From: Cyanobium sp. M30B3
Lineage (GTDB): Bacteria > Cyanobacteriota > Cyanobacteriia > PCC-6307 > Cyanobiaceae
Direction: 5' to 3'
Length of the DNA: 64,000 bases
Assembly (NCBI GenBank): GCA_018399015.1
Contig: CP073761.1
Coordinates: 496,001 to 560,000, forward strand
Shown here: piece after piece, positions 1 through 64,000 of the stretch
Layout of the letters: each line of letters opens with the position of its first letter
How positions within the stretch are numbered: the stretch's first letter is position 1
Position numbers and translations under genes: made by a program
Notes under the pieces: model-generated
What the model saw: only the letters and a program-made list of their open reading frames with translations
What the model was told of the DNA's origin: nothing
Database searches by the model: none

Positions 1-45
1 GTCGCCTCAATCGGGTTGTGACGGTTGTGAAGGCAGAGGGCGCGC

Positions 46-803
46 TCAGCGGCCGATGCTGCGATAGGGCACCTTGGCCAGATAGTCGATGTCGGCGCTG
101 CCGGAGGCACCACTCACCCGCATGGCCGGCATGCTGCGCACGATCGAGAGGTAGTCCTCGGGGAAGCCGCCACGGCGCTGGCGGGAGCGCTCGGGGAACG
201 CCTTGGCGGTGCCGGTGTACACCACCTGGGGAAGCCGAGGATGCCGCGGTAGTAGGCGTCGTAGCGGGGGCTGGTGATGTTGAAGGGGGTTTCGCCCAGA
301 TCCCGGCTGCCCACCACCCGGTTGCGGTGGTAGGGCACGGTGTCGTAGCCGAAGGCCTCCAGATATTCCTGGGAATCGAGGATGTCATCGACCATTCCCT
401 TGACGCCGCGGGTCATCAGCACGGCTGACCAGGCGATTTCCTCAGACTTGCCGTGGGTCTTGCGCCCCAGCAGCTTCTCCACCAGGTGGCGGGCCACCTT
501 GTAGTTGTTGTTGAGGTTGTAAAAGCTGCGGGTGAAGGTGTCGGAGAGGCAGAGCGAGCGAACGAAGTCGCGCACGGTGATCTGGCCATCGCGCAGCTGC
601 GATTCCAGGGTGCGATCCCGGTCCACCTTGAAGGCGTGGAAAAAGATCTGGCGATAGGCCGCCTCGATCACGAAGTTCTGGTCTTCGCGATCCATGGCTT
701 TCTCCATGGAGACGGCCTTGGGGTCCTCGTCCGAACCCACGCGCAGGGGATCAACCCGGGAGTTCTGGGTGGTGGGCGCGTACTTCAGGAGGGGCAGGGC
801 CAC
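46..803 (-). CDS. cpcG: Phycobilisome rod-core linker CpcG (frameshifted in this sequence)
   Basis: CpcG joins phycocyanin rods to the allophycocyanin core of the phycobilisome. The reading frame opens at a GTG (801-803) with the typical start MALPLLKYAP and holds a PBS-linker domain (about residues 25-155; motifs ESQLRDGQITVRDF and NNNYKVARHLVEKLLGR). After about residue 190 (RGILGFP) the frame breaks at a run of four G on the plus strand (228-231). Adding one base restores a normal C-terminus (VVYTGTAKAFPERSRQRRGG, later YLAKVPYRSIGR) ending at a TGA at 46-48. The restored length is 252 residues, as usual for the family. A bilin lyase gene lies 138 bp upstream on the same strand. It is either a sequencing error or a truncated linker. 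Confidence 0.85.
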
Positions 804-941
804 GCGAATTCAGCATCCGTCGCCGTGGATCGTAGAAGTGTGCCCAGGCCCCAACTGGGGCCCGCCGGCCAGGGCTCACAGTCCGTAACGTTCGCCACAG
901 CCGGCCACAGCCGGCCGTCCACCGGCTCGGCGCCAGCCCCG

Positions 942-1619
942 TCACCAGCCCAGGGGCGAAACGGCTCGGGCACTGGCCACGCTGGAGCTCAAGCTGGAGG
1001 AATCGCCGCTGCCGATCGCCTCGGCGCCGGTCGCTGCCGGCGGATCGGTGGGGTGGGAGCGATCGATCACGCGGGTTTCGATGCAGAAGGAGGCGGTGTT
1101 GGACAGCCCCTCCACGGTGCTGGTGCGCAGGCGCACGTTCGGCCCGGCGAAGCTGAAGCGCTCCAGGCTGTTCATCGTCTCGTAGCTGGTGGTGAGCAGC
1201 AGCCCGTCGCGCTCGTCCATGGCGAAGCGGCCGGCCACCGGCGCCGTTTCCGCATAGCCGCGGTCGCGCAGCAACAGCCCCTGGCGCCCCTGCGCGTCGG
1301 TGGGGATCAGACCGAACACGCTCTCCCCCTCGTGGGCCTCGCCGGCCTTGTCCCAGGCCATCGAGGCGTTCCAGGTTACCCGGCAGCCCCCCACCAGCTC
1401 GGCCGGGTTCTGGCCGTGCAGCTCGGCGATCGCCACCAGCCGCGGGTCGTGGGCCTGAAGTTCCACCACCTCGATCCAGGAGTCGCCGGCCTCGGCGCGG
1501 CGGTGCAGCAGGTGGTGGCTGCTGCGCTGGGAGCGCCAGCGGCCGCAGCTCAGCCGGAAGAAACTGAGGGCGTCGGCGATCGGCTGGGGCTGGATTGGGG
1601 TTGCGCTGGCGGGGCTCAC
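942..1619 (-). CDS. Phycobiliprotein lyase, CpcS/CpeS family
   Basis: This family attaches bilin chromophores to cysteines of phycobiliproteins. The 225-residue product has the CpcS/CpeS lipocalin-like pattern: FFRLSCGRWRSQRSSHHLL near the N-terminus, GGCRVTWNASMAWD in the middle, then GYAETAPVAGRFAMDE, ETMNSLERFSFAGPNVRLRTS and ASFCIETR. I chose the GTG at 1617-1619 because family similarity begins about 15 residues later. A longer in-frame extension upstream lies antisense to the transporter gene and looks like noise. It precedes cpcG on the same strand, which fits a phycobilisome role. The exact bilin and target subunit cannot be read from the sequence. The C-terminus has a serine-rich tail of low complexity. 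Confidence 0.85.
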   Translation of the reverse strand: MSPASATPIQPQPIADALSFFRLSCGRWRSQRSSHHLLHRRAEAGDSWIEVVELQAHDPRLVAIAELHGQNPAELVGGCRVTWNASMAWDKAGEAHEGESVFGLIPTDAQGRQGLLLRDRGYAETAPVAGRFAMDERDGLLLTTSYETMNSLERFSFAGPNVRLRTSTVEGLSNTASFCIETRVIDRSHPTDPPAATGAEAIGSGDSSSLSSSVASARAVSPLGW

Positions 1620-1668
1620 GGGGGCTGGGCAGCTGCGGTGATGATCGCAAGGCGCCGCGTGTCCTGGG

Positions 1669-2745
1669 ATGGCGATAGGGGTGATGGCCGCTCTGGCCGG
1701 GGCCCTGAGCTGGACCCTGGCCAGCGGCCTGTGGCGGCGCCTGCCCACCTCCCTGGGCCCCGCTGAGCTCAACCTGCTCAAGAACCTGCTGGCCCTGGGC
1801 CTGCTGGTGCCGCTGCTGCCCCTGCTGGCCCATCCCGTGGTGCCGCGGCAGGCGGGCTTGCTGCTGGCCAGCGGTGTGCTCGGCATCGCCGCCGGCGACA
1901 GCTTCTATTTCGCCGCCTTGCGCCGCCTCGGCACCCGCCGCACGCTCACGTTGGAGGCCGGCGGCCCGGTGCTCACCAGCGCCGCCGGGCAGGCGCTGCT
2001 GCTGGAGGTGCCGAGCCCCACCCAATGGGCGGGTGTGGCCCTGGTGTGCCTGGCCCTGGTGCTGGTGGCGGGCCAGGCTCCCCCGGGCGATCCCCGCGGC
2101 CGGCTGCAGCGCCAGCAGGGCCAGGGCCTGCTGCTGGGGCTGCTGGCCCTGGTGTGCGGCAGCGCCGGCGCACTGCTGGCCAGGGCGGCGCTGCGGGACA
2201 CACCCTTGCCCCCGCTGCAGGCTGCTGCCCTGCGCCTGGCTGGGGCGGCGCTGGTGATGCTGCCGCTGCTGCCGGGCCTGGCACGGCGGCTGGGCTGGCG
2301 CAGGGGCCCCCAGCCTGCCCAGCCCCGCTGGCTGCTGCTGCTGGCCGCCACCCTGCTGGGCACGGTGGCCGGCATCGCCCTGCAGCAGCTGGCCCTCTCC
2401 CGGCTGCCGGCCGGACTGGCCGTGGCCCTGCTCTCCACCTCGCCGGTGCTGGCGGTGGTGCTGGCCGCGGCGGAGGGGGACCGGCCCGGCCTGCGGGGCT
2501 GGGCGGCGGCCCTACTGGTGCTGGCCGGGGTTGGGCTGCTGCTGCTCCAGCCGGCTGTCCGCCTGGGCCTGGGCCCAATGGATCAACTGCTCCAGGCTCA
2601 GGGCCAGGGGGGTGCAGCCGGCCACTTCGGCGATCCGCTCGAGCTGCTGCCCCAGGCCGATCAACTGCTGGTGGAACGCTGCGCGAAAGCCGGCATCGTC
2701 CGCCACACCGGGCTGTTGATCCAGCCAGTGCCGCAGTTGCTGTGA
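1669..2745 (+). CDS. EamA/DMT-family membrane transporter
   Basis: The 358-residue product is a ten-helix-type drug/metabolite transporter with two EamA repeats (about residues 5-135 and 150-295). It is very rich in Leu/Ala/Gly, with helix-like stretches such as LLALGLLVPLLPLLA and LLVLAGVGLLLLQ. It would sit in the cytoplasmic membrane; the substrate is unknown. The EamA fold ends near residue 297, but the frame runs on for about 60 residues antisense to the conserved gene at 2512-2904. The last 60 residues are therefore probably not native and the original stop may have been lost. It is transcribed divergently from the bilin lyase gene. Confidence 0.8.
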   Translation: MAIGVMAALAGALSWTLASGLWRRLPTSLGPAELNLLKNLLALGLLVPLLPLLAHPVVPRQAGLLLASGVLGIAAGDSFYFAALRRLGTRRTLTLEAGGPVLTSAAGQALLLEVPSPTQWAGVALVCLALVLVAGQAPPGDPRGRLQRQQGQGLLLGLLALVCGSAGALLARAALRDTPLPPLQAAALRLAGAALVMLPLLPGLARRLGWRRGPQPAQPRWLLLLAATLLGTVAGIALQQLALSRLPAGLAVALLSTSPVLAVVLAAAEGDRPGLRGWAAALLVLAGVGLLLLQPAVRLGLGPMDQLLQAQGQGGAAGHFGDPLELLPQADQLLVERCAKAGIVRHTGLLIQPVPQLL

Positions 2746-2904
2746 ACTGGGCAGGGCTCCATCGCTGCGGCCGGCCATCGACTGAAAGCTGCGCAGGCTG
2801 TGGGCCAGCAGCCGCAGGTGATGGCGCTCGCGATGGGGGAGCAGGGTGGCCTCCAACACCTCCGCCTCGGCCCTGCTGAGGGGGCTGTTGTCTTCAGGTG
2901 GCAC
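2512..2904 (-). CDS. Conserved cyanobacterial hypothetical protein
   Basis: The product is 130 residues, mostly helical and charged (RAEAEVLEATLLPHRERHHL, then LGQQLERIAEVAGC). It resembles an uncharacterised protein I associate with marine and freshwater Synechococcus, but I cannot name a domain. It follows sufR on the same strand with an 11-bp overlap, so the two are probably co-transcribed. Its 3' third overlaps the C-terminal extension of the convergent EamA transporter by 234 bp. The Gln-rich last 15 residues lie over the transporter's final helix codons and are unlikely to be conserved. Confidence 0.65.
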   Translation of the reverse strand: MPPEDNSPLSRAEAEVLEATLLPHRERHHLRLLAHSLRSFQSMAGRSDGALPSSQQLRHWLDQQPGVADDAGFRAAFHQQLIGLGQQLERIAEVAGCTPLALSLEQLIHWAQAQADSRLEQQQPNPGQHQ

Positions 2905-3652
2905 GATCGGCTGGGCGCAGACGGAAGCCGCAGGAGTGGCCCTGCTCCAGTCGCCAGTGCACCCGATCCACCTGGCAGTCGGGGAAGGTGGAGCGGATCA
3001 GTTGCAGTTCCTGATCGCACACACAGGGGAAACGCTCAGCGATGCGCATCACCGAGCAGTGGAACTCGCTGAACAGCCAGGACTTGCCGTCGGGGTCCTG
3101 GGTGCATTCCGCCACATAGCCCTCCCGGCGCCGCAGATCCACCAGCTGCTCCAGCCGGCTCCGCAGGCAGCCGTGGCCGATCAGCTGCCGGTAGGCCAGG
3201 GCCTTCTGCTGGGCCTGCTGGGCCATCAGCTGTTTCACCGTCTCCGGTGACAGGGTGTCGGCCATCGACTCGAGCAGGCCGAGGGCAAACTGCTGCCCGC
3301 CATCGGGAAACTGGGCACGGCCCTCGGCGGTGAGGTGCCAGCGGTTGGTGGGTCGGCCGGGACCCTCAGGGGCCGGGCTGGAGGCCACGAGGCCCTCATC
3401 CTCCAGCCCGCGAAGATGGCGGCGCATGATCTGCACCGAGACGCCGAGGCGCTCGGCCAACTGAGCCGCGGTGGTTTCGCCCAGTCGCAGGAGCAGGGCC
3501 AGGGCCGATTCCCTGGTGGTGCCGCCGCTGGCAGGGGCGTTGGGGAGCTCGGGCGCGGGCGCCATGGCAGCGGTAACCACAGGGCCACCGGGGGTCGGGG
3601 TTGACCGCTGGGTCGGGGTTGACCGCTGAGGTGGTGACGGGGGAAGGGTCAT
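2894..3652 (-). CDS. sufR: SufR, iron-sulfur-sensing repressor of the suf operon
   Basis: SufR is a DeoR/ArsR-like repressor that binds a 4Fe-4S cluster and represses suf genes when clusters are plentiful. The winged-helix region is about residues 45-110 (LLLRLGETTAAQLAERLGVS, QIMRRHLRGLEDEGL). The C-terminal half carries the cysteine set expected to hold the cluster (VAEC, FHC, FPCVC, PDC). It is divergent from ftrC-sufBCDS, the standard cyanobacterial arrangement. I used the ATG at 3650-3652. A more conservative start is the ATG at 3563-3565, because the extra N-terminus is encoded by an 18-bp tandem repeat (3594-3629) and is proline/threonine-rich. Confidence 0.88.
   Translation of the reverse strand: MTLPPSPPQRSTPTQRSTPTPGGPVVTAAMAPAPELPNAPASGGTTRESALALLLRLGETTAAQLAERLGVSVQIMRRHLRGLEDEGLVASSPAPEGPGRPTNRWHLTAEGRAQFPDGGQQFALGLLESMADTLSPETVKQLMAQQAQQKALAYRQLIGHGCLRSRLEQLVDLRRREGYVAECTQDPDGKSWLFSEFHCSVMRIAERFPCVCDQELQLIRSTFPDCQVDRVHWRLEQGHSCGFRLRPADRAT
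3594..3629. repeat. 18-bp tandem repeat, two copies, in the sufR N-terminal region
   Basis: Two adjacent 18-bp units differ at one base (final G versus A). In the sufR frame they encode two copies of an S-T-P-T block. This suggests a recent slip duplication in sequence that is not functionally constrained, and it argues for a SufR start downstream of the repeat. Confidence 0.8.
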
Positions 3653-3762
3653 GGCCCTGGCCAGGCATCCACACGATGCTACGCATGCGCCGCGATTGGG
3701 GGGGCGGTTCCTCGGCCCGGGCTGCACAATGGCTGGGACCCACAGGCGCCGGCACCGTGCCC

Positions 3763-3768
3763 TAGGCT
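3763..3768 (+). promoter_or_regulatory. Possible -10 box (TAGGCT) of the ftrC-suf operon
   Basis: The hexamer TAGGCT fits the TANNNT -10 pattern known for picocyanobacterial promoters. It lies 7 bp before the SufR-type palindrome, so a bound repressor would cover the transcription start. No clear -35 element is visible. Other starts in this window have similar TAGNNT boxes. Confidence 0.35.
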
Positions 3769-3775
3769 GCGATTA

Positions 3776-3795
3776 AGGAAACAAAACTGTTTCCT
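3776..3795. promoter_or_regulatory. SufR-type operator palindrome
   Basis: A perfect inverted repeat with 8-bp arms (AGGAAACA / TGTTTCCT) around a 4-bp spacer lies between divergent sufR and ftrC. Its core reads AAAC-N6-GTTT, close to the CAAC-N6-GTTG high-affinity site described for Synechocystis SufR. It is the strongest palindrome in the intergenic region and its position suits control of both directions. Confidence 0.7.
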
Positions 3796-4068
3796 AACCC
3801 GTTGCCAGGGTCTAGGCCCGGCCCGCCTGTCCCCGCTCCTTTGTTCTGCACAGTTCAGTCACCCGGTTCATCCCCGTAGTCCAGGCTGCTCGCTTCATGG
3901 TCGTTCAGGTTCGATTCGGCGGCAGCCTTGAATCGTTTCCGGCCTTGAATCGTTCCCGGCGCAAAGCCGATCAGTCCCTTGCTCCCGGATGCCCGGCCTG
4001 ATCGTCTGGTTGATCATCTGAGCGATGACCTGGGTGATGCCCGAGTACAGCGCAACCACTTCGCCGCC
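3796..4068. other. Long leader/intergenic region upstream of ftrC
   Basis: This is the remainder of the 416-bp sufR-ftrC gap. It holds a 17-bp tandem repeat (3926-3959) but no recognisable gene. The open frame that extends upstream of ftrC from 3979 shows no similarity to FtrC and is taken as leader sequence. Confidence 0.6.
3926..3959. repeat. 17-bp tandem repeat in the suf leader
   Basis: Two adjacent 17-bp copies differ at one base (TTTCC versus TTCCC). They lie about 110 bp before the ftrC start, inside the probable 5' leader. No function is evident; a slip duplication is the simplest reading. Confidence 0.75.
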
Positions 4069-4431
4069 ATGTCTGATTCTTCCGCCAGCTCAGCAGTCGC
4101 TGCCGACAGCCTGGAGGTGATCCGTAAGTTCGCCGAGACCTACGCCCAGCGCACGGGCACCTATTTCTGCAGCGATCCGGGCGTCACCGCCGTGGTGCTG
4201 GAGGGGCTGGCCCGGCATAAGGATGAGCTGGGTGGTGCCCTGTGTCCATGTCGTCACTACGAAGACAAGGAAGCTGAAGTGGCCCAGGCCTTCTGGAACT
4301 GCCCCTGTGTACCCATGCGCGAGCGCAAGGAGTGCCACTGCATGTTGTTCCTCACGGAGGACAATCCGTTCCGTGGTGAGCAGCAGACCATTTCGATGGA
4401 TGCGATCAAGGCCGCCACGGCCGGCAACTGA
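4069..4431 (+). CDS. ftrC: Ferredoxin-thioredoxin reductase, catalytic beta chain
   Basis: FtrC passes electrons from photosynthetically reduced ferredoxin to thioredoxin through a 4Fe-4S cluster next to a redox disulfide. The 120-residue product has the complete signature CPC-x16-CPC-x8-CHC ([20 protein letters not shown]) plus the upstream FCSDPG cysteine. The ATG at 4069 gives the usual family length; the upstream extension to 3979 is leader. It sits 35 bp before sufB on the same strand, downstream of the SufR-type palindrome, so this iron-sulfur enzyme is probably expressed with the machinery that builds its cluster. Confidence 0.95.
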
Positions 4432-4466
4432 ACCTCTCCCCGCGCCGACAGGCCCTTCTTCCAGCC

Positions 4467-5909
<1,443 letters not shown>

Positions 5910-5960
5910 CCCCGCCGCCACACCCGTAACCCCGTTTCCTGACCTGTCCGCTTCCCCGCT

Positions 5961-6770
5961 GTGATCCGCCCCGACGCCCCGGTACTGCTTGAGATTCGCG
6001 ATCTGCACGCCGCCGTGGAGGATCAGCCGATCCTCAAGGGTGTGAACCTCACGATTCGCGCCGGCGAGATTCACGCGGTGATGGGCCGCAACGGCAGTGG
6101 CAAGAGCACCCTCTCCAAGGTGTTGGCCGGCCATCCCGCCTACACCGTGACCGGCGGCACGGTGCTCTACAAGGGCGACAACCTGCTGGGGCTTGATCCT
6201 GAGCAGCGCGCACGCGTCGGCCTGTTTCTGGGGTTCCAATACCCGGTGGAAATTCCCGGGGTGAGCAACCTCGAATTCCTGCGGGTGGCCACCAACGCCC
6301 GCCGGGCTGAACGGGGCGAGGAGGAGCTCGACACCTTTGCCTTTGAAGACCTGGTGCGCGAGCGCCTCGCGGTGGTGCAGATGGATCCCGCTTTCCTGGA
6401 GCGCTCGGTGAACGAGGGTTTCAGCGGCGGCGAGAAGAAGCGCAATGAGATCCTGCAGATGGCGCTGCTGGAGCCGCTGGTGGCGATTCTCGATGAAACC
6501 GATTCCGGGCTCGACATCGATGCCCTGCGCATCGTGGCCGGTGGTGTGAACCAGCTGGCCAGCCCGGAGAACGCCACCCTGCTGATCACCCACTACCAGC
6601 GCCTGCTGGATCTGATCACCCCCGACCACGTGCATGTGATGGCTGCGGGGCGCATCCTGCGCAGCGGCGGCAAGGAGCTGGCCCTGGAGCTGGAGCGCAC
6701 CGGCTACGACTGGGTGGATCAGGAGCTGGAGCGCCTGGCTGCCGGGCGCACACCCGTGGAGGTGGGCTGA
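5961..6770 (+). CDS. sufC: SufC, ATPase of the Suf Fe-S scaffold
   Basis: SufC is the ABC-type ATPase that drives conformational change in SufBC2D. The GTG at 5961 starts a 269-residue protein with Walker [10 protein letters not shown] (residues about 42-50), Q-loop FLGFQYP, signature [11 protein letters not shown], Walker [13 protein letters not shown] and the H-switch ITHYQR. The KRNE variant of the signature is diagnostic of SufC. Its stop overlaps the sufD ATG (TGATG at 6768-6772), indicating translational coupling. Confidence 0.97.
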
Positions 6771-7930
6771 TGCTGGCCTCAGCCACTGCCACCGCCCCCC
6801 TTGGAGCTGCCGCGGCAGGGCCGGCCTCCGGCACCGCCGCCTGGCTGGCGTGCCTGGCCGGCTCTCCCCTGCCCAGCCGCCGCCAGGAGGACTGGCGCTT
6901 CACGGATCTGGCCCCCCTGACGGCCATTGAGCCCCAGCTGCTGCGTGCCGACGACCCGCTGGCGGCCCTGGTGCTCCCGGCCGGTGTGGAACGCATCAGC
7001 CCCACGGCTGCGGAGCCCTGGCAGGGGCAGGCCCTGGCCGCCACCGGCTGCGCCGACCATTGGCCGGTGCGGCTCAATGCCGGTGCCCGCCAGGAGCAGC
7101 AGGCCCCACTGGTGGCCCTGCGGGTGAGCGGCGCCGCCGGATCTCTGGAGTTGCCCTTCGATGCCGGCCACGCCCCCGGACTGGCCGCTTTCCGCCTGCT
7201 GCTGGTGCTGGAGGCCGGCGCCAGCCTGGAGTTGCTGCTGCGGCCCACGGCCGCTGGCGCCAATGCCCTCAGCATCGTGGGCGAAGTGATCCTGGAGACC
7301 GGTGCCGAGCTCAAGCTGGGCAGCCTGGCCCTCGGTGCCCCCGGCAGCTGCCTGCTGCATCACACGGCCGTGCTGCAGGCCGCCGGCAGCCGCCTGGAGC
7401 ACACGGCTGTGGGCGGCGGCTGGGCCCTGGCCCGCCAGGAGCCGCGCATCCTGCAGCGCCAGGGCGCGGCCCGCACCCGTCTGCGCGCCCTGCAGGTGTG
7501 CCGCGAGCGCCAGCTCGCCGACACCCACAGCTGGGTGCGCTTCGATGGGCCGGAGGGCGAGCTCGACCAGCTGCACAAGGCCGTGGCCGACGACCAGGGC
7601 CGCAGCGTGTTCAATGGGGCCGTGCGGGTGCCCCGCGCCGCCCAGCGCACCAACGCGGCCCAGCTCAGCCGCAGCCTGCTGCTCTCCGATCGCGCCAGGA
7701 TCGACACCAAGCCGGAGCTGGAGATCGTGGCCGACGACGTGAAGTGCGCCCATGGCGCCACCGTGAGTCGCCTGCAGCTCGAGGAGCTCTTCTACCTGCA
7801 GAGCCGTGGCATCGCCGCCGACCAGGCCGCCCAGTTGCTGCAGAGGGCGTTCTGTGAGGAGGTGCTGCGCCAGCTGCCCGCCAGCGCCGCCGCCCACCAG
7901 CCCCTGCGCCACCTGCTTGGGGAGGCCTGA
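6770..7930 (+). CDS. sufD: SufD, Fe-S cluster assembly scaffold subunit
   Basis: SufD is the SufB paralogue of the SufBC2D scaffold and is linked with iron entry. The 386-residue protein has the RRQEDWRFTDL block near the N-terminus and the shared SufB/SufD C-terminal region ([30 protein letters not shown]), including the conserved Cys and His (about residue 325). The middle is alanine-rich and weakly conserved, as usual in SufD. It overlaps sufC by one base and lies 4 bp before sufS. Confidence 0.95.
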   Translation: MLASATATAPLGAAAAGPASGTAAWLACLAGSPLPSRRQEDWRFTDLAPLTAIEPQLLRADDPLAALVLPAGVERISPTAAEPWQGQALAATGCADHWPVRLNAGARQEQQAPLVALRVSGAAGSLELPFDAGHAPGLAAFRLLLVLEAGASLELLLRPTAAGANALSIVGEVILETGAELKLGSLALGAPGSCLLHHTAVLQAAGSRLEHTAVGGGWALARQEPRILQRQGAARTRLRALQVCRERQLADTHSWVRFDGPEGELDQLHKAVADDQGRSVFNGAVRVPRAAQRTNAAQLSRSLLLSDRARIDTKPELEIVADDVKCAHGATVSRLQLEELFYLQSRGIAADQAAQLLQRAFCEEVLRQLPASAAAHQPLRHLLGEA

Positions 7931-7934
7931 TCGC

Positions 7935-9296
7935 ATGACCGCCTCGCCCGCCCTCGATCCCAGCCTGGTCGCCGCCCCGCCTCAGGGATCTCTGCCCGCG
8001 TCAGGCGCGGCTGCCGCCGCTGTGTCCCCTTCGGACGATCAGCAGGCCCGGGCTGAAGATCTCGCGACTCAGACCCGCCCCGATTTCCCCCTGCTGGCCC
8101 AGACGGCCTGCCTGGGGCAGCCGCTGATCTATCTGGATCACGCCGCCACCAGCCAGAAGCCGCGCCAGGTGCTGGCGGCTCTGCAGCACTACTACGACCA
8201 CGACAACGCCAACGTGCACCGCGGCGCCCACCAGCTGAGCGCCCGGGCCACCGAGGGGTTTGAGGGGGCGCGGGCCAAGGCGGCGGCCTTCGTGGGGGCC
8301 GCCGGCCCGCGTGAGATCGTGTTCACCCGCAACGCCAGCGAGGCGATCAACCTGGTGGCCCGCACCTGGGGTGAGGCCAACCTGGGCGAGGGCGACGAAG
8401 TGCTGCTCACGGTGATGGAGCACCACTCCAACCTGGTGCCCTGGCAGCTGCTGGCGGCCCGCACCGGCTGCGTGCTGCGCCATGCCGGGCTCACCGAGAC
8501 GGGTGAGCTCGACCTGGAGGACCTGCGCAGCAAGCTCAACGAGCGCACGAAGCTGGTGAGCCTGGTGCAGGTGAGCAACACCCTCGGCTGCCTCAACCCG
8601 ATCGAGCAGGTGGTGCCCATGGCCCACGCCGCCGGCGCCCTGGTGCTGGTGGATGCCTGCCAGAGCCTGCCCCACCTGCCGGTGAACGTGGCCGCGCTGG
8701 GCTGTGATTTCCTGGTGGGCAGTTCCCACAAGCTCTGCGGCCCCACCGGCATGGGCTTCCTCTGGGCCCGCGAGGCGCTGCTGGAGGCGATGCCGCCGTT
8801 CCTGGGCGGCGGCGAGATGATCCAGGACGTGTATCTCGACCACAGCAGCTGGGCCGAGCTGCCCCACAAGTTCGAGGCGGGCACGCCGGCGATCGGCGAG
8901 GCGATCGGCATGGGCGCCGCCCTCGACTACATCAGTGCCCTTGGCCTCGAGCGCATCCACACCTGGGAGCAGGTGCTCACCCGGCAGCTGTTTGCGCGGC
9001 TGCAGGCGATCGAGGGCGTGCGGATCCTCGGCCCCAGCCCCGAGCGGCAGCCCGATCGCGGCGCCCTGGCCGCCTTCACGGTGGAGGGCCTGCACGCCAA
9101 CGACATCGCCGCCCTGCTGGATTCGGCCGGCATCTGCATCCGCAGCGGCCACCACTGCACCCAGCCCCTGCATCGCCTCTACGGCATCCCCGGTTCGGCC
9201 CGCGCCAGCCTCAGCTTCACCACCACCCCCGAGGAGATCGACCGCTTCGCCGACGAGCTGCAGGGCACGATCGCCTTCCTGCGGGAGCACAGCTAG
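7935..9296 (+). CDS. sufS: SufS, type II cysteine desulfurase
   Basis: SufS is a PLP enzyme that removes sulfur from cysteine and supplies it to the Suf scaffold. From the ATG at 7935 the protein is 453 residues. The desulfurase core begins near residue 50 (TRPDFPLLAQ, YLDHAATSQKP). The PLP lysine is in SSHKLCGPTG (about residue 266) and the catalytic cysteine in IRSGHHCTQP (about residue 408), which marks the group II enzyme. The first 45 residues are low-complexity Ala/Ser/Pro, so a later start is possible. It is the last suf gene and lies 4 bp after sufD. Confidence 0.96.
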   Translation: MTASPALDPSLVAAPPQGSLPASGAAAAAVSPSDDQQARAEDLATQTRPDFPLLAQTACLGQPLIYLDHAATSQKPRQVLAALQHYYDHDNANVHRGAHQLSARATEGFEGARAKAAAFVGAAGPREIVFTRNASEAINLVARTWGEANLGEGDEVLLTVMEHHSNLVPWQLLAARTGCVLRHAGLTETGELDLEDLRSKLNERTKLVSLVQVSNTLGCLNPIEQVVPMAHAAGALVLVDACQSLPHLPVNVAALGCDFLVGSSHKLCGPTGMGFLWAREALLEAMPPFLGGGEMIQDVYLDHSSWAELPHKFEAGTPAIGEAIGMGAALDYISALGLERIHTWEQVLTRQLFARLQAIEGVRILGPSPERQPDRGALAAFTVEGLHANDIAALLDSAGICIRSGHHCTQPLHRLYGIPGSARASLSFTTTPEEIDRFADELQGTIAFLREHS

Positions 9297-9305
9297 CCAG
9301 CGCCG

Positions 9306-9701
9306 ATGCTGGAGCTGATCACCCGGTTGCTGATCGATCTCTCCGAGCAGCGGCTCACTGCCTACGCCAGCGGCCCCCAGCCGATCTACAGCGCCCTGGT
9401 GTCGACGGGCTTGTCGGCCTCGCCCACCCCCACCGGCGACTTTCGGATCGCCGCCAAATATGCGCGCACGCCGCTCACCGGTGCCGACTACCGCACGCCG
9501 GCCGTGCCTGATGTGATGTGTCTGGGCGGCGGCGGCCTGGGCGCCGATCGCTTCTGCATCCATCCGGCCCCCTGGCAGGAGGACCGGGGCCAGTGCTTCG
9601 GGGTGGCGCGCAGCCGTGGCTGCATCCGCGTCAGCCGGGCCACCGCCCGCTGGCTGTTTGCGCGCACGGCCGTGGGCACGCCAGTGCGCATTCAGCCTTG
9701 A
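9306..9701 (+). CDS. L,D-transpeptidase (YkuD domain)
   Basis: YkuD-domain enzymes make 3-3 crosslinks in peptidoglycan or attach proteins to it. The 131-residue product is close to a bare catalytic domain: an early strand block (DLSEQRLTAYASG), a conserved substrate-loop region (SPTPTGDFRIAAKY), the catalytic histidine in FCIHPAPW and the catalytic cysteine in SRGCIRVS. No signal peptide or anchor is visible, which is unusual for a periplasmic enzyme; the start could be misplaced or export may be indirect. It begins 9 bp after sufS and may ride on the suf transcript. It converges on the methyltransferase gene with a 3-bp gap. Confidence 0.85.
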   Translation: MLELITRLLIDLSEQRLTAYASGPQPIYSALVSTGLSASPTPTGDFRIAAKYARTPLTGADYRTPAVPDVMCLGGGGLGADRFCIHPAPWQEDRGQCFGVARSRGCIRVSRATARWLFARTAVGTPVRIQP

Positions 9702-9704
9702 GCG

Positions 9705-10412
9705 TCAGGCCGGCGTGAGCACCGCCAGGGCTTCGGCCCGGTGCTGGCCCTGCCAGGCCCACTGCCAGCGCCAGCCCGCCGCTTCAGCCAAGGCTTCAAT
9801 GGCGCCCCGCTCTGCCGGGATGTCAAAGCTGCTGAGGTGCTCGATCACCTGCGCCCGCTGCTCGCCGCTGAGGGGCTGCCAGCCGCCCACGCGCGCCCCA
9901 TAGCGCTGCCGGTAGGCCGCCAGCGCTTCCCCCGGTTGGCGGAACACATCGGCCCAGAGCAGCAGCCCGCCGGGGGCGAGGCGCCGGCGAGCCGCCGCCA
10001 GGAATTGGCTCTTCTCGCCGTCGCTGAGGTGATGGATGGCGAAGGCGGAGTGGAGCAGGTCGAGCGGCGGGCCATCGGCTTCGATCCAGGCCAGCAGGTC
10101 GCCCTGCTGCCAGTGGGTGGGGTAAGGCACCGGGCCCAGGGCGGCCTGGGCCAGGGGCAGCACGGCGGCGGTGAGATCGAGGCAGGTGTAGCTGCCCAGG
10201 GGAAGGCGCTGCAGCAGCGGCGCCAGCAGGGCCAGATCGCCGCAGCCCAGGTCGGCCATCGCCGGCGCCGGCGAGCCGGCCGGCCGCCGGGCCAGCCATC
10301 CCTCGAGGGCGGCGGCGGTGGCGGCGGCCAGGGCCCGGTGCTCCATCAGGTCGTGGCGCACCACGGAGCGGTAGGTGGCCCATTGGTGCTCGAACAGCGC
10401 CAAGCTCGCCAT
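9705..10412 (-). CDS. Class I SAM-dependent methyltransferase
   Basis: The 235-residue protein has a Rossmann methyltransferase core: SAM-binding motif I MADLGCGDLALL (about residues 52-63), acidic motif II TCLDLTAAVL, and motif IV/post motifs LLHSAFAIHHL and LAPGGLLLWADVFR. The FAIHHLS block is typical of small-molecule methyltransferases. The substrate cannot be assigned. It is convergent with the YkuD gene and divergent from the DUF1543 gene 19 bp away. Confidence 0.8.
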   Translation of the reverse strand: MASLALFEHQWATYRSVVRHDLMEHRALAAATAAALEGWLARRPAGSPAPAMADLGCGDLALLAPLLQRLPLGSYTCLDLTAAVLPLAQAALGPVPYPTHWQQGDLLAWIEADGPPLDLLHSAFAIHHLSDGEKSQFLAAARRRLAPGGLLLWADVFRQPGEALAAYRQRYGARVGGWQPLSGEQRAQVIEHLSSFDIPAERGAIEALAEAAGWRWQWAWQGQHRAEALAVLTPA

Positions 10413-10431
10413 CAGCCCAAGGATCTAGCCC

Positions 10432-10971
10432 ATGCACTCTGATGCACGTCCAGAGCTCTGGCTGGCGGTGCTGGGCGGCCGGGCGCCCGGGTGCCACATC
10501 GAGCTGCATGACGTGCGCTTCGTGGCCGGCACCACGATCGAGGCGGCCATCCCGGAGCTGCGGCGGCAGTGGTTCGGGAGGCGTGAGGGTCTGCACCTGG
10601 ATGCGTATCTGGCGGTGCGGGCGGTGGATGGCTGGGCGGTGCGCCTGGGGCGTGAGCCGTCCGCGCCCAGGCCCGAGCGGCTCTGGTTCGTGAACCTGGG
10701 CGCTTACCGCCCCGATTCCCTGGCCGAGCTGCATCACTTCGGCCTGGTGGTGGCCCGCTCGCCCCAGGCGGCCAAGGCGGCGGCGAAGCGCCAGTGGTTG
10801 CGCGGGGCGCTGCAGCAGCACAGGGACGACCTGGCCGCGGTGGACGACTGCCTGGCGGTCGAGCAGCTGGAGCTGCTGGGCGGCGAGCGCTGGCATGTGC
10901 AGATGGAGCCCCACCCCGAGGGCCTGAGCCAGCGCCAGGTGCCGGACTGGTTCGGCTACCGGCCGATCTGA
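10432..10971 (+). CDS. DUF1543 domain protein
   Basis: The 179-residue protein matches the DUF1543 pattern, with LWLAVLGGRAPGCHIELHDV near the N-terminus, an LHLDAYLAVRAVDGW block and a second copy-like half (LWFVNLGAYRP, ELHHFGLVVA). The role of the family is unknown; members are small and cytoplasmic. Its last 16 bp overlap the convergent protease gene. Confidence 0.8.
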   Translation: MHSDARPELWLAVLGGRAPGCHIELHDVRFVAGTTIEAAIPELRRQWFGRREGLHLDAYLAVRAVDGWAVRLGREPSAPRPERLWFVNLGAYRPDSLAELHHFGLVVARSPQAAKAAAKRQWLRGALQQHRDDLAAVDDCLAVEQLELLGGERWHVQMEPHPEGLSQRQVPDWFGYRPI

Positions 10972-12116
10972 AGGCGCCGCCGCAGGCGCCGGGAGAATCC
11001 CAATACCACGGGCAACCCCGCCAGCGGCAGGGGGCCCGGCACCTGCACCATATTGGCTTCGATGAAGCTGCGGTTCACATACACGGGGGCAAACCCGCCG
11101 AACTCACCGAAGCTGCTGTTTAGAAGGGCTTTGTCTTTGGTGCCATCAATGTCTCCGAAGTCTGGGCCGAAGGTGATGCCGAACGAGGTCACCGAGAGGA
11201 TGTTGAAGTCCGCATCAAACTGCGGTCCGCCCGAATCTCCGCCGGCCACGGAGGCCTCCAGTAGGCCCTGGCCGAGATTGCAGTATTTGGGGCCACCCAA
11301 CATGAAATCTGCTGCCACCTTGCAGGAACTGTCCTGGGCAACCTGGCCGTTGTCGAAGTCGGCCAGGTAGGTGAACCCGATCACCGACAAGGGCTGGTCG
11401 AGGATTGTTGCCCATTCCCCGTTGAAATCGGGGTCGCCGAAACGGAAGTCCATGCGGTTGTCGCCCTGGCGCAGAATGCCCACCCCGAGATCGGCTCCAA
11501 TGTCACCTCCCCTGCTGGAGCGGGCCCCGTAGCCAGCAGTGGTGTAATCGATTCCCGTGAGCGATTCGGCTGTTCCCAGCCCATAGGAGGTGGCAAAGTC
11601 GGGGGCCTCCGTGGCCAGTCTCAGCACAGCTACGTCGTGCTGGTCAATCACCTCTCCGGTGTACTCGGGATGAATGAACAGCTGGGAGACCGCAATGTCC
11701 GTGGAGAGCGGATTGGCGGTTACCACCGTGTCGGGGTCATTGCCTCCGTAGAAAAAGGCGGTGGTTCCCAGCAAGGCACCTTTCTGCTGATCCGAATTGA
11801 AGCAATGGGCCGCGCTCAGCAGGGAGACGCGGTCGGGTAGCAGGGAGCCGGAGCACTGAAACAGTCCGTTCTCGAAGGAGAGCAACAGCGAGGCCACGCC
11901 GCTGTATTGGGGCATCGGTGCGGTGTAGAGCGCCGAGCCGCCTGAGCCCAGGGTGTCCGTGGAGGTCTGGCCCACGATCAGGTTTTGGGCCGTCCAGCTC
12001 CAGGTGCCGTCGCCGAAGCTGCCCTCAACGGTGCGGGCCCCGGCGACTCCGCCGAAGGCCAGGGACAGGGCGGCGGAGGCGGCAAGCCCGAGGGCCTGGG
12101 ACAAAGGGTTCTGCAT
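10956..12116 (-). CDS. Secreted trypsin-like serine protease with PEP-CTERM-like tail
   Basis: The 386-residue protein begins with a Sec signal peptide (from [10 protein letters not shown]; cleavage near AFGGVAGA). The S1 protease triad is visible: His in LLSAAHCF, Asp in QHDVAVLRL and Ser in [10 protein letters not shown]. Cysteines suitable for disulfides occur in pairs. The C-terminus has a sorting-like tail: VPGPLPL, a short hydrophobic helix (AGLPVVLGF), then SRRLRRRL. This resembles PEP-CTERM signals processed by an exosortase/archaeosortase system, though no exosortase is in the window. The start is the ATG at 12114-12116; the longer frame upstream runs antisense to mtnA. Codon use is less GC-rich than in neighbours. 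A TAAAAT -10-like box lies at 12154-12159. Confidence 0.85.
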
Positions 12117-12236
12117 GTCGCTGCAGATTCGCAAATAGTCGCAATTCAAACTTATTTTACAGGCCCCATCCATCGGCTCCGTGGGCGCGTTGGGTGCCCC
12201 AGCAGGGATGATCAGTTCAGCCATCCCGCCCGGCCC

Positions 12237-13364
12237 ATGAACATCGACGGCAGGCCCTGGCGCACCATCTGGCTGGAGCCGGATGGCCGCCCGGGGCATC
12301 ACACGGTCGGCGTGATCGACCAGACCCTGTTGCCACACCGCTTCACCACCCGCACGCTGCGCAGCTCAGCTGAGGCGGCCGAGGCGATCTCCACGATGGT
12401 GGTGCGGGGGGCGCCGCTGATCGGGGTGACGGGGGCCTACGGACTGATGCTGGCCCTGCAGGCCGACCCCAGCGACGCCTCCCTGGCCGCCGCCTTCGCG
12501 CTGCTCAATGCCACCCGGCCCACGGCGATCAACCTGCGCTGGGCGCTGGAGCGGGTGCGCGCGACGGTGCAGCCGCTGCCGCCGGAGCAGCGGGCCGCGG
12601 CGGCCCAAGCGGAGGCGGCGCTGATCGCCGATGAGGACGTGGCGATGGGCGAGGCGATCGGCGAGCACGGCCTGGGCCTGCTGCGGCAGCTGGCGGCGGC
12701 CCGGCCCGCCGGGCGCCAGGGCGAGCCGCTGAACGTGCTCACCCACTGCAACGCCGGCTGGCTGGCCACGGTGGACTGGGGCACGGCCCTGGCGCCGATC
12801 TACAAGGCCCACCGCGCCGGGCTCAACATTCACGTATGGGTGGATGAGACCCGGCCGCGCAACCAGGGGGCCAGCCTCACCGCCTGGGAGCTGGGCCGCG
12901 AGGGGGTGCCGCATACGGTGATCGTGGACAACGCCGGCGGCCACCTGATGCAGCACGGCCAGGTGGACGCGGTGATCGTGGGCACCGACCGCACCACCCG
13001 CACGGGTGATGTGTGCAACAAGATCGGCACCTACCTCAAGGCCCTGGCCGCCCGCGACAACGGCGTGCCCTTCTACGTGGCCCTGCCCGCCTCCACGATC
13101 GACTGGACGGTGAGCGACGGGGTGGCGGAGATCCCGATCGAAGCCCGCAGCGTCACTGAAGTGACCCACATCCAGGGCCGCCTGCAGGAGGGCGCGGCCA
13201 CCGGCGAGCTGGCCATGGTGCAGCTCACGCCGGATGGCAGCGCCGGCTTCAACCCGGCCTTCGACGTGACGCCCGCCCGGCTGGTCACGGCCCTGATCAC
13301 CGAACGGGGCGTGGCGGCCGCCAGCGAGGAGGGGCTGCGCAGCCTCTACGGGGATACGGTCTGA
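12237..13364 (+). CDS. mtnA: S-methyl-5-thioribose-1-phosphate isomerase
   Basis: MtnA converts methylthioribose-1-phosphate to methylthioribulose-1-phosphate in methionine salvage. The 375-residue protein has the expected blocks: [40 protein letters not shown] (catalytic Cys), [21 protein letters not shown], and [18 protein letters not shown] (catalytic Asp). The ATG at 12237 is preferred to upstream starts that would overlap the divergent protease. A class II aldolase is found 2.5 kb downstream, which suggests the aldolase-based salvage route rather than the classical mtnBCD route. The last 19 bp overlap the convergent htpX. Confidence 0.95.
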
Positions 13365-14248
13365 AGCCCCTTCACCTTGGCCTCCCGCAGGGCGCGGATG
13401 CGGTTCTCCAGGGGAGGGTGGCTGGCCAGCAGGCCGAGCAGCTGGGGCGGGGCGCTGATCTTGAGGTTGTCGAAGGCGGGGCCGTCGCGGCGGTCGCTGA
13501 GCTGCATGGCACCGCCCAGCCGCTCGAGGGCCCCCACCATGGCGTCGGGGCCCACCAGGGCGGCCGCGCCGGCATCGGCCCGGTATTCGCGGTGGCGGGA
13601 GAACCAGGCGGTGATCAGCGAGCCGCCGAGGCCGAGCAGCACCTCCAGCGGCTGCACCAGCACCAGTGAGGGGGCGCGCACGCGGCCCTGCTCGTCGGTG
13701 CTGCGGGGCAGGGCCATCCACAGCAGCCGCACGAAGAAGAGCACGAAGGCGTTCACCACCCCCTGCAGCAGGCTCATGGTCACCATGTCGCCGTTGCCCA
13801 CGTGGCTGAGCTCGTGGCCGAGCACGGCCTCCAGCTCGGCGGGGGGCATGCCGCGCAGGATCCCGGTGGACACGGCCACCAGGGCCCGGTCCGGGGAGGG
13901 GCCGGTGGCGAAGGCGTTGAACTCGGGGGCGGCGTAGATGCCCACATCGGGCATGGGCAGGCCGGCCTTCTGGGCCAGAGCGGCTACGGTGGTGACCAGC
14001 CAGCGGGCTTCCGGGCCACTGTTCTCATCCACCAGCTGCACGCCCATGCCGCGGATCGCTGATTCGCGCGACATCTGCAGCGAGATCCAGGAGCCCACGG
14101 CCCCCCAGAAGAAGCTGCCGATCAGCAGGGGAGTGAAGGGCAGATCGGGTGGCAGCAGGCCGATGGCGGTGGCCAGGCCGAGCAGCACGGCGATGGTGGC
14201 CACCACCGCCAGGTTGGTGATCAGGAACAGGCTGGTGCGCAGGGGCAT
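13346..14248 (-). CDS. htpX: HtpX-type M48 membrane metalloprotease
   Basis: HtpX degrades misfolded membrane proteins. The 300-residue protein has two N-terminal membrane helices ([19 protein letters not shown] and [17 protein letters not shown]), the zinc site [13 protein letters not shown] (about residue 140), two further hydrophobic stretches ([17 protein letters not shown]; a second near [14 protein letters not shown]) and the third ligand region [10 protein letters not shown]. The C-terminus ([13 protein letters not shown]) is typical. The ATG at 14246-14248 was chosen over a TTG five codons upstream. Confidence 0.93.
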
Positions 14249-14335
14249 GGTGCAACGCGCCAAGGGCTCAAGCCAGTGTTAGCAGTGGCAGGTCCGTCCG
14301 GCAGGGGGCCCGGGGGCGAACCACCACCTGCTCCG

Positions 14336-14509
14336 TCACCTCTGGATGGCCTTCCACAGCCACCACAGGGCGAGCGCGACGAGCACCCAGGGCAACAGGG
14401 AGCGGAACACCAGCAGCACGGCCAGCACCACCAAGGCGGAAACGGCGCTGCGCCTGGTGAGGGCCTTGGCCTCGTCGGTCATGTAGCGCCAGCGGGGCAG
14501 CAGGGCCAT
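14336..14509 (-). CDS. Small membrane protein (57 aa)
   Basis: This 57-residue frame starts at an ATG (14507-14509). It has a charged N-terminus (DEAKALTRRSA) and one or two hydrophobic stretches (VSALVVLAVLLVF; LLPWVLVALALWWLW) ending in a short basic tail. The composition and topology look like a real small cyanobacterial membrane protein, but I cannot name a family. It lies between htpX and the MFS gene on the same strand. Confidence 0.55.
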   Translation of the reverse strand: MALLPRWRYMTDEAKALTRRSAVSALVVLAVLLVFRSLLPWVLVALALWWLWKAIQR

Positions 14510-14583
14510 GGGTGGGGACGGGTTGCGTGGCCTGAGTCTGCCTGCCCTGCTGCGGGGCTTCGGGCCAGGTGGCAGGGATCGGC

Positions 14584-15801
14584 TCAGGTGCGGGCCGCGC
14601 CCGGCAACAGCTTGGCCGACAGCACGATGCCCGCCACCGCCAGGCCGGCCAGGGGATGGAAGGCGGCGCTGTAGGTGCCGAACCAGTCGCGCAGCTGACC
14701 CGTGACCAGCGTGCCCACCAGGGCGCCGACCCCGTAGGCCGTGAACACCAGGCCGTAGATCTCGGCATAGCGATTCGCCGGAAAGCTGCGCAGGGTGGTG
14801 GCCGGGGCGATCGCCAGCCAGCCGCCCAGGGCGCTCCAGAACAGGCAGAAGGCCAGCAGGTAGAGCGCCACGTCGCCCTGGCCGGCGCGCAGCATCAGCA
14901 CGCTGCCCACAAGGATCAGGCCGAAGGCCAGCATGGCGGCCCGCGCCGGCGTCCAGCGGTCGCACAGCCAGCCGAACAGCGGCCGGCTGAGGCCATTGAA
15001 CAGCGCAAACAGCGACACACTGGCCGCCGCCATGGCCGGCGAAATGCCGATCAGTTCGGTGCCCACCGGGCTGGCGATGCCGATCGCGCTCAGGCCGGCC
15101 AGGGTGCCGAGCGCGTAGTTGAGCCACAGCCCCGGCACGATGCGCCCGCCGGCGGGCGGGAGGGCCGCTGCGGCTGTGGCTGCGGTGGCCGCAGGAGCAG
15201 TGCTGCTGGGGGGGGCGGGCCGCAGCAGCCTGGCCGCCAGCAGCAGGATCGCCCCGAAGGCCAGGCCGAACAGGCGCAGGGTGGGCCGGCTGCCGAAGGC
15301 GTCGATCAACCGCTGGGCCAGGGGGGCCGTGATCAGGGGCGACAGCCCGAAGCCGGTCACCGTCAGCCCCGCCGCCAGCCCCTTGCGCTCCGGAAACCAG
15401 CTGGCCACCACGGCCAGGGGCACGCCATACACCAGCCCCACCCCCAGGCCCGCCACCACCCCGTAGGCCAGCACCAGCTCCTGGATGCTGCCCGCAGCGC
15501 TGGCCAGCAGGTAGCCCAGGCTCACCACCACGGCGCCGGTGGTGGCCACCCGACGGCCGTGGCCAGCGCTGATCCAGCGGCCGGCCAGCGGCATCATTCC
15601 CGCGTAACACACCAGCGCCACGGTGAAGGGCAGCAGGCTGGCGGTGGCGCCCAGCCCCAGCTCCTGCTCCAGCGGCGTGCGGAAGATGCTCCAGGCGTAC
15701 ACCGTGCCCAGGCAGAGCATGGCGAGGATGCCGAGCGGGATCATCAACCACCGCCCCTGGGCGGCCGGCAGTCCGAACAGCCGCCGGCCCGATGTCGTCA
15801 T
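14584..15801 (-). CDS. MFS transporter, oxalate/formate antiporter (OFA)-like
   Basis: The 405-residue protein has the twelve-helix MFS layout with a central loop rich in Ala/Pro (about residues 200-225). Family-like blocks include LGTVYAWSIFRTPLEQELG in helix 1, AGRWISAGHGRRV after helix 2 and ERKGLAAGLTVTGFGLSP, which resemble OFA-type monocarboxylate carriers. The substrate is unknown. Start at ATG 15799-15801; the frame upstream of it is antisense to the aldolase gene. Divergent from the class II aldolase with about 100 bp between them, so shared regulation is possible. Confidence 0.82.
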   Translation of the reverse strand: MTTSGRRLFGLPAAQGRWLMIPLGILAMLCLGTVYAWSIFRTPLEQELGLGATASLLPFTVALVCYAGMMPLAGRWISAGHGRRVATTGAVVVSLGYLLASAAGSIQELVLAYGVVAGLGVGLVYGVPLAVVASWFPERKGLAAGLTVTGFGLSPLITAPLAQRLIDAFGSRPTLRLFGLAFGAILLLAARLLRPAPPSSTAPAATAATAAAALPPAGGRIVPGLWLNYALGTLAGLSAIGIASPVGTELIGISPAMAAASVSLFALFNGLSRPLFGWLCDRWTPARAAMLAFGLILVGSVLMLRAGQGDVALYLLAFCLFWSALGGWLAIAPATTLRSFPANRYAEIYGLVFTAYGVGALVGTLVTGQLRDWFGTYSAAFHPLAGLAVAGIVLSAKLLPGAART

Positions 15802-15900
15802 CCGCCTACCCCACTGTCGTGATGCCGAACTCACTGTGCTGCATGGCGCCGCTGCTTGGGGGTGGCAGAGTTGCGGGCCCCCCGCCGGCCCGATGCCGCC

Positions 15901-16614
15901 GTGTCGTCGTCCTCCGAGCCCCCGCCGCCCGCCGCAGCTGAGCAGGCCCTGCGCCAGCAGCTTGTGGCGGTGGCGCAGCGCCTGACTGCCTCCGGCCTCA
16001 ACCACGGCACAGCGGGCAATCTCTCGGCCCGCTGGGGTGAGGGCCTGCTGATCACCCCCTCCTCCCTGCCCAGCGAGCAGTTGCAACCGGAGGATCTGCT
16101 GGCGATCGACTTCGACGGCCACCCCCTGGTTGGTTCTGCATCATCCGCTTGCCGGGCCGCTGAGGGCCGGCGCAGCCCCTCCTCCGAGTGGCGGCTCCAT
16201 GCCGATTTGCTGCGCAGCCGACCGGACGCGGCGGCGGTGGTGCACTGCCACTCGATCCACGCCACGGCCCTGGCCTGCCATGGCCGCGGCATTCCGCCGT
16301 TCCACTACATGGTGGTGCAGGCCGGTGGCCCGGACATCCGCTGCGCCGGCTACGCCACCTTCGGCAGCCAGGAGCTCTCCGATCTCACCCTGGTTGCCAT
16401 GGAGGATCGCCAGGCCTGCCTGCTGGCCCACCACGGCCAGGTGACCGTGGGCGCATCCCTGGAGCAGGCCCTGGCCCTGGCGCTGGAGGTGGAGACCCTG
16501 GCCCACATGTATCTGCAGGCCCTGCAGCTGGGCGAGCCGCCCCTGCTCAGCCTCACCGAGATGGAACGGGTGGCCGCCCAGATGCAGCTGCGCCGGTACG
16601 GCGTTCTGGCCTGA
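15901..16614 (+). CDS. Class II aldolase/adducin family protein
   Basis: The family includes FucA, MtnB and aldolases of the 5-deoxyribose/methylthioribose (DHAP) shunt, all zinc enzymes acting on sugar phosphates. The 237-residue protein has the N-terminal GLNHGTAGNLSAR substrate-phosphate loop, an active-site Glu in SSEWRLHADLL, the zinc histidines in VVHCHSIHATALA and the third ligand in LLAHHGQVTVG. Gly-rich GTAGNLS and the HCHS pattern match class II aldolases. The GTG at 15901 is preferred; a TTG at 15856 is possible. With mtnA 2.5 kb away, the product of MtnA is the likeliest substrate (inference). Confidence 0.85.
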   Translation: MSSSSEPPPPAAAEQALRQQLVAVAQRLTASGLNHGTAGNLSARWGEGLLITPSSLPSEQLQPEDLLAIDFDGHPLVGSASSACRAAEGRRSPSSEWRLHADLLRSRPDAAAVVHCHSIHATALACHGRGIPPFHYMVVQAGGPDIRCAGYATFGSQELSDLTLVAMEDRQACLLAHHGQVTVGASLEQALALALEVETLAHMYLQALQLGEPPLLSLTEMERVAAQMQLRRYGVLA

Positions 16615-16623
16615 GCTCCCCGA

Positions 16624-17988
16624 TCAGGCCCTGTGTCCCTGCCGTGCCAGGGCCATGCCGAACAGCAGCGACGCCAGGGTGAGCCCCAGGGCCAGGACGG
16701 TCCACAGCGGCAGGCCCATTCCCTTGAGGGCGATCGGTGCGAAGGCCGTGACCAGGCCGCCGCCGAGAAAGGGTTCGAACACCAGTTGCTTGAACGAAAA
16801 GGCCTCCAGGGCGCCGCTGCGGCCGTAGGGGTCGGCCATGCGCAGCAGCAGCAGGCCGCTGGCCGTCACCCCCGTGCCCTGGCCGAAGTCGGCGATCGCC
16901 CGCTCGAACCAGGTGTCGGCGAACAGGCGGGGCGCCAGCCAGAGGAAGGCGGCCAGGTTCCAGGCCAGCCCCACCACCGCCAGCACCACCAGTGGCAGCC
17001 AGGCCTCTGCCAGCAGGCTGAGGTTGAGGCTGGCCATGGCCGCCGTGATCAGCAGGTCCATCGCCAGCGAGCCGATGCTCTGCTGCTGCTGCACCGCGGC
17101 CAGCTGGGGCTGCCCCTGCCACTGGAGCAGCTGCTGTACCAGCAGTCCGCCCACCATCGCCAGCGGGAACAGGGGCACCGCCTCCAGCAGGCGGGCCGCT
17201 CCCTCGCCGCCCAGCCAGCCGGCCAGCAGCACCAGGGCGTGCTTGAGCAGCACCCCCAGGCCCACGGCTCCGCCGATCAGGGCCAGGTTGAGGGTGAGCG
17301 AGTCGAGCTTGGGGGACGGCTGGGCCGGACGCTGCCTCCGCTCTTCCGACTCCTCCAGCCGCCGGGCTTCCAGGGCCGCCATGGCATCCGGATCCCCGGC
17401 AGCCAGCAGCCATTGCCGGCGTCGGCCGATCACCACCAGGCTGCTGCCGATCAGCACCGCCGCCAGCACCCCCAGCGTGGCCATCGCCAGGCCCAGCGCC
17501 TCGCCGCTGGCCAGCCCCAGGCTGCGGAAGGTGGGGCCCATGCCCGCCGCCGTGCCGTGGCCGCCCTCAAAGCCCACCTCGATCAGGCAGGCCATCAGCG
17601 GATTCACCCCCAGCAGGGGTTGGAGCACCAGCCCCACCACCAGGCCGCCCACGAGGTACTGGCCGAAGCCCAGCACCATGCCGAAGGCGGTCTGGCTGGC
17701 GGCTCGCTGCCAGATCACGGAGCGGCTGGGCAGGGCCTGGCCGAGAAACAGGGTGGCGAACACCACATTGATGAGCGCCCCGGGGATCTGGTTCCAGATC
17801 GTGTACACCTGCTCCGGAAAGATGCGCAGCGGGCTGAACGGGCCGATCAACAGCCCCAGGGCGCCGGCGATCAGGGCCTCGGGCAAACCCAGCCTGCGCA
17901 ACCAGCCCACCCGGTTGCGCAGGCTGGCGGCCAGCAGCAGCAGCAGGCTGAGGGCCACGAAGGCGATCAGCACGTCAAACACCTTCAT
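16624..17988 (-). CDS. gltS: GltS-type sodium/glutamate symporter, copy A
   Basis: GltS carriers import glutamate with sodium. The 454-residue protein has an inverted pair of five-helix bundles. Conserved motifs are GFGQYLVGG, NPLMACLIEVGFEGGHGTA in the first half, and ADFGQGTGVTASGLLLLRMADP in the second. These are the pore-loop hairpins of the family. A hydrophilic cytoplasmic loop separates the halves (about residues 205-235). A related copy lies 21 bp upstream on the same strand, so this is a tandem duplication. Substrate specificity of either copy cannot be told from sequence. Confidence 0.88.
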   Translation of the reverse strand: MKVFDVLIAFVALSLLLLLAASLRNRVGWLRRLGLPEALIAGALGLLIGPFSPLRIFPEQVYTIWNQIPGALINVVFATLFLGQALPSRSVIWQRAASQTAFGMVLGFGQYLVGGLVVGLVLQPLLGVNPLMACLIEVGFEGGHGTAAGMGPTFRSLGLASGEALGLAMATLGVLAAVLIGSSLVVIGRRRQWLLAAGDPDAMAALEARRLEESEERRQRPAQPSPKLDSLTLNLALIGGAVGLGVLLKHALVLLAGWLGGEGAARLLEAVPLFPLAMVGGLLVQQLLQWQGQPQLAAVQQQQSIGSLAMDLLITAAMASLNLSLLAEAWLPLVVLAVVGLAWNLAAFLWLAPRLFADTWFERAIADFGQGTGVTASGLLLLRMADPYGRSGALEAFSFKQLVFEPFLGGGLVTAFAPIALKGMGLPLWTVLALGLTLASLLFGMALARQGHRA

Positions 17989-18009
17989 GGCCAGTGCTGG
18001 GGCAGGCGG

Positions 18010-19419
18010 TCAGCTGCCCGTGTGGGCGAGCAGCAGGGCCAGTGTGATCCAGAGTGCCGTGAATCCGAAGCAAACTTCGGTCCAGATCGGCAGTCCCCAG
18101 GTGTGCACCGCCAGGGGCGCGGCCACCGTCACCACGCCCCCGGCCAGCACCGGCTGGAGCAGCAGCTGCTTCACCGAGAAGGCCGGCAGGGCACCGCTGC
18201 GGTTGTCCGGATCAGCCATCCCCAGCAGCAGCAGCCCGCTGGCGGCCACCCCCGTGGCCTGGCCGAATTCGATCACGGCCCGCTCGAACCAGTCGATCGG
18301 CAATATCCGCCGCGCCAGCACCAGCAGCACCAGCAGGTTCCAGCCCAGGCCGGCCAGCGTCAGCACGCTCAGGGGCAGCCAGCTGCGCGCCAGCTGGGGC
18401 AGGTCCAGGCCGGCCATCGCCGCCGTGATCAGCAGGTCGGTGGCGATGCCGCCGATGCGCTCCTGCTGGCTGGCCTGCACCAGGGCGGTGCGGCCGCTGC
18501 GCTCCAGGGCCAGCCGCACCAGCAGCGAACCCGCCAGGGCCAGGGGATAGACGGGCAGGGCGTCGATCACCGTGCGCCAGGTGCCCTGCAGGGGCTCGGC
18601 GGCCCACTCCAGGGTTGCCAGAAGCAGCACCCCCACACCCACGGCCAGCCCCACCAGCCCCAGGTTCACCAGCCAGGTGTGCAGCCCCGCCGGCGGCTGG
18701 TCGCTCAGCGGTTCCGGCAGCGGACAGCTGGGCTGGTGGGCCAGGGCACCCTCGGCCACCCCATCCCCGGTTCCTGGATCCCCGGCCACCGGCTGCGCTG
18801 CCGCCACGGGCTCGGGCAGGTGCACCATCAGCCAGCCGCGGCGCTGGGCCAGCACCACCAGTGCACCGCCCAGCACGGTGGAGCTGAGCAGCCCCACGGT
18901 GGCCATCGCCAGGCCCAGGTCGCTGCCCTCGCTGAAACCCAGGTCGGCATAGATCGGTCCCAGCACCGCCGCACTGCCGTGGCCGCCCTCGAAGCCCACC
19001 TCGATCAGGCAGGCCATCAGGGGATTCGCCCCCAGCCAGGGCCCGAGCACCAGCAGCACCGCCAGGGCGCCCACCAGGTACTGGCCAAAGCCCAGGGTGA
19101 GGCCCAGCAGGGTCTGGGCGGCAGCCGGTCGCCACAGCTGGCCGATCGCCGGCAGGGGGCGGCCCAGCAGCAGCGTGCCGAACACCAGCGTGAGCAGCAC
19201 CGTGGGCAGCCGCGCCCACAGCGCCTCGATCGGGGCCGGCATCAGTGGCCAGGGCCCGTAGGGCCCGAGCAGCAGTCCCAGCAGGCCCGCCAGCACGGCG
19301 GCCGGCAGGCCCAGTCGCTGCAGTCCCAGCGCCGGGCCGATCGCCCGCCCGATCGCCACCAGCAGCGCCAGCACGGCGAAGGCCGCGGCGATCAGGGCCA
19401 GGGCAGAGAGCGCGGTCAT
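18010..19419 (-). CDS. gltS: GltS-type sodium/glutamate symporter, copy B
   Basis: This 469-residue protein is a paralogue of copy A, with the same hairpin motifs (GFGQYLVGA, NPLMACLIEVGFEGGHGSA; IEFGQATGVAASGLLLLGMADP). It has a longer central loop (about residues 195-245), rich in Pro/Glu/Gly. The ATG start overlaps the stop of the S9 peptidase (19416-19419), indicating coupling in an S9 peptidase - gltS - gltS operon. The pattern of divergence (same pore motifs, different loops) suggests different regulation or substrates. Confidence 0.88.
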   Translation of the reverse strand: MTALSALALIAAAFAVLALLVAIGRAIGPALGLQRLGLPAAVLAGLLGLLLGPYGPWPLMPAPIEALWARLPTVLLTLVFGTLLLGRPLPAIGQLWRPAAAQTLLGLTLGFGQYLVGALAVLLVLGPWLGANPLMACLIEVGFEGGHGSAAVLGPIYADLGFSEGSDLGLAMATVGLLSSTVLGGALVVLAQRRGWLMVHLPEPVAAAQPVAGDPGTGDGVAEGALAHQPSCPLPEPLSDQPPAGLHTWLVNLGLVGLAVGVGVLLLATLEWAAEPLQGTWRTVIDALPVYPLALAGSLLVRLALERSGRTALVQASQQERIGGIATDLLITAAMAGLDLPQLARSWLPLSVLTLAGLGWNLLVLLVLARRILPIDWFERAVIEFGQATGVAASGLLLLGMADPDNRSGALPAFSVKQLLLQPVLAGGVVTVAAPLAVHTWGLPIWTEVCFGFTALWITLALLLAHTGS

Positions 19420-21308
19420 GGCGGCGCCAGCTGGAAGTGGCGGCGGAAGAAGGCCTCGCTGGCCTCCAGTACCTGCCGTTGCACGACGCCGTCGCGGAAG
19501 CCGTGGCCCTCGCCGGCGAAGCGGTGCACCTCCACCGGGATCCCCCGGGCGGCCAGGGCAGCGGCCATGCGCTCGGTGTGCTCCGGCGGCACCACCGTGT
19601 CCTCCAGCCCCTGGAAGAAGATCACCGGAGCGGTGATTCGCTCCGCATGGGCCAGGGGCGATCGGGCCTCGTAGCGATCGGCCGCCTCCGGCCAGGGGCC
19701 GATCAGGCCGTCGAGATAGCGGGCCTCGAAGCGGTGGTCGTGCTGGGCCAGGGCGGCCGGATCACTCACCGCGTAGCGGCAGGCGGCCGCCCGGAACGTG
19801 GTGGTGAAGCAGAGGGCGGCGAGGGCCGTGAAGCCGCCGGCGCTGCCGCCTTCGATCGCCACCCGCCGGGCGCTGGCGCGACCCGCCGCCACCAGGGCCT
19901 CGGCGGCGGCGGCGCAGTCGGCCACGTCGGCCACACCCCACAGGCCCTGCAGCCGCTCCCGGTAGGCCCGGCCGAAGCCCGTGGAGCCGCCGTAGTTCAC
20001 GTCCACCACGCCCCAGCCGCGGCTGGTCCAGAACTGGATCGCCAGCTGCAGCCCGCGCCGGGCCATGCCGGTGGGGCCGCTGTGGCCCTTCACCAGCAGC
20101 GGACTCTCAGGATTGGCGCCCCCCCGCGGCGGGTAGTACCAGGCGTGGGTGGGGGCGCCGCCGTGGCCGGCAAACCAGAGCGGCTCCGGCCGGCTGATCG
20201 CTGCCTCCGGCAGGGGCAGGGCGCTCACCGGTGTGTGCCGCCACTGGCCACTGGCCAGCTCCAGCTGCAGCAGGCCGGACAGGCTGGTGGGGGAGCTGGC
20301 CACGCAGGCCAGGTTGCCGTCGGCCGCACTCAGGCAGGCCAGGTCGTCGTACGGCTGGGCGATGGGCCGCCAGGCCGCCGCCGTGCCCAGCAGCGCCTGA
20401 TCGAGGCTCACCTCCCCCAGCTGCCAGGCCCCCTGGCGGCAGGCGGCTGCCACCAGCCGCTCGCCGTCCCAGGCGGTGGTGCGCATGCCATACACCCACT
20501 GGGGCATGGCGAATTCCACCTCCAGCGGCAGCAGGGTCTGCCACTGGCCGCTGCCGGTGTGCAGGCGGCGCAGGTTCCACCAGCCGCTGCTGTCGCCCGC
20601 CACCACCAGCTGCTCAGGGCCGATCCACAGCGGCTGGAACAGCGACACCGCCTGCGGGCCGTCACCGGCCAGGCAGCGGCAGTGGCGCAGGTCGCCGCCC
20701 GCGTCCAGCTCCGCCAGCCACAGCTGGCTGCGCTCCCAGGGCATGTGGGGCTGCTGCCAGGCGATCCAGGCCAGCTGCCGCCCATCGGGGCTGAGGGCCG
20801 CGTAGCCGCAGAAGTCGGCCGGCTGGTGCAGCAGCCGCGGCTCGCCGCCGGCCAGGGGCACGGCCACCAGCTGGTCGCGCCCGCCGGCCTCCATCACGCC
20901 GATCCAGCGCTGGCGCGGGACGTCGATCAGCCCGTCGGCGAACCCCCGCTCCGCGGTGGGGTCCGCTGGGGCGGTGAGCCGGCGGGGGGTGCCGGGCTGG
21001 TGGGGATCGAGGGCCCAGAGGCAGCGGTCGCCGTCGTGGACGAACACCACCCAGCCGCCGCAGCAGCAGGTGCTGCCGCCGCCGTAGGCATGCACCCGGC
21101 TGCGCAGGTTCCAGGGCCCCGGGGTGAGTTCGCTGGCGGCGGCGCCGGGGTCCTGGGCCGGACGGCGCAACAGGGTGGTGCGGCCCCCTTCGGCGGGCCG
21201 CTGCTCCAGCCAGTACAGCCAGCCATCGGCAAAGCAGGTTTCCCTCAGGCTCGGCGTGCGGCCCAGCACCAGCTCCGCCGGCAGGGGACCTGCCAACCCG
21301 TCGTCCAC
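19416..21308 (-). CDS. S9 family serine peptidase (prolyl oligopeptidase/acylaminoacyl-peptidase type)
   Basis: The 630-residue protein has an N-terminal beta-propeller (about residues 20-370, repeated W-x-x-D/P-x-G blocks such as AALSPDGRQLAWIAW) and a C-terminal alpha/beta hydrolase domain. The catalytic Ser is in EGGSAGGFTAL (about residue 489), the Asp in FFQGLEDTVVPPEHTE and the His in FAGEGHGFRD. It cleaves short peptides in the cytoplasm. The start is a GTG at 21306-21308 just upstream of the divergent def gene. It leads an operon with two GltS carriers (4-bp overlap with the first), which could link peptide breakdown with amino-acid transport (inference). Confidence 0.9.
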   Translation of the reverse strand: MDDGLAGPLPAELVLGRTPSLRETCFADGWLYWLEQRPAEGGRTTLLRRPAQDPGAAASELTPGPWNLRSRVHAYGGGSTCCCGGWVVFVHDGDRCLWALDPHQPGTPRRLTAPADPTAERGFADGLIDVPRQRWIGVMEAGGRDQLVAVPLAGGEPRLLHQPADFCGYAALSPDGRQLAWIAWQQPHMPWERSQLWLAELDAGGDLRHCRCLAGDGPQAVSLFQPLWIGPEQLVVAGDSSGWWNLRRLHTGSGQWQTLLPLEVEFAMPQWVYGMRTTAWDGERLVAAACRQGAWQLGEVSLDQALLGTAAAWRPIAQPYDDLACLSAADGNLACVASSPTSLSGLLQLELASGQWRHTPVSALPLPEAAISRPEPLWFAGHGGAPTHAWYYPPRGGANPESPLLVKGHSGPTGMARRGLQLAIQFWTSRGWGVVDVNYGGSTGFGRAYRERLQGLWGVADVADCAAAAEALVAAGRASARRVAIEGGSAGGFTALAALCFTTTFRAAACRYAVSDPAALAQHDHRFEARYLDGLIGPWPEAADRYEARSPLAHAERITAPVIFFQGLEDTVVPPEHTERMAAALAARGIPVEVHRFAGEGHGFRDGVVQRQVLEASEAFFRRHFQLAPP

Positions 21309-21350
21309 AGGTCCGCCTTAAACTTGCATCAACGTAGAGAGGACTCCCCC

Positions 21351-21956
21351 TTGGCCCGCAGCTTCGCCCAGATGGCACGCACGGCGGAGCAGTCCAGCCG
21401 GCAGGTGCAGGTGCCCAAGCGGGCCGACGGCGAGCCCTCGCTCACCATCCACACCCTGGGCGACAGCGTGCTGCGCACCCCGGCCAGGCGGATCAGCAAG
21501 GTGGACGAATCGGTGCGGGCGCTGGCCCGCGACATGCTGCGCTCGATGTATGCCGCCAACGGCATCGGCCTGGCCGCCCCCCAGGTGGGGGTACACAAGC
21601 AGCTGCTGGTGATCGACCTGGATCCCGAGAACGCCGCGGCGCCGCCGCTGGTGTTGATCAACCCCGAGATCCGCTCCTTCGGTCCAGGCCTTGAAACCTA
21701 TGAGGAGGGCTGCCTGAGCATTCCCGGGGTGTATCTCAACGTGGTGCGTCCCACCACCGTGGAGGTGAGCTACCGCGATGAGCTGGGTCGGCCCCAGCGG
21801 CTCAGGACCGACGGCCTGCTGGCCCGCTGCATCCAGCATGAGATGGACCACCTCAACGGCGTGTTGTTCGTGGATCGCGTCACCGACGAGCTCAGCCTTA
21901 ACGCCGAGCTCCAGAACCACGGCTTTGCCCGTGGTGATGTGCAGTCGATCCGCTGA
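21351..21956 (+). CDS. def: Peptide deformylase
   Basis: The enzyme removes the formyl group from new polypeptides. The 201-residue protein has the three family motifs: GIGLAAPQVG, EGCLSIPG and the metal-binding QHEMDHLNG. A TTG start at 21351 is supported by a GAGAGGA ribosome-binding sequence 8 bp upstream and by the MARSFAQ N-terminus typical of Synechococcus; the ATG at 21372 is the alternative. A much longer open frame upstream is antisense to the S9 peptidase and is not part of the gene. Confidence 0.94.
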   Translation: MARSFAQMARTAEQSSRQVQVPKRADGEPSLTIHTLGDSVLRTPARRISKVDESVRALARDMLRSMYAANGIGLAAPQVGVHKQLLVIDLDPENAAAPPLVLINPEIRSFGPGLETYEEGCLSIPGVYLNVVRPTTVEVSYRDELGRPQRLRTDGLLARCIQHEMDHLNGVLFVDRVTDELSLNAELQNHGFARGDVQSIR

Positions 21957-21965
21957 GGGCAGCCA

Positions 21966-22163
21966 ATGCCGATGAAACCCCTGGCCGGGCTGTTCCTGGC
22001 CCTGGCCTGTCTGCTGGGCATCGCCGCCACAGGCTCGGTGTTTGAGCTGGCCTACGGCGACCCCGACCTGGGGGTGGGCACCACCCGTTGGATCCTGGGC
22101 CTGAGCCTGCCCGGAACCGCGGCTGCGCTGCTCCTGGCGATCCGCATCAACAAGCCGGCCTGA
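21966..22163 (+). CDS. Small two-helix membrane protein
   Basis: The 65-residue product has two hydrophobic stretches (LAGLFLALACLLGIAATGSVF; WILGLSLPGTAAALLLAI) joined by a short acidic loop (ELAYGDPDLGVG). It begins 9 bp after def and is probably co-transcribed. It resembles small conserved cyanobacterial membrane proteins of unknown role. The short C-terminus is basic (RINKPA). Confidence 0.65.
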   Translation: MPMKPLAGLFLALACLLGIAATGSVFELAYGDPDLGVGTTRWILGLSLPGTAAALLLAIRINKPA

Positions 22164-22274
22164 CCAGCCCGGCGGAGCGGGGCCTGGGCCCGACGCTTGC
22201 CTGACTGTCCAGGTTCACCCTGGCCTGGCCCCGAACCCCTGCATACGATTGGCGCCAGCTCGGACACCGCATCC

Positions 22275-22946
22275 ATGGCCCTCTTCCCCCTGCAGCGTGC
22301 TGCCCTGGTGGTCAGCGGCACCGCCGTAGCCCTGGGGGCTGTCACGCTTCCCCCCGCCACGGTTGTTCCCGCCAGGGCCGGTTCCCTGTTCCAGATCGCC
22401 GAGCTCAACGAGCAGAATTTCGTGCTGGTCTCCGCGCCGATCGGTGATGGTTCCAGGGCCCAGCTGAACATCTACGAGCAGCTCAACAACCGCCGGCCCT
22501 GCTACGAGACGGTGGGCAGCCAGCCTGCCCAGGTGAATCCCCTGCTCACCACGTTTGATTTCACCGGTATCTGCGGGCGCTTCCTCGATGCCAACGGCTA
22601 TTCCCTGCGGGTGGGTGGCACTGACCTGGCCCCCACCTACCGGTTGAGTGTGATCCGCCGTTCCGACGACAACGTGCTGCTGGCCGTTCCCACCACCCCC
22701 GGGGCCGGCCCTGAGATGGTGGTGGCCCGCTCCCAGGGGGCCGGCGACGGGTTCCTGCAGCTGCTGCTGGAGCCTGGCTGGCAGCTCAAGCGGCGCGCCT
22801 ACAACGGCCGCAATCTCGGCCACGTGTACCTCTATCGGGCCGACTGGCCCGGTGGTGGCGAGGCCGTGGCCTCCCCCGCCCTGCCCAGCCCTCCCGCCCT
22901 GCCCGCCAATGGGCTGCCGGTGCAGCCCTTCGCCAGCGGCTCGTGA
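22275..22946 (+). CDS. DUF3747 domain exported protein
   Basis: The 223-residue protein starts with a signal peptide (MALFPLQRAALVVSGTAVAL, likely cut near VPARAGS). The mature part has the DUF3747 pattern: FQIAELNEQNFVLVSAPIGD, RAQLNIYEQLNNRRPCYE, DFTGICGRFLDANGYSLRVGG and GHVYLYRADWP. The two cysteines may form a disulfide in the periplasm. These proteins are frequent in cyanobacteria; their role is unknown. The C-terminus is Pro/Ala-rich. Start at ATG 22275 because it opens the signal peptide. Confidence 0.85.
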   Translation: MALFPLQRAALVVSGTAVALGAVTLPPATVVPARAGSLFQIAELNEQNFVLVSAPIGDGSRAQLNIYEQLNNRRPCYETVGSQPAQVNPLLTTFDFTGICGRFLDANGYSLRVGGTDLAPTYRLSVIRRSDDNVLLAVPTTPGAGPEMVVARSQGAGDGFLQLLLEPGWQLKRRAYNGRNLGHVYLYRADWPGGGEAVASPALPSPPALPANGLPVQPFASGS

Positions 22947-22968
22947 GGGGCGAGGCAAAGGCGGTTGC

Positions 22969-22974
22969 TAGGCT
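22969..22974 (+). promoter_or_regulatory. Possible -10 box (TAGGCT) of rpsU
   Basis: TAGGCT lies 30 bp before the rpsU ATG and fits TANNNT, the -10 form common in picocyanobacteria. No clear -35 element is seen. Confidence 0.4.
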
Positions 22975-23004
22975 GACAGGCCCATTGACTCCACCTACCG
23001 CTTC

Positions 23005-23175
23005 ATGACCCAGGTCACCGTCGGCGAAAACGAAGGCATCGAGTCGGCCCTGCGTCGCTTCAAGCGTCAGGTGTCCAAGGCCGGCATCTTTGCCGACCTC
23101 AAGCGTCTCCGCCACCACGAGACCCCCACCGAGAAGTACAAGCGCAAGGCCCAGCAGCGTCGCCGCCGTCGCTGA
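23005..23175 (+). CDS. rpsU: Ribosomal protein bS21
   Basis: The 56-residue protein ([20 protein letters not shown] at the start, ending QQRRRRR-like) is a complete bS21, a small basic protein of the 30S subunit involved in mRNA binding and initiation. Recognisable blocks are [20 protein letters not shown] and [19 protein letters not shown]. It is a standalone gene between the DUF3747 gene and convergent comM. Confidence 0.96.
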
Positions 23176-23181
23176 GCTCCG

Positions 23182-23212
23182 ATCAGGCCCGCAGCCATCG
23201 TTCAGGCCTGAT
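23182..23212. terminator. Possible bidirectional stem-loop between rpsU and comM
   Basis: A perfect 8-bp inverted repeat (ATCAGGCC / GGCCTGAT) with a 15-nt loop lies between the convergent genes. There is no U tract, so termination would have to be weak or factor-assisted. Confidence 0.4.
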
Positions 23213-24782
23213 GGCTCTGCCGGTCCATGCTTCGATACAGCAGAGCCTCGGCAACGGCCTCTGCCGTGATCTCGTGCTCACCGCTTAGATCACAGATCGT
23301 GCGTGCCACCCGCAGCAGTTGTTCGCCGCCGCGGGCGCTGATCTGGCGCTGGGCCAGCACCTGCCGCCAGAACCGCAGTGCCTCCCCATTCGGCTGGGCC
23401 AGCCGCCTCAGGTCCGCCACCGGGAGCCGGGCATTGCCCATTCCGCCGGGATTGCGCCGGGCCATCCGCCTGTGGGCCCTGGCCACCCGCTCCGCCACCG
23501 TGGCGCTGGCCTCGGGCTCTGGTCCGGATCCCGCCTCCTGCCGGCCCGCCCTCACCCGGTCCGCCCTCACATAGGGGGCAGCGAGCTCGTCGGCTTCAGC
23601 CCGGCGCATCACCACCTGCAGGTCGATGCGGTCGAGCAGCGGACCTGACAGCCGCCCCCAGTAGCGCCGACGCTCCGCCTCGGTGCAGTTGCACATGCGA
23701 CTCGGATCGCCAAACCAGCCGCAGCGGCAGGGGTTGGAGGCGGCCACCAGGGTGATTGCGCAGGGAAAGCGCAGGCGCTGGCGGGCCCGTTGCAGGCGGA
23801 TCTCGCCCTCTTCCAGGGGTTGCCTCAGCAGGTCGAGAACCCCTGGGCGGAACTCGGCCAGTTCATCCAGGAACAGCACACCGTGGTGGGCCAGGGCCAG
23901 CTCCCCCGGCCGCGGACTGGCGCCACCGCCGATCAGGGCGGCGCCGGTGCAGCTGTGGTGCGGGGCCCGGAAGGGCCGCTGCAGCAGCAGCTGGCCCGCT
24001 GCCGGCAGCAGGCCCGCCACCGAGTGAATGCGGGTGAGCTCCAGGGCCGCGCTGCGCTCCAGGGGAGGCAGCAGCGACGCCAGCCGGCGGGCCAGCATCG
24101 TCTTGCCGCTGCCGGGCGGACCCACCAGCAGCAGGTGGTGACCGCCGGCCGCCGCAATCTCCAGGGCGCGGCGGCCCAGCATCTGCCCCTGGATATCGGC
24201 CAGGTCGCCCCCGGCACCCTCGCCCCGACCCTGGGCGGCTGCCGGGGGCGCGGGCGCCGGCCAGTCGCCGCCGCCGCCAGCCAGTCGCCCCAGCAGATCG
24301 CTGAGGCTGGAGGCCGGCCACAGGGCCAGCCCCTCCACCAGCGCCGCCTCGGGGCCGTTGGCGGCCGGCAGCAGCAGGGCCCGGGCACCGCAGGCGCGGG
24401 CCCGCAGGGCGATCGAGAGCATGCCCCGGATCGGCCGCAGGGTGCCATCCAGCCCCAGCTCCCCGGCGCTCCACACACCCGCCAGGCTGGCCGGCTCCAG
24501 CTGGCCGCTGGCCAGCAGCAGGCCCAGGGCCACGGGCAGGTCGAAGCCCGGGCCCTCCTTGCGCAGGTCGGCCGGGGCCAGGTTCACCACCACCCGCCCC
24601 TGGGGCACCCGGCAGCCGCTGTGGCGCAGAGCCGATCTCACCCGCTCCCGGGCCTCCAGCACCGCCGCGTCGGCCAGGCCCACCAGGGTGAGCGCCGGCA
24701 GCCCCGGCCCCAGGTCCACCTCCACCGTCACCGGCTGGGCCTCCAGACCCTGCAGAGCTGCCGTGGTGCACCGTGCCAACAT
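23202..24782 (-). CDS. comM: YifB/ComM-family Mg-chelatase-like AAA+ ATPase
   Basis: ComM is a helicase that helps branch migration during natural transformation. The 526-residue protein has an N-terminal Lon-protease-like fold (about residues 20-160; VNLAPADLRKEGPGFDLPVA), Walker A GPPGSGKTM (about residue 225), Walker B GVLFLDELAEF, sensor AASNPC and a CNC zinc-like patch, then the C-terminal lid domain (ARTICDLSGEHEI). The ATG at 24780-24782 gives the usual MLAR start. It implies a possible DNA-uptake route in this lineage (inference). Confidence 0.92.
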   Translation of the reverse strand: MLARCTTAALQGLEAQPVTVEVDLGPGLPALTLVGLADAAVLEARERVRSALRHSGCRVPQGRVVVNLAPADLRKEGPGFDLPVALGLLLASGQLEPASLAGVWSAGELGLDGTLRPIRGMLSIALRARACGARALLLPAANGPEAALVEGLALWPASSLSDLLGRLAGGGGDWPAPAPPAAAQGRGEGAGGDLADIQGQMLGRRALEIAAAGGHHLLLVGPPGSGKTMLARRLASLLPPLERSAALELTRIHSVAGLLPAAGQLLLQRPFRAPHHSCTGAALIGGGASPRPGELALAHHGVLFLDELAEFRPGVLDLLRQPLEEGEIRLQRARQRLRFPCAITLVAASNPCRCGWFGDPSRMCNCTEAERRRYWGRLSGPLLDRIDLQVVMRRAEADELAAPYVRADRVRAGRQEAGSGPEPEASATVAERVARAHRRMARRNPGGMGNARLPVADLRRLAQPNGEALRFWRQVLAQRQISARGGEQLLRVARTICDLSGEHEITAEAVAEALLYRSMDRQSHQA

Positions 24783-24862
24783 CGCCAGGGGAGAGCCACA
24801 GGGCTCAGTCACTGCTCAGCCAGTGCCACCTCCTGTCCCATCAGCTGTCTGGATCCGTCGCC

Positions 24863-25246
24863 ATGGCCCCTGCAGACGACTCCACCGACCACACGATGCA
24901 AGCCCCAGCGCAGGACACGATCTTCGGCCGCATCCTGCGCGGCGAGATCCCCTGCGACCAGGTGTATGCCGATGAGCGCTGCCTGGCCTTCCGCGACGTG
25001 GTCCCGCAGGCGCCGGTGCACGTGCTGGTGATCCCCCGCGAGCCGATCGCCCGGCTCGATGAGGCGGGCGAGGAGCACGCCGCCCTGCTTGGCCACCTGC
25101 TGCTGGTGGCGGCCAGGGTGGCCCGCCAGGAGGGCCTGCAGGGCTTTCGCACCGTGATCAACAGCGGCGTGGAGGCCGGGCAGACCGTGTTCCACCTGCA
25201 TGTGCACGTGATCGGTGGTCGGCCCCTGGCCTGGCCGCCGGGTTGA
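24863..25246 (+). CDS. HIT-family nucleotide-binding protein
   Basis: The histidine-triad motif is clear in HLHVHVIGG near the C-terminus (about residue 115). The N-terminal block TIFGRILRGEIPCDQVYADE, then AFRDVVPQAPVHVLVIP, is the HINT/HinT type. Such proteins hydrolyse purine phosphoramidates. The 127-residue frame uses the ATG at 24863; a second ATG at 24896 (MQAPAQ) would give a more typical length. It is divergent from comM. Confidence 0.92.
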   Translation: MAPADDSTDHTMQAPAQDTIFGRILRGEIPCDQVYADERCLAFRDVVPQAPVHVLVIPREPIARLDEAGEEHAALLGHLLLVAARVARQEGLQGFRTVINSGVEAGQTVFHLHVHVIGGRPLAWPPG

Positions 25247-25278
25247 GCGGCGAGAATGGCCGCTTGTCGAGCCGTTCC

Positions 25279-27261
25279 ATGAATCCGCTCAAGGCCTTCC
25301 GCAGCCAGCTGGGCAAGCTGCAGCGCCTGGCCCAGCCCTATTTCCTGCCTGTCGAGGACACCCAACCCTGGCAGTTCCTGCTGCTGGTGGTGGCCCTGGT
25401 GGCCGTGGTGGTGGGAGTGACCCTGCTGCTGCTCACCGGCGTGGTGGCCCTGAGCGGCGCCCTGATCCCCGAGCTGCGCAGCCGTTTCCTGCCCGGGGTG
25501 CCCGAGCAGGTGGCCGCCCTCTGGGCCGGGCCGGGCGGGGCGGTGATCACGGTGCTGATGGTGGCCGGCCTGAGCTGCTTCGGCGTGATGCGCGCCAAGT
25601 TGCGCCAGGGGCGCTGGCTGCCCTGGGTGCTGCTGGGGGTGATCCTGCTGCTGATCCTGGTGATCAACGGCATCAATGTGGGCATCAGCTTCATCGCCCG
25701 CAATGTGGATAACTCCCTGGTGGCCTACGACCAGGACGGCTTCTGGAAGATCGTGGCGATCTACGCCTTCTGCCTGGTGCTGGCGTTGCCGATCCGGGCG
25801 CTGCAGAGCTATCTGATTCCCCGTCTCGGCCTGCTCTGGCGGGAGTGGCTCAGCGGCAGGCTGCTGAGCCGCTATCTCAGCAACCGTGCTTACTACGTCC
25901 TCAACCCGAACGACGAATCGGCAGAGGAGATCGACAACCCTGACCAGCGGATCTCCCAGGACACGGCCAGCTTCACCAGTACCAGCCTGAGCGTGACGGT
26001 GGAGATTCTCTCCGCCCTGCTCACCTTCTTCAGCTTCATCATTGTGCTCTGGAGCATCAGCTCCAGGCTGGCACTGTGGCTGCTGATCTATTCCGTTGCC
26101 GGTACGGCGGTGATCGTGTTCGCCAGCCGCAAGCTGGTGGCCCTGAATTACCAGCAACTCAAGCTGGAGGCCGATTTCCGCTACGGCCTGGTTCACATTC
26201 GTGACAACGCTGAGTCGATCGCCTTCTACCGCGGTGAGCAGCAGGAATCCCGGGAGGCTGAGCGGCGGCTGGGCGGGGCCATCACGAATTACAACCGCCT
26301 GATCATCTGGGAGGCGCTGATCAGTGTGATCCAGCGCTCCTACGACTACTTCTCGCGCTTCCTGCCCTGGCTGGTGATCGCGCCGATCTACTTCGCCAAG
26401 GAGGTGGATTTCGGGGTGTTCGGCCAGGCCAGCATCGCCTTCTCCCAGGTGCTGTTCTCGGTGAGTTACATCGTTAACAACATCGATCGCCTGGCGGCCT
26501 TCTCAGCGGCCATCAGTCGTCTGGAGGGCTTCCAGGGCAAGGTGGAGGAGATCGGCGGTGAGGCGGCCGCCCAGCTGGTGAGGGAGCAGGCCGGGGTGAG
26601 CCCCGGCGCCGACGCCATCGTGGTGAGCCATGTGGATCTGATGCCGCCGCGCACCCAGCGCCTGCTGATCCGCGACCTCAGCCTCAGCATCGACCGCAGC
26701 CAGCGCCTGCTGGTGGTGGGTCCCTCGGGCTGCGGCAAGACCTCCTTCCTGCGCATGGTGAGCGGTCTCTGGCCGCCGGCCGCGGGCCTGGTGCAGCGCC
26801 CGGGGGCCGGCGAGCTGCTGTTCATCCCCCAGAAGCCCTACATGCTTCTGGGCAGCCTGCGCGAACAGCTGGCCTATCCCCTCAACCCCGACCGCTTCAG
26901 TGACGAACAGCTGCGCCATGTGCTCCAGCAGGTGCGTCTGCCCGATCTGGTGCAGCGTTACCCGGACCTCGACATCAAGCAGGACTGGCCGAGGCTGCTC
27001 TCCCTCGGCGAGCAGCAGCGTCTGGCCTTTGCCCGGCTGCTCCTCAACGGCCCGCGCTTCGTGGTGCTTGACGAGGCCACCAGTGCCCTGGATGTGACCA
27101 CCGAGCGCCATCTCTACGACCTGCTCAGTGAACGGGAGATCGCGTTTGTGAGCGTCGGCCACCGCCCCACGCTCACCGCTTTCCACGACACCGTGCTGGA
27201 ACTGGACGGTACCGGCGGCTGGCGGTTGCTGCCCGCCGCAGGCTATGCCTTTGGCCAGTAG
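25279..27261 (+). CDS. ABC transporter, fused permease-ATPase (SbmA/BacA- or ABCD-like)
   Basis: The 660-residue protein has an N-terminal membrane domain with about six helices (first near FLLLVVALVAVVVGVTLLL), a SbmA/BacA-like stretch (ALQSYLIPRLGLLWREWLS, YYVLNPNDESAEEIDNPDQR, EADFRYGLVHIRDNAESIAF) and a C-terminal ATPase: Walker A GPSGCGKTS, signature LSLGEQQRLAF, Walker B VVLDEATSALD and the H-loop SVGHRP. The EEIDNPDQRIS loop is typical of the YddA/ABCD type. Start ATG 25279; upstream TTG at 25243 overlaps the HIT gene. Substrate unknown. Confidence 0.9.
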   Translation: MNPLKAFRSQLGKLQRLAQPYFLPVEDTQPWQFLLLVVALVAVVVGVTLLLLTGVVALSGALIPELRSRFLPGVPEQVAALWAGPGGAVITVLMVAGLSCFGVMRAKLRQGRWLPWVLLGVILLLILVINGINVGISFIARNVDNSLVAYDQDGFWKIVAIYAFCLVLALPIRALQSYLIPRLGLLWREWLSGRLLSRYLSNRAYYVLNPNDESAEEIDNPDQRISQDTASFTSTSLSVTVEILSALLTFFSFIIVLWSISSRLALWLLIYSVAGTAVIVFASRKLVALNYQQLKLEADFRYGLVHIRDNAESIAFYRGEQQESREAERRLGGAITNYNRLIIWEALISVIQRSYDYFSRFLPWLVIAPIYFAKEVDFGVFGQASIAFSQVLFSVSYIVNNIDRLAAFSAAISRLEGFQGKVEEIGGEAAAQLVREQAGVSPGADAIVVSHVDLMPPRTQRLLIRDLSLSIDRSQRLLVVGPSGCGKTSFLRMVSGLWPPAAGLVQRPGAGELLFIPQKPYMLLGSLREQLAYPLNPDRFSDEQLRHVLQQVRLPDLVQRYPDLDIKQDWPRLLSLGEQQRLAFARLLLNGPRFVVLDEATSALDVTTERHLYDLLSEREIAFVSVGHRPTLTAFHDTVLELDGTGGWRLLPAAGYAFGQ

Positions 27262-27336
27262 GCCTGCTCCGCCTAGCTTCCACCTCACGCGTTGATGTCC
27301 GCCGCGTCCTGTCCCGCTTCCCTCCAGTTCTGAACC

Positions 27337-27558
27337 ATGGCTGACCCCTCTTCCGCTGAATCCGCCGGCCCCACCAACGATGTCAGCGCCAGTCCAGCGA
27401 CCACCAGCGCCACCACCCCGGATGTGCCGGCCTTCGGCTGGAGCGTCTATGCCGAGCGGGTGAACGGCCGCTTCGCCATGGTGGGCTTCGTGGCGGTGCT
27501 GCTGGTGGAGGCCATCAGCGGTGATACCTTCCTGCGCTGGGCGGGGCTGATGCCCTGA
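27337..27558 (+). CDS. hli: High-light-inducible protein (Hli/SCP)
   Basis: A 73-residue single-helix chlorophyll-binding protein that protects photosystems in excess light. The diagnostic block WSVYAERVNGRFAMVGFVAV carries the conserved E, N and R pigment-ligand residues (ERxNGRxAMxGF). The first 33 residues are Ser/Thr/Ala-rich. A TAGCTT -10-like box lies at 27274-27279. It converges on a lipoprotein gene; the two stop codons lie in a perfect palindrome. Confidence 0.95.
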   Translation: MADPSSAESAGPTNDVSASPATTSATTPDVPAFGWSVYAERVNGRFAMVGFVAVLLVEAISGDTFLRWAGLMP

Positions 27559-27572
27559 GCTCAGCTCAGGGC
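27552..27572. terminator. Palindrome containing both stops of hli and the lipoprotein gene
   Basis: A perfect inverted repeat with 9-bp arms (GCCCTGAGC / GCTCAGGGC) and a 3-bp centre covers the TGA of hli (27556-27558) and the stop of the convergent gene (27566-27568). It would fold in either transcript. There is no U tract. Confidence 0.5.
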
Positions 27573-28078
27573 AGGCTGAGCAGGTCCACCTGCCAGAGGC
27601 CGTTGCGGCTCACCTCCACGGCCAGCTGGCGGCCATCGGCCCGCAGCTGCACCCGGCGCGGCACCCCGGCCGGCTCCAGCGGCAGGGGCTGCAGCAGGCC
27701 CTGGGAGCGGCGGTAGAACACCAGTTCCGTGCGGCCGCCCAGCTGGCGCACCAGCGCCAGCCGTTCCCCAGCGGCGTCCACGCTCACGCTCAGGGGCTGG
27801 GCATCGGCCCGGTTCAGCCCCGGCAGGGGGCGCAGCAGTCCCTGTTCCAGATCCAGCAGCTGCACCTGCTCGCGGCCGCCGCGACCGCTGATCAGGGCCA
27901 GCCAGCGGCCCGCCAGCGCAGGTTCGCGGCCGCTGCCGCTCTGCTCCAGCCGGCGGTTGATCGGCAGCAGGGGCCTGGCCTGGGGTGCCAGGCAGCCCGC
28001 CAGGGCCAGGGCCAGGGCCACCGGCAGCAGGCGCGGCAGCAGCGGCTGCGGCGCCATCCGCCGCCCAGGGGTGCTCAT
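27566..28078 (-). CDS. Lipoprotein with TolB/propeller-like repeats (copy 2)
   Basis: The 170-residue product has a lipoprotein signal (ALALALAGC, lipidated Cys about residue 29). The mature part has propeller-blade-like repeats of the form D-x-x-G-x-x-L-A-x-V, e.g. VDAAGERLALVRQLGG and LRADGRQLAVEVSRNG. It is the downstream member of a tandem pair, with the same C-terminal pattern as the gene 10 bp upstream (compare LAPDGQRLAVEMLRDG). These resemble fragments of TolB-type propellers and may bind other envelope proteins; no enzyme motif is visible. Confidence 0.75.
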   Translation of the reverse strand: MSTPGRRMAPQPLLPRLLPVALALALAGCLAPQARPLLPINRRLEQSGSGREPALAGRWLALISGRGGREQVQLLDLEQGLLRPLPGLNRADAQPLSVSVDAAGERLALVRQLGGRTELVFYRRSQGLLQPLPLEPAGVPRRVQLRADGRQLAVEVSRNGLWQVDLLSLP

Positions 28079-28088
28079 CGCTGCGGGC

Positions 28089-28709
28089 TCATGGCGCCAG
28101 GCCTCCGCCCAGCAGGTTGCTGCCGCCGGGCAGATCCGGTTCCAGCACGCCGTCAAGCGCGAACACCTGCACCTGCCGCTGGCCGTCGCGCAGCATCTCC
28201 ACCGCCAGCCGCTGGCCATCGGGCGCCAGGCTGAGCCGCTGGGGCTCGCCCCCGCCAACCAGGGGCAGGCGCCAGAGCCTGCCGCTCAGCCGGTCGTCCA
28301 CCACCACCCGCCGCCGACTCCCCTGCTGCACCAGCCCCGCCAGATAGCGACCGTTCCAGCTCAGGGCGGGCGAGCCATGGGGGGTGTGGCCCCGCCAGTG
28401 GCGCAGCGGCAGCTGGCGGCCGCTGCCCTGCTCCTGCAGGAGCATCCTCAGCCTGCCGTCCTGCTCGATCAGGGAGGCCAGCAGGCGGCCATCGCCGCTG
28501 ATGGCCGGTTCGTTGCGGTTGGCGGCTGCCAGGCCGGCCGAGGGGGCGGCCCTCCTGGCGCCCGGGCCCAGGTTGCTGCATCCCCCCAGGATCAGCGCCA
28601 CCACCAGCACACCCACAGCTGGGGAAATCAGGGGTGTTCCAACGGAGTCGGGGACTTGGCCAGCCCCCAGAACAGCCGGGTCAGTCGTCGAAACGGGAGG
28701 AATTGTCAC
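28089..28709 (-). CDS. Lipoprotein with TolB/propeller-like repeats (copy 1)
   Basis: This product has a lipobox (VVALILGGC) followed by GARRAAPSAGLAAANRNEPA and propeller-like repeats (ISGDGRLLASLIEQDGR; LAPDGQRLAVEMLRDG). The start is uncertain: the frame opens at a GTG (28772) that would overlap ycf66 by 92 bp, while the GTG at 28707-28709 overlaps only 29 bp, and a GTG at 28614-28616 lies just before the hydrophobic segment. I used 28709. It is paralogous to the gene 10 bp downstream. Confidence 0.68.
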   Translation of the reverse strand: MTIPPVSTTDPAVLGAGQVPDSVGTPLISPAVGVLVVALILGGCSNLGPGARRAAPSAGLAAANRNEPAISGDGRLLASLIEQDGRLRMLLQEQGSGRQLPLRHWRGHTPHGSPALSWNGRYLAGLVQQGSRRRVVVDDRLSGRLWRLPLVGGGEPQRLSLAPDGQRLAVEMLRDGQRQVQVFALDGVLEPDLPGGSNLLGGGLAP

Positions 28710-29616
28710 GGCCCCGAGACGGCGTTGCCTCGCGGCTCGCCGCTGGTCGGACGGGGGTGAAGTCGGCGTCACTCACGCTGTCGGTTCGGGCGCTGTCAGT
28801 GCGGGGGTTGTCAGTGCGGGGAGTGGCCGTTCCAGGGGCACGGCCGGCTCGGATCGGCGAACCCTGGGGGATGCCAGGACGGCTGGCATCGCTGGGGGCC
28901 GTGCTGCTCTGGCTGCCGGGGGGACGGCGGCTGGAGCGGGGCATGGCTTCGCTGCTGGCCGTGGGTCGACTGCCGCGGCGCACCTCCGCCTGGCCATCGC
29001 GGCGACGGGCGCCGAATTCAGGCATGTCGCGGCTGGCTCCGGCGGTATAGCGGCGCTGGTCAGCAGGGGATTCACGTTCGGGTGAAGGACTCTCCCAGTC
29101 GGCACCCCGGCGGCTGGCGGCCCGCTCCGGAATGGCGGCCCGGCTGCTGCGGCTGGGACGGTAAAAAGCATCGGCGTCCTCGCCGTCGTCGTCCCGGGAG
29201 GGAATGCGCCTGCGCACCGGCAGGGGTTCATCGAAGCGCTCCCGCTCGGGCTCATCCCAGCTGCGGCCACCCACGCGCGGGCGGTAGGGGCCTGGTGGCG
29301 CCGGCAGGGGCTCGTCGTCATCGAAGTACGAAGAACGGCGGGCCTGTTCGGTGGTCACCCCGCGCAGCCGCACGCTCTCGTAGGCGAAGAACACGGTGGT
29401 GCCGGCCAGCAGAAACTGGCCGAACTGGAGGATCGGGTCCAGCCGCCAGCCCTGGAAGAACAGGATGCCGCCGCAGAGCAGGCCGACGGCGGCGAAGAAG
29501 ACGTCGTAGTCGCGGGCCAGCGCGGGCTTGAAGCTGCGCATGAAGTAGAGCAGCGCGCCGCCCACGGCCAGCACGATGCCCACGATGCTGGCCCAGTTCA
29601 GGCTGGCATTAACCAC
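28681..29616 (-). CDS. ycf66: Ycf66 family protein
   Basis: The N-terminal 80 residues contain three hydrophobic segments (SIVGIVLAVGGALLYFM; VFFAAVGLLCGGILFFQGW; ILQFGQFLLAGTTVFFAYE) and match the Ycf66 pattern, including the YFMRSFKPALARDYD stretch. The remaining 230 residues are low-complexity and rich in Arg, Asp, Pro and Ser (many RRGR and RDD-like patches) and are probably disordered. Ycf66 occurs in cyanobacteria and some plastids; the role is unknown. It lies just upstream of the lipoprotein pair and downstream of psbX. Confidence 0.85.
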   Translation of the reverse strand: MVNASLNWASIVGIVLAVGGALLYFMRSFKPALARDYDVFFAAVGLLCGGILFFQGWRLDPILQFGQFLLAGTTVFFAYESVRLRGVTTEQARRSSYFDDDEPLPAPPGPYRPRVGGRSWDEPERERFDEPLPVRRRIPSRDDDGEDADAFYRPSRSSRAAIPERAASRRGADWESPSPERESPADQRRYTAGASRDMPEFGARRRDGQAEVRRGSRPTASSEAMPRSSRRPPGSQSSTAPSDASRPGIPQGSPIRAGRAPGTATPRTDNPRTDSARTDSVSDADFTPVRPAASREATPSRGRDNSSRFDD

Positions 29617-29662
29617 GACCCATCACCCTCGGTGCGTGGACCCACTGTAGGGGCGCCGCTCC

Positions 29663-29785
29663 TCAGAGCTTGCGATCGAGGCGATCGTTCTGGCTGATCA
29701 GCACCAGGGCCACCGCGATCGGAATCACCACGATCACCCCGCCCCACACGAGGCTGCTGAGAAAGTTGGCGAGGGAAGGGGTCAT
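29663..29785 (-). CDS. psbX: Photosystem II protein PsbX
   Basis: The 40-residue protein starts [14 protein letters not shown], followed by a single membrane helix ([16 protein letters not shown]) and a charged end ([10 protein letters not shown]). This is the length and pattern of PsbX, a peripheral subunit near cytochrome b559 that affects plastoquinone turnover. It is too short for usual length cut-offs. It precedes ycf66 on the same strand, an arrangement I regard as common in this lineage. Confidence 0.93.
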
Positions 29786-29877
29786 GGCGCGGCCGCTGCG
29801 TGGCGTCACGGGTGTGGGCGGATCTTAGGCAGACGCGTCGGCTGCCTACGCTGCACAGCACCACTGCTTAGAGCTTT

Positions 29878-30198
29878 GTGACGGCGCTGCCCGCCTCGCC
29901 ACTGGCCTGGACCCATCTGCTGCTCGGCCTGGCCCTGGCGGCCTGGACCCTGCTGTTCCTGTTCCGCATCGTGCTCACCTGGTACCCCCAGGTGGATCTC
30001 AGCAAGGGGGTGATGCGCCTGGTGGGCGCCCCCACCGAGCCCCTGCTGGCACCTACCCGTCGCCTGATTCAGCCAATTGGCGGCGTGGACGTGACCCCGG
30101 TGGTGTGGGTGGGGCTGATCAGCCTGGTGCGGGAGCTGCTGGTGGGTCAGCAGGGGCTGGTGACCCAGCTGATGCAGCGCTCCTCCCTGATCGGCTAG
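29878..30198 (+). CDS. YggT family membrane protein
   Basis: The 106-residue protein uses a GTG start and has two hydrophobic hairpins with the YggT-repeat pattern: [13 protein letters not shown] followed by [15 protein letters not shown] and [14 protein letters not shown]. YggT/Ycf19 proteins are linked with cell division and thylakoid/nucleoid organisation, but the role is unresolved. It is convergent with accC (4-bp overlap of ends) and divergent from psbX. Confidence 0.9.
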
Positions 30199-31547
30199 GA
30201 GCGGGGCAGCATCTCCTGCTCGACGAACTTGGTGTGCACGTCGCCGGCCTGGAACTCGGGCCGCTCCAGCAGCTGCAGGTGGAACTCGATCGTGGTGGGA
30301 ATGCCCGTCACGGCGCACTCGGAGAGGGCCCGGTGCAGGCGCCTGAGGGCATGCTCGCGGTCCACGCCCCACACGATCAGCTTGCCGATCAGGGAGTCGT
30401 AGAACGGCGGGATCTCGTAGCCCGTGTACACGTGGCTGTCGAAGCGCACGCCCGGCCCGCCCGGCGGCAGCCAGCCGGTGATCCGGCCGGGGGCTGGGCG
30501 GAAGTTCTGGCGTGGATCTTCGGCGTTGATGCGCACCTCGATGGCGTGCCCGCAGAGCTTCACCTGGTCCTGGGTGAGGGAGATCGGCTCGCCCCCGGCG
30601 ATGCGCAGCTGCTCGGCGATCAGATCCACCCCCGTGACCATCTCCGTGACGGGATGCTCCACCTGGATGCGGGTGTTCATTTCCATGAAATAGAAGGCGC
30701 CGCTGCGGTCCACCAGAAACTCCACCGTGCCGGCGCCCTCGTAGCCGATGGTGCGGGCGGCGGCCACGGCGGCCTCGCCCATCTGGCGGCGCAGTTCGGC
30801 GTTGATCGCCACACTCGGGGCCTCCTCCAGCAACTTCTGGTGGCGGCGCTGGATCGAGCAGTCGCGCTCACCCAGGTGGATCACGTTGCCGTGGCGGTCG
30901 GCCAGCACCTGCACCTCCACGTGGCGGGGCCGGTCGATGAATTTCTCCAGGTACAGCCCCGGGTTGCCGAAGGCCGCCTCCGCCTCTCCCTGGGCCGCCT
31001 TGAACAGGCCCTCCAACTGATCGGCGCCGGGCACCAGGCGCATGCCCCGGCCGCCGCCGCCGGCGGTGGCCTTGATCATCACCGGATAGCCCATGCCATC
31101 GGCCAGGCGCCGCGCCTCCTCCACCGTGGCCAGCAGGCCTTCGCTGCCCGGGATGGTGGGCACGCCCACGGCCTGCATGGTGGCCTTGGCGGTCGACTTG
31201 TCGCCCATCGAGCGGATTGCCTCGGGCGAGGGCCCCACGAAGGTGAGTCCGTGGTCGGCGCAGATTTCGGCGAAACGGTCGTTCTCCGCCAGGAAGCCGT
31301 AGCCGGGATGGATGGCGTCGGCGCCGCGGGAGGTGGCGGCCGCCAGGATGTTGGGAATGTTCAGGTAGCTCTTGGAGCTGGGCGCCTCGCCCACGCACAC
31401 GGCCTCGTCGGCCAGCTGCACGTGCAGGGCGTTGCGATCCACGGTGCTGTACACGGCCACCGTGGCAATGCCCAGCTCGCGGCAGCTGCGCAGGATTCTC
31501 AGGGCGATCTCGCCACGGTTGGCGATCAGCAACTTGCCGATGGGCAT
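30195..31547 (-). CDS. accC: Biotin carboxylase subunit of acetyl-CoA carboxylase
   Basis: AccC carboxylates biotin on AccB in the first step of fatty-acid synthesis. The 450-residue protein has the N-terminal [14 protein letters not shown], the ATP-grasp P-loop [12 protein letters not shown], the [14 protein letters not shown] region, the metal/active-site block [18 protein letters not shown] and the C-terminal [18 protein letters not shown]. The ATG at 31545-31547 gives the standard [13 protein letters not shown] start. It stands alone, without accB adjacent, as in other cyanobacteria. Confidence 0.97.
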
Positions 31548-31687
31548 CCGCGGCGTCTCGCTTGGCGTTGGGCCAGGGCGGACTGTATCAGCGCTCACAG
31601 AGGCTCCTGGCCGCCTCAACGGTGCCAGGGCGGCTGCATGGCCCAGGCCAGGGGCCGGCGCGGGCGATCAGCAGTGAGGGCTATGGG

Positions 31688-31693
31688 TATATT
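31688..31693 (+). promoter_or_regulatory. Possible -10 box (TATATT) upstream of tRNA-Leu
   Basis: The AT-rich hexamer lies 65 bp before the tRNA in otherwise GC-rich sequence. No convincing -35 element is found, so this is a weak call. Confidence 0.3.
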
Positions 31694-31757
31694 GCGGGAC
31701 GGCCGCGCCACTGGCGGGTCGTCCCACCCGGTGCGTCCCGGCGCACTGCGTCATCTT

Positions 31758-31839
31758 GCGGATGTGGTGGAATTGGTAGACACGCACGTTTGAGGGGCGT
31801 GTGGCTTCGGCCTTGCGAGTTCAAGTCTCGCCATCCGCA
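31758..31839 (+). tRNA. trnL-GAG: tRNA-Leu (anticodon GAG)
   Basis: An 82-nt class II tRNA folds with a 7-bp acceptor stem (GCGGATG / CATCCGC), D arm (GGTGGAATTGGTAGAC), 5-bp anticodon stem (CACGT / GCGTG) around the loop TTGAGGG giving anticodon GAG, a short variable arm (GGCTTCGGCC) and T arm (GCGAG TTCAAGT CTCGC). Discriminator A; CCA is not encoded. It reads CUC/CUU codons. The start of the next coding frame runs just downstream. Confidence 0.95.
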
Positions 31840-31945
31840 CTTCTTCTTTCTCCTCTCCCTGGTCCAGCGTCACCCCGCGCCCGAAACCTCCAGGGATGGG
31901 CCCTCCACCGCGGGTGACACCACCGCAGCTGCTGAGCGCTTTGCG

Positions 31946-33217
31946 GTGGTGCTGGTGAGCAACGGCCCCGGTGAACTCACCACCTGGGTGCGCCCTCTGG
32001 CCCTGTGCCTGCATCGCCGCCTGGCGCTGGCACCGCGGCACGCCGCCGGCCCCGGCGAGCTGCGGCTGGTGCTGGTGCCCTGCCCGAACGGCACCGGCCG
32101 CGAGCACCGGGCCGCAGCGGCCTGGGACCTGTTCGCCCGGATCACGCCGGCCCGACGCTTCTGGCGGCTGCTGCTGCTGCCGGGGCGCTTCGGCCCCTGG
32201 CCCCGTCGCGGCGTGGTGGTGTTCCTGGGGGGCGACCAGTTCTGGACGGTGCTGCTCTCGGCCCGGCTGGGTTACCGCCACCTCACCTATGCCGAGTGGG
32301 TGGTCCGCTGGCCCCGCTGGAACGACCGCATCGCCGCCATGGGCCCCCGGGCCGCCAACACCCTGCCCCCCCGCTGGCGCGCCCGCTGCACGGTGGTGGG
32401 CGACCTGATGGCCGATCTCTCCGAGCAGGCCCGGCGCGAGGCGCCGCTGCCGCCGGGCTCCTGGCTGGCGTTGCTGCCGGGCTCCAAGGCCGCCAAGCTG
32501 CGGGTGGGTGTGCCCTTCCTGCTGGAGACGGCCGACCGGTTGGTCCAGCGCCAGCCCGGACTGTGCCTGTTGCTGCCGCTGGCCCCCACCGTGACGCTGA
32601 CGGAGCTGCGGGCCTACGCCGGGCCGGCCAACCCGATCGCCCGCTGCTACCGGGCGGGCGAGCCGGCCGTGGTGCCCAGTGACCGGCTCCAGCCGGATGG
32701 GCTGGCCCTGGTCACCGCCGCCGGCAGCCGCATCGAACTGGTGCAGCACAGCCCCGCCCATGACGTGCTCAGCCAGTGCCGCCTGGCCCTCACCACCGTG
32801 GGCGCCAACACCGCTGAGCTGGCGGCGCTGGGGGTGCCGATGCTGGTGCTGGTGCCCACCCAGCACCTGGATGTGATGCAGGCCTGGGATGGCCTGGCGG
32901 GGCTGGTGGCGCGCCTGCCCCTGCTGCAGCGGCTGTTCGGGGTGGCGCTCTCCCTCTGGCGCCTGCGCCATCGGGGGCTGATGGCTGCGCCCAACATCGC
33001 CGCCGGCCGCCAGCTGGTGCCCGAGCGGGTGGGGGCGATCACCCCGGAGCAGATCGCGGACGAGGCAGCCCAGTGGCTGGCCCAGCCCGCCCGCCTGGCG
33101 GGGATGGCCGAGGATCTGCGCGGCCTGCGCGGCAGCCCCGGTGCCGTGGCTGCCCTGGCCGATCTGGTGGGCGAGTTGCTGCCCGGGCCCCAGCGTCTGC
33201 CCCGGCCGGATTCCTAG
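31946..33217 (+). CDS. LpxB-like glycosyltransferase/lipid-A-disaccharide synthase-related protein
   Basis: About 423 residues from a GTG at 31946, chosen because the frame upstream crosses the tRNA. The N-terminal strand-loop VVLVSNGPGELTTW and later blocks LALLPGSKAAKLRVGVPFLLE, ALTTVGANTAELAALGVPMLVLVPTQ and ERVGAITPEQIADE give a GT-B fold with an LpxB-type UDP-sugar site. It is distinct from canonical LpxB. I cannot state the acceptor; a conserved cyanobacterial sugar-lipid role is likely (inference). It lies immediately after tRNA-Leu on the same strand. Confidence 0.7.
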   Translation: MVLVSNGPGELTTWVRPLALCLHRRLALAPRHAAGPGELRLVLVPCPNGTGREHRAAAAWDLFARITPARRFWRLLLLPGRFGPWPRRGVVVFLGGDQFWTVLLSARLGYRHLTYAEWVVRWPRWNDRIAAMGPRAANTLPPRWRARCTVVGDLMADLSEQARREAPLPPGSWLALLPGSKAAKLRVGVPFLLETADRLVQRQPGLCLLLPLAPTVTLTELRAYAGPANPIARCYRAGEPAVVPSDRLQPDGLALVTAAGSRIELVQHSPAHDVLSQCRLALTTVGANTAELAALGVPMLVLVPTQHLDVMQAWDGLAGLVARLPLLQRLFGVALSLWRLRHRGLMAAPNIAAGRQLVPERVGAITPEQIADEAAQWLAQPARLAGMAEDLRGLRGSPGAVAALADLVGELLPGPQRLPRPDS

Positions 33218-33244
33218 GGTTGCGGCAACGTTCCCCGCCCGGCA

Positions 33245-33682
33245 ATGCCCGAGTCCCAGCAGCCCGTGTCCGCCTGTGGTGTGGAGAGTGGTCTGCCCCG
33301 CGATCAGCGTGAGGAGATCTGGCGCTCCCGGCTCACGCCGGAGCAGTTCCGCATCGCCCGCCAGGGCGGCACCGAGCGGGCCTTCACCGGCGCCTACTGG
33401 AACCACAAGGGCAGCGGCACTTACCACTGCATCTGCTGTGACGCCCCCCTGTACAGCAGCACCGCCAAGTTCGACTCCGGCACCGGCTGGCCCAGCTTCT
33501 GGGATGGCGTGGATCCGGCGGCGATCAGCACCCACGTGGACCGCAGCCACGGCATGGTGCGCACCGAGATCCGCTGCGCCAACTGCGACGCCCACCTGGG
33601 CCACGTGTTCAACGACGGTCCGGCACCCACCGGCCTGCGCCACTGCGTGAATTCGGCCTCCCTCACATTCCGGGAAGGCTGA
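33245..33682 (+). CDS. msrB: Peptide-methionine (R)-S-oxide reductase MsrB
   Basis: MsrB repairs the R form of methionine sulfoxide in proteins, using thioredoxin. The 145-residue protein has the zinc-binding CxxC pairs (CICC and CANC), the substrate-binding GTGWPSFW and [12 protein letters not shown] blocks, and the catalytic Cys in [17 protein letters not shown] -10-like box overlaps the stop of the preceding gene (33215-33220). Convergent with the PRC-barrel gene; both stops lie in tandem palindromes. Confidence 0.96.
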
Positions 33683-33705
33683 GCGCGCTCACCTGAGCGC
33701 GCTCA
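33680..33705. repeat. Two tandem 12-bp palindromes over convergent stop codons
   Basis: TGAGCGCGCTCA is a perfect palindrome and occurs twice (33680-33691 and 33694-33705), forming a 14-bp direct repeat with the intervening CC. The first copy holds the TGA of msrB and the second holds the stop of the convergent PRC-barrel gene. It could form stems in both transcripts but lacks a U tract. Confidence 0.8.
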
Positions 33706-34686
33706 CCAGGGATCGTCCAGATCCTCGGCGTCCACGTCCAGCGGTTCGCGGCTGGCTGGGGGTGGCGGCGCGAAGCGCCGTTCCCGGGGTGCTGGCTCGC
33801 GGTAGGGATCGGGCCGGTCGATCGGCCCCCGTTCCCTGCCCCTGGGCCCGCGATCGGCCTCCTCGTCATCCAGGTAGCGGCGCTGGCGCAGGGGCTCCCG
33901 TTGGCGCCGCTCCTCCACCTCCACGTAGTCGTACGACTCCTCAGGCTCAAAGGCCCGGCTGCTGGCGGGCTGGATGCGCCGCTGCTCCTGCACGCTGGGC
34001 ACGCCGGCGGCCAACTGGTTCTCCACCGGCACCATGGCGCCGCGGTAGCGCTCCCGCTCCTCCTGCTCCCAGCTGGGGCCTCCGATGCCCAGCTTCTCCA
34101 GCAGGCCCGTGCCCAGCTGCTTGAGTTTGTCCTCGGCGCCCTCGTACACGATGATCCGGTCGGTGCCGCTGCTCACGATCTCCTCCACCGGCAGCTCCCA
34201 GGTGCTCAGCACCCCCTCGCCCAGCAGGGGGACGCCCAGGGCCCCCAGCACCAGGGTGGTGAGTTCGCCGGTTTCGATGTCGAAGCTGAAGCCGAGCACC
34301 TTGCCCAGCTGCGCGCCCGCCTCGGTGACCACCTGGCAGTTGATCACCTTGCTGTAGCGCTCCGGGTTGAAGCTCTCCGCCAGCGAGTCGGCCGAGTCCA
34401 CCAGGATCACATCGCCCACCTGGCGGATGCGATCCAGCGGCATCCAGCGCGGCAGGCCTGGCAGGAAGCGGGTGAGCGGGTTGTCGCGCAGGCCCAGGGC
34501 AATCACTTCGCGCCGGTCGATGTCCACCACCACTTCGCCCACCACGCCGAGGCGGCGGCCGGTGTCGCGGGTGATCACCTGGGTGCCCATCAGCTCCGAG
34601 CGCAGCCAGAGGCGGTCGCTGGGCGGATCGGCGCCGGGATCTGTCGTGCGCGCGAGGCGGTCGCTGCCGGGCGAGGGACTGGTCAT
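33703..34686 (-). CDS. PRC-barrel domain protein
   Basis: The 327-residue protein has two PRC-barrel-like domains: one about residues 28-105 (LRSELMGTQVITRDTGRRLG, VVGEVVVDIDRREVIALGL) and one about 110-185 (SKVINCQVVTEAGAQLGKV, FSFDIETGELTTLVLGA). The C-terminal 130 residues are Arg/Glu/Pro-rich and probably disordered. PRC-barrels occur in photosynthetic reaction centres and RNA-processing proteins; the role here is unknown. It lies 27 bp downstream of smc on the same strand. Confidence 0.82.
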   Translation of the reverse strand: MTSPSPGSDRLARTTDPGADPPSDRLWLRSELMGTQVITRDTGRRLGVVGEVVVDIDRREVIALGLRDNPLTRFLPGLPRWMPLDRIRQVGDVILVDSADSLAESFNPERYSKVINCQVVTEAGAQLGKVLGFSFDIETGELTTLVLGALGVPLLGEGVLSTWELPVEEIVSSGTDRIIVYEGAEDKLKQLGTGLLEKLGIGGPSWEQEERERYRGAMVPVENQLAAGVPSVQEQRRIQPASSRAFEPEESYDYVEVEERRQREPLRQRRYLDDEEADRGPRGRERGPIDRPDPYREPAPRERRFAPPPPASREPLDVDAEDLDDPW

Positions 34687-34713
34687 CCAGGCATTCTCTC
34701 CCAGAGCCCCGGG

Positions 34714-37700
34714 TTACGCCGCTGGCGGTAAACCCACCACCTGGGTATGGGCACCGCGGGCCTGGGTCACGCCGATCGTGCGCTGGGCCGCGGCGATCAT
34801 CGGCCGGCGATGGCTCACCACCATGAACTGGGCCGCATCGGCCTGGCGGGCGATCAGGGCCGCCAGCCGCTCCACGTTCACGCCATCGAGGAAGCTGTCC
34901 ACCTCGTCGAGGGCATAGAACGGCGAGGGGCGGAAGCGCTGCAGCGCGAACAGGAAGCTCAGCGCCGTGAGCGACTTCTCGCCGCCACTCATCGCGTTGA
35001 GGCGGCGCACCGCCTTGCCCTTGGGATGGGCCACCAGGGTGAGTCCCCCCTCCAGCGGCGCCTCCGGATTCTCCAGTTGCAGGTGGCCCTCGCCGTCGGA
35101 GAGCTCGGCGAAGATCGTGCGGAAGTGGCCATCCACGGCCTGGAAGGCCTCGAGGAAGGCCTCCTGGCGCAGGGTCGCCACCGTTTCGATGCGCAGCAGC
35201 AGCTCCTCCCGCTCCTTGGCGAGCACGTCGAGCCGCTCCTCCAGGTCGGCCAGGCGGGTCTCCAGCTGGGCCAGCTCGTCGAGGGCCAGCATGTTCACCG
35301 GCTCCAGGGCCTCCATGCGGGCCTGCAGGCTGCGCAGCTCGGCCTGCAGCGCGTCCAGGCCATTGGCGCGCACCTCCTCGGGAATCTCCGGCAGGGGATC
35401 GGGCAGCTCCCGCTGCAGCTGCTCCAGCCGCTGCTGCTCGCTGCGCCGCTGGCTCGCCAGCGACTCCAGCTCCTCCCCCAGCCGCTGCAGTTCCCACTGC
35501 TTCTGTTGCAGGGCCTGACGCTGGCCGGCCAGCTGGGCCTCGGCCGCGTCCCGGGCCCGGCGCCGCTCGCCGAAGCGGGCCTGCAGCTCGCCCTGGCGGG
35601 CCTCCAGCTGCTGGCGCTGCTGCTGGTCGGCCTGCTGCTGCTGCTTCCACAGCTCGCGCTCGGCCACCAGGGCCTGCACCGCCGCCACGAGCCGCCGCTC
35701 ATCGCCGGCCAGGGCCTCCAGCTGGCTCTGCAGTCGTTCGGCCATCAGAGCCCGTTCCCGTCGCACCGCCAGCAACTGGTCGCGCCGCAGGCGCGCCTCC
35801 GCCAGGGTGCGGTCGGCGGCCTCCAGGTCGTGTTGCAGGGCCTGCCAGCGGGCGGCGTCGCGGGAGGCCTCCTGGTTGGCATCAGCCTGCTGCAAGGCCT
35901 GCAGCTGCAGCAGCAGCGGGCCCAGCTCGCCCTCCAGTTGCTGCAGGCGCTGGCGGTCATCCTGGAGGGCCTGCTCCAGCTGCTGCAGGCGCTGCTGCTG
36001 CTGCCGCTGCCGCTGCCGCAGTGGTTCCAGGTTGCGCACGGCGCCGCTGTGTTCGGCCTCCAGGGCGGCCTGGCGCCGCTGCAGCTGCGCGAGCTGGGGC
36101 CGCAGGGCCTCGAGCTGGCCGGCCAGCTCCGCCTCCCGCCGCCGGCAGGCCACCAGGCTCTCGCCCAGCTCCAGCAGCCGGCGGCGCAGGGGCTCGGCCT
36201 CGTCGCCCTCGCTGCTGCGGCCGAAGCCCAGCTGGCCGCCCCGCTGTTGCAGGCTGCCGCCGGTCATGGCGCCGCTCTTCTCCAGCAGCTCGCCGTCGAG
36301 GGTCACGGCCCGGCAGCGGCCCAGCTCCCGCCGGGCGCTGGCCAGGTCGCTGAACACCAGGGTGTCGCCGAACACGTAGCGGAACACCTCGGCGTAGATC
36401 GGCTCGTGGCGGATCAGCTGCACGGCCCGGCCCACCAGACCGGCACCGCCCGCCCCGGGGCTGCCGCCGCGCTGCAGGGCGCCGGCGGCGGTGGCGGTGG
36501 CCGTGGCGGTGGAACTGCCACCGCCGCGGATCTTGTTGAGGGGCAGGAAGGTGAGCCGGCCGGCCCGGCGGCTCTTGAGCAGTTCGATCGCCCGGGCGGC
36601 GATCCGGTCGTCATCCACCACCACCTGGCCCAGCCGCCCTCCCGCCGCCACCTCCAGGGCCAGCCGGCAGCGCTCCTCCACCTCCCCCAGGTGGGCCACC
36701 GGCCCGTGGATCCCCTCCAGCCCCGCCTCCAGCAGCATCCGCAGGGCGCCGGTGCCGCGGCTTTCCTGCAGGGTCTCGCGGCGGCTGTCGATGCGGGCGA
36801 TCTCCCGCTCCAGCTGGGTCTGTTCCTGCTCCAGGCGGCCGCGGGTGCGCTGCTGCAGGGCCAGTTCCTCCACCAGCTGCTGCACCTGCCCCTCCCCCTG
36901 CCGCAGCTGCTCCACCAGGGTGTGCCGTTCCCGCTCCGCCGCCTCCAGCTGGGCCAGGGCCCGGGCGTCATCGCTGCCATCGCGCTCCAGTTCAGTGCGC
37001 AGCTCGCCGATCCGCTCCTCCCCCTGGCGCAACCGCTCGCCCCGTTGCTGGCGCTCCGCCTCCAGGGGACCGATGGCCGCGCTGAGACGATCGCGCTCCT
37101 GGCTGCGCCGTTGCTGTTCCTCCAGCCAGCTGCCGGAGCGGCCTGCCACCTCCCCCAGCCGCCGGCGTGACATCTCCACGGCCGCTTCGGCGCTGCGGCA
37201 GGCCTGCTCGGCCGCCTCCAGCTCGCTCTCGTCGCCGGGGGACTGGCCCCGCTGCTGGTGCTGCAGCTCCCCCTGGCGGCTGGCCAGCTCCTGGCGCTGG
37301 CGCTGCAGGTCTTCCGCCTGCTTCTGGTGCTGGTCGGCCTGGCGCGCCAGTTCGCGGGTGCGGGCCTCCAGCCCCGCCAGTTCGGCCTGCACCGCCAGCA
37401 GCTGGTCCTCGCCGAGGGCCTTCACCTCCGCCTGCAGTTGCTCCAGGCTCAGGGCTGCAGCGGCCAGGCTGCCTTCGGCCTCGGCCACGGCGCTGCGGTC
37501 GGCCTCCTGCTGGCTGGTGAGGGCCCGCTGGCGGCGCTCCAGTTGGGCCAGGCCGGCCTCAGCGGCCTCGTAGGCCAGCACCTGCTCCTGCAGCCGGCCG
37601 CTGTGGAGGCGCTGGCGCAGCTCCTGATAGGTGCGGGCCTTGGCGCAGTCGCGCTCCAGCCTGGCGCGGGCGGCCAGCAGCTCCTGCTGCACGATTCCGC

Positions 37701-38355
37701 AGCGCTCCTGCCGCTCCTGCACCTCATCGAGCTTGGCGCGGGTCTGCTCGATGCGGGAGTCGAACAGGGCCACGCCGGCCAGTTCATCGATGATGCCGCG
37801 CCGGTCGCGGGCGCCCATCGACACGATGCGGGTCACGTCGCCCTGCATCACCACGTTGCTGCCCTCGGGGTCGACCCGCAGGCGCCGCAGTTGCGTCTGC
37901 AGTTGCTGCAGGTTGCAGGGGCTGCCGTCGGAGCTGAAGCTGCTGGCGTAGGTGCCGCCGGGGGCCACCCGCAGCCGCCGGGTCACGGTCCACTCCGTCT
38001 GGCCGGGCCGGATCCAGGGGCCCTCCTCGGGCGGCTCCAGGCCGGCTTCGGCCTCGTCCGGCTGCCAGTCGCGCAGGTCGAAGCGCACGCTCACCACGGT
38101 TTCGGCGGCCTTGCCGGCCCGCAGCATGGCGCTGTTGATCAGGTCGGGCAGCCGCTCGGCGCGCATGCCGCGGCTGCTGGCCAGCCCCAGGCAGAACAGC
38201 ACGCCGTCGAGAATGTTGCTCTTGCCGGAGCCGTTCGGGCCGGTCACCACCGTGAACCCCTGCTCGAGCGGGATCGACATCGATCCGCCGAACGACTTGA
38301 ACTGGTGCAGCTCGACCTGATTGATGTGAACCAACAGGCCCGACCGCCGAGCCAC
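34714..38355 (-). CDS. smc: Chromosome segregation ATPase SMC
   Basis: SMC compacts and separates chromosomes with ScpA/ScpB. The 1213-residue protein has Walker A GPNGSGKSN (residues 39-47), long coiled coils (about 170-530 and 690-1030) very rich in Gln, Glu, Leu and Arg, a central hinge (about 540-680; HGPVAHLGEVEERC, LTFLPLNKI), and at the C-terminus the signature LNAMSGGEKSLTALS and Walker B FYALDEVDSFLD. The GTG start at 38353-38355 is the longest; family similarity starts at LVHINQVEL. Length is standard. Confidence 0.95.
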   Translation of the reverse strand: MARRSGLLVHINQVELHQFKSFGGSMSIPLEQGFTVVTGPNGSGKSNILDGVLFCLGLASSRGMRAERLPDLINSAMLRAGKAAETVVSVRFDLRDWQPDEAEAGLEPPEEGPWIRPGQTEWTVTRRLRVAPGGTYASSFSSDGSPCNLQQLQTQLRRLRVDPEGSNVVMQGDVTRIVSMGARDRRGIIDELAGVALFDSRIEQTRAKLDEVQERQERCGIVQQELLAARARLERDCAKARTYQELRQRLHSGRLQEQVLAYEAAEAGLAQLERRQRALTSQQEADRSAVAEAEGSLAAAALSLEQLQAEVKALGEDQLLAVQAELAGLEARTRELARQADQHQKQAEDLQRQRQELASRQGELQHQQRGQSPGDESELEAAEQACRSAEAAVEMSRRRLGEVAGRSGSWLEEQQRRSQERDRLSAAIGPLEAERQQRGERLRQGEERIGELRTELERDGSDDARALAQLEAAERERHTLVEQLRQGEGQVQQLVEELALQQRTRGRLEQEQTQLEREIARIDSRRETLQESRGTGALRMLLEAGLEGIHGPVAHLGEVEERCRLALEVAAGGRLGQVVVDDDRIAARAIELLKSRRAGRLTFLPLNKIRGGGSSTATATATAAGALQRGGSPGAGGAGLVGRAVQLIRHEPIYAEVFRYVFGDTLVFSDLASARRELGRCRAVTLDGELLEKSGAMTGGSLQQRGGQLGFGRSSEGDEAEPLRRRLLELGESLVACRRREAELAGQLEALRPQLAQLQRRQAALEAEHSGAVRNLEPLRQRQRQQQQRLQQLEQALQDDRQRLQQLEGELGPLLLQLQALQQADANQEASRDAARWQALQHDLEAADRTLAEARLRRDQLLAVRRERALMAERLQSQLEALAGDERRLVAAVQALVAERELWKQQQQADQQQRQQLEARQGELQARFGERRRARDAAEAQLAGQRQALQQKQWELQRLGEELESLASQRRSEQQRLEQLQRELPDPLPEIPEEVRANGLDALQAELRSLQARMEALEPVNMLALDELAQLETRLADLEERLDVLAKEREELLLRIETVATLRQEAFLEAFQAVDGHFRTIFAELSDGEGHLQLENPEAPLEGGLTLVAHPKGKAVRRLNAMSGGEKSLTALSFLFALQRFRPSPFYALDEVDSFLDGVNVERLAALIARQADAAQFMVVSHRRPMIAAAQRTIGVTQARGAHTQVVGLPPAA

Positions 38356-38395
38356 CGAAATGTAGCGGAGGCTTTCCGAAGCTCAACCCCATTCC

Positions 38396-38401
38396 TAGCT
38401 T
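38396..38401 (+). promoter_or_regulatory. Possible -10 box (TAGCTT) of the YqjD/YqjE-like pair
   Basis: The hexamer lies 37 bp before the ATG at 38439 in the smc-divergent gap and matches TANNNT. No -35 element is visible. Confidence 0.35.
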
Positions 38402-38438
38402 GAAGGGACGTGCCTGATTCCCCCTACCCCTTCCCGCC

Positions 38439-38915
38439 ATGACCACCGACACCAGACCAGCGGACAGCCCCATTGCCGGCGGGCCCGATCGCCAGGGCGA
38501 GGGGCCCAGCCCGGCCCCCGGCCCCGTGCCCGGTTTCCGCGAGCGCTTCGAGAGCCTGCTGCCCGAGATTCAGCGCCACTGGCCCGATGTGGCGCGCCAC
38601 ACCCTGGAGGCCACCCGCGGCAGCTTCGATGAGGTGGCCCACGTGATCGCCGAGCAGAGCGGCCGCACCGTGACCGCTGTGAAACAGCAGCTGCTGGAGC
38701 TGGTGGATGTGGCCGGCGACCAGACCCAGCGGCTGGGCCAGACCCTGCAGCCCCTGGAGCAGCAGCTGGAGAGCCTGCTCGATGAGCTCAACGCCACCCT
38801 GCGCCCCCGCATCGAGAAGCCCGTGCGCGAGCGGCCGTTGCTGGCCATCGGCATCGCCGCCGGCGTGGGCGTGCTGCTGGGCCTGCTGCTCGGATCGGGG
38901 CGTCGCTCGGCATGA
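38439..38915 (+). CDS. DUF883/YqjD-like membrane-anchored protein
   Basis: The 158-residue protein has a Pro/Gly-rich head, an amphipathic helical middle (ATRGSFDEVAHVIAEQSGRT, VAGDQTQRLGQTLQPLEQQL) and one C-terminal membrane helix (LLAIGIAAGVGVLLGLLLG) preceded by KPVRERP and followed by RR. This is the tail pattern of ElaB/YqjD proteins, which tether ribosomes to the membrane in stationary phase in E. coli. Divergent from smc; its stop overlaps the next start (ATGA). Confidence 0.72.
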   Translation: MTTDTRPADSPIAGGPDRQGEGPSPAPGPVPGFRERFESLLPEIQRHWPDVARHTLEATRGSFDEVAHVIAEQSGRTVTAVKQQLLELVDVAGDQTQRLGQTLQPLEQQLESLLDELNATLRPRIEKPVRERPLLAIGIAAGVGVLLGLLLGSGRRSA

Positions 38916-39331
38916 GTCCGTTCGGCGACGACGACCGCAACAGGGGCCAGCAGCCCGATCGGGCGGGCCCTGGCCGGGTGGCCCTCGGCCGGGTGGGCTC
39001 GCTGATGACCTCGGTGATGGACCTGCATGTGCGCATCGCCCTGCAGGAGGCCGACCGGGAGAAGCGGCGGCTGATCAGCGGTGCCCTGCTGCTCAGTGGC
39101 GGCCTGGTGATGCTGCTGCTGGCCCTGATCGGCGCCCAGCTGGCCCTGCTGCTCTGGCTGCACCAGGGGCTGGGCTGGAGCTGGATCCACAGCGCCCTGG
39201 CCGTCTCGGCCCTCAACGTGGTGCTGGCCGGCGTGTTTCTGCGGGTGGGCGGCCAGCTCACCAAGGGCCCCTATCTGCCCCAGACCGCCGCCGGTCTCAG
39301 CAAGACCACCCGGGCCCTGTTCGGGCGCTGA
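38912..39331 (+). CDS. Phage-holin-like YqjE family membrane protein
   Basis: The 139-residue protein has two membrane helices (LLLSGGLVMLLLALIGAQLALLLWL; HSALAVSALNVVLAGVFLRVG) preceded by a helical region typical of Phage_holin_3_6/YqjE (SVMDLHVRIALQEADREKRR). The 4-bp ATGA overlap with the DUF883-like gene matches the YqjD-YqjE arrangement, so the two probably form one membrane-associated unit. It converges on the RNA methyltransferase gene. Confidence 0.75.
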   Translation: MSPFGDDDRNRGQQPDRAGPGRVALGRVGSLMTSVMDLHVRIALQEADREKRRLISGALLLSGGLVMLLLALIGAQLALLLWLHQGLGWSWIHSALAVSALNVVLAGVFLRVGGQLTKGPYLPQTAAGLSKTTRALFGR

Positions 39332-39334
39332 TTC

Positions 39335-40501
39335 TCAGCGGATGTCGTAGCGCAGCCAGCGGCAGTCGATGCCGCCGTTGCTCACCGGGATGCGGCGGCT
39401 GGCCTTCATGCGCAGGGCGCCGGTGAGCTGGGGGTTGCCGCTCAGCAGCCACAGCGTCCAGCCGGAGCAGCGCTCCTTCACCATCGCGCCCAGATCGGCG
39501 TAGAGGCCCTCCAGGGTTTCGGGATCGCCGATGCGCTCGCCGTAGGGCGGGTTGCACACCAGCACGCCGGGGGTGGCTGGCGGCTGGAAGTCGCGGCAGT
39601 CGCCCTGGTGCAGGCTGATCCAGGGGGCCACGCCGGCGGCGGCGGCGTTGTGGCGGGCCTGCTCCAGCACCAGGGGGTCCTGCTCCAGCCCCAGCAGCGG
39701 CGCCAGGGGACGGCCGTCGGCCAGCCGATCGCGCTCCAGCCCCCGGGCCGCCGCCACTTCCCGCTGCCAGAGGGCGGCAGCGAAATCGGGCCAGCGCTGC
39801 AGGCTGAACGGCCGCTCCAGCCCCGGCGCCCGGCCCAGGGCCAGGCGGGCCGCCTCGATCAGCAGGCTGCCGGAGCCGCAGAGCGGGTCGGCCAGGGGCA
39901 CCGCGCCATCCCAGCCGCTGAGGGCGATCAGGCCGGCGGCCAGGTTTTCTTTGAGGGGCGCCAGCCCCATGGCGGGCCGGTAGCCGCGGCGGTGCAGGCT
40001 GCTGCCGCTGCCATCGAGGCTGAGCACGGCCTGGGACGACTGGCCGGGCCGACCGGCGCTCAGGTGCAGATGCAGGCAGAGGTCGGGATCCTCCAGATCC
40101 ACCGCCGAGCGGGCGCCCCAGCGCTGGCGCTGCAGATCCACCAGGGCGTTCTTCACCTGCAGGGCGGTGTAGTGGCTGTGGTTCAGGCCGGGCAGGCTGC
40201 CGCTGGCCTCCACCCTGAGGCTGCGTTCTGGCGGCAGCCAGCGGTCCCAGTCGGCGGCGGCCTGCACGCCGGCGTGGAGATCGTCGCGGCCGCGGCAGGG
40301 AAACACCGCCAGCTGGCGCAGCAGCCGGAAGGGCAGGCGGGCCCGCAGGTGCAGGCGGTAGTAGGTGGCCAGGTCGGTGTGGCAGGCCACCGCCCGCCGC
40401 TGGGGCCGCACCGCGCTCGCCCCCAGCTCCACCAGCTCAGCTGCCGCCACCTCCTCCAGCCCCGGGGGCACCACGGCCACGGTGGGAAAGGGCACGGTCA
40501 T
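39335..40501 (-). CDS. THUMP-domain RNA methyltransferase (RlmL/YpsC-like)
   Basis: The 388-residue protein has an N-terminal ferredoxin-like plus THUMP region (about residues 1-155; FPTVAVVPPGLEEVAAAEL, SHYTALQVKNALVD) and a C-terminal Rossmann methyltransferase (UPF0020): PLCGSGSLLIEAA for SAM and the catalytic NPPYGER motif for the base amine. Family members methylate N2 of guanosine in 23S rRNA or tRNA. It ends 4 bp after the YqjE-like gene. Confidence 0.9.
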   Translation of the reverse strand: MTVPFPTVAVVPPGLEEVAAAELVELGASAVRPQRRAVACHTDLATYYRLHLRARLPFRLLRQLAVFPCRGRDDLHAGVQAAADWDRWLPPERSLRVEASGSLPGLNHSHYTALQVKNALVDLQRQRWGARSAVDLEDPDLCLHLHLSAGRPGQSSQAVLSLDGSGSSLHRRGYRPAMGLAPLKENLAAGLIALSGWDGAVPLADPLCGSGSLLIEAARLALGRAPGLERPFSLQRWPDFAAALWQREVAAARGLERDRLADGRPLAPLLGLEQDPLVLEQARHNAAAAGVAPWISLHQGDCRDFQPPATPGVLVCNPPYGERIGDPETLEGLYADLGAMVKERCSGWTLWLLSGNPQLTGALRMKASRRIPVSNGGIDCRWLRYDIR

Positions 40502-40617
40502 CGATTCAGAGCAGCTGGATCAGGACTCAGTCTCCTGCTGCGGCCCTCTTGGGGCGGTTCTCCGGCCTTCGGATCGCCAGTGCTGGTCCCACAGTGATCC
40601 GATCCCGCAGACATCCC

Positions 40618-40836
40618 ATGGTCGGTTCTCTGAAGGTTGCCTCCGGCTCCCCGCTGCTGGCCACTGTGTCGTTGCTGAACGGCCGCCAGCCAGTGGCGGC
40701 CCGGGCGCTGCAGCGGCGGCTGGCGTGCGAGGGCCGGGTGACCCTGTTCCAGGGAACCTCTGCCCGAGCCCGGCGGCTGGCCGGGGTGCTGGCGCGGCGG
40801 GGGTTCAGTGTCTCGCTGAATCTGCAGGCCGGCTGA
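40618..40836 (+). CDS. Possible small hypothetical protein (72 aa)
   Basis: From the ATG at 40618 the product reads MVGSLKVASGSPLLATVSLL and continues with Arg/Ala-rich helices ending RGFSVSLNLQAG. Composition is coding-like and no larger frame opposes it, but I recognise no family. It lies between the divergent methyltransferase and the tmRNA acceptor piece. Confidence 0.4.
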   Translation: MVGSLKVASGSPLLATVSLLNGRQPVAARALQRRLACEGRVTLFQGTSARARRLAGVLARRGFSVSLNLQAG

Positions 40837-40919
40837 GCCATGGTTCCGGGAGCCGAAGCCTGTCTGCCCCAGCAGGCGGAGAGCCGCACCTCCTGGCTGG
40901 CTGCAGGTGCCATGATTCA

Positions 40920-41178
40920 GATGTCCGGTTTCGGCCGGACTAGGTGGCTCACACCAGTGTTTCGGACAGCGGTTCGATTCCGCTCAGCTCCATTCCCCCA
41001 TCCTGGGGCTGTAATGGTTTCGACGGGGCATAAGGAGGGTGACTGAAGCCTGCTCGGTGAGAGCAAACCCGTAACAGCGAACAACATCGTTCGTTTCTCC
41101 CGTCAAGCTGCCCCCGTGGCCGCCTGACATCTCTAAGGGAGATGGGGTGAGGTCAGCCTTATCACCCAAATGACCCAT
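40920..41178 (+). ncRNA. ssrA: tmRNA, circularly permuted two-piece form
   Basis: tmRNA rescues stalled ribosomes. The acceptor part comes first: a GTCCGG/CCGGAC hairpin (from about 40920), then GGACAGCGGTTCGATTCCGC (T arm) and CAGCTCC with discriminator A at 40992. The coding part begins 12 nt later with GGGGCTG (41005-41011), which pairs with CAGCTCC. It continues with the conserved TTCGACGGGG and then the tag frame at 41077-41127, encoding ANNIVRFSRQAAPVAA and TGA. The 3' half preceding the 5' half shows permutation, as known for alpha-cyanobacteria. CCA is not encoded. The 5' boundary and the extent of the pseudoknot region are approximate. Confidence 0.9.
41077..41127 (+). other. tmRNA proteolysis-tag reading frame
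   Basis: Resume codon GCG starts the 16-residue tag ANNIVRFSRQAAPVAA, followed by TGA. The final VAA is the protease recognition end, as in other cyanobacteria. Confidence 0.92.
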
Positions 41179-41179
41179 G

Positions 41180-41204
41180 GGCCCTGGAAGGGGCCTCTCT
41201 TTTT
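41180..41204 (+). terminator. Rho-independent terminator of tmRNA
   Basis: A GGCCC/GGGCC stem with a 6-nt loop is followed by TCTCTTTTT. It lies directly after the tmRNA coding piece and only a few bases before the stop of the convergent hydrolase gene. Confidence 0.8.
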
Positions 41205-41206
41205 GT

Positions 41207-42808
41207 TCAAGGCCCTCCGGCTGCATCACTGGGGATGCTGATCCAGCTGATGCGGTGCTCCTTCAGCCCTTGCTGGATCTGTGCTGAGGGTGGCTGATCG
41301 CATGGGACTCCCCGCAGGGCCAAGTCATAGAGCAGGTCTAAGCAGAAGCGGCCGCGGAAGTAGCCGCCATGGCTGTCGATCTGGCCGATGCCAAGCGGGG
41401 CCAGCAGCATCAGCACCAAGGTGGCCGCGTAGTTGAAGGGCCGCAGCAGGGTGTTGCCGGCGGTGAAGGCGCTGAGATGGCGCCCCTGATCGGTGTAATC
41501 GGTGCAGTCGATCACGTTGAGCGGGTAGCCGATCACCGCTGGACAGTGGAACGGTGGCTCGCATAGGGGTCTGGACCGCAGTACTCCATGCAGTTCGAGG
41601 TCCCTCAGATCCGAGGCCCGCCAGCCATAGATCCCGTCCTTTCCCCGTCCCTGGATGCTCAGGTTGCCCAGGCGGTAGCCGCCCATCCGGGTTCCGGATG
41701 GAAACACGAAGTAGTTGGCCAGGGTCGAGGCCAGCCGCAGCACCATGTCAGCGTCGTTGACGAACAGAAAGGTGTCACTGAAGCGCCGCAGACAGCTGGC
41801 CAGATAGTTGGAGCGGCCTGTCGTGATCGCCCACACCGGGATGTCGGCGGCCACCAGGATCAAACGGTCGAGGATGAACAGTTGGCCGATGGCGGCCCGC
41901 TGGCTGCGAAGTCGCTCCCGGGTCTGATGGCTTTCCGGCGCGGGGCAGCTCGGGCCGGCGAAAGGCCCCAGTGGGTTGTTCTCCCAGAAGTGGCTGTCGG
42001 CATTGGTGTCGAACACATTGCTGAGCACCCGGATCAACGACGTGGTGAGGAAGGTGCCCATGCTGTGACCCAGGAAGCTGAGGCTGATCCGGCGTGCCTC
42101 CCCCCGCTGCAGTTGGTTGAGGTAGCCGCTGTCTGTGCTGATCTCCTGCACCAGGTGATGGAGCGCCCGGATCATCTCCACTGCGTCGAACACGCCAAAC
42201 GTGCCGGCCCGGTCCCGGTCGCGGAAGTACACCACCATCCGCAGCAGCGTGAGGGTGATGCCGATGCCCAGGAGCAGCTGGCCCACCACGGCGGCCACGC
42301 CACTGGCGGCGCTGCCGAGCACGCCTCCCAGCCCCAGCAGCAGCAGCAGCCCCACCGGCATGGCCCGGATCCAGCGCAAGGGGCCGCCGGCGCCGATCCG
42401 CTCGGAAGGCCAGGCGTAGTGCACGAACAGCACATAGTCGTCCGGGGGAGCCTTTGCCATCCCCAGGGCGTCGGCCTGGAACTTGCGCTCAGCAGCGTCG
42501 TACTCCAGCTTCACGCTTGCCAGCGGCACGTTGTAGCCGTGGATCCGTACCACCAGCCGCAGGCGCTGGTTCCCCTTGCCGGCACCCGGTTTCCGGAAGA
42601 ACTGATCGAGGTGCCGGCGCAGCTCCACCAGGTGCTCCGCACTGCGTTCAAAGTCCCCAGCATCGAGGCCTCTGCGGTAGGGCCGCTCCGCCTCCAGCGG
42701 GGCGGTGCTGCAGATCAGCAGGTGGCTGAAGCAGGGGGCCTGCTCGGAGGGATAAGCCCTGTAGCGCAGCAGGGCCAGTTGGCCTGGAGTGATTGCCGGG
42801 CTGGTCAT
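41207..42808 (-). CDS. Large alpha/beta hydrolase-like membrane protein (DUF900-like)
   Basis: The 533-residue protein (ATG at 42806-42808) has an alpha/beta hydrolase nucleophile elbow LSFLGHSMGTFL (about residue 245) after an opening strand RLVVRIHGYNVPL. Two adjacent membrane helices sit at about residues 155-200 (MPVGLLLLLGLGGVLG; VVGQLLLGIGITLTLL), and a further hydrophobic segment near the C-terminus (AATLVLMLLAPLGI). The Asp may be in FVNDADMVLRL and a His in the tail. It resembles DUF900-type hydrolases with an inserted membrane hairpin; substrate unknown. Its position directly beside tmRNA, a common insertion target, and lack of operon partners suggest it was acquired. Confidence 0.6.
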   Translation of the reverse strand: MTSPAITPGQLALLRYRAYPSEQAPCFSHLLICSTAPLEAERPYRRGLDAGDFERSAEHLVELRRHLDQFFRKPGAGKGNQRLRLVVRIHGYNVPLASVKLEYDAAERKFQADALGMAKAPPDDYVLFVHYAWPSERIGAGGPLRWIRAMPVGLLLLLGLGGVLGSAASGVAAVVGQLLLGIGITLTLLRMVVYFRDRDRAGTFGVFDAVEMIRALHHLVQEISTDSGYLNQLQRGEARRISLSFLGHSMGTFLTTSLIRVLSNVFDTNADSHFWENNPLGPFAGPSCPAPESHQTRERLRSQRAAIGQLFILDRLILVAADIPVWAITTGRSNYLASCLRRFSDTFLFVNDADMVLRLASTLANYFVFPSGTRMGGYRLGNLSIQGRGKDGIYGWRASDLRDLELHGVLRSRPLCEPPFHCPAVIGYPLNVIDCTDYTDQGRHLSAFTAGNTLLRPFNYAATLVLMLLAPLGIGQIDSHGGYFRGRFCLDLLYDLALRGVPCDQPPSAQIQQGLKEHRISWISIPSDAAGGP

Positions 42809-42875
42809 CGGGAACACGTGGTGCTGCCTCCCCCTTGCTAGCCGGGCCGCACCAGGTTGAACACTGGCCTCCGCC

Positions 42876-43298
42876 TCACGGGCGGAAGCCGCTCCAGCGG
42901 GCCAGCTCCTCCACGCTCTGCACCCCCACCAGCCTCTCCTTGCCGGGCATGTCCCAGGTGGGGAAGGCGCGAATGCCGGCGGCGGAGCAGCGGGCGCTGC
43001 CCTTGGCGTCCGTGCACTCCACGTAGGGCAGCTGCGCCCCGGCCTGCTTGCCGAACAGCGCCTTCTGCTGGGTACAGGCCGGACACCACCAGGCTCCGAA
43101 GAAGATGGCCCCCCTGGCCTTGAGATGGTTGGCGAGCGCCTGCTGCCGGGCGCTGGAGCCCGTCAGCGCCGCCCGGGCCTGGGCCAGCCGCGGTGCGGCC
43201 CGCTCGCCGGTCTGGGCACTGGCCGTGGCCACCACCCCCACCAGGCCCAGGCTGCAGGCGATCAGCAGGGCGGCGCGCCGCGAGCGGAGAGGCAACAT
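42876..43298 (-). CDS. Secreted thioredoxin-like protein (VKOR-associated type)
   Basis: The 140-residue protein has a signal peptide (from MLPLRSRRAALLIACSLGLV; cleavage near ATASAQ) and a thioredoxin fold with the active site FFGAWWCPACTQQKALFG. The blocks YVECTD, SARCSAAGIRAFPTWDM and GVQSVEELARWSGF match the thioredoxin domain fused to cyanobacterial VKOR, here as a free protein. It probably acts in periplasmic/lumenal disulfide formation. A TTG three codons upstream is an alternative start. Confidence 0.85.
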   Translation of the reverse strand: MLPLRSRRAALLIACSLGLVGVVATASAQTGERAAPRLAQARAALTGSSARQQALANHLKARGAIFFGAWWCPACTQQKALFGKQAGAQLPYVECTDAKGSARCSAAGIRAFPTWDMPGKERLVGVQSVEELARWSGFRP

Positions 43299-43454
43299 CA
43301 CAATCAACAGGAGCGGCTGATCCGAATCCGACGCTAGAAGGGCCCGTGTCCGCCGGCAGCGGGAGCTGGCTGAGAGAATGGCGGGCCCGGTTGGGCTGCC
43401 CCCTCTCCAACGGGGCCCCGCTTCCGTTCACCTCCCGCCCGTTCTCCCCCGCCG

Positions 43455-44429
43455 ATGAGCGCCAACGGCTACCGCGACTACTTCAAGGTGCTGGGCGTGG
43501 ACCGGGGCGCTGACGCCGACGCCATCAAGCGCGCCTTCCGCAAGCTGGCGCGCCAGTACCACCCGGACGTGAACCCGGGCGACAAGGACGCCGAAGCCCG
43601 CTTCAAGGAGATCAGTGAGGCCTATGAGGTGCTCTCGGATCCGGACAAGCGGCGCCGCTACGAGCAGTTCGGCCAGTACTGGAGCCAGGCCGGTGGCGCC
43701 GGCGGTGGCATGGGCGGCATGGATGTGGACTTCGGCCGCTACGGCAACTTCGACGACTTCATCAACGACCTGCTCGGCCGCTTCGGCGGAGCGGCTGCCG
43801 GCGCGGGTGGATTCGGCGGGTTCGGCACCGGCTTCCCCGGGGGCTTCGGCGCCGGCTTCGGCGGGCCAGGGGCTGGTCGTGCGGCGGCCCCCAACCTGGA
43901 TGCCGAGGCCACCCTCTCGCTCAGCCTCTCCGATGCCTTCCACGGCTGCGAGCGCACCCTGGCGGTGAATGAGGAGCGGGTGCAGGTGCGGATCCCCGCT
44001 GGCGTCAAGGACGGCAGCCGCCTGCGCCTCAAGGGGAAGGGCAATCTCCAGCCCGGCACGGGGCGCCGCGGCGACCTCTACCTCAACCTCAAGCTCCAGC
44101 CCCATCCGGTGTGGCGCCTGGACGGCGACCAGCTGCGGGCTGACCTGCCGCTCAGCCTCGATGAGCTGGCCCTCGGCGGCGAGGTGGTGGTGGCCACGCC
44201 CGACGGCGAGGCCAAGGTGCAGGTGCCACCCGGCATGAAGGTGGGTCGCAGCCTGCGCCTGCGCGGCAAGGGCTGGCCGTTGCCCGCTGGCCGCGGCGAT
44301 CTGCTGCTCACCCCCACCCTGCAGTTGCCCGAAGCCCTGAGCGATCGGGAGCGCCAGTTGCTGGAGGACCTGCGCCAGGCCCGCAGCGTTGATCCCCGCC
44401 AGGGCTGGGCCGCCGCCGCCCGTCTCTGA
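43455..44429 (+). CDS. DnaJ-type co-chaperone without zinc finger (CbpA-like)
   Basis: The 324-residue protein has an N-terminal J domain (YFKVLGVDRGADADAIKRAF, HPD at QYHPDVNPG), a Gly/Phe-rich linker (about residues 75-140) and two C-terminal beta-barrel substrate-binding domains (VRIPAGVKDGSRLRLKGKG, VPPGMKVGRSLRLRGKG). The four CxxCxGxG repeats of full DnaJ are absent, so this is a CbpA/DnaJ2-type partner of DnaK. It is followed by hemB 56 bp downstream. Confidence 0.92.
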   Translation: MSANGYRDYFKVLGVDRGADADAIKRAFRKLARQYHPDVNPGDKDAEARFKEISEAYEVLSDPDKRRRYEQFGQYWSQAGGAGGGMGGMDVDFGRYGNFDDFINDLLGRFGGAAAGAGGFGGFGTGFPGGFGAGFGGPGAGRAAAPNLDAEATLSLSLSDAFHGCERTLAVNEERVQVRIPAGVKDGSRLRLKGKGNLQPGTGRRGDLYLNLKLQPHPVWRLDGDQLRADLPLSLDELALGGEVVVATPDGEAKVQVPPGMKVGRSLRLRGKGWPLPAGRGDLLLTPTLQLPEALSDRERQLLEDLRQARSVDPRQGWAAAARL

Positions 44430-44485
44430 CCCGCCGTGGCGCCCAGGACCCGGTCCGTAGGATCCGCCCCAGCCACCCCAGCACC

Positions 44486-45487
44486 ATGGAGCTCAGCTAT
44501 CGCCCCCGCCGGTTGCGCCGCACGCCGGCCCTGAGGGCGATGGTGCGTGAGCACCAGCTGGGTGCCGCCGATTTCATCTATCCCCTGTTCGTGCACGAGG
44601 GGGCCACCAATGAGCCGATCGGTGCCATGCCCGGCTGCCAGCGCTGGAGCCTGGAAGGGCTGGTGCAGGAGGTGGGCCGCGCCTGGGATCTGGGCATCCG
44701 CTGCGTGGTGCTGTTCCCCAAGGTGGCCGATGGCCTGAAAACCGAGGACGGCGCCGAGTGCTTCAACGAGCACGGCCTGATCCCCCGCGCCATCCGCCGC
44801 CTCAAGGAGGTGCATCCCCAGATGGCGATCATGACCGACGTGGCCCTCGACCCCTACTCCTGCGATGGCCATGACGGCATCGTGAGCAACGAGGGCGTGG
44901 TGCTCAACGACGAGACGGTGGCGATCCTCTGCAAGCAGGCCGTGGCCCAGGCCCGCGCCGGCGCTGATCTGATCGGCCCCAGCGACATGATGGATGGCCG
45001 CGTCGGCGCCATCCGCGAGGCCCTCGACGAGGAGGGCTTCGAGCACGTGGGGATCATCAGCTACACGGCCAAATACGCCTCCGCCTACTACGGCCCGTTC
45101 CGCGAGGCGCTCGATTCGGCGCCCCGGGCCGCCGCCGGCAAGCCGATCCCCACCGACAAGAGCACCTACCAGATGGACCCGGCCAACAGCCGCGAGGCGA
45201 TCCTCGAGGCCCAGCTCGATGAGAGCGAAGGCGCCGACATCCTGATGGTGAAGCCGGGCCTGGCCTACCTCGACATCATCCATCGCCTGCGCGGCGAATC
45301 CGAGCAGCCGATCGCCGCCTACAACGTGAGCGGCGAATACGCCATGGTGAAAGCCGCCGCCGAGCGGGGCTGGATCGACGAGCGGGCCGTGGTGCTGGAA
45401 ACCCTGCTCTGCTTCAAGCGGGCCGGTGCCGACCTGATCCTCACCTACCACGCCTGCGATGCGGCCGCCTGGCTGCGCCAGGGTTGA
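44486..45487 (+). CDS. hemB: Delta-aminolevulinic acid dehydratase (porphobilinogen synthase)
   Basis: HemB joins two 5-aminolevulinate molecules into porphobilinogen for heme, chlorophyll and bilin synthesis. The 333-residue protein has the Schiff-base lysine in LMVKPGLAYLDI, the second active lysine region SAYYGPFREALDSAP and metal region TDVALDPYSCDGHDG. Asp at the metal site in place of the Cys triad indicates the magnesium-type enzyme typical of photosynthetic organisms. A TAGGAT box at 44458-44463 may be the -10 element. Confidence 0.96.
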   Translation: MELSYRPRRLRRTPALRAMVREHQLGAADFIYPLFVHEGATNEPIGAMPGCQRWSLEGLVQEVGRAWDLGIRCVVLFPKVADGLKTEDGAECFNEHGLIPRAIRRLKEVHPQMAIMTDVALDPYSCDGHDGIVSNEGVVLNDETVAILCKQAVAQARAGADLIGPSDMMDGRVGAIREALDEEGFEHVGIISYTAKYASAYYGPFREALDSAPRAAAGKPIPTDKSTYQMDPANSREAILEAQLDESEGADILMVKPGLAYLDIIHRLRGESEQPIAAYNVSGEYAMVKAAAERGWIDERAVVLETLLCFKRAGADLILTYHACDAAAWLRQG

Positions 45488-45690
45488 GGGCCAGGCTGCG
45501 CATCCACCTGCACGGTCCCTGGATCGTGGCAGGGATCGTGGTTCTGATGGCGCTGCATCTGCTCCGTCTCGACCGTTTCGCGGCGACGAGCGGTGCCTGG
45601 GGACTGCTCGGCAGTGCGGCCATCTGCTTCTCGATCGGCTGCGTCTGCCGCACCTCCTGGCAGATCGCCCGGGGTGGCGGCCCGAGCTGA
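45484..45690 (+). CDS. Possible small membrane protein (68 aa)
   Basis: A TTG at 45484 overlaps the hemB stop (TTGA) and opens a 68-residue frame with two hydrophobic stretches (WIVAGIVVLMALHLL; GLLGSAAICFSIGCVC) and basic ends. The four-base overlap would couple it to hemB. The pattern is plausible for a real small protein, but the start codon and any family are unconfirmed. Confidence 0.42.
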   Translation: MRARLRIHLHGPWIVAGIVVLMALHLLRLDRFAATSGAWGLLGSAAICFSIGCVCRTSWQIARGGGPS

Positions 45691-45740
45691 TTCGGCACCC
45701 CCTGCGCCCAGTCAGCGGGCGAGGGGATCCTTGCTGGAGA

Positions 45741-46247
45741 ATGCAAACAGTGCATGTCCCCGCCATGGCGCCGGCCGCCGATCCCGTCAGCTCCGCTGCC
45801 GCCGCCTCAGGTTCCGCGGAGGCCTCCGTGCATCGCCTGGGCCATGTGGCCCTGCGGGTGAGCGACATGGAGCGGGCCAAGGCCTTCTACGCCGCCCTCG
45901 GCCTTCAGCTCACCTGGGATGCGGCCGACTGGGCCTATCTCCAGTCGCCCGTCACCGGCGACGGTGTGGCGCTGCTCAGCCCCGACTACAAGGCCGCCGG
46001 CCCCCACTTCGCCTTTCACCTCGACGACCGTGCCGCGGTGGATGCGGTGCACGATCAGCTCGCCGCTGCGGGCCACCGGGTGGGCCCCGTGCACGACCAC
46101 CGCGATGGCACCGCCTCCTTCTATCTCCAGGATCCGGAGGGCAACTGGCTGGAGGTGCTCTACGAACCGCCGGCCGGCATCCCGTCCAACACCGGCGCCG
46201 CGGCGATTCCCGCGCCGGCACGGTCACACCCGGACTTGCAGGGGTGA
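45741..46247 (+). CDS. VOC (glyoxalase/bleomycin-resistance) family protein
   Basis: The 168-residue protein has a VOC fold of two beta-alpha-beta-beta-beta units: HRLGHVALRVSDMERAKAFY (first metal-ligand His in GHVAL), then FAFHLDDRAAVDAV and ASFYLQDPEGNWLEVLYEP (Glu ligand). It could be a lactoylglutathione lyase-like or ring-cleavage type enzyme; substrate unknown. Start at ATG 45741; the ATG at 45765 is possible. The stop overlaps the mutS2 GTG (GTGA), so the two are coupled. Confidence 0.85.
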   Translation: MQTVHVPAMAPAADPVSSAAAASGSAEASVHRLGHVALRVSDMERAKAFYAALGLQLTWDAADWAYLQSPVTGDGVALLSPDYKAAGPHFAFHLDDRAAVDAVHDQLAAAGHRVGPVHDHRDGTASFYLQDPEGNWLEVLYEPPAGIPSNTGAAAIPAPARSHPDLQG

Positions 46248-48745
46248 GCGAGGCGTTGCAGGCATCGGGGGCTGAGGGCGACACGCCACCCGTGGCGGAA
46301 GCCGCGTCGATCGCCAGCGAGGCCCTGGAGCTGCTGGAGTGGCCCCGCCTGTCGTGCCAGGTGGCCAGCTTCGCCAGCACCGAGGCCGGCAGCCGCCATT
46401 GCCAGGCCCTGCCCCTGCCCCACAGCTGTGCCGAGAGCCGCGATCTCCTGGCTGAAACCACCGAGCTGCTGGGTCTCGATGGCCTGCTGGAGGGTGGGCT
46501 GAGCTTCCGCGGCATCGCCGCCATCGCCGCCACCGTGGCCCGCTGCGCCAAGGGCGGCATGGCCGGCGGCGAGGAGCTGCTGGCGCTGGCCGGCACCCTG
46601 GCGGCGGCGCGGCGGCTGCGGCGCCAGATCGAGGACGACGCCCTGCGCCCGGTGTGCTCCGCCCTGGTGGCGGACCTGCGCACCCTGCCGGAGCTGGAGC
46701 AGCGGCTCCACTTCGCGATCGAGGAGGGCGGCCGGGTGGCGGATCGGGCCAGTGCGGAGCTGGCGGGGCTGCGCCGCCAGCTGCAGGGGGTGCGGGCCGA
46801 CCGGCGCGACCGGCTGCAGGAGCTGATCCGCCGCTGGGCCTCCCTCCTCCAGGACACGGTGGTGGCCGAGCGCAACGGCCGGCCGGTGCTGGCGGTGAAG
46901 GCCGGCGCCGCCACCCAGATCCAGGGCCTGGTGCACGACAGCTCCGCCTCGGGCAGCACCGTGTTTGTGGAGCCCCAGGCGGTGATCCCCCTGGGCAACC
47001 GCATCCGCGAGCTGGAGGGCCGCGAGCGGCAGCTGGAGGAGGCGGTGCTGATCGCGCTCAGCGCCCTGGTGGGCGAGGAAGCGCCGGCCCTGGAGCACCT
47101 CGAGGCCGTGGTTACCCGGCTCGATGCCGCCCTGGCCCGGGCCCGCTACGGCGCCTGGCTGGGCGCCGTGCGGCCCGAGCTGCTCGACGCCGCCGATGCC
47201 CCCTTCGAGCTGCGCGAACTGCGCCACCCGCTGCTGCTCTGGCAGCAGCGCCGTGAGGATGGCCAGCCGGTGGTGCCGGTGAGCGTGGCCGTGGGCCCGC
47301 AGCTGCGGGTGGTTGCGATCACCGGCCCGAACACCGGCGGCAAGACCGTGACCCTCAAGAGCGTGGGGCTGGCGGCGCTGATGGCCCGCGCCGGCCTGTT
47401 CCTGCCCTGCGCCGGCACGCCGCGGCTGCCCTGGTGCGCCCAGGTGCTGGCCGACATCGGCGATGAGCAGTCGCTGCAGCAGAACCTCTCCACCTTCAGC
47501 GGCCACATCCGCCGCATCGCCCGCATCCTGGCGGCCCTGCCCTCGGTGGGGACGGCGGCTTCGGCGGTTGCAGGCGGTGCAGCCTTGGTGCTGCTCGACG
47601 AGGTGGGTGCCGGCACCGATCCCACCGAAGGAGCCGCCCTGGCTACCGCCCTGCTGCAGCAGCTCGCCGAGAGGGCCCGGCTCACGATCGCCACCACCCA
47701 CTTCGGTGAGCTCAAGGCGCTCAAGTACGCCGATCCGCGCTTCGAGAACGCCTCGGTGGCCTTCGATGAGCAGACCCTGGCGCCCACCTACCGGCTGCAG
47801 TGGGGCATCCCCGGTCGCAGCAACGCCCTGGCGATCGCCCGGCGCCTGGGCCTGGAGGAGGGGGTGCTGGAGCGGGCCGCTGCCCAGCTGCAGCCCCGGG
47901 GCGAGGGCCAGGTGAACCAGGTGATCGAGGGGCTGGAGCAGCAGCGCCAGCGCCAGCAGGAGGCCGCCGAGGAGGCCGCCGCCCTGTTGGCCCGCACCGA
48001 ACTGCTGCACGAGGAGCTGCTCTCGCGCTGGCAGGAGCAGCGCCAGCAGAGCGCCGAACTGCAGGAGCAGCGCCGCCAGCAGCTGGAGCGCTCGATCCGC
48101 CAGGGCCAGAACGAGGTGCGGCGCATCATCCGCCGGCTGCGCCAGGGCCATGCGGCCACCGGGCGTGACAGTGCCAACCTGGGGGAGACGGCCCGCCAGG
48201 CGGGTCAGCGGCTCAAGCTTCTGGAGCGGCAACATCAGCCCGCCCCCCAGCGCCGGGAGCACGGCGGCTGGATGCCCAAGGTGGGTGAGCGAGTGCGCCT
48301 GCTGGCCCTGGGCAAGGCGGCGGAGGTGCTGGCGATCAGCGACGACAGCCGCGAACTCACCGTGCGCTGCGGCGTGCTGCGCAGCACGGTGGCGATCGAG
48401 GCGATCGAGGGGTTGCACGGGGAAAAACCCGTTCCACCCGAGGCGAGGGTGCAGGTGCAGCTGCAGCTGCGCGGCCGCAGCGCCGGCGGCAGCCGCGGCC
48501 CCCAGGTGCGCACCGAGCGCAACACGGTGGATGTGCGCGGCCTGCGAGTGCATGAGGCAGAAGCCACGGTGGAGGAGACCCTGCGCGCCGCCAACGGGCC
48601 GGTGTGGGTGATCCACGGCATCGGCACCGGCAAACTCAAGCGCGGCCTGCGCGACTGGCTGGCCACGGTGCCCTGGGTGGAGCGGGTGAGCGACGCCGAT
48701 CAGGGCGACGGCGGGCCGGGCTGCAGCGTTGTTTGGCTGAAGTGA
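46244..48745 (+). CDS. mutS2: MutS2 endonuclease/ribosome-rescue factor
   Basis: MutS2 lacks mismatch recognition and is linked with suppression of recombination and with splitting collided ribosomes. The 833-residue protein uses a GTG overlapping the VOC stop. It has the MutS core and ATPase (ITGPNTGGKTVTLKS about residue 365; Walker B VLLDEVGAGTDPTEG), a Gln/Arg-rich coiled coil (about 565-650), a KOW-like segment (MPKVGERVRLLALGKAAEV) and a C-terminal Smr nuclease domain (VDVRGLRVHEAEATVEE, WVIHGIGTGKLKRGLRDWL). Confidence 0.94.
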   Translation: MSEALQASGAEGDTPPVAEAASIASEALELLEWPRLSCQVASFASTEAGSRHCQALPLPHSCAESRDLLAETTELLGLDGLLEGGLSFRGIAAIAATVARCAKGGMAGGEELLALAGTLAAARRLRRQIEDDALRPVCSALVADLRTLPELEQRLHFAIEEGGRVADRASAELAGLRRQLQGVRADRRDRLQELIRRWASLLQDTVVAERNGRPVLAVKAGAATQIQGLVHDSSASGSTVFVEPQAVIPLGNRIRELEGRERQLEEAVLIALSALVGEEAPALEHLEAVVTRLDAALARARYGAWLGAVRPELLDAADAPFELRELRHPLLLWQQRREDGQPVVPVSVAVGPQLRVVAITGPNTGGKTVTLKSVGLAALMARAGLFLPCAGTPRLPWCAQVLADIGDEQSLQQNLSTFSGHIRRIARILAALPSVGTAASAVAGGAALVLLDEVGAGTDPTEGAALATALLQQLAERARLTIATTHFGELKALKYADPRFENASVAFDEQTLAPTYRLQWGIPGRSNALAIARRLGLEEGVLERAAAQLQPRGEGQVNQVIEGLEQQRQRQQEAAEEAAALLARTELLHEELLSRWQEQRQQSAELQEQRRQQLERSIRQGQNEVRRIIRRLRQGHAATGRDSANLGETARQAGQRLKLLERQHQPAPQRREHGGWMPKVGERVRLLALGKAAEVLAISDDSRELTVRCGVLRSTVAIEAIEGLHGEKPVPPEARVQVQLQLRGRSAGGSRGPQVRTERNTVDVRGLRVHEAEATVEETLRAANGPVWVIHGIGTGKLKRGLRDWLATVPWVERVSDADQGDGGPGCSVVWLK

Positions 48746-48763
48746 GGCCGGCGTGGGGCACGG

Positions 48764-49998
48764 TCAGAGCACCCGCCACCAGGGCGCCGCCAGCACATCG
48801 GCCGTGAGCCATTCCACGCTCGTGCCGGTGTGCAGCAGCAGGCCCGCCCGTGCCTGGCTGCCGTATTCGGCGCGGAAGGTGCGCAAATGGGCGCAGTCCG
48901 CCAGCCTTGGCGATGCCGTGGCCTTGACTTCGATCGGCAGCAGCCTGCCCCCCGCCTCAATCACCACATCCACCTCCTCGCCGAGGGTTGTGCGCCAATA
49001 GCCCAGTTCGGCTCGCTCGACGCGGGCGTCGCGCCACGCCAGCAGATCGTTCAGCACCAGATTTTCGAGATGGCAGCCTTGCGGTTCCGCTCCGGCCAGG
49101 TGCAGGGCGATGGCGGTGTCGCCCCAGTAGAGCTTGGGGGACTTGATCAGTCGCTTGGTGCGGTTTACGGCATAGGCCGGCAGGCGCACGAGCTGGTAGG
49201 AGGTCTCCAGCAGATTGAGCCAGCGGCGCACCGTGGGTTGCGGCAGCGCCACGTCGCGCCCCAGTTCGGTCTGGTTGACCAGCTGCCCCAGGCGCAGGCA
49301 GGCCGCCTGCATCAGCCGACGGAAATCCGGCAGGGAGCTGATCGTCGCCAGGTCCTGCAGGTCGCGCTCGAGATAGGTGCGCACGTAGCCGTCGAACCAG
49401 ATGGCGCGCTCGGCAGGGTTGCTCAGCTCGATCGCTGGCGTGGGAAACCGCCCCGCTGAGCCAGCGCGCGCCAGTCTTCCCTGTGACCGTCCCCGGCGGC
49501 GAGCAGGTCGCGCCAGCCTTGATCGGGCGTGTTGAGCAGCGCCTCCCAGCGACCGGCGCTGCCCAGGCCGCGTTGCTCACGGCGGGTGAGCGGCCAGAGG
49601 GTGAGATAACTCGCCCTGCCGGCGAGCGATTCACTCACCTGCCGCATCAGCAGCAGGTTTGCCGAACCGGTGAGCAGGAAGCGACCCGCTCTGCGGTTCC
49701 GATCGATGGCCCGCTTCACGGCGCTGAGCAGGGAGGGTTCCCGCTGCACCGCGTCGAGCGTGATCGGCGCGTTGCCTCCCACCAGTGCCTCGGGATCGCG
49801 CCTGGCGGCAGCGAGCACGTCGAAGTCATCCAGGGTGCGGTAGCTCCTTTCGCCCGCAACCAGTTGCTCGGCCAGGGTGCTTTTACCTGTTTGCCGCGCG
49901 CCCGTCACAACCACCGCCGGCATCACCGCCAGCCGATCGGCGAGGGCACCGCTGACCAGTCGGGGCAGGGATTCACCACGTGGATGATTTTCATTCAC
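48764..49998 (-). pseudogene. AAA-14/DUF4143 family ATPase, split by a one-base deletion
   Basis: The family is a P-loop ATPase plus a DUF4143/nuclease-like domain, with an unclear role, common in mobile or accessory regions. The first part (49423-49998) has Walker A TGARQTGKST and LLTGSANLLLMRQV; it stops after GGFPRQRSS. The second part (48764-49384) begins RTYLERDLQDLATISSLPDF and ends with WLTADVLAAPWW, with the nuclease-like EVDVVIEAGGRLLPIEVKA. Adding one base in the run of three G at 49442-49444 joins them through TPAIELSNPAERAIWFDGYV into one about 412-residue protein. The GTG start lies inside a perfect 13-bp inverted repeat. It is either a decayed gene or a sequence error. Confidence 0.85.
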
Positions 49999-50008
49999 GT
50001 GGTGAATC
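49970..50008. promoter_or_regulatory. Perfect 13-bp inverted repeat over the ATPase start codon
   Basis: Left arm 49970-49982 (GATTCACCACGTG) and right arm 49996-50008 (CACGTGGTGAATC) are exact complements, with a 13-nt spacer. The GTG start of the ATPase (49996-49998) is in the right arm and the left arm lies in its first codons. It may be an operator for autoregulation, or an RNA hairpin hiding the start. Confidence 0.7.
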
Positions 50009-50019
50009 GTAAGCTGCGC

Positions 50020-50727
50020 TCACACCGAACGGCCGCAGAGCACCAGGAAGCCGGCGAGGTAGGCCAGGGCGATCAGCAGGGTGCGCAGGCTGTTGCGCAC
50101 CAGCTCGAAGCGCAGCTGATCGGCCCGTTTCCGCACCGTCACACCCGCCTGCTGCTGCTGGTTCTGGATCTGGTCGAGCAGGGCCTTGCGCTGGGCCTGG
50201 GGATCGCTGAGCTCGGGGGCGGCGGCCCGATTCTCCAACTGCCACTGCTGTTGGATCTGGCCCGCCGGCGCCCGGCGGATCAGCTGTTCGGCCTGGCTGA
50301 GGCGCTGGCTGAGCTGGGATGAGCGGGCACTGGCCTCACGGTCGAGGTCGTTGACGCTCACCAGGAACAGGGGAATCTGGCCGATGGCCAGCACGGCCAG
50401 ACCGATTACCCCCAGGCGGGCCAGCCCCAGCGCCTGGTCGCGGCGACGCGCCCAGCGCAGGGCCTCCCGCCGGCCGGCTGCGAGGTCGGGCTCCGGTTCC
50501 AGCAGGGTGGCGAAGCGCAGCGGGGCGACGCCCACAAACCCCAGGGAGGCGGCATCGATGATGCGGCTGGAGAGCTGGGCGGCCCAGGCGCTGGAGCGGA
50601 AGCTGAAGGGCAGCGCGGCTGAAATCACGAGCAGGGCGAACACCACCACCAGGGTGAGGCCGGTGGCTCTGGCCAGCAGGGGCAGCCTGGGGTGCAGCAG
50701 GTGGATCTGCGGGGATGGGGCGGGCAT
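50020..50727 (-). CDS. HpsJ-like membrane protein
   Basis: The 235-residue protein has four hydrophobic segments: near residues 20-45 (GLTLVVVFALLVISAALPF), about 65-75, about 112-130 (LGVIGLAVLAIGQIPLFLV) and a C-terminal pair region (LRTLLIALAYLAGFLVL). A periplasmic/cytoplasmic Gln-rich helical loop (about residues 135-205; SQLSQRLSQAEQLIRR, ALLDQIQNQQQQAGV) separates them. This layout matches HpsJ, associated with polysaccharide secretion in cyanobacteria. The start at ATG 50725-50727 is preferred. It lies downstream of the PEP-CTERM-like gene and its terminator. Confidence 0.6.
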   Translation of the reverse strand: MPAPSPQIHLLHPRLPLLARATGLTLVVVFALLVISAALPFSFRSSAWAAQLSSRIIDAASLGFVGVAPLRFATLLEPEPDLAAGRREALRWARRRDQALGLARLGVIGLAVLAIGQIPLFLVSVNDLDREASARSSQLSQRLSQAEQLIRRAPAGQIQQQWQLENRAAAPELSDPQAQRKALLDQIQNQQQQAGVTVRKRADQLRFELVRNSLRTLLIALAYLAGFLVLCGRSV

Positions 50728-50765
50728 GGGGGCTGGCCTGGGGCTGCTGGCTGGGGAGGGTGAAC

Positions 50766-50793
50766 ACAAAAAAGCCCTGCCAGGGGCAGGGCT
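50766..50793 (-). terminator. Rho-independent terminator of the PEP-CTERM-like gene
   Basis: On the minus strand a perfect 9-bp stem (AGCCCTGCC / GGCAGGGCT) with a 3-nt loop is followed by six T. It lies 22 bp after the stop of the gene at 50815-51483. Confidence 0.85.
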
Positions 50794-50814
50794 GGATCGC
50801 GCTGTGGCGATGGT

Positions 50815-51483
50815 TTACAGCTGATCGCTGCTTCCGGAAGCAGAGCTCACAGACCCAGTAGCCAGGTTGATGCGGCGACGCAGGCGGCGGCTGTAGCCGA
50901 AGGCTGCACCCACCCCGAGCAGGGGCAGCGGACCAGGAACGGGGGCTGAGAAGTTGCTGATCGTGGCGATGCCAGGGCCGAGTTGGTTGTCAGTAGCGAA
51001 AACCCTGAAACCGAAGGTATCGCCGCTCAGGACGTTGAACTGACTGAAGCCAGTGCCCTGGGAGTTGTTGACGGCAAGTTGGGTAAAAGTGCCATTCAAG
51101 AGATAGCCGAAGCCATCATATACCTCTTCATCGCTTGAAGAATAAGACCAGTCAAAGCTGACCGGGCCGGAGGCAGCCGCCGCTATGGTGTAGTCGGTAT
51201 TGACATTGACAAAGAATATTGCATTGCCTTCATCATCGAAAAGTATTTCTCCGTTGTCGCTCCCAGTTATTGTGATGGCAGCAGGGGCTGCCGAGATGTC
51301 CACACTGCCATCGCCCAGGGCTGGATCCGAAGTGAAGGTCCAGTTGGCTGGGGCATAGACGCCCGCAAAATCCTGCTGAAGCTGCACGGCATGGGCAGGG
51401 GAGGCCAAGGTTGCAGCGCTGGCGATGCCAAGGGCAATGGAGCTCAGAGCCCTTGCCTTGGGAGGGAGTGCAAGTGAAAGCAT
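50815..51483 (-). CDS. Exported protein with PEP-CTERM-like sorting tail
   Basis: The 222-residue protein has a signal peptide (MLSLALPPKARALSSIALGI; cleavage near ASPAHA), a beta-rich Asp/Ser/Gly-rich mature region (residues 33-185) without recognised catalytic motif, then the tail VPGPLPLLGVGAAFGYSRRLRRR like that of the trypsin-like protease at 10956. Unlike that protein it has 17 residues after the Arg cluster (INLATGSVSSASGSSDQL). Codon use is less GC-rich than in neighbours. A TAAAAT -10-like box lies at 51528-51533. Terminated by a strong hairpin. Confidence 0.75.
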   Translation of the reverse strand: MLSLALPPKARALSSIALGIASAATLASPAHAVQLQQDFAGVYAPANWTFTSDPALGDGSVDISAAPAAITITGSDNGEILFDDEGNAIFFVNVNTDYTIAAAASGPVSFDWSYSSSDEEVYDGFGYLLNGTFTQLAVNNSQGTGFSQFNVLSGDTFGFRVFATDNQLGPGIATISNFSAPVPGPLPLLGVGAAFGYSRRLRRRINLATGSVSSASGSSDQL

Positions 51484-51725
51484 GATGAAAGAAAGGCGGG
51501 GTATGTAGAAATACGTAGCGCCTAATAATTTTACCCAGCTTACTTGTCGAGCTTGATTTTGAACCCTCTGCCAAGGGGGGGGTGACGGTTTCTCGATTGG
51601 CACGAGTGCAGGTGCCGGCTGGGCCTGGGCGTGGCCACTGGAGGTTCAAGCAAGGCTGTCAGGATGGCCTCACCTCACCCCTTGTGTGCCGCCACCGCCA
51701 CCGGGCTGTGGGACCCATCGATGCC

Positions 51726-53167
51726 ATGCCCAGCGCTCGCAACCAGGCAAGCTCCTCCGGCAGGCGAAGGGTTGGTGGTCAGCCCGCCCGCTCCGGCTTC
51801 GGGGCCACCCCCGCCAATCCCCAGGCCGAGCTCGCCGAGGCCGAGCGGCTGGCCTCCGCCCATGCCCTGCTGGGGGCCCAAGAGCGCCTGGATTTCATCG
51901 AGCGAGCCCTGGGGCGCACGCCTCGGTTTCGTTTGATCCAGGGCTATGTGTGTTTTCAGCTCGGGCAGCTCGATCGGGCCCTGGCGCTGCTCCAGCCGCT
52001 GACGGAGCGGCAGGACGGCATCGCCCCGGTGGCCTGCACCTTCCTGGCCGATGCCTGCCATCACGCCGGCGACGAGGCGGCGCTCGGCCAGCTCTTGCTA
52101 GGCCACCCGGGTTGGGCGGCAACACCGGAGGGGCGGCTGTTCGCTGCCAGGCTGTCCTCCGCCACCGACCCGGAAGCGGCCGTGGCAGCCCTGCGCCCCC
52201 TGGCGGAGGGCCGCTACCCCGGCCAGTTGCGGCGCATGGCCGGATTTGATGCGGTGAAACTGCTCGACAGGCTGGGTCGCTACCGCGAGGCCTGGTCGCT
52301 GGCGCAGCAGGTGCAGCGCGCCACGGCCCCTCCCTTTGATCGGCAGGGTTTTCTGGCCCCGTTGCAGGAGCAGCTGGAGGCGTTGCGCTGCGGCGATCTC
52401 GAGCCATTCCTGCCGACCGCCCACCCTGCGGAGGAGCCCGGTGTGGCCTTCGTGCTCGGCCTGCCGCGCTCAGGCACCACGCTGCTGGAGCAGATGCTCG
52501 ATGGCCACCCATCCGTGTGTGGCCTCGGTGAATTTCAGGGCCTCACCCTGCTCTCCCGGGAACTGGGGAGCAGGGCATCGGTGCCGCCCAGCTCGCTTGC
52601 CTCAGCGGCCAGCGCCGCTCCGCCCTGGGCAGGGTCTACCGCCAGCCGGCCCAGCGCCTTGCTGATCGGCAGGCCGCCTGGATGGTGGACAAGTCGCTGA
52701 TCAGCTGGATGTGGTTGCCCGCCATCGCCCAGGTGCTGCCGGGATCGGTGGTGCTGCACCTGCGGCGGGACCCCCGCGACCTGGCCCTCAGCCTGAGCAT
52801 GGCGGCGATCCGCCCCACCGGCGCCCTGGGCTGGGTGAGCAGCCTCGATCACATCCGCGTTGTGGTGAGCACCCATCTGGAACTGGTCAGCCTGGCCCTG
52901 GAGCGGCTCCAGTTCAACCATCGCGTGATCCGGTACGAGACCCTGGTGGCCCAGCCGGAAGCCGGCCTGCGCGGCTGCCTTGATGCCATGCACCTGCCGA
53001 TGCACGAGGGCGTGCTGCACCCCGAGCGCAACCCGCGCATCCCGATCACCCTCAGCCACAGCCAGGCCCGCGAGCCGATCTACAGCACCTCCATGGGTCG
53101 CTGGCAGCATTACGACTGGCTGTTCGGTGACGAATGGGAGCAGCTGGTGACCCAGGTTTCTGCCTGA
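51726..53167 (+). pseudogene. TPR-sulfotransferase, interrupted by a one-base deletion
   Basis: The N-terminal half has tetratricopeptide-like helices (ALLGAQERLDFIERALGRTP, ACTFLADACHHAGDEAALGQ). The sulfotransferase domain begins with the PAPS-binding loop FVLGLPRSGTTLLEQMLDGH (about residue 245) and continues, after a frame break, with MVDKSLISWMWLPAIAQVLP and LHLRRDPRDLALSL (3'-phosphate loop). Adding one base in the GGGG at 52565-52568 (or nearby GGG) gives LGEQGIGAAQLACLSGQRRS and joins the halves. These enzymes sulfate surface glycans or lipids. It lies in the accessory island. Confidence 0.8.
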
Positions 53168-53200
53168 TCCCAGACCCCAGCGACGGCCGCTGGGTGTCGA

Positions 53201-53463
53201 TCACCAAGGCGGCTGCAGCCGTGCCTCAAGGCCACTGCGCAATTGGCGGATCAGGGCCAGGAACTGCAGGCGCGCCAGGTCGTGGCTGAGGGCGGCTGCT
53301 GATCGGCCAGCACGATCAGGCCTTTGAGCAGATTCTCCACACACTGCTGGGCGAGGAACCCCCAGTTCTCCTGCGCGAAGCCCGGATCCAGGCTGGCTGC
53401 CAGCGACTGCTCGTACCGCAACGCCAGCTGCAGAATGGCCCGGGCGTCCTCTTCAGGTGGCAT
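53201..53463 (-). pseudogene. HEPN-domain protein, truncated by a one-base deletion
   Basis: The frame starts at an ATG (53461-53463), overlaps the MNT gene by 11 bp and has a HEPN helix (NWGFLAQQCVENLLKGLIVL). It stops early at 53251. Adding one base in the GGG at 53290-53292 restores LSHDLARLQFLALIRQLRSG, with the HEPN hallmark HDL, to a stop at 53201-53203. The HEPN partner of an MNT pair is a toxin-type RNase, so loss would matter for toxicity. Confidence 0.75.
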
Positions 53464-53827
53464 CGAGCGGCACCCCTTCGCGGTGGATGTGGCCGAACAC
53501 ATGCCAGCGGGAGCCAGCCCATCGGCTTGTGGTGGCTGCATCGCTGATCAGCAGGTCGAGGTCCACTGGCAGCAGGGGCAGAAGCAGGTCGCGCACCCGG
53601 CGACGCAGCTGCTTGTCCCGCTCCGGCGTGAGGCTGCCCGCCACGATCAGCAGCAGGTCGAGGTCTGAGTCCCGGCGCGCGGTGCAACGGGCGCGGGAGC
53701 CGAACAGAACCACCTTGCTGATCTCAGGGTCCTGGCCCAGCTGCGCCAGGGCTGCACCGATCTCCGCTGCCTCCAGCCCCGGACCGAGCAGGCCCTGGTG
53801 CCGGGGGGTGGGGGACAGACTGGCCAT
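53453..53827 (-). CDS. MNT-type minimal nucleotidyltransferase
   Basis: The 124-residue protein has the nucleotidyltransferase signature VVLFGSRARCTARRDSDLDL (GSx10DxD) and a third acidic region LLPVDLDLLISD. It is the antitoxin-type partner of HEPN toxins, which in some pairs AMPylates the HEPN RNase. Start ATG 53825-53827. The overlap with the HEPN frame supports one operon. Its C-terminus contains WHVFGHIHREG. Confidence 0.85.
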   Translation of the reverse strand: MASLSPTPRHQGLLGPGLEAAEIGAALAQLGQDPEISKVVLFGSRARCTARRDSDLDLLLIVAGSLTPERDKQLRRRVRDLLLPLLPVDLDLLISDAATTSRWAGSRWHVFGHIHREGVPLDAT

Positions 53828-53866
53828 CCTTCAGGCTAGGCGGCACCTCTGCTGGCGCAATCCACC

Positions 53867-55105
53867 TCAGCCCAACGCCGGCAGCTGCGGTTCGGCCTTC
53901 GCCGCAGCTGGGGCGGGGGGCAGCGGCAGGGGCAGGGCGTTGCCGTCACCGTCGAACAGGCGCCAGCCGCCCGGGTCGATATCGAGGTGCACGGTTTCGC
54001 CGGGGGTGAGCTGGCGGTCGGGATCGGCGCGAACCTGCACCAGATGGTCGCCCTCCGCCAGCCGGCAGGTGAGCAGCTGTTCGTTGCCCAGGGCCTCGCT
54101 GTGGCACACCTCCGCCGCCAGGTTGCGGTTGGTGGCCGGGGCCAGGCGCAGGTGCTCCGGGCGCAGGCCGGCGGTGAGGGCCTGGCCAACCCGGGTGCTG
54201 GTGGCGCCGGCCAGCGGCTCCTCCAGGGCGAAGCGGCGGCAGCCCAGCAGCAGCTGGCCGGCCGCCGGGATCTGCACCGGCAGCAGGTTCATCGGCGGGC
54301 TGCCGATGAACTGGGCCACGAACAGATTGGACGGCCAGTGGTAGAGCTCCATCGGCGTGCCCAGCTGCTGCAGCGCTCCGGCATGCAGCACGGCGATGCG
54401 GTGGCCCATGGTCATCGCCTCCACCTGGTCGTGGGTCACGTAAAGCGTGGTGGTGCCCAGGCGCCGCTGCAGCTCCACGATCTGGGTGCGGGTACCGGTG
54501 CGCAGCTTGGCGTCCAGGTTGCTGAGCGGTTCATCCATCAGGAACACCGCCGGCTCCCGGGCGATCGCCCGCCCCAGGGCCACCCGCTGCTTCTGGCCGC
54601 CGGAGAGTTCCTTGGGCAGCCGCTCCAGCAGCGGCTCCAGCTCCAAGGTGGCTGCCACGTCGGCGATGCGCCGCTCGATCCGCTCCTCCCGGGGCGAGTT
54701 CAGCCGCAGGCCGGCGGGCAGGGGGCGGCTGGCCTGGTGCAGGCCATCGCGCAGCTGTTGCAGCGGCGTGCGCGGCTGGCTGCGGCGCAGGCCGAAGCCG
54801 ATGTTGCCGGCCACCGTGAGATGGGGGTAGAGGGCGTAGCTCTGGAACACCATCGCCACGTTGCGCTGGGCCGGCCGCAGGTCGGTGACCGGCCGGTTGC
54901 CCACCAGAATCGTGCCGCTGCTGGGTTGCTCCAGCCCTGCCAGCAGGCGCAGCAGGGTGCTCTTGCCGCAGCCCGATGGGCCCACCAGCACCAGGAATTC
55001 GCCGTCGCGCACGTGCAGGTCGAGCTGGCGCAGCACCGAAATGGGAGCGCCGCCGCGGCGACCGGGGTAGGTCTTGCAGACCTGCTGGAAGCGAACGTCA
55101 GCCAA
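53867..55105 (-). CDS. ABC transporter ATP-binding subunit (MalK/UgpC type)
   Basis: The 412-residue protein has Walker [11 protein letters not shown]-loop [13 protein letters not shown], signature [14 protein letters not shown], Walker [12 protein letters not shown], the TLYVTHDQ switch and a C-terminal TOBE/OB regulatory domain (about residues 270-395). A 35-residue insertion after the Q-loop region ([18 protein letters not shown]) is typical of picocyanobacterial members. A TTG at 55103-55105 follows AAGGAG; the longer frame would overlap obgE. It probably energises a sugar or osmolyte importer encoded elsewhere (glucosylglycerol type is possible). Confidence 0.85.
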
Positions 55106-55144
55106 TCTCCTTCGCTGCCTCGGGCCCTGCGTGCGGCGCGATCC

Positions 55145-55150
55145 TAGGTT
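55145..55150 (+). promoter_or_regulatory. Possible -10 box (TAGGTT) of obgE
   Basis: The hexamer ends 7 bp before the obgE ATG. If used, the transcript would have almost no leader. It matches the TAGNNT pattern seen before other genes here. Confidence 0.3.
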
Positions 55151-55157
55151 TGCTGCA

Positions 55158-56156
55158 ATGCAGTTCATCGATCAGGCCCGCATCGCGGTGAAGGCCGGCC
55201 GCGGCGGCGACGGCATCGTGGCCTTCCGCCGCGAGAAATATGTGCCCGCCGGCGGGCCCGCCGGCGGCGACGGCGGCCGCGGCGGCGACGTGCTGCTGCG
55301 GGCCGATGCCAACCTGCAGACCCTGCTCGATTTCAAATACAAGCGCCTGTTCGCCGCCGACGATGGCCGGCGCGGCGGTCCGAACCGTTGCACCGGCGCC
55401 AGCGGCGAGCACCTGCTGATCAAGGTGCCCTGCGGCACCCAGGTGAGCGATGCCCGCACCGGCATCCTGCTCGGCGATCTCACCGCCGCCGGCGATGAGC
55501 TGCTGGTGGCGGTGGGCGGCCGCGGCGGCCTGGGCAATGCCCACTACCTCAGCAACCGCAACCGGGCGCCGGAGAAGTGCACCGAGGGCAAGGACGGCGA
55601 GGAGTGGCTGCTGCAGCTGGAGCTCAAGCTGCTGGCCGAGGTGGGGATCATCGGTCTGCCCAATGCCGGCAAGAGCACGCTCATATCCGTGCTCTCGGCG
55701 GCCCGGCCCAAGATCGCCGACTACCCCTTCACCACCCTGGTGCCAAATCTCGGGGTGGTGCGGCGTCCCAGTGGCGATGGCACCGTGTTCGCCGACATTC
55801 CCGGCCTGATCGCCGGGGCAGCCCAGGGCGCCGGCCTGGGCCACGACTTCCTGCGCCACATCGAGCGCACCCGGCTGTTGCTGCACCTGGTGGATGCCTC
55901 CTCAGCCACGGTGATGGAGGACGTGCAGGTGGTTGAGCGGGAACTTCAGGCCTACGGTCATGGCCTGGAGCAACGCCCACGCCTGCTGGCGCTCAACAAG
56001 ATTGAACTGGTTTCCGCGGACGAACTGGAAGGCCTGGTTCACCAGCTGAAGACCCACCGGAAGGATCAGGGGGTGCTGGCCATTTCAGCCGCCACATCGG
56101 CCAACCTGAACCAGCTGCTGGCGGCGGTGTGGCAGCAGCTGGGCATTCAGGCCTGA
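55158..56156 (+). CDS. obgE: GTPase ObgE/CgtA
   Basis: Obg is an essential GTPase in ribosome assembly and stress responses. The 332-residue protein has the N-terminal glycine-rich Obg fold ([47 protein letters not shown]) and the G domain: G1 GLPNAGKST (about residue 170), G2 [10 protein letters not shown]3 DIPGLI and G4 ALNKIEL. The C-terminal domain is absent, as in cyanobacterial Obg. It is convergent with cp12. Confidence 0.96.
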
Positions 56157-56165
56157 GGGGTTGGC

Positions 56166-56384
56166 TCAGTCGTCGTAGACGAGGCACTCGGGGGCCTCGG
56201 GGTTCATGTCACAGAAGACCTCGAGGGGGCTGGGATCGTGGCTGTCCTCGGGGTGGTGGGCCTTGTACTCCTCCAGACCCTTCAGCTCGCCCTCCAGGTG
56301 GCGCACCTTGGCGTCATCGCCGGCGGCCCGGGCGGCCTCGATCTCGCTCTTGTCCTTCTGGATGTGATCGTCGATGGTGCTCAT
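56166..56384 (-). CDS. cp12: CP12, Calvin-cycle regulator (C-terminal Cys pair only)
   Basis: CP12 ties GAPDH and phosphoribulokinase together in the dark. The 72-residue protein has the C-terminal half LEVFCDMNPEAPECLVYDD with the redox Cys pair. The N-terminal Cys pair and the AWDxVEEL core are absent, the form I associate with marine/freshwater Synechococcus. The N-terminus is helical (IDDHIQKDKSEIEAARAAGD). Convergent with obgE. Confidence 0.9.
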   Translation of the reverse strand: MSTIDDHIQKDKSEIEAARAAGDDAKVRHLEGELKGLEEYKAHHPEDSHDPSPLEVFCDMNPEAPECLVYDD

Positions 56385-56526
56385 GAGGTACCGGCCCTCG
56401 GGGCCCGGAACGGATCGGGCCCACCATACGGGCCTTGCCAGGCGGGATGGAATCCTTTTTGTGCGGCTGGTGATCCGGCGGGCCAGCGGGACGCGCTTGT
56501 GTGTGCAAACCCCCACCGACTGCCAG

Positions 56527-58491
56527 CTACTCGGCCAGTTCGCTCAACTCCAGCCAGCGTTCCTCGGCCGTGTGCAGCCTGCCGCTCAGGTCGGCAAGGG
56601 TCTGGGTGAGGGTCTCCAGTCGGGTGTAGTCGCTGCCGGCGCCGGCCAGCTCCTGCTCCAGCTGGCTGCGCTCGGCTTCCCAGCGGGGCAGATCGGCCTC
56701 GATCTGAGCCAGTTCGCGCTTCTCCTTCATGCTGCGCCGCCGGGGCCCCTCCCGGGCCGGGCGTTGCCCCTGGCCAGCGGTGCGCCTGGCTTGCGCGGCC
56801 GGTGTCCCAGCGGCAGCTGCGCTGGCCCGGGTGGTCTGGGCCTGCTCCAGATAGGCGCTGTAATTGCCCTCGAATCGTCTCAGCTCTCCGTTGTCGAAGG
56901 CGAACAGGCGATCCACGGTGCGGTCGAGGAACCAGCGGTCGTGGGACACCACCAGCACGCAGCCGCGGAAGTCCTCGAGGAAGTCCTCCAGCACCGCCAG
57001 GGTCTGCACGTCGAGGTCGTTGGTGGGCTCATCCAGCAGCAGCACATTCGGGGCCTCGATCAGCAGGCGACACAGGTGCAGCCGCCGCCGCTCGCCGCCG
57101 GAGAGCCTGCTCACCGGCTGGTGCTGCTGGGCCGGCGGGAACAGGAAGCGCTCCAGCAGCTGGCTGGCGCTGAGGTTGCTGCCCTCCACCACCACGTTGC
57201 TGGCGGCCTCCTTCACCACGTCGATCACCTTGCGGGGGCGTCCCGCCGCGTCCAGCTCCTGCACCAGCACGTCGCTGTGCTGGTCGAAGTAGGCCAGTTT
57301 CACGGTGCTGCCCAGCTCCAGCCGGCCGCTGTGGCAGCCCTGGCCATCTCCCGCGGCCACGGCCGCGATCCGGTTGAGCAGGCTGCTCTTGCCCGAGCCG
57401 TTGGGGCCGATGATGCCCACCCGGTCTTCCGGACTGAAGCTGTAGCTGAACCCGCGCAGCAGGGGCGCCTGCCCCGCTGACCGCGCGTCTGCGCTGGCCC
57501 AGATGCAGAGATCCTCGGCCTCGATCGCCCGCTTTCCCAGGCGGCGCTGGTTGCTGGCCAGGCTGAGCTCACCTCGGGCCTGACGCCTGGGGGTGTCCTG
57601 CAGGGCCTCGATCCGCTGGATGCGGGCCTTCTGCTTGGTGCTGCGGGCCTTGGGGCCCCGGCGCAGCCACTCCAGTTCCCGCCGCAGCACCCCGCGCAAC
57701 CTGGCCTCGCCGGCCTCGGCGGCGGCCTCCTCCTCCGCCTGGCGGGCCAGATAGGTGGCGTAGCTGCCGGCGTAGTGGCGCGCCTCCCCCCGGTCCACCG
57801 CCACGATCCTGTTGGTCACCCGATCGAGCACATAGCGGTCGTGGGTCACCAGCACCAGGGCTCCAGGGAAGCGGCCCAGGAAGCCCTGCAGCCATTGCAC
57901 CCCATCGGCATCGAGGTGGTTGGTGGGCTCATCCAGCAGCAGCAAGTCGGGTTCGGCCACCAGGGCGGCCGCCAGGGCCAGCCGCTTGCGGTAGCCGCCC
58001 GAGAGGTCGCCCACCCGGCGGGTCACATCCCGCACCCCCAGCCGCTCCAGCACCTCGCGGATCTGCTGCTCCAGGGCCCAGGCCTGGGTCTGGTCCATGC
58101 GGGCGTTGAGCTGGCCCAGTTCGGCCAACAGCGCCTGCTGGTGGCCGCCGCCGCCGGGGGCATGGGCCAGGGCGTCGCTCACCGCCGTGTAGCGGGCCAG
58201 CAGGGCCATCTTCTCGCCGCTGCCGGCGAACACCGCTTCGAGCACCGTGCGCTCCGGGTCGAGCTGGGGCTCTTGGCTCACCAGCACCACCCGGGCCTGG
58301 GGCAGGGTGCGCCGCTCCCCCTTCCCCACCGGCTCCTGCCCGGCCAGCACCCGCAGCAGGGTGCTCTTGCCGGCTCCATTGGGGCCGATCAGGCCCAGCC
58401 GGTCGCCCGGCTCCACGTGCAGGCTGAGGTCGTCGAAGAGAGTGCGGATGCCGAAGTCCTTGCGGACCCCCACCAGGCTGATCAGGCTCAC
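56527..58491 (-). CDS. ABC-F family ATPase
   Basis: ABC-F proteins act on ribosomes in translation or resistance. The 654-residue protein has two ATPase domains: first Walker A GPNGAGKST with signature LSGGYRKRLALA and LLLLDEPTNHLD; second GPNGSGKSS, signature LSGGERRRLHL and LLLDEPTNDLD. A helical linker (about residues 245-300; ARLRGVLRRELEWLRRGPKA) and a C-terminal coiled coil (about 570-650) are present. The GTG start overlaps the upstream stop (GTGA), so it is coupled to DUF2301. Confidence 0.94.
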   Translation of the reverse strand: MSLISLVGVRKDFGIRTLFDDLSLHVEPGDRLGLIGPNGAGKSTLLRVLAGQEPVGKGERRTLPQARVVLVSQEPQLDPERTVLEAVFAGSGEKMALLARYTAVSDALAHAPGGGGHQQALLAELGQLNARMDQTQAWALEQQIREVLERLGVRDVTRRVGDLSGGYRKRLALAAALVAEPDLLLLDEPTNHLDADGVQWLQGFLGRFPGALVLVTHDRYVLDRVTNRIVAVDRGEARHYAGSYATYLARQAEEEAAAEAGEARLRGVLRRELEWLRRGPKARSTKQKARIQRIEALQDTPRRQARGELSLASNQRRLGKRAIEAEDLCIWASADARSAGQAPLLRGFSYSFSPEDRVGIIGPNGSGKSSLLNRIAAVAAGDGQGCHSGRLELGSTVKLAYFDQHSDVLVQELDAAGRPRKVIDVVKEAASNVVVEGSNLSASQLLERFLFPPAQQHQPVSRLSGGERRRLHLCRLLIEAPNVLLLDEPTNDLDVQTLAVLEDFLEDFRGCVLVVSHDRWFLDRTVDRLFAFDNGELRRFEGNYSAYLEQAQTTRASAAAAGTPAAQARRTAGQGQRPAREGPRRRSMKEKRELAQIEADLPRWEAERSQLEQELAGAGSDYTRLETLTQTLADLSGRLHTAEERWLELSELAE

Positions 58492-59171
58492 GCGATTGTG
58501 GCTCGGCGCTGTTCCTCCAGAAAAGCAAACACGCTCTTGTCCCCCACATCGGCCGCGGCGGCCATCGGGAACTTGCGCAGGCAGAGCACCAGCAGCAGGG
58601 CGGCCTCCAGCGCCAGCAGCCGACCCACCAGCGGCGGCGCCAGCAGCCCGCTCAGCTGGCCGAGCAGGGCCAGGGGCAGCAGCAGGGTGACGCCGATCGC
58701 CTCCGGCCGGCGGAAGCAGAAGAACTCCTTGAAGCCGATGCCGGCCAGGGCAGCGGCCAGGGGGCCCAGCGCCCAGATCCAGCGGCCATCCGCCGCCAGG
58801 GTGGCCGCCATCGCCGCCGGGCCCACCCGCCTGGCCAGCAGCCCCAGCCCCAGGCAGCCCAGCAGCCAGAACAGCTGCAGGGCCCGGTGCAGGGGCCGGA
58901 GGTAGATGTGAATCCAGCGCAACGCCAGGCCGATCCCCGCCGCCAGCGGCAGCAGCCAGGGCCACACCATCTCGCCCCCCAGCAGCTGCCACTGCAGCAG
59001 CAGGGCGCCCTGGGCGAGGGCTGCCATGAGCAGGCTGAGCCGGTAGGCCAGCACCTCGCGCCGGTCGCGGTCGGTGATGCGGAAGGGGCCGTAGACCCCC
59101 TCAATCAACGGGCCGGCGGCGTCTCCACCATCGCCCCCGCTTGGCTGGGGCTGCTCAGAGGGGAGAACCAT
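58488..59171 (-). CDS. DUF2301 integral membrane protein
   Basis: The 227-residue protein (ATG at 59169-59171) opens with a hydrophilic head (GPFRITDRDRREVLAYRLS) then has six or seven hydrophobic stretches, e.g. LLLQWQLLGGEMVWPWLLPL, ALQLFWLLGCLGLGLL and ALEAALLLVLCL. FKEFFCFRRPE and FPMAAAADVGDKSVFAFLEEQ are the most distinctive loops. Family function is unknown. It overlaps the ABC-F gene by 4 bp and lies just after the GST gene on the same strand. Confidence 0.8.
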   Translation of the reverse strand: MVLPSEQPQPSGGDGGDAAGPLIEGVYGPFRITDRDRREVLAYRLSLLMAALAQGALLLQWQLLGGEMVWPWLLPLAAGIGLALRWIHIYLRPLHRALQLFWLLGCLGLGLLARRVGPAAMAATLAADGRWIWALGPLAAALAGIGFKEFFCFRRPEAIGVTLLLPLALLGQLSGLLAPPLVGRLLALEAALLLVLCLRKFPMAAAADVGDKSVFAFLEEQRRATIA

Positions 59172-60198
59172 GGCTCGTTCCGTCGGGACATGCACCGACC
59201 AGTGTGGCCAGCTCCGACCCAGCCGGAACGATGCCCGAGGGATGCAGGGGGAACAGGGCGCCGAAGTAGTCGCGGCGCCAGGCATCTGGCCAGCAGCTGG
59301 CCTCCACCCCCGGCAGAGCGTGGAAGCGGCTGCGCCACCGCCACAGCGCCGGCAGTTGCCAGAGGGGCTGGCGGCTAACGCCGAAGAGGGGTGCGTAGAC
59401 CAGCTCCAGCCGGATCAGGGTGGCGAACAGCTGCACGTCAGCCAGGCTGGGCTGGGCACCGCTCAGCCAGGGGCTGGACGCCAGGGTGTGCTCGGCCTCC
59501 TGCAGGGTGGCAAAGAGCTCCCTTTCAGCCTGGTCGTAGGCCGCCTGGGTGCGGGCGAAGCCGCAGCGGTACACCCCATCGTTCACGCTCTGCTGCAGGC
59601 GCTGCCGCCAACTGGCCGTGCTCTGCCGCTGGTCCGGCGGATCGAGATCGATCGCCCCGGCGCCTGCGGGCCACTGGTTGAGCAGCTCGATCAGCCGGGC
59701 GCTCTCGCCCACCAGCACCTGGCTGCGGCTGCGGGAATAGAGCAGGGGCACCGTGGCCCGAACCCCCGCAGCGGCCCCGCAGCGCCGGTAGAGCTCCAGC
59801 AGGCTGGCGCAGCCCTCGAACGGCGAGGGGAAGCACCAGCGCCCGGCCCTGGCGTCGGGCTCCACCACCACCAGCTCGATCGTGCCTCCCAGCTCCCGCA
59901 GGCTCCACACCAGCCAGGCCCGATGGGCCCAGGGGCAGCTGCGGCCCACGATCAATACGTGGGCCCCTGCCATGGCTGCATCCGCTGGCAGGGGCGGCAG
60001 CGCCGCGAAGCCCGCCTCCGGCCTGCGGTAATGGCCTGCTGCATCGGCAGGACCAAGGCCTGCCATCAGTCGCAGCCACTGCCAGTGCCAGGCCTCCCGC
60101 ACGCCGCTCACCAGCCATGGAGGGGGAGTCAGAGCCTGCTCCGGGAGTGGCGTGACAAATCTGGGCCAGATCGGCGCGAAAATCCAGGGGTGCTGCAT
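59155..60198 (-). CDS. Glutathione S-transferase, Xi-class (glutathionyl-hydroquinone reductase-like)
   Basis: The Xi-class motif SCPWAHRAWLVW (catalytic Cys) is clear, followed by a GST N-domain (ATVPLLYSRSRSQVLVGESA) and a helical C-domain (SWRQRLQQSVNDGVYRCGFA, LFATLIRLELVYAPLF). Such enzymes remove glutathione from hydroquinone conjugates. About 347 residues from the ATG at 60196-60198; another in-frame ATG lies at 60205-60207. The start is tightly divergent from (and may overlap) the aspartoacylase start. Confidence 0.85.
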   Translation of the reverse strand: MQHPWIFAPIWPRFVTPLPEQALTPPPWLVSGVREAWHWQWLRLMAGLGPADAAGHYRRPEAGFAALPPLPADAAMAGAHVLIVGRSCPWAHRAWLVWSLRELGGTIELVVVEPDARAGRWCFPSPFEGCASLLELYRRCGAAAGVRATVPLLYSRSRSQVLVGESARLIELLNQWPAGAGAIDLDPPDQRQSTASWRQRLQQSVNDGVYRCGFARTQAAYDQAERELFATLQEAEHTLASSPWLSGAQPSLADVQLFATLIRLELVYAPLFGVSRQPLWQLPALWRWRSRFHALPGVEASCWPDAWRRDYFGALFPLHPSGIVPAGSELATLVGACPDGTSHGSPL

Positions 60199-60205
60199 CG
60201 AGGCC

Positions 60206-61198
60206 ATGGATTCACAGCCCCAGGCCGCCGCCGTGCTGGTGGTGGCCGGCACCCATGGCAACGAGCGCAATGCCCCCTGGCTGCTGCAGCACTGGCAGCG
60301 GCACCCCGGCAGCCTGGCCAGCGCCGGGCTGCAGCTGGAGCTGGTGCTGGGCAACCCCGCTGCCCACGCCCGCAACCAGCGCTACCTGGAGCGGGATCTC
60401 AACCGCAGCTTCCGCCCCGATCTGCTGGCCGATCCCCAGGCCCAGGGGCCGGATCTGGAGCGGGCTCGGCAGCTGCTGGCCCACCACGGTCCCGCGGGCC
60501 AGCACCCCTGCGCCGTGGCCTTCGACCTGCACAGCACCACCAGCGCCATGGGCAACTCCCTGGTGCTCTATGGCCGCCGCCCCGCCGATCTGGCCCTGGC
60601 CGCGGCCTTGCAGGCCCGGCTGGGACTGCCGATCTATCTGCATGAGGGCGATCCCAGCCAGACCGGTTTCCTCGTGGAGCGCTGGCCCTGTGGCCTGGTG
60701 ATCGAGGTGGGCCCCGTGCCCCAGGGGGTGATCCAGGCTCCGATCTGCCGCCACACCCAGCTGGGCCTGGAGGCGGCCCTGGCGGTGCTGGCCGAAGCCC
60801 GCCAAGGTCGCATGCGCCTGCCGCGGAGCCTGCTGGTGCATCGCCATCTGGGCAGCCTCGATCTGCCCCGCGCCGGGGACGGCACCCCCCTGGCCTGTCT
60901 CCATCCCCAGCGGCAGCATCGCGACTGGCGGCCGATCCGCCCCGGCGATCCCCTGTTCCTGGAACCGGGCGGTGCCGTGATTCCCTACCGGCCGTCCGCT
61001 GCTCTTGAGGCGCAGGCGGCCCGGGGGGAGGTGGTGCCGGTGTTCATCAACGAGGCGGCCTATGGCGAGAAAGGCATCGCCCTCAGCCTCACCCAGCGCG
61101 AAGTCGTGATGAGCCAGGCCAGCTGGGCTGATGCCCTGATCTCCCTGGCCACCCGCCTGCGGTTGGCCGCAGATCAGGGGCGCGGGGGACCGTTGTAG
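60206..61198 (+). CDS. Aspartoacylase family zinc hydrolase
   Basis: The family removes acyl groups from N-acyl amino acids such as N-acetylaspartate. The 330-residue protein has zinc ligands in VVAGTHGNERNAP (His, Glu) and the His in FDLHSTTSAMGNS, plus the substrate Arg block ERDLNRSF. The C-terminus EAAYGEKGIALSLTQREV fits the beta-rich lid. The ATG at 60206 is preferred over an earlier frame start at 60152. The 3' end overlaps a convergent exported-protein gene by 25 bp. Confidence 0.9.
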   Translation: MDSQPQAAAVLVVAGTHGNERNAPWLLQHWQRHPGSLASAGLQLELVLGNPAAHARNQRYLERDLNRSFRPDLLADPQAQGPDLERARQLLAHHGPAGQHPCAVAFDLHSTTSAMGNSLVLYGRRPADLALAAALQARLGLPIYLHEGDPSQTGFLVERWPCGLVIEVGPVPQGVIQAPICRHTQLGLEAALAVLAEARQGRMRLPRSLLVHRHLGSLDLPRAGDGTPLACLHPQRQHRDWRPIRPGDPLFLEPGGAVIPYRPSAALEAQAARGEVVPVFINEAAYGEKGIALSLTQREVVMSQASWADALISLATRLRLAADQGRGGPL

Positions 61199-61623
61199 AT
61201 CACCTCCAGCACCGCCCTGCCATCCCGCGACACCAGGATTTCCGTCTCGGCGGTGGCGGGCAGCTGCAGTTGCTCCCAGCCGGGAGGCCCCCCCTGGAAA
61301 CGGAACACGAAACCACGTTCCTCCCGCTTCAAGAGGCAGGGGTTGTCGCTGATGCCGGCATACATGCAGCCGGCTGGGCGGTAGATGGTGAGGCCTCCAT
61401 TCAGGCGGATGGCGGCATCCCGGGCGAGGTTGAGGCCCCGCTGCAGCCCCTGGGAGTCGGCCAGGACCGCTTCAATGCGCTCCATGGCACCTGTGGTGCG
61501 CGGTGCGGCCGGGCCATCGGGAGACTGGCCATGGCCAGCCAGGGCTCCCAGGGACAGCAGCACGGGGGCCAGCAGCAGCGGGCCCATCAGCCGGGCTGCG
61601 GAGGCAAAAGGCGGAGGCAACAT
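61174..61623 (-). CDS. Exported hypothetical protein
   Basis: The 149-residue product has a signal peptide (LMGPLLLAPVLLSLGALAGHG) and a mature region with a disulfide-competent Cys pair (GCMYAGISDNPCLL) and a beta-rich end (TEILVSRDGRAVLEVIYNGP). The ARDAAIRLNGGLTIYRPAGC block resembles conserved Synechococcus periplasmic proteins of unknown role. ATG at 61621-61623; an earlier start at 61674 is less likely. Confidence 0.7.
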   Translation of the reverse strand: MLPPPFASAARLMGPLLLAPVLLSLGALAGHGQSPDGPAAPRTTGAMERIEAVLADSQGLQRGLNLARDAAIRLNGGLTIYRPAGCMYAGISDNPCLLKREERGFVFRFQGGPPGWEQLQLPATAETEILVSRDGRAVLEVIYNGPPRP

Positions 61624-61681
61624 CGCCTGAGGGAAACTCCCCAACAGCAGATCCCATCCCTGCGGGGCTGTCAAGCGACGG

Positions 61682-62050
61682 TCAACCGCAGACCAGGGTG
61701 TTCTGCTCCTGGGTGCAGGGCAGGTCGCTGCTGCTGCCGTCGCCCCAGTAGATCCGCAACCGGTCGTCCTCGGTGCCCGTTCGCAGGGTGAGGGACTTCA
61801 CCGGCCCGGCGGGAGGTTTGCCGGATGTGTCGGCGGCATTGCGGGCGGGGATGTCGTTGAGCCGCTTCTCCAGTTGCTGCAGCTTGAGGTCGAGCTGCTC
61901 CTGGCGTTGCTGCAGGTCCTGCACGGCTGCCGAGGGCTGCTGCTGTTTCGGCCCGCACCCGCCCAGCAGCAGGGCCAGGCAACAGCCGATGCCGCTGAGC
62001 AGCAGGGTGGCCCGGTGGTTGTGCGCCGGGACGGGGCAGGACAGGGCCAT
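61682..62050 (-). CDS. Lipoprotein with coiled coil
   Basis: The 122-residue product has a lipobox LALLLGGC (lipidated Cys about residue 32), a Gln-rich coiled coil (VQDLQQRQEQLDLKLQQLEK) and a C-terminal beta-like region (LRTGTEDDRLRIYWGDGSSS, LPCTQEQNTLVC) with two cysteines. It probably sits in the outer or cytoplasmic membrane facing the periplasm. No known family was recognised. Confidence 0.7.
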   Translation of the reverse strand: MALSCPVPAHNHRATLLLSGIGCCLALLLGGCGPKQQQPSAAVQDLQQRQEQLDLKLQQLEKRLNDIPARNAADTSGKPPAGPVKSLTLRTGTEDDRLRIYWGDGSSSDLPCTQEQNTLVCG

Positions 62051-62088
62051 ACGGGCTGGACTGGGGAGAAGGGGAACCTTTAGCAGCC

Positions 62089-62229
62089 TCAGGCTGCCGC
62101 AGCCAGCCGCTCGCTCCAATACACAACAGCACCCAGCCGTTCGAGTTCCTGGCGGCGACGGCGGGCCCACTGCACGGGAATCCGCTCCTCAAAGCGCTCG
62201 CCATGGAGATCCCAGCGCAGCAACACCAT
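62089..62229 (-). CDS. Small basic hypothetical protein (46 aa)
   Basis: From the ATG at 62227-62229 the frame reads MVLLRWDLHGERFEERIP and continues with an Arg-rich helix (QWARRRRQELERLGA) to a stop at 62089. The alternation of hydrophobic and charged residues looks coding and resembles short conserved proteins of picocyanobacteria, but I cannot confirm a family. It is on the strand opposite psbA, just upstream of it. Confidence 0.5.
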   Translation of the reverse strand: MVLLRWDLHGERFEERIPVQWARRRRQELERLGAVVYWSERLAAAA

Positions 62230-62330
62230 GCCTTGAGGCCTGAAGAGGATGTCCCGAGCCTGCCGAGCGGATCAGCAGGTTGCGAGACACGGTGGGCCAA
62301 CCCTGACCAGTCGCCCCTTCGACATCCCCC

Positions 62331-62360
62331 TTCACAAACCCCGCAATGTTCTGTTACAGT
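62331..62360 (+). promoter_or_regulatory. psbA promoter (-35 TTCACA, -10 TACAGT)
   Basis: TTCACA (62331-62336) and TACAGT (62355-62360) are 18 bp apart, a good sigma-70-type match. Transcription would start near 62367, giving a leader of about 120 nt before the psbA ATG. The leader has a CCCCG/CGGGG stem (about 62419-62434). Confidence 0.6.
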
Positions 62361-62486
62361 CAATGGCGACGGGATTCCGTCCCCGGCGGTTCCCCCCTGT
62401 GGGTTCCCGTCTTACGTACCCCGGCTGAGCGGGGCTCCTGATTCGTTCAGGGGCATCCACCAAGCCACCACCCCTTTCTCGTTCTC

Positions 62487-63566
62487 ATGACCACCACTCT
62501 CCAGCAGCGCTCCGGCGCTAACAGCTGGCAGCAGTTCTGTGAGTGGATCACCTCCACCAACAACCGCCTCTATGTGGGCTGGTTCGGTGTGCTGATGATC
62601 CCCACCCTCCTGGCTGCCACCATCTGTTTCGTTGTGGCGTTCATCGCCGCTCCCCCCGTCGACATCGACGGCATCCGTGAGCCCGTGGCCGGCTCCCTGC
62701 TCTACGGCAACAACATCATTTCCGGTGCTGTTGTGCCCTCTAGCAACGCCATCGGCCTGCACTTCTACCCCATCTGGGAAGCCGCCAGCCTCGACGAGTG
62801 GCTGTACAACGGCGGTCCCTTCCAGCTGGTGATCTTCCACTTCCTGATCGGCATCTACGCCTACATGGGTCGTGAGTGGGAACTCTCCTACCGCCTCGGC
62901 ATGCGCCCCTGGATCTGCGTCGCCTACAGCGCCCCTGTAGCCGCTGCCAGCGCCGTGTTCCTGGTATATCCCTTCGGTCAGGGTTCCTTCTCGGATGCCA
63001 TGCCCCTGGGTATCAGCGGCACCTTCAACTACATGTTGGTGTTCCAGGCTGAGCACAACATCCTGATGCACCCCTTCCACATGCTGGGCGTGGCCGGTGT
63101 GTTCGGCGGCAGCCTGTTCTCCGCCATGCACGGCTCGCTGGTGACCAGCAGCCTGGTGCGTGAGACCACCGAGAGCGAGAGCCAGAACTACGGCTACAAG
63201 TTCGGCCAAGAGGAAGAGACCTACAACATCGTGGCTGCTCACGGTTACTTCGGTCGCCTGATCTTCCAATACGCCAGCTTCAACAACAGCCGCAGCCTTC
63301 ACTTCTTCCTGGCTGCCTGGCCTGTGATTGGCATCTGGTTCACCGCCCTGGGCGTGAGCACGATGGCGTTCAACCTGAACGGCTTCAACTTCAACCAGTC
63401 GATCCTGGATTCCCAGGGTCGGGTGCTGAACACCTGGGCCGACGTGCTGAACCGCGCTGGTCTGGGTATGGAAGTGATGCACGAGCGCAACGCTCACAAC
63501 TTCCCCCTCGACCTGGCTGCTGCAGAAGCCACCCCCGTGGCTCTGACCGCCCCTGCTATCGGCTGA
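62487..63566 (+). CDS. psbA: Photosystem II reaction-centre protein D1 (D1:2-type)
   Basis: D1 carries the charge-separation cofactors and most ligands of the oxygen-evolving cluster. The 359-residue protein is full length with five membrane helices. Residue 130 is Glu ([10 protein letters not shown]), the high-light D1:2 type; low-light D1:1 has Gln. Ligand region [11 protein letters not shown] (His for chlorophyll and iron) and the C-terminal [12 protein letters not shown] with processing after Ala344 leave a 15-residue extension. Strong promoter upstream and hairpin terminator downstream. Confidence 0.98.
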
Positions 63567-63597
63567 GGCCAACAGCCCAGCTGAGGCCAACAGCCCG
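63562..63597. repeat. 18-bp tandem repeat at the psbA stop
   Basis: Two adjacent copies of GCTGAGGCCAACAGCCC plus A or G (63562-63579 and 63580-63597). The first copy contains the psbA stop codon. No function known. Confidence 0.75.
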
Positions 63598-63648
63598 GCT
63601 GAAGTTCAGGACTCCAGCCTCCGGCTGGGCTCAAGACGGAATCCCGAA

Positions 63649-63676
63649 AGCCCTCGCCTCGCGGCGGGGGCTTTTT
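63649..63676 (+). terminator. Rho-independent terminator of psbA
   Basis: A 10-bp stem (AGCCCTCGCC / GGCGGGGGCT, one wobble) with a TCGC loop is followed by TTTT. It lies 83 bp after the psbA stop. Confidence 0.85.
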
Positions 63677-63780
63677 GTGGTCCCCTACGGCTGCTAATGG
63701 GGAAGCCATGTCAGCCTGAGATCTGTCTCGCAGCGCGCCCGGATCGATGGGATCAGGGCACAGGCCCAGCCGAATTGGTG

Positions 63781-63798
63781 TATATTTACATTTGTAAA
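63781..63798 (+). promoter_or_regulatory. Possible promoter/operator of a small ORF
   Basis: The -10-like TATATT (63781-63786) overlaps a perfect palindrome TTTACA-TT-TGTAAA (63785-63798) in an AT-rich pocket. The palindrome sits where a repressor would block transcription of the ORF starting at 63812. Confidence 0.5.
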
Positions 63799-63811
63799 GC
63801 GCTTCTCAGGG

Positions 63812-63991
63812 ATGGGTGAGTTTTTGATCCCCGCATCCGCCGACTTTCCCCTGCAACTGGTGCTCGGGATGGTGTGTAGTGCGGCCCTTGGACTTTATGC
63901 CCTGCTCCAGCCGGGAGAGGGTGGAGACGATGATGACAATGGCTCAGGTGGTGGTGGCCTGATGCAGCCTGTTGCCATGGGCGCTGGCTGA
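63812..63991 (+). CDS. Possible small membrane protein (59 aa)
   Basis: From the ATG at 63812 the product begins MGEFLIPASADFPLQLVLGM, has a hydrophobic helix (LQLVLGMVCSAALGLYALL), then an acidic/glycine-rich tail (GGDDDDNGSGGGGLM). It ends at a TGA at 63989-63991, near the window edge. The promoter-like element upstream supports it. No family recognised. Confidence 0.5.
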   Translation: MGEFLIPASADFPLQLVLGMVCSAALGLYALLQPGEGGDDDDNGSGGGGLMQPVAMGAG

Positions 63992-64000
63992 CTGCATCAG

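Follow-up and report, generated by a model that had tools for sequence, protein, structure and literature searches.

A PDC-S01 gene and the inverted repeat at its start

The window, by which we mean the whole stretch of 64,000 nucleotides analyzed from Cyanobium sp. M30B3, carries on its minus strand a gene that, judged from its sequence, is an AAA_14-DUF4143 ATPase of the candidate defense family PDC-S01, apparently broken here by a one-base frameshift. An inverted repeat spans its start. The features of the locus are the following.

48764..49384, minus strand: DUF4143 half of the gene, in a different frame from the ATPase half (PF13635, E 5e-37); a base is missing near 49440 relative to the intact gene L033
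48923..48982, minus strand: PD-(D/E)xK-like nuclease motif GEEVD...IEVK, by our own reading; its residues match E335, D337, E350, and K352 of L033
49181..49321, minus strand: predicted winged-helix region, approximate, placed where the HTH lies in L029 and putatively transferred to the window
49423..49998, minus strand: AAA_14 ATPase half of the predicted PDC-S01 gene, 191 aa, Walker A GARQTGKS (PF13173, E 2.9e-23)
49970..50008, minus strand: 39-bp inverted repeat (13-bp arms plus spacer), operator-like
49971..49985, minus strand: palindrome 2, 15 bp, ATCCAC-GTG-GTGAAT, with one mismatch, inside the coding start; its center lies 22 bp from that of palindrome 1
49993..50007, minus strand: palindrome 1, 15 bp, ATTCAC-CAC-GTGAAT, which holds the GTG start (from the sequence and pattern scoring)
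49996..49998, minus strand: GTG start codon, the sole ATG, GTG, or TTG in frame from the upstream stop (-117 of Walker A) to -24
50020..50769, minus strand: co-directional upstream ORF with no Pfam match; its end lies 21 nt 5' of the GTG
50815..51603, minus strand: ORF without a Pfam match for 50815-51480

On the plus strand, positions 49970 to 50008 read GATTCACCACGTG-GATGATTTTCATT-CACGTGGTGAATC. The two 13-nt arms (49970-49982 and 49996-50008) are perfect complements around a 13-nt spacer, as the first-pass annotation had described, and the start GTG does lie inside one of them, as it had also claimed: on the minus strand (49998-49996), it sits in the right-hand arm, which is the promoter-side one. 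If one mismatched pair is allowed, the arms grow to 18 nt (94%) and leave a center of 3 nt. The repeat begins 11 nt past the stop codon of the upstream co-directional ORF. In its minus-strand form, the 37-mer at 49971-50007 reads ATTCACCACGTGAAT-GAAAATC-ATCCACGTGGTGAAT and resolves into two tandem 15-bp palindromes of the type ATTCAC-N3-GTGAAT with centers 22 bp apart, a description that fits the element better than one long repeat does. The 37-mer is single copy in the 3.18-Mb genome in a search that allowed up to 3 mismatches. A promoter scan found none, and an Rfam search returned nothing at E≤1.

The same annotation had called so long a perfect repeat unlikely by chance, which for the repeat taken by itself is overstated. 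We counted perfect inverted repeats whose arms were 13 nt or longer and lay no more than 30 nt apart. The window has two separate places of this kind, the present repeat and one at 17889; 100 first-order Markov sequences of window length held a mean of 0.31 such repeats, and 19 of the 100 carried at least one. Taken alone, the repeat is not very improbable; its position at a gene start and its conservation lift it above chance.

The relative L033 (90% identical to the window in the ATPase half and 92% in the DUF4143 half) has a single open frame of 410 codons. In an alignment with it, the window is without one base near 49440, and the DUF4143 domain, which is present in the window, is out of frame with the ATPase there but in frame in L033. 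The alignment holds two one-base gaps, one of them after the right arm. We considered the latter as a second frameshift of the window and rejected it: L159 and the Thermus genes share the window's leader frame, so the gap was ascribed to L033, and one window frameshift remains. When the relatives were scanned with the PADLOC PDC-S01 profiles, L033 matched at E 6.8e-112, and all 64 of the 64 sampled members matched.

A winged helix lies within the DUF4143 part of the Thermus relative L029, where HTH_IclR scores 24.5 bits and HTH_5 23.1 (cut-off of 22 for each). In the 64-member sample at E≤0.05, we found HTH_IclR in 8 members, HTH_11 in 6, and HTH_5 in 5, among the 25 of 58 families listed. The corresponding part of the window is out of frame with the ATPase half. 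Residues E335, D337, E350, and K352 (L033 numbering) are invariant across the 64 aligned members, and we read them as a PD-(D/E)xK motif, in agreement with the description of PDC-S01 in the accessible part of PMC12988326. Solved structures gave no match to the L033 protein at E≤1, and a search with the family profile matched the ATPase part only, among the best 60 of 81 matches. NCBIfam had no match for the protein. An AlphaFold model of the window's DUF4143 half from the single sequence had a mean pLDDT of 35.6 and was uninformative. Peptide-pattern scans of viral contigs, which are sensitive to close relatives only, confirmed no relatives of the ATPase.

The site in the closest relatives

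Four relatives, L033, L029, L062, and L159, have the two-palindrome layout of the window at the gene start, within unrelated flanks. They are also the four closest proteins by BLAST score in our own locus set, for each half taken separately. In the order given, identity to the window is 90, 51, 49, and 45% in the ATPase half and 92, 57, 56, and 49% in the DUF4143 half. L029 and L062 are Thermus plasmid genes with about 50% protein identity to the window, and the Thermus palindrome first came up in an unbiased repeat scan. The pattern ATTCA-N5-TGAATGA-N3-TCATTCA-N5-TGAAT has 24 fixed bases and was drawn from these same five loci; over 195 upstream regions, it scored 24 in L159, 23 in the window, 22 in L033, and 20 in both L029 and L062, with the next locus at 16, and the best score among equally many coding stretches was 18. 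Identity across the 37-bp site is 0.57 to 0.78, against 0.16 to 0.43 in the adjoining upstream 37 bp (all pairs but that of the two Thermus strains). In the shuffle test described below, the inverted repeat of L029 has a p of 0.03 and L033 fails at p 0.01; both are supported by the shared layout.

Leader peptides run over the site, and that of the window (MNENHPRGES) resembles that of L159 (MNDNHSRDES). L033 retains the site DNA though its leader and its main ORF are in different frames. In Thermus, the annotated start falls in the last half-site, past the center. Because of these two observations, the constraint on the site looks like one at the level of DNA rather than of a leader peptide.

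The first-pass annotation tied its reading to the presence of the repeat in close relatives and before homologous ATPase genes. The outcome is mixed. L033 matches 22 of the 24 defining bases and lacks the perfect arms, and a search of 300 genomes of the window's family for the exact arms was positive in a single one, that of the window; the layout recurs in the four relatives. As far as these alignments tell, the exact arms are not the conserved feature; the layout is.

Two other searches gave matches that we set aside. An exact-string search hit the contig L002, from an Acidobacteria metagenome-assembled genome, where the same arms form an unrelated-looking repeat within a coding region; some genes on this contig look mycobacterial to us. 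A pattern search of phage contigs gave three matches, of which L060 looks coding and L059 and L061 were set apart as other boxes, which we take to be Fur boxes.

Phased repeats across the family

We gathered 197 AAA_14-DUF4143 loci from the window's phylum, the phylum of G645 (the genome of L002), and plasmids, with the Walker A glycine of each as its anchor; most candidate starts lay 50 to 100 nt upstream of this glycine. Removal of L017 and L126, which lack a Walker A, left 195 loci; 193 had 230 nt of upstream sequence, and 174 were non-redundant once near-duplicates were out. L001, L004, L007, L008, L020, L023, L026 to L028, and L119 to L124 were excluded as re-fetches of the same genes; L002 and L059 to L061 were excluded as non-family loci; and L025 was excluded for an ATPase match in a 1079-aa frame without a DUF4143 match there. 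In one collection, at most 8 candidates were scored per genome, and it comprised its loci plus 48 stretches; the second comprised 30 listed loci plus 60 stretches picked by place, short of every match.

Repeats were sought in a 130-nt stretch across the start region (-190 to -60 of Walker A), as direct repeats at 22, 23, 32, or 33 bp or as inverted repeats, with a shuffle-based p≤0.01. We found a repeat before the start in 94 of the 174 members (62 direct and 48 inverted, some with both) and none at this threshold in the other 80. The same test was positive in 4 of 174 of the genes' own coding sequences, in 10 of 167 stretches farther upstream, and in 12 of 203 other gene starts, which were mechanically picked ORFs, wrong-strand ones included. 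By source, significant loci numbered 37 of 76 in the phylum of the window, 50 of 87 in that of G645, and 7 of 11 on plasmids. Among Fic genes, 24 of the 30 fetched loci were usable; direct repeats were significant near the start in none and inverted repeats in 5. Inverted repeats alone are therefore not unique to the PDC-S01 family. Those of the 5 Fic genes (among L238 to L267) are possibly the Fic genes' own operators.

A test with fixed scores gave a like result. Among the 174 loci, 31 had a direct repeat at 22/23 bp (score of at least 8), 14 one at 32/33 bp, and 37 an inverted repeat (score of at least 10), for 70 with any; the corresponding numbers among 202 other gene starts, drawn from five of the genomes (400 kb), were 3, 2, and 3. 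Exact 7-mer repeats also cluster at certain distances: 22 bp (17 loci), 23 (34), 32 (15), 33 (9), 44 (8), and 46 (19). Smaller excesses stand at 21 bp (7 loci; coding control, 3) and 69 bp (7; control, 2), and most other distances have 0 to 5. The direct-repeat spacings of 22/23 and 32/33 bp, periods noticed on the very loci then tested, correspond to two or three helical turns. With the genome groups taken apart, the peaks at 23, 32, and 46 bp appear in both, those at 22 and 33 bp mainly in the G645 group, and 22/23 bp also on plasmids. Some loci, such as L036, L156, L205, and L208, carry arrays of three or four copies.

Enrichment is limited to the stretch between roughly -250 and -60 of Walker A. 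The window's repeat covers the start codon itself, as the first-pass annotation noted, but this does not generalize: with starts guessed mechanically, the repeat overlaps the start in 8 of the 48 loci with inverted repeats and in 4 of the 61 with direct repeats. About half of the sampled PDC-S01 genes have a conserved, helically phased, repeated DNA element at the start, and the window is one example. What we found is a symmetric or repeated site at the promoter or start that is kept against its flanks, as in an operator.

The repeat sequences are unlike between most genes, paralogues included. Of the four DUF4143 genes in the genome of the window, L005 has no significant inverted repeat; the other three (the window's, L003, and L006) have one, each with its own sequence. 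In G787, which has 23 matches, 7 of 14 sampled paralogues are significant, and the units differ where printed. We compared units with proteins for 76 of the 94 loci with units (protein of >300 aa), in 2,285 pairs. A unit score of at least 9 was reached by 9 of 18 pairs with 0.6 to 0.8 identity in the winged-helix region and by 6 of 8 pairs above 0.8, against 0 to 1.5% in the lower bands. Binning by ATPase-domain identity gives much the same sharing (42% of 26 pairs and 50% of 4 pairs). Unit similarity had a Spearman correlation with identity of 0.025 in the HTH (p 0.23), a very weak one of 0.048 in the ATPase, and a weak one of 0.098 in the C-terminal part, and over the 2,285 pairs we found no special tie of unit sequence to the HTH. 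Unit sharing thus appears confined to close proteins (>60% identity), and common descent may account for it.

One further layout joins seven loci, chosen by motif from ten printed: ACTCA-N6-TGAGT occurs twice, 22 bp apart, with a site identity of 0.60 to 0.88 against 0.14 to 0.38 in the flanks. Its distance to the gene varies, from -145 to -106 of Walker A. Five of the seven were compared as proteins (L201 and L190 were left out) and have an HTH identity of 0.69 to 0.90 in the pairs shown.

DUF4143 matches number 23 in G787 and 14 in G700, a strong expansion of the family. In the genome of the window, frameshifts split three of the four DUF4143 ATPase genes, the window's between the domains and those of L003 and L006 inside the ATPase domain; each of the three retains its significant inverted repeat near the start. 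These splits may stem from gene decay, from errors in the assembly, or from programmed frameshifting. On a Thermus parvatiensis plasmid, a like gene (L032, 1495-2708) is annotated as two overlapping ORFs, one for the ATPase and one for DUF4143, and is another split copy.

A proposed self-bound operator and its alternatives

The palindrome in the window looks like a real DNA control site. We think it probable that the repeat is a cis-acting DNA operator of the PDC-S01 gene and that, most likely, the winged helix of the gene's own product binds it for autorepression. The two 15-bp palindromes, with centers two helical turns (22 bp) apart, would form the operator; the winged helix inside the DUF4143 part of the product would bind there, as two dimers side by side; binding would block the start of transcription or translation; and ATP, or a phage or DNA signal, would relieve the repression. 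Because phased direct repeats make no RNA hairpins, the site would be contacted as DNA, along one face over two or three whole turns. We infer that the ATPase is the binder, that its binding represses, and that a signal of this kind lifts the repression. The argument for self-binding is that a binder would be expected to move with its gene and to vary among genes, that, transposases aside, no neighboring gene recurs in the 12 annotated loci of the 13 on plasmids, and that the ATPase has a winged helix; the argument for autorepression is that the site lies over the promoter, ribosome-site, and start region. In the window, where the site covers the start codon 11 nt past the upstream stop, either a roadblock or a block of translation is conceivable. 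The operator reading of the first-pass annotation, which hinted at the ATPase as a possible binder, is well supported by the layout in one close relative and three distant loci and by the repeats in about half of the family; the binder would be the ATPase. The window's own control loop may be dead or partial, since a frame break separates the ATPase half from the DUF4143 half, and this copy is possibly a relic.

The first-pass annotation had also offered an RNA hairpin that hides the GTG start, and for the window gene alone, a stable hairpin is a real rival as a means of translational control. It is physically possible: the 81-nt stretch around the start folds at -34.3 kcal/mol (z of -5.15 against shuffles) with the repeat as the main stem, and since the upstream ORF stops 21 nt from the start, an operon transcript may include the site. 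Mismatches in the arms across the family lean slightly the same way, with 27 of the G-U type against 14 A-C and 61 others (p of about 0.06 by our own estimate), a lean too small to carry the RNA reading. The hairpin fails for the 62 of 174 relatives with direct repeats, which do not fold so; an internal palindrome, sought in units of at least 14 nt, was found in 15 of the 62 direct-repeat units. The spacing tracks helical turns of DNA, Rfam gave no match, and a stable stem over the start was not found across the relatives that share the trait, given the direct-repeat members and the 8 of 48 inverted repeats that overlap a guessed start. On balance, we regard the hairpin as unlikely. We give the same low weight to a separate regulator encoded elsewhere that would bind the repeats, as RptR does before a defense island. 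Such repressors of defense genes that bind promoter repeats exist (PMC12255303), the window protein's own winged helix is out of frame, and small regulators of differing kinds lie near four plasmid members (L063, L065, L066, and L069). Against a separate regulator, the window's site is single copy in its genome, units differ among paralogues of one genome, layouts move with close proteins through differing flanks, and no neighbor gene other than transposases recurs in the 12 annotated loci of the 13 on plasmids.

AAA proteins occur in transposition systems, and the family is patchy, resides partly on plasmids, and has transposases near several plasmid members, all of which would suit a mobile element that carries the gene and has the repeats as its ends or its target sites. 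We rejected terminal repeats of this kind: a second copy at the other end, scored as a unit match of at least 10 within 300 nt past the stop, was found in 0 of 40 testable loci (of 94 with units). Spacing and conservation also fit binding sites instead, which leaves the mobile element exceedingly improbable. A chance palindrome in a decaying gene would agree with the frameshift and with the 19 of 100 random sequences that hold a comparable repeat; given a layout kept in four relatives (two from Thermus, one at 45 to 49% identity) and the family-wide enrichment, we hold it to be very improbable. The self-bound operator is the reading we prefer. A broader version of it is possible, and we advance it tentatively: PDC-S01 may be a self-contained sensor, repressor, and effector, in which the ATPase, winged helix, and nuclease would form a cooperative array on a gene-specific operator phased by whole helical turns, hold their own gene silent, and be released to attack by ATP state or foreign DNA; fast diversification of operators would avoid cross-regulation among the many paralogues of a genome.

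Similar arrangements occur in other systems. Plasmid iterons, which lie upstream of an initiator gene and are bound by its product, are helically phased direct repeats about 22 bp in length; the genes here are ATPase-nuclease genes, mostly off plasmids in our sample, and the inverted forms (48 of 174) are nearly as common as the direct ones (62 of 174). Type II toxin-antitoxin operators are palindromic, lie over the promoter or start, and are bound by an operon product, whereas here there is a single gene, and the DNA-binding module would lie within the ATPase-nuclease. The nearest regulatory parallel, as far as the accessible part of its description goes, appears to be RptR, which represses a restriction-modification/DarTG2 island and binds direct repeats 58 to 31 bp upstream of the start (PMC12255303). 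Both cases involve the control of defense genes and several direct repeats, and each RptR repeat contains a small palindrome (PMC12255303). RptR differs in that it is a small protein of its own, whose 9-bp repeats share one conserved site, TAGCTA (PMC12255303); here, the likely binder is the effector ATPase, the spacing is 22/23 or 32/33 bp, and the sequence is mostly gene specific.

PDC-S01 is reported as the fourth most common defense family in prokaryotes, most candidates of this kind still awaiting validation, and as an ATPase fused to a PD-(D/E)xK-type domain (PMC12988326); it is the most frequent individual locus in the rumen set of PMC13356809. The match of all 64 scanned members to its profiles and the shared ATPase and PD-(D/E)xK fusion place our AAA_14-DUF4143 genes with it, but the accessible part of its description has no operator, winged-helix autoregulation, or start-proximal repeats (PMC12988326). 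We found no report of start-proximal repeats or autoregulation in the PDC-S01/DUF4143 family in the literature searched, which lay mostly outside subscription journals and preprints. For a family this abundant, the phased, mostly gene-specific repeats in about half of the sampled genes give a concrete hypothesis of control, namely, self-binding through the winged helix. The repeats could also be used directly as DNA ligands in biochemical work and as natural reporters of the activating signal.

Thermus HB27, which has a DUF4143 gene on pTT27, offers a laboratory system for this gene type. In the accessible part of PMC4406477, TT_P0211 (AAA_14, DUF4143, and HTH motifs) is up 6.6-fold in HB27 with a plasmid, and no such change is given for the strain without Argonaute. 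We found three DUF4143 matches on pTT27, at 76.6, 144.2, and 210.0 kb; the 210-kb one is L062, which, by gene number and position, is probably TT_P0211.

Upstream of the repeat in the window, a terminator-like hairpin with a T tail (50793-50773, minus strand) follows the ORF at 50815-51603 and lies just upstream of the ORF at 50020-50769. The C-terminal part of the 50815-51603 ORF contains what we take to be a PEP-CTERM-like sorting signal (PGPLPLLGVGAAFGYSRRLRRRI).
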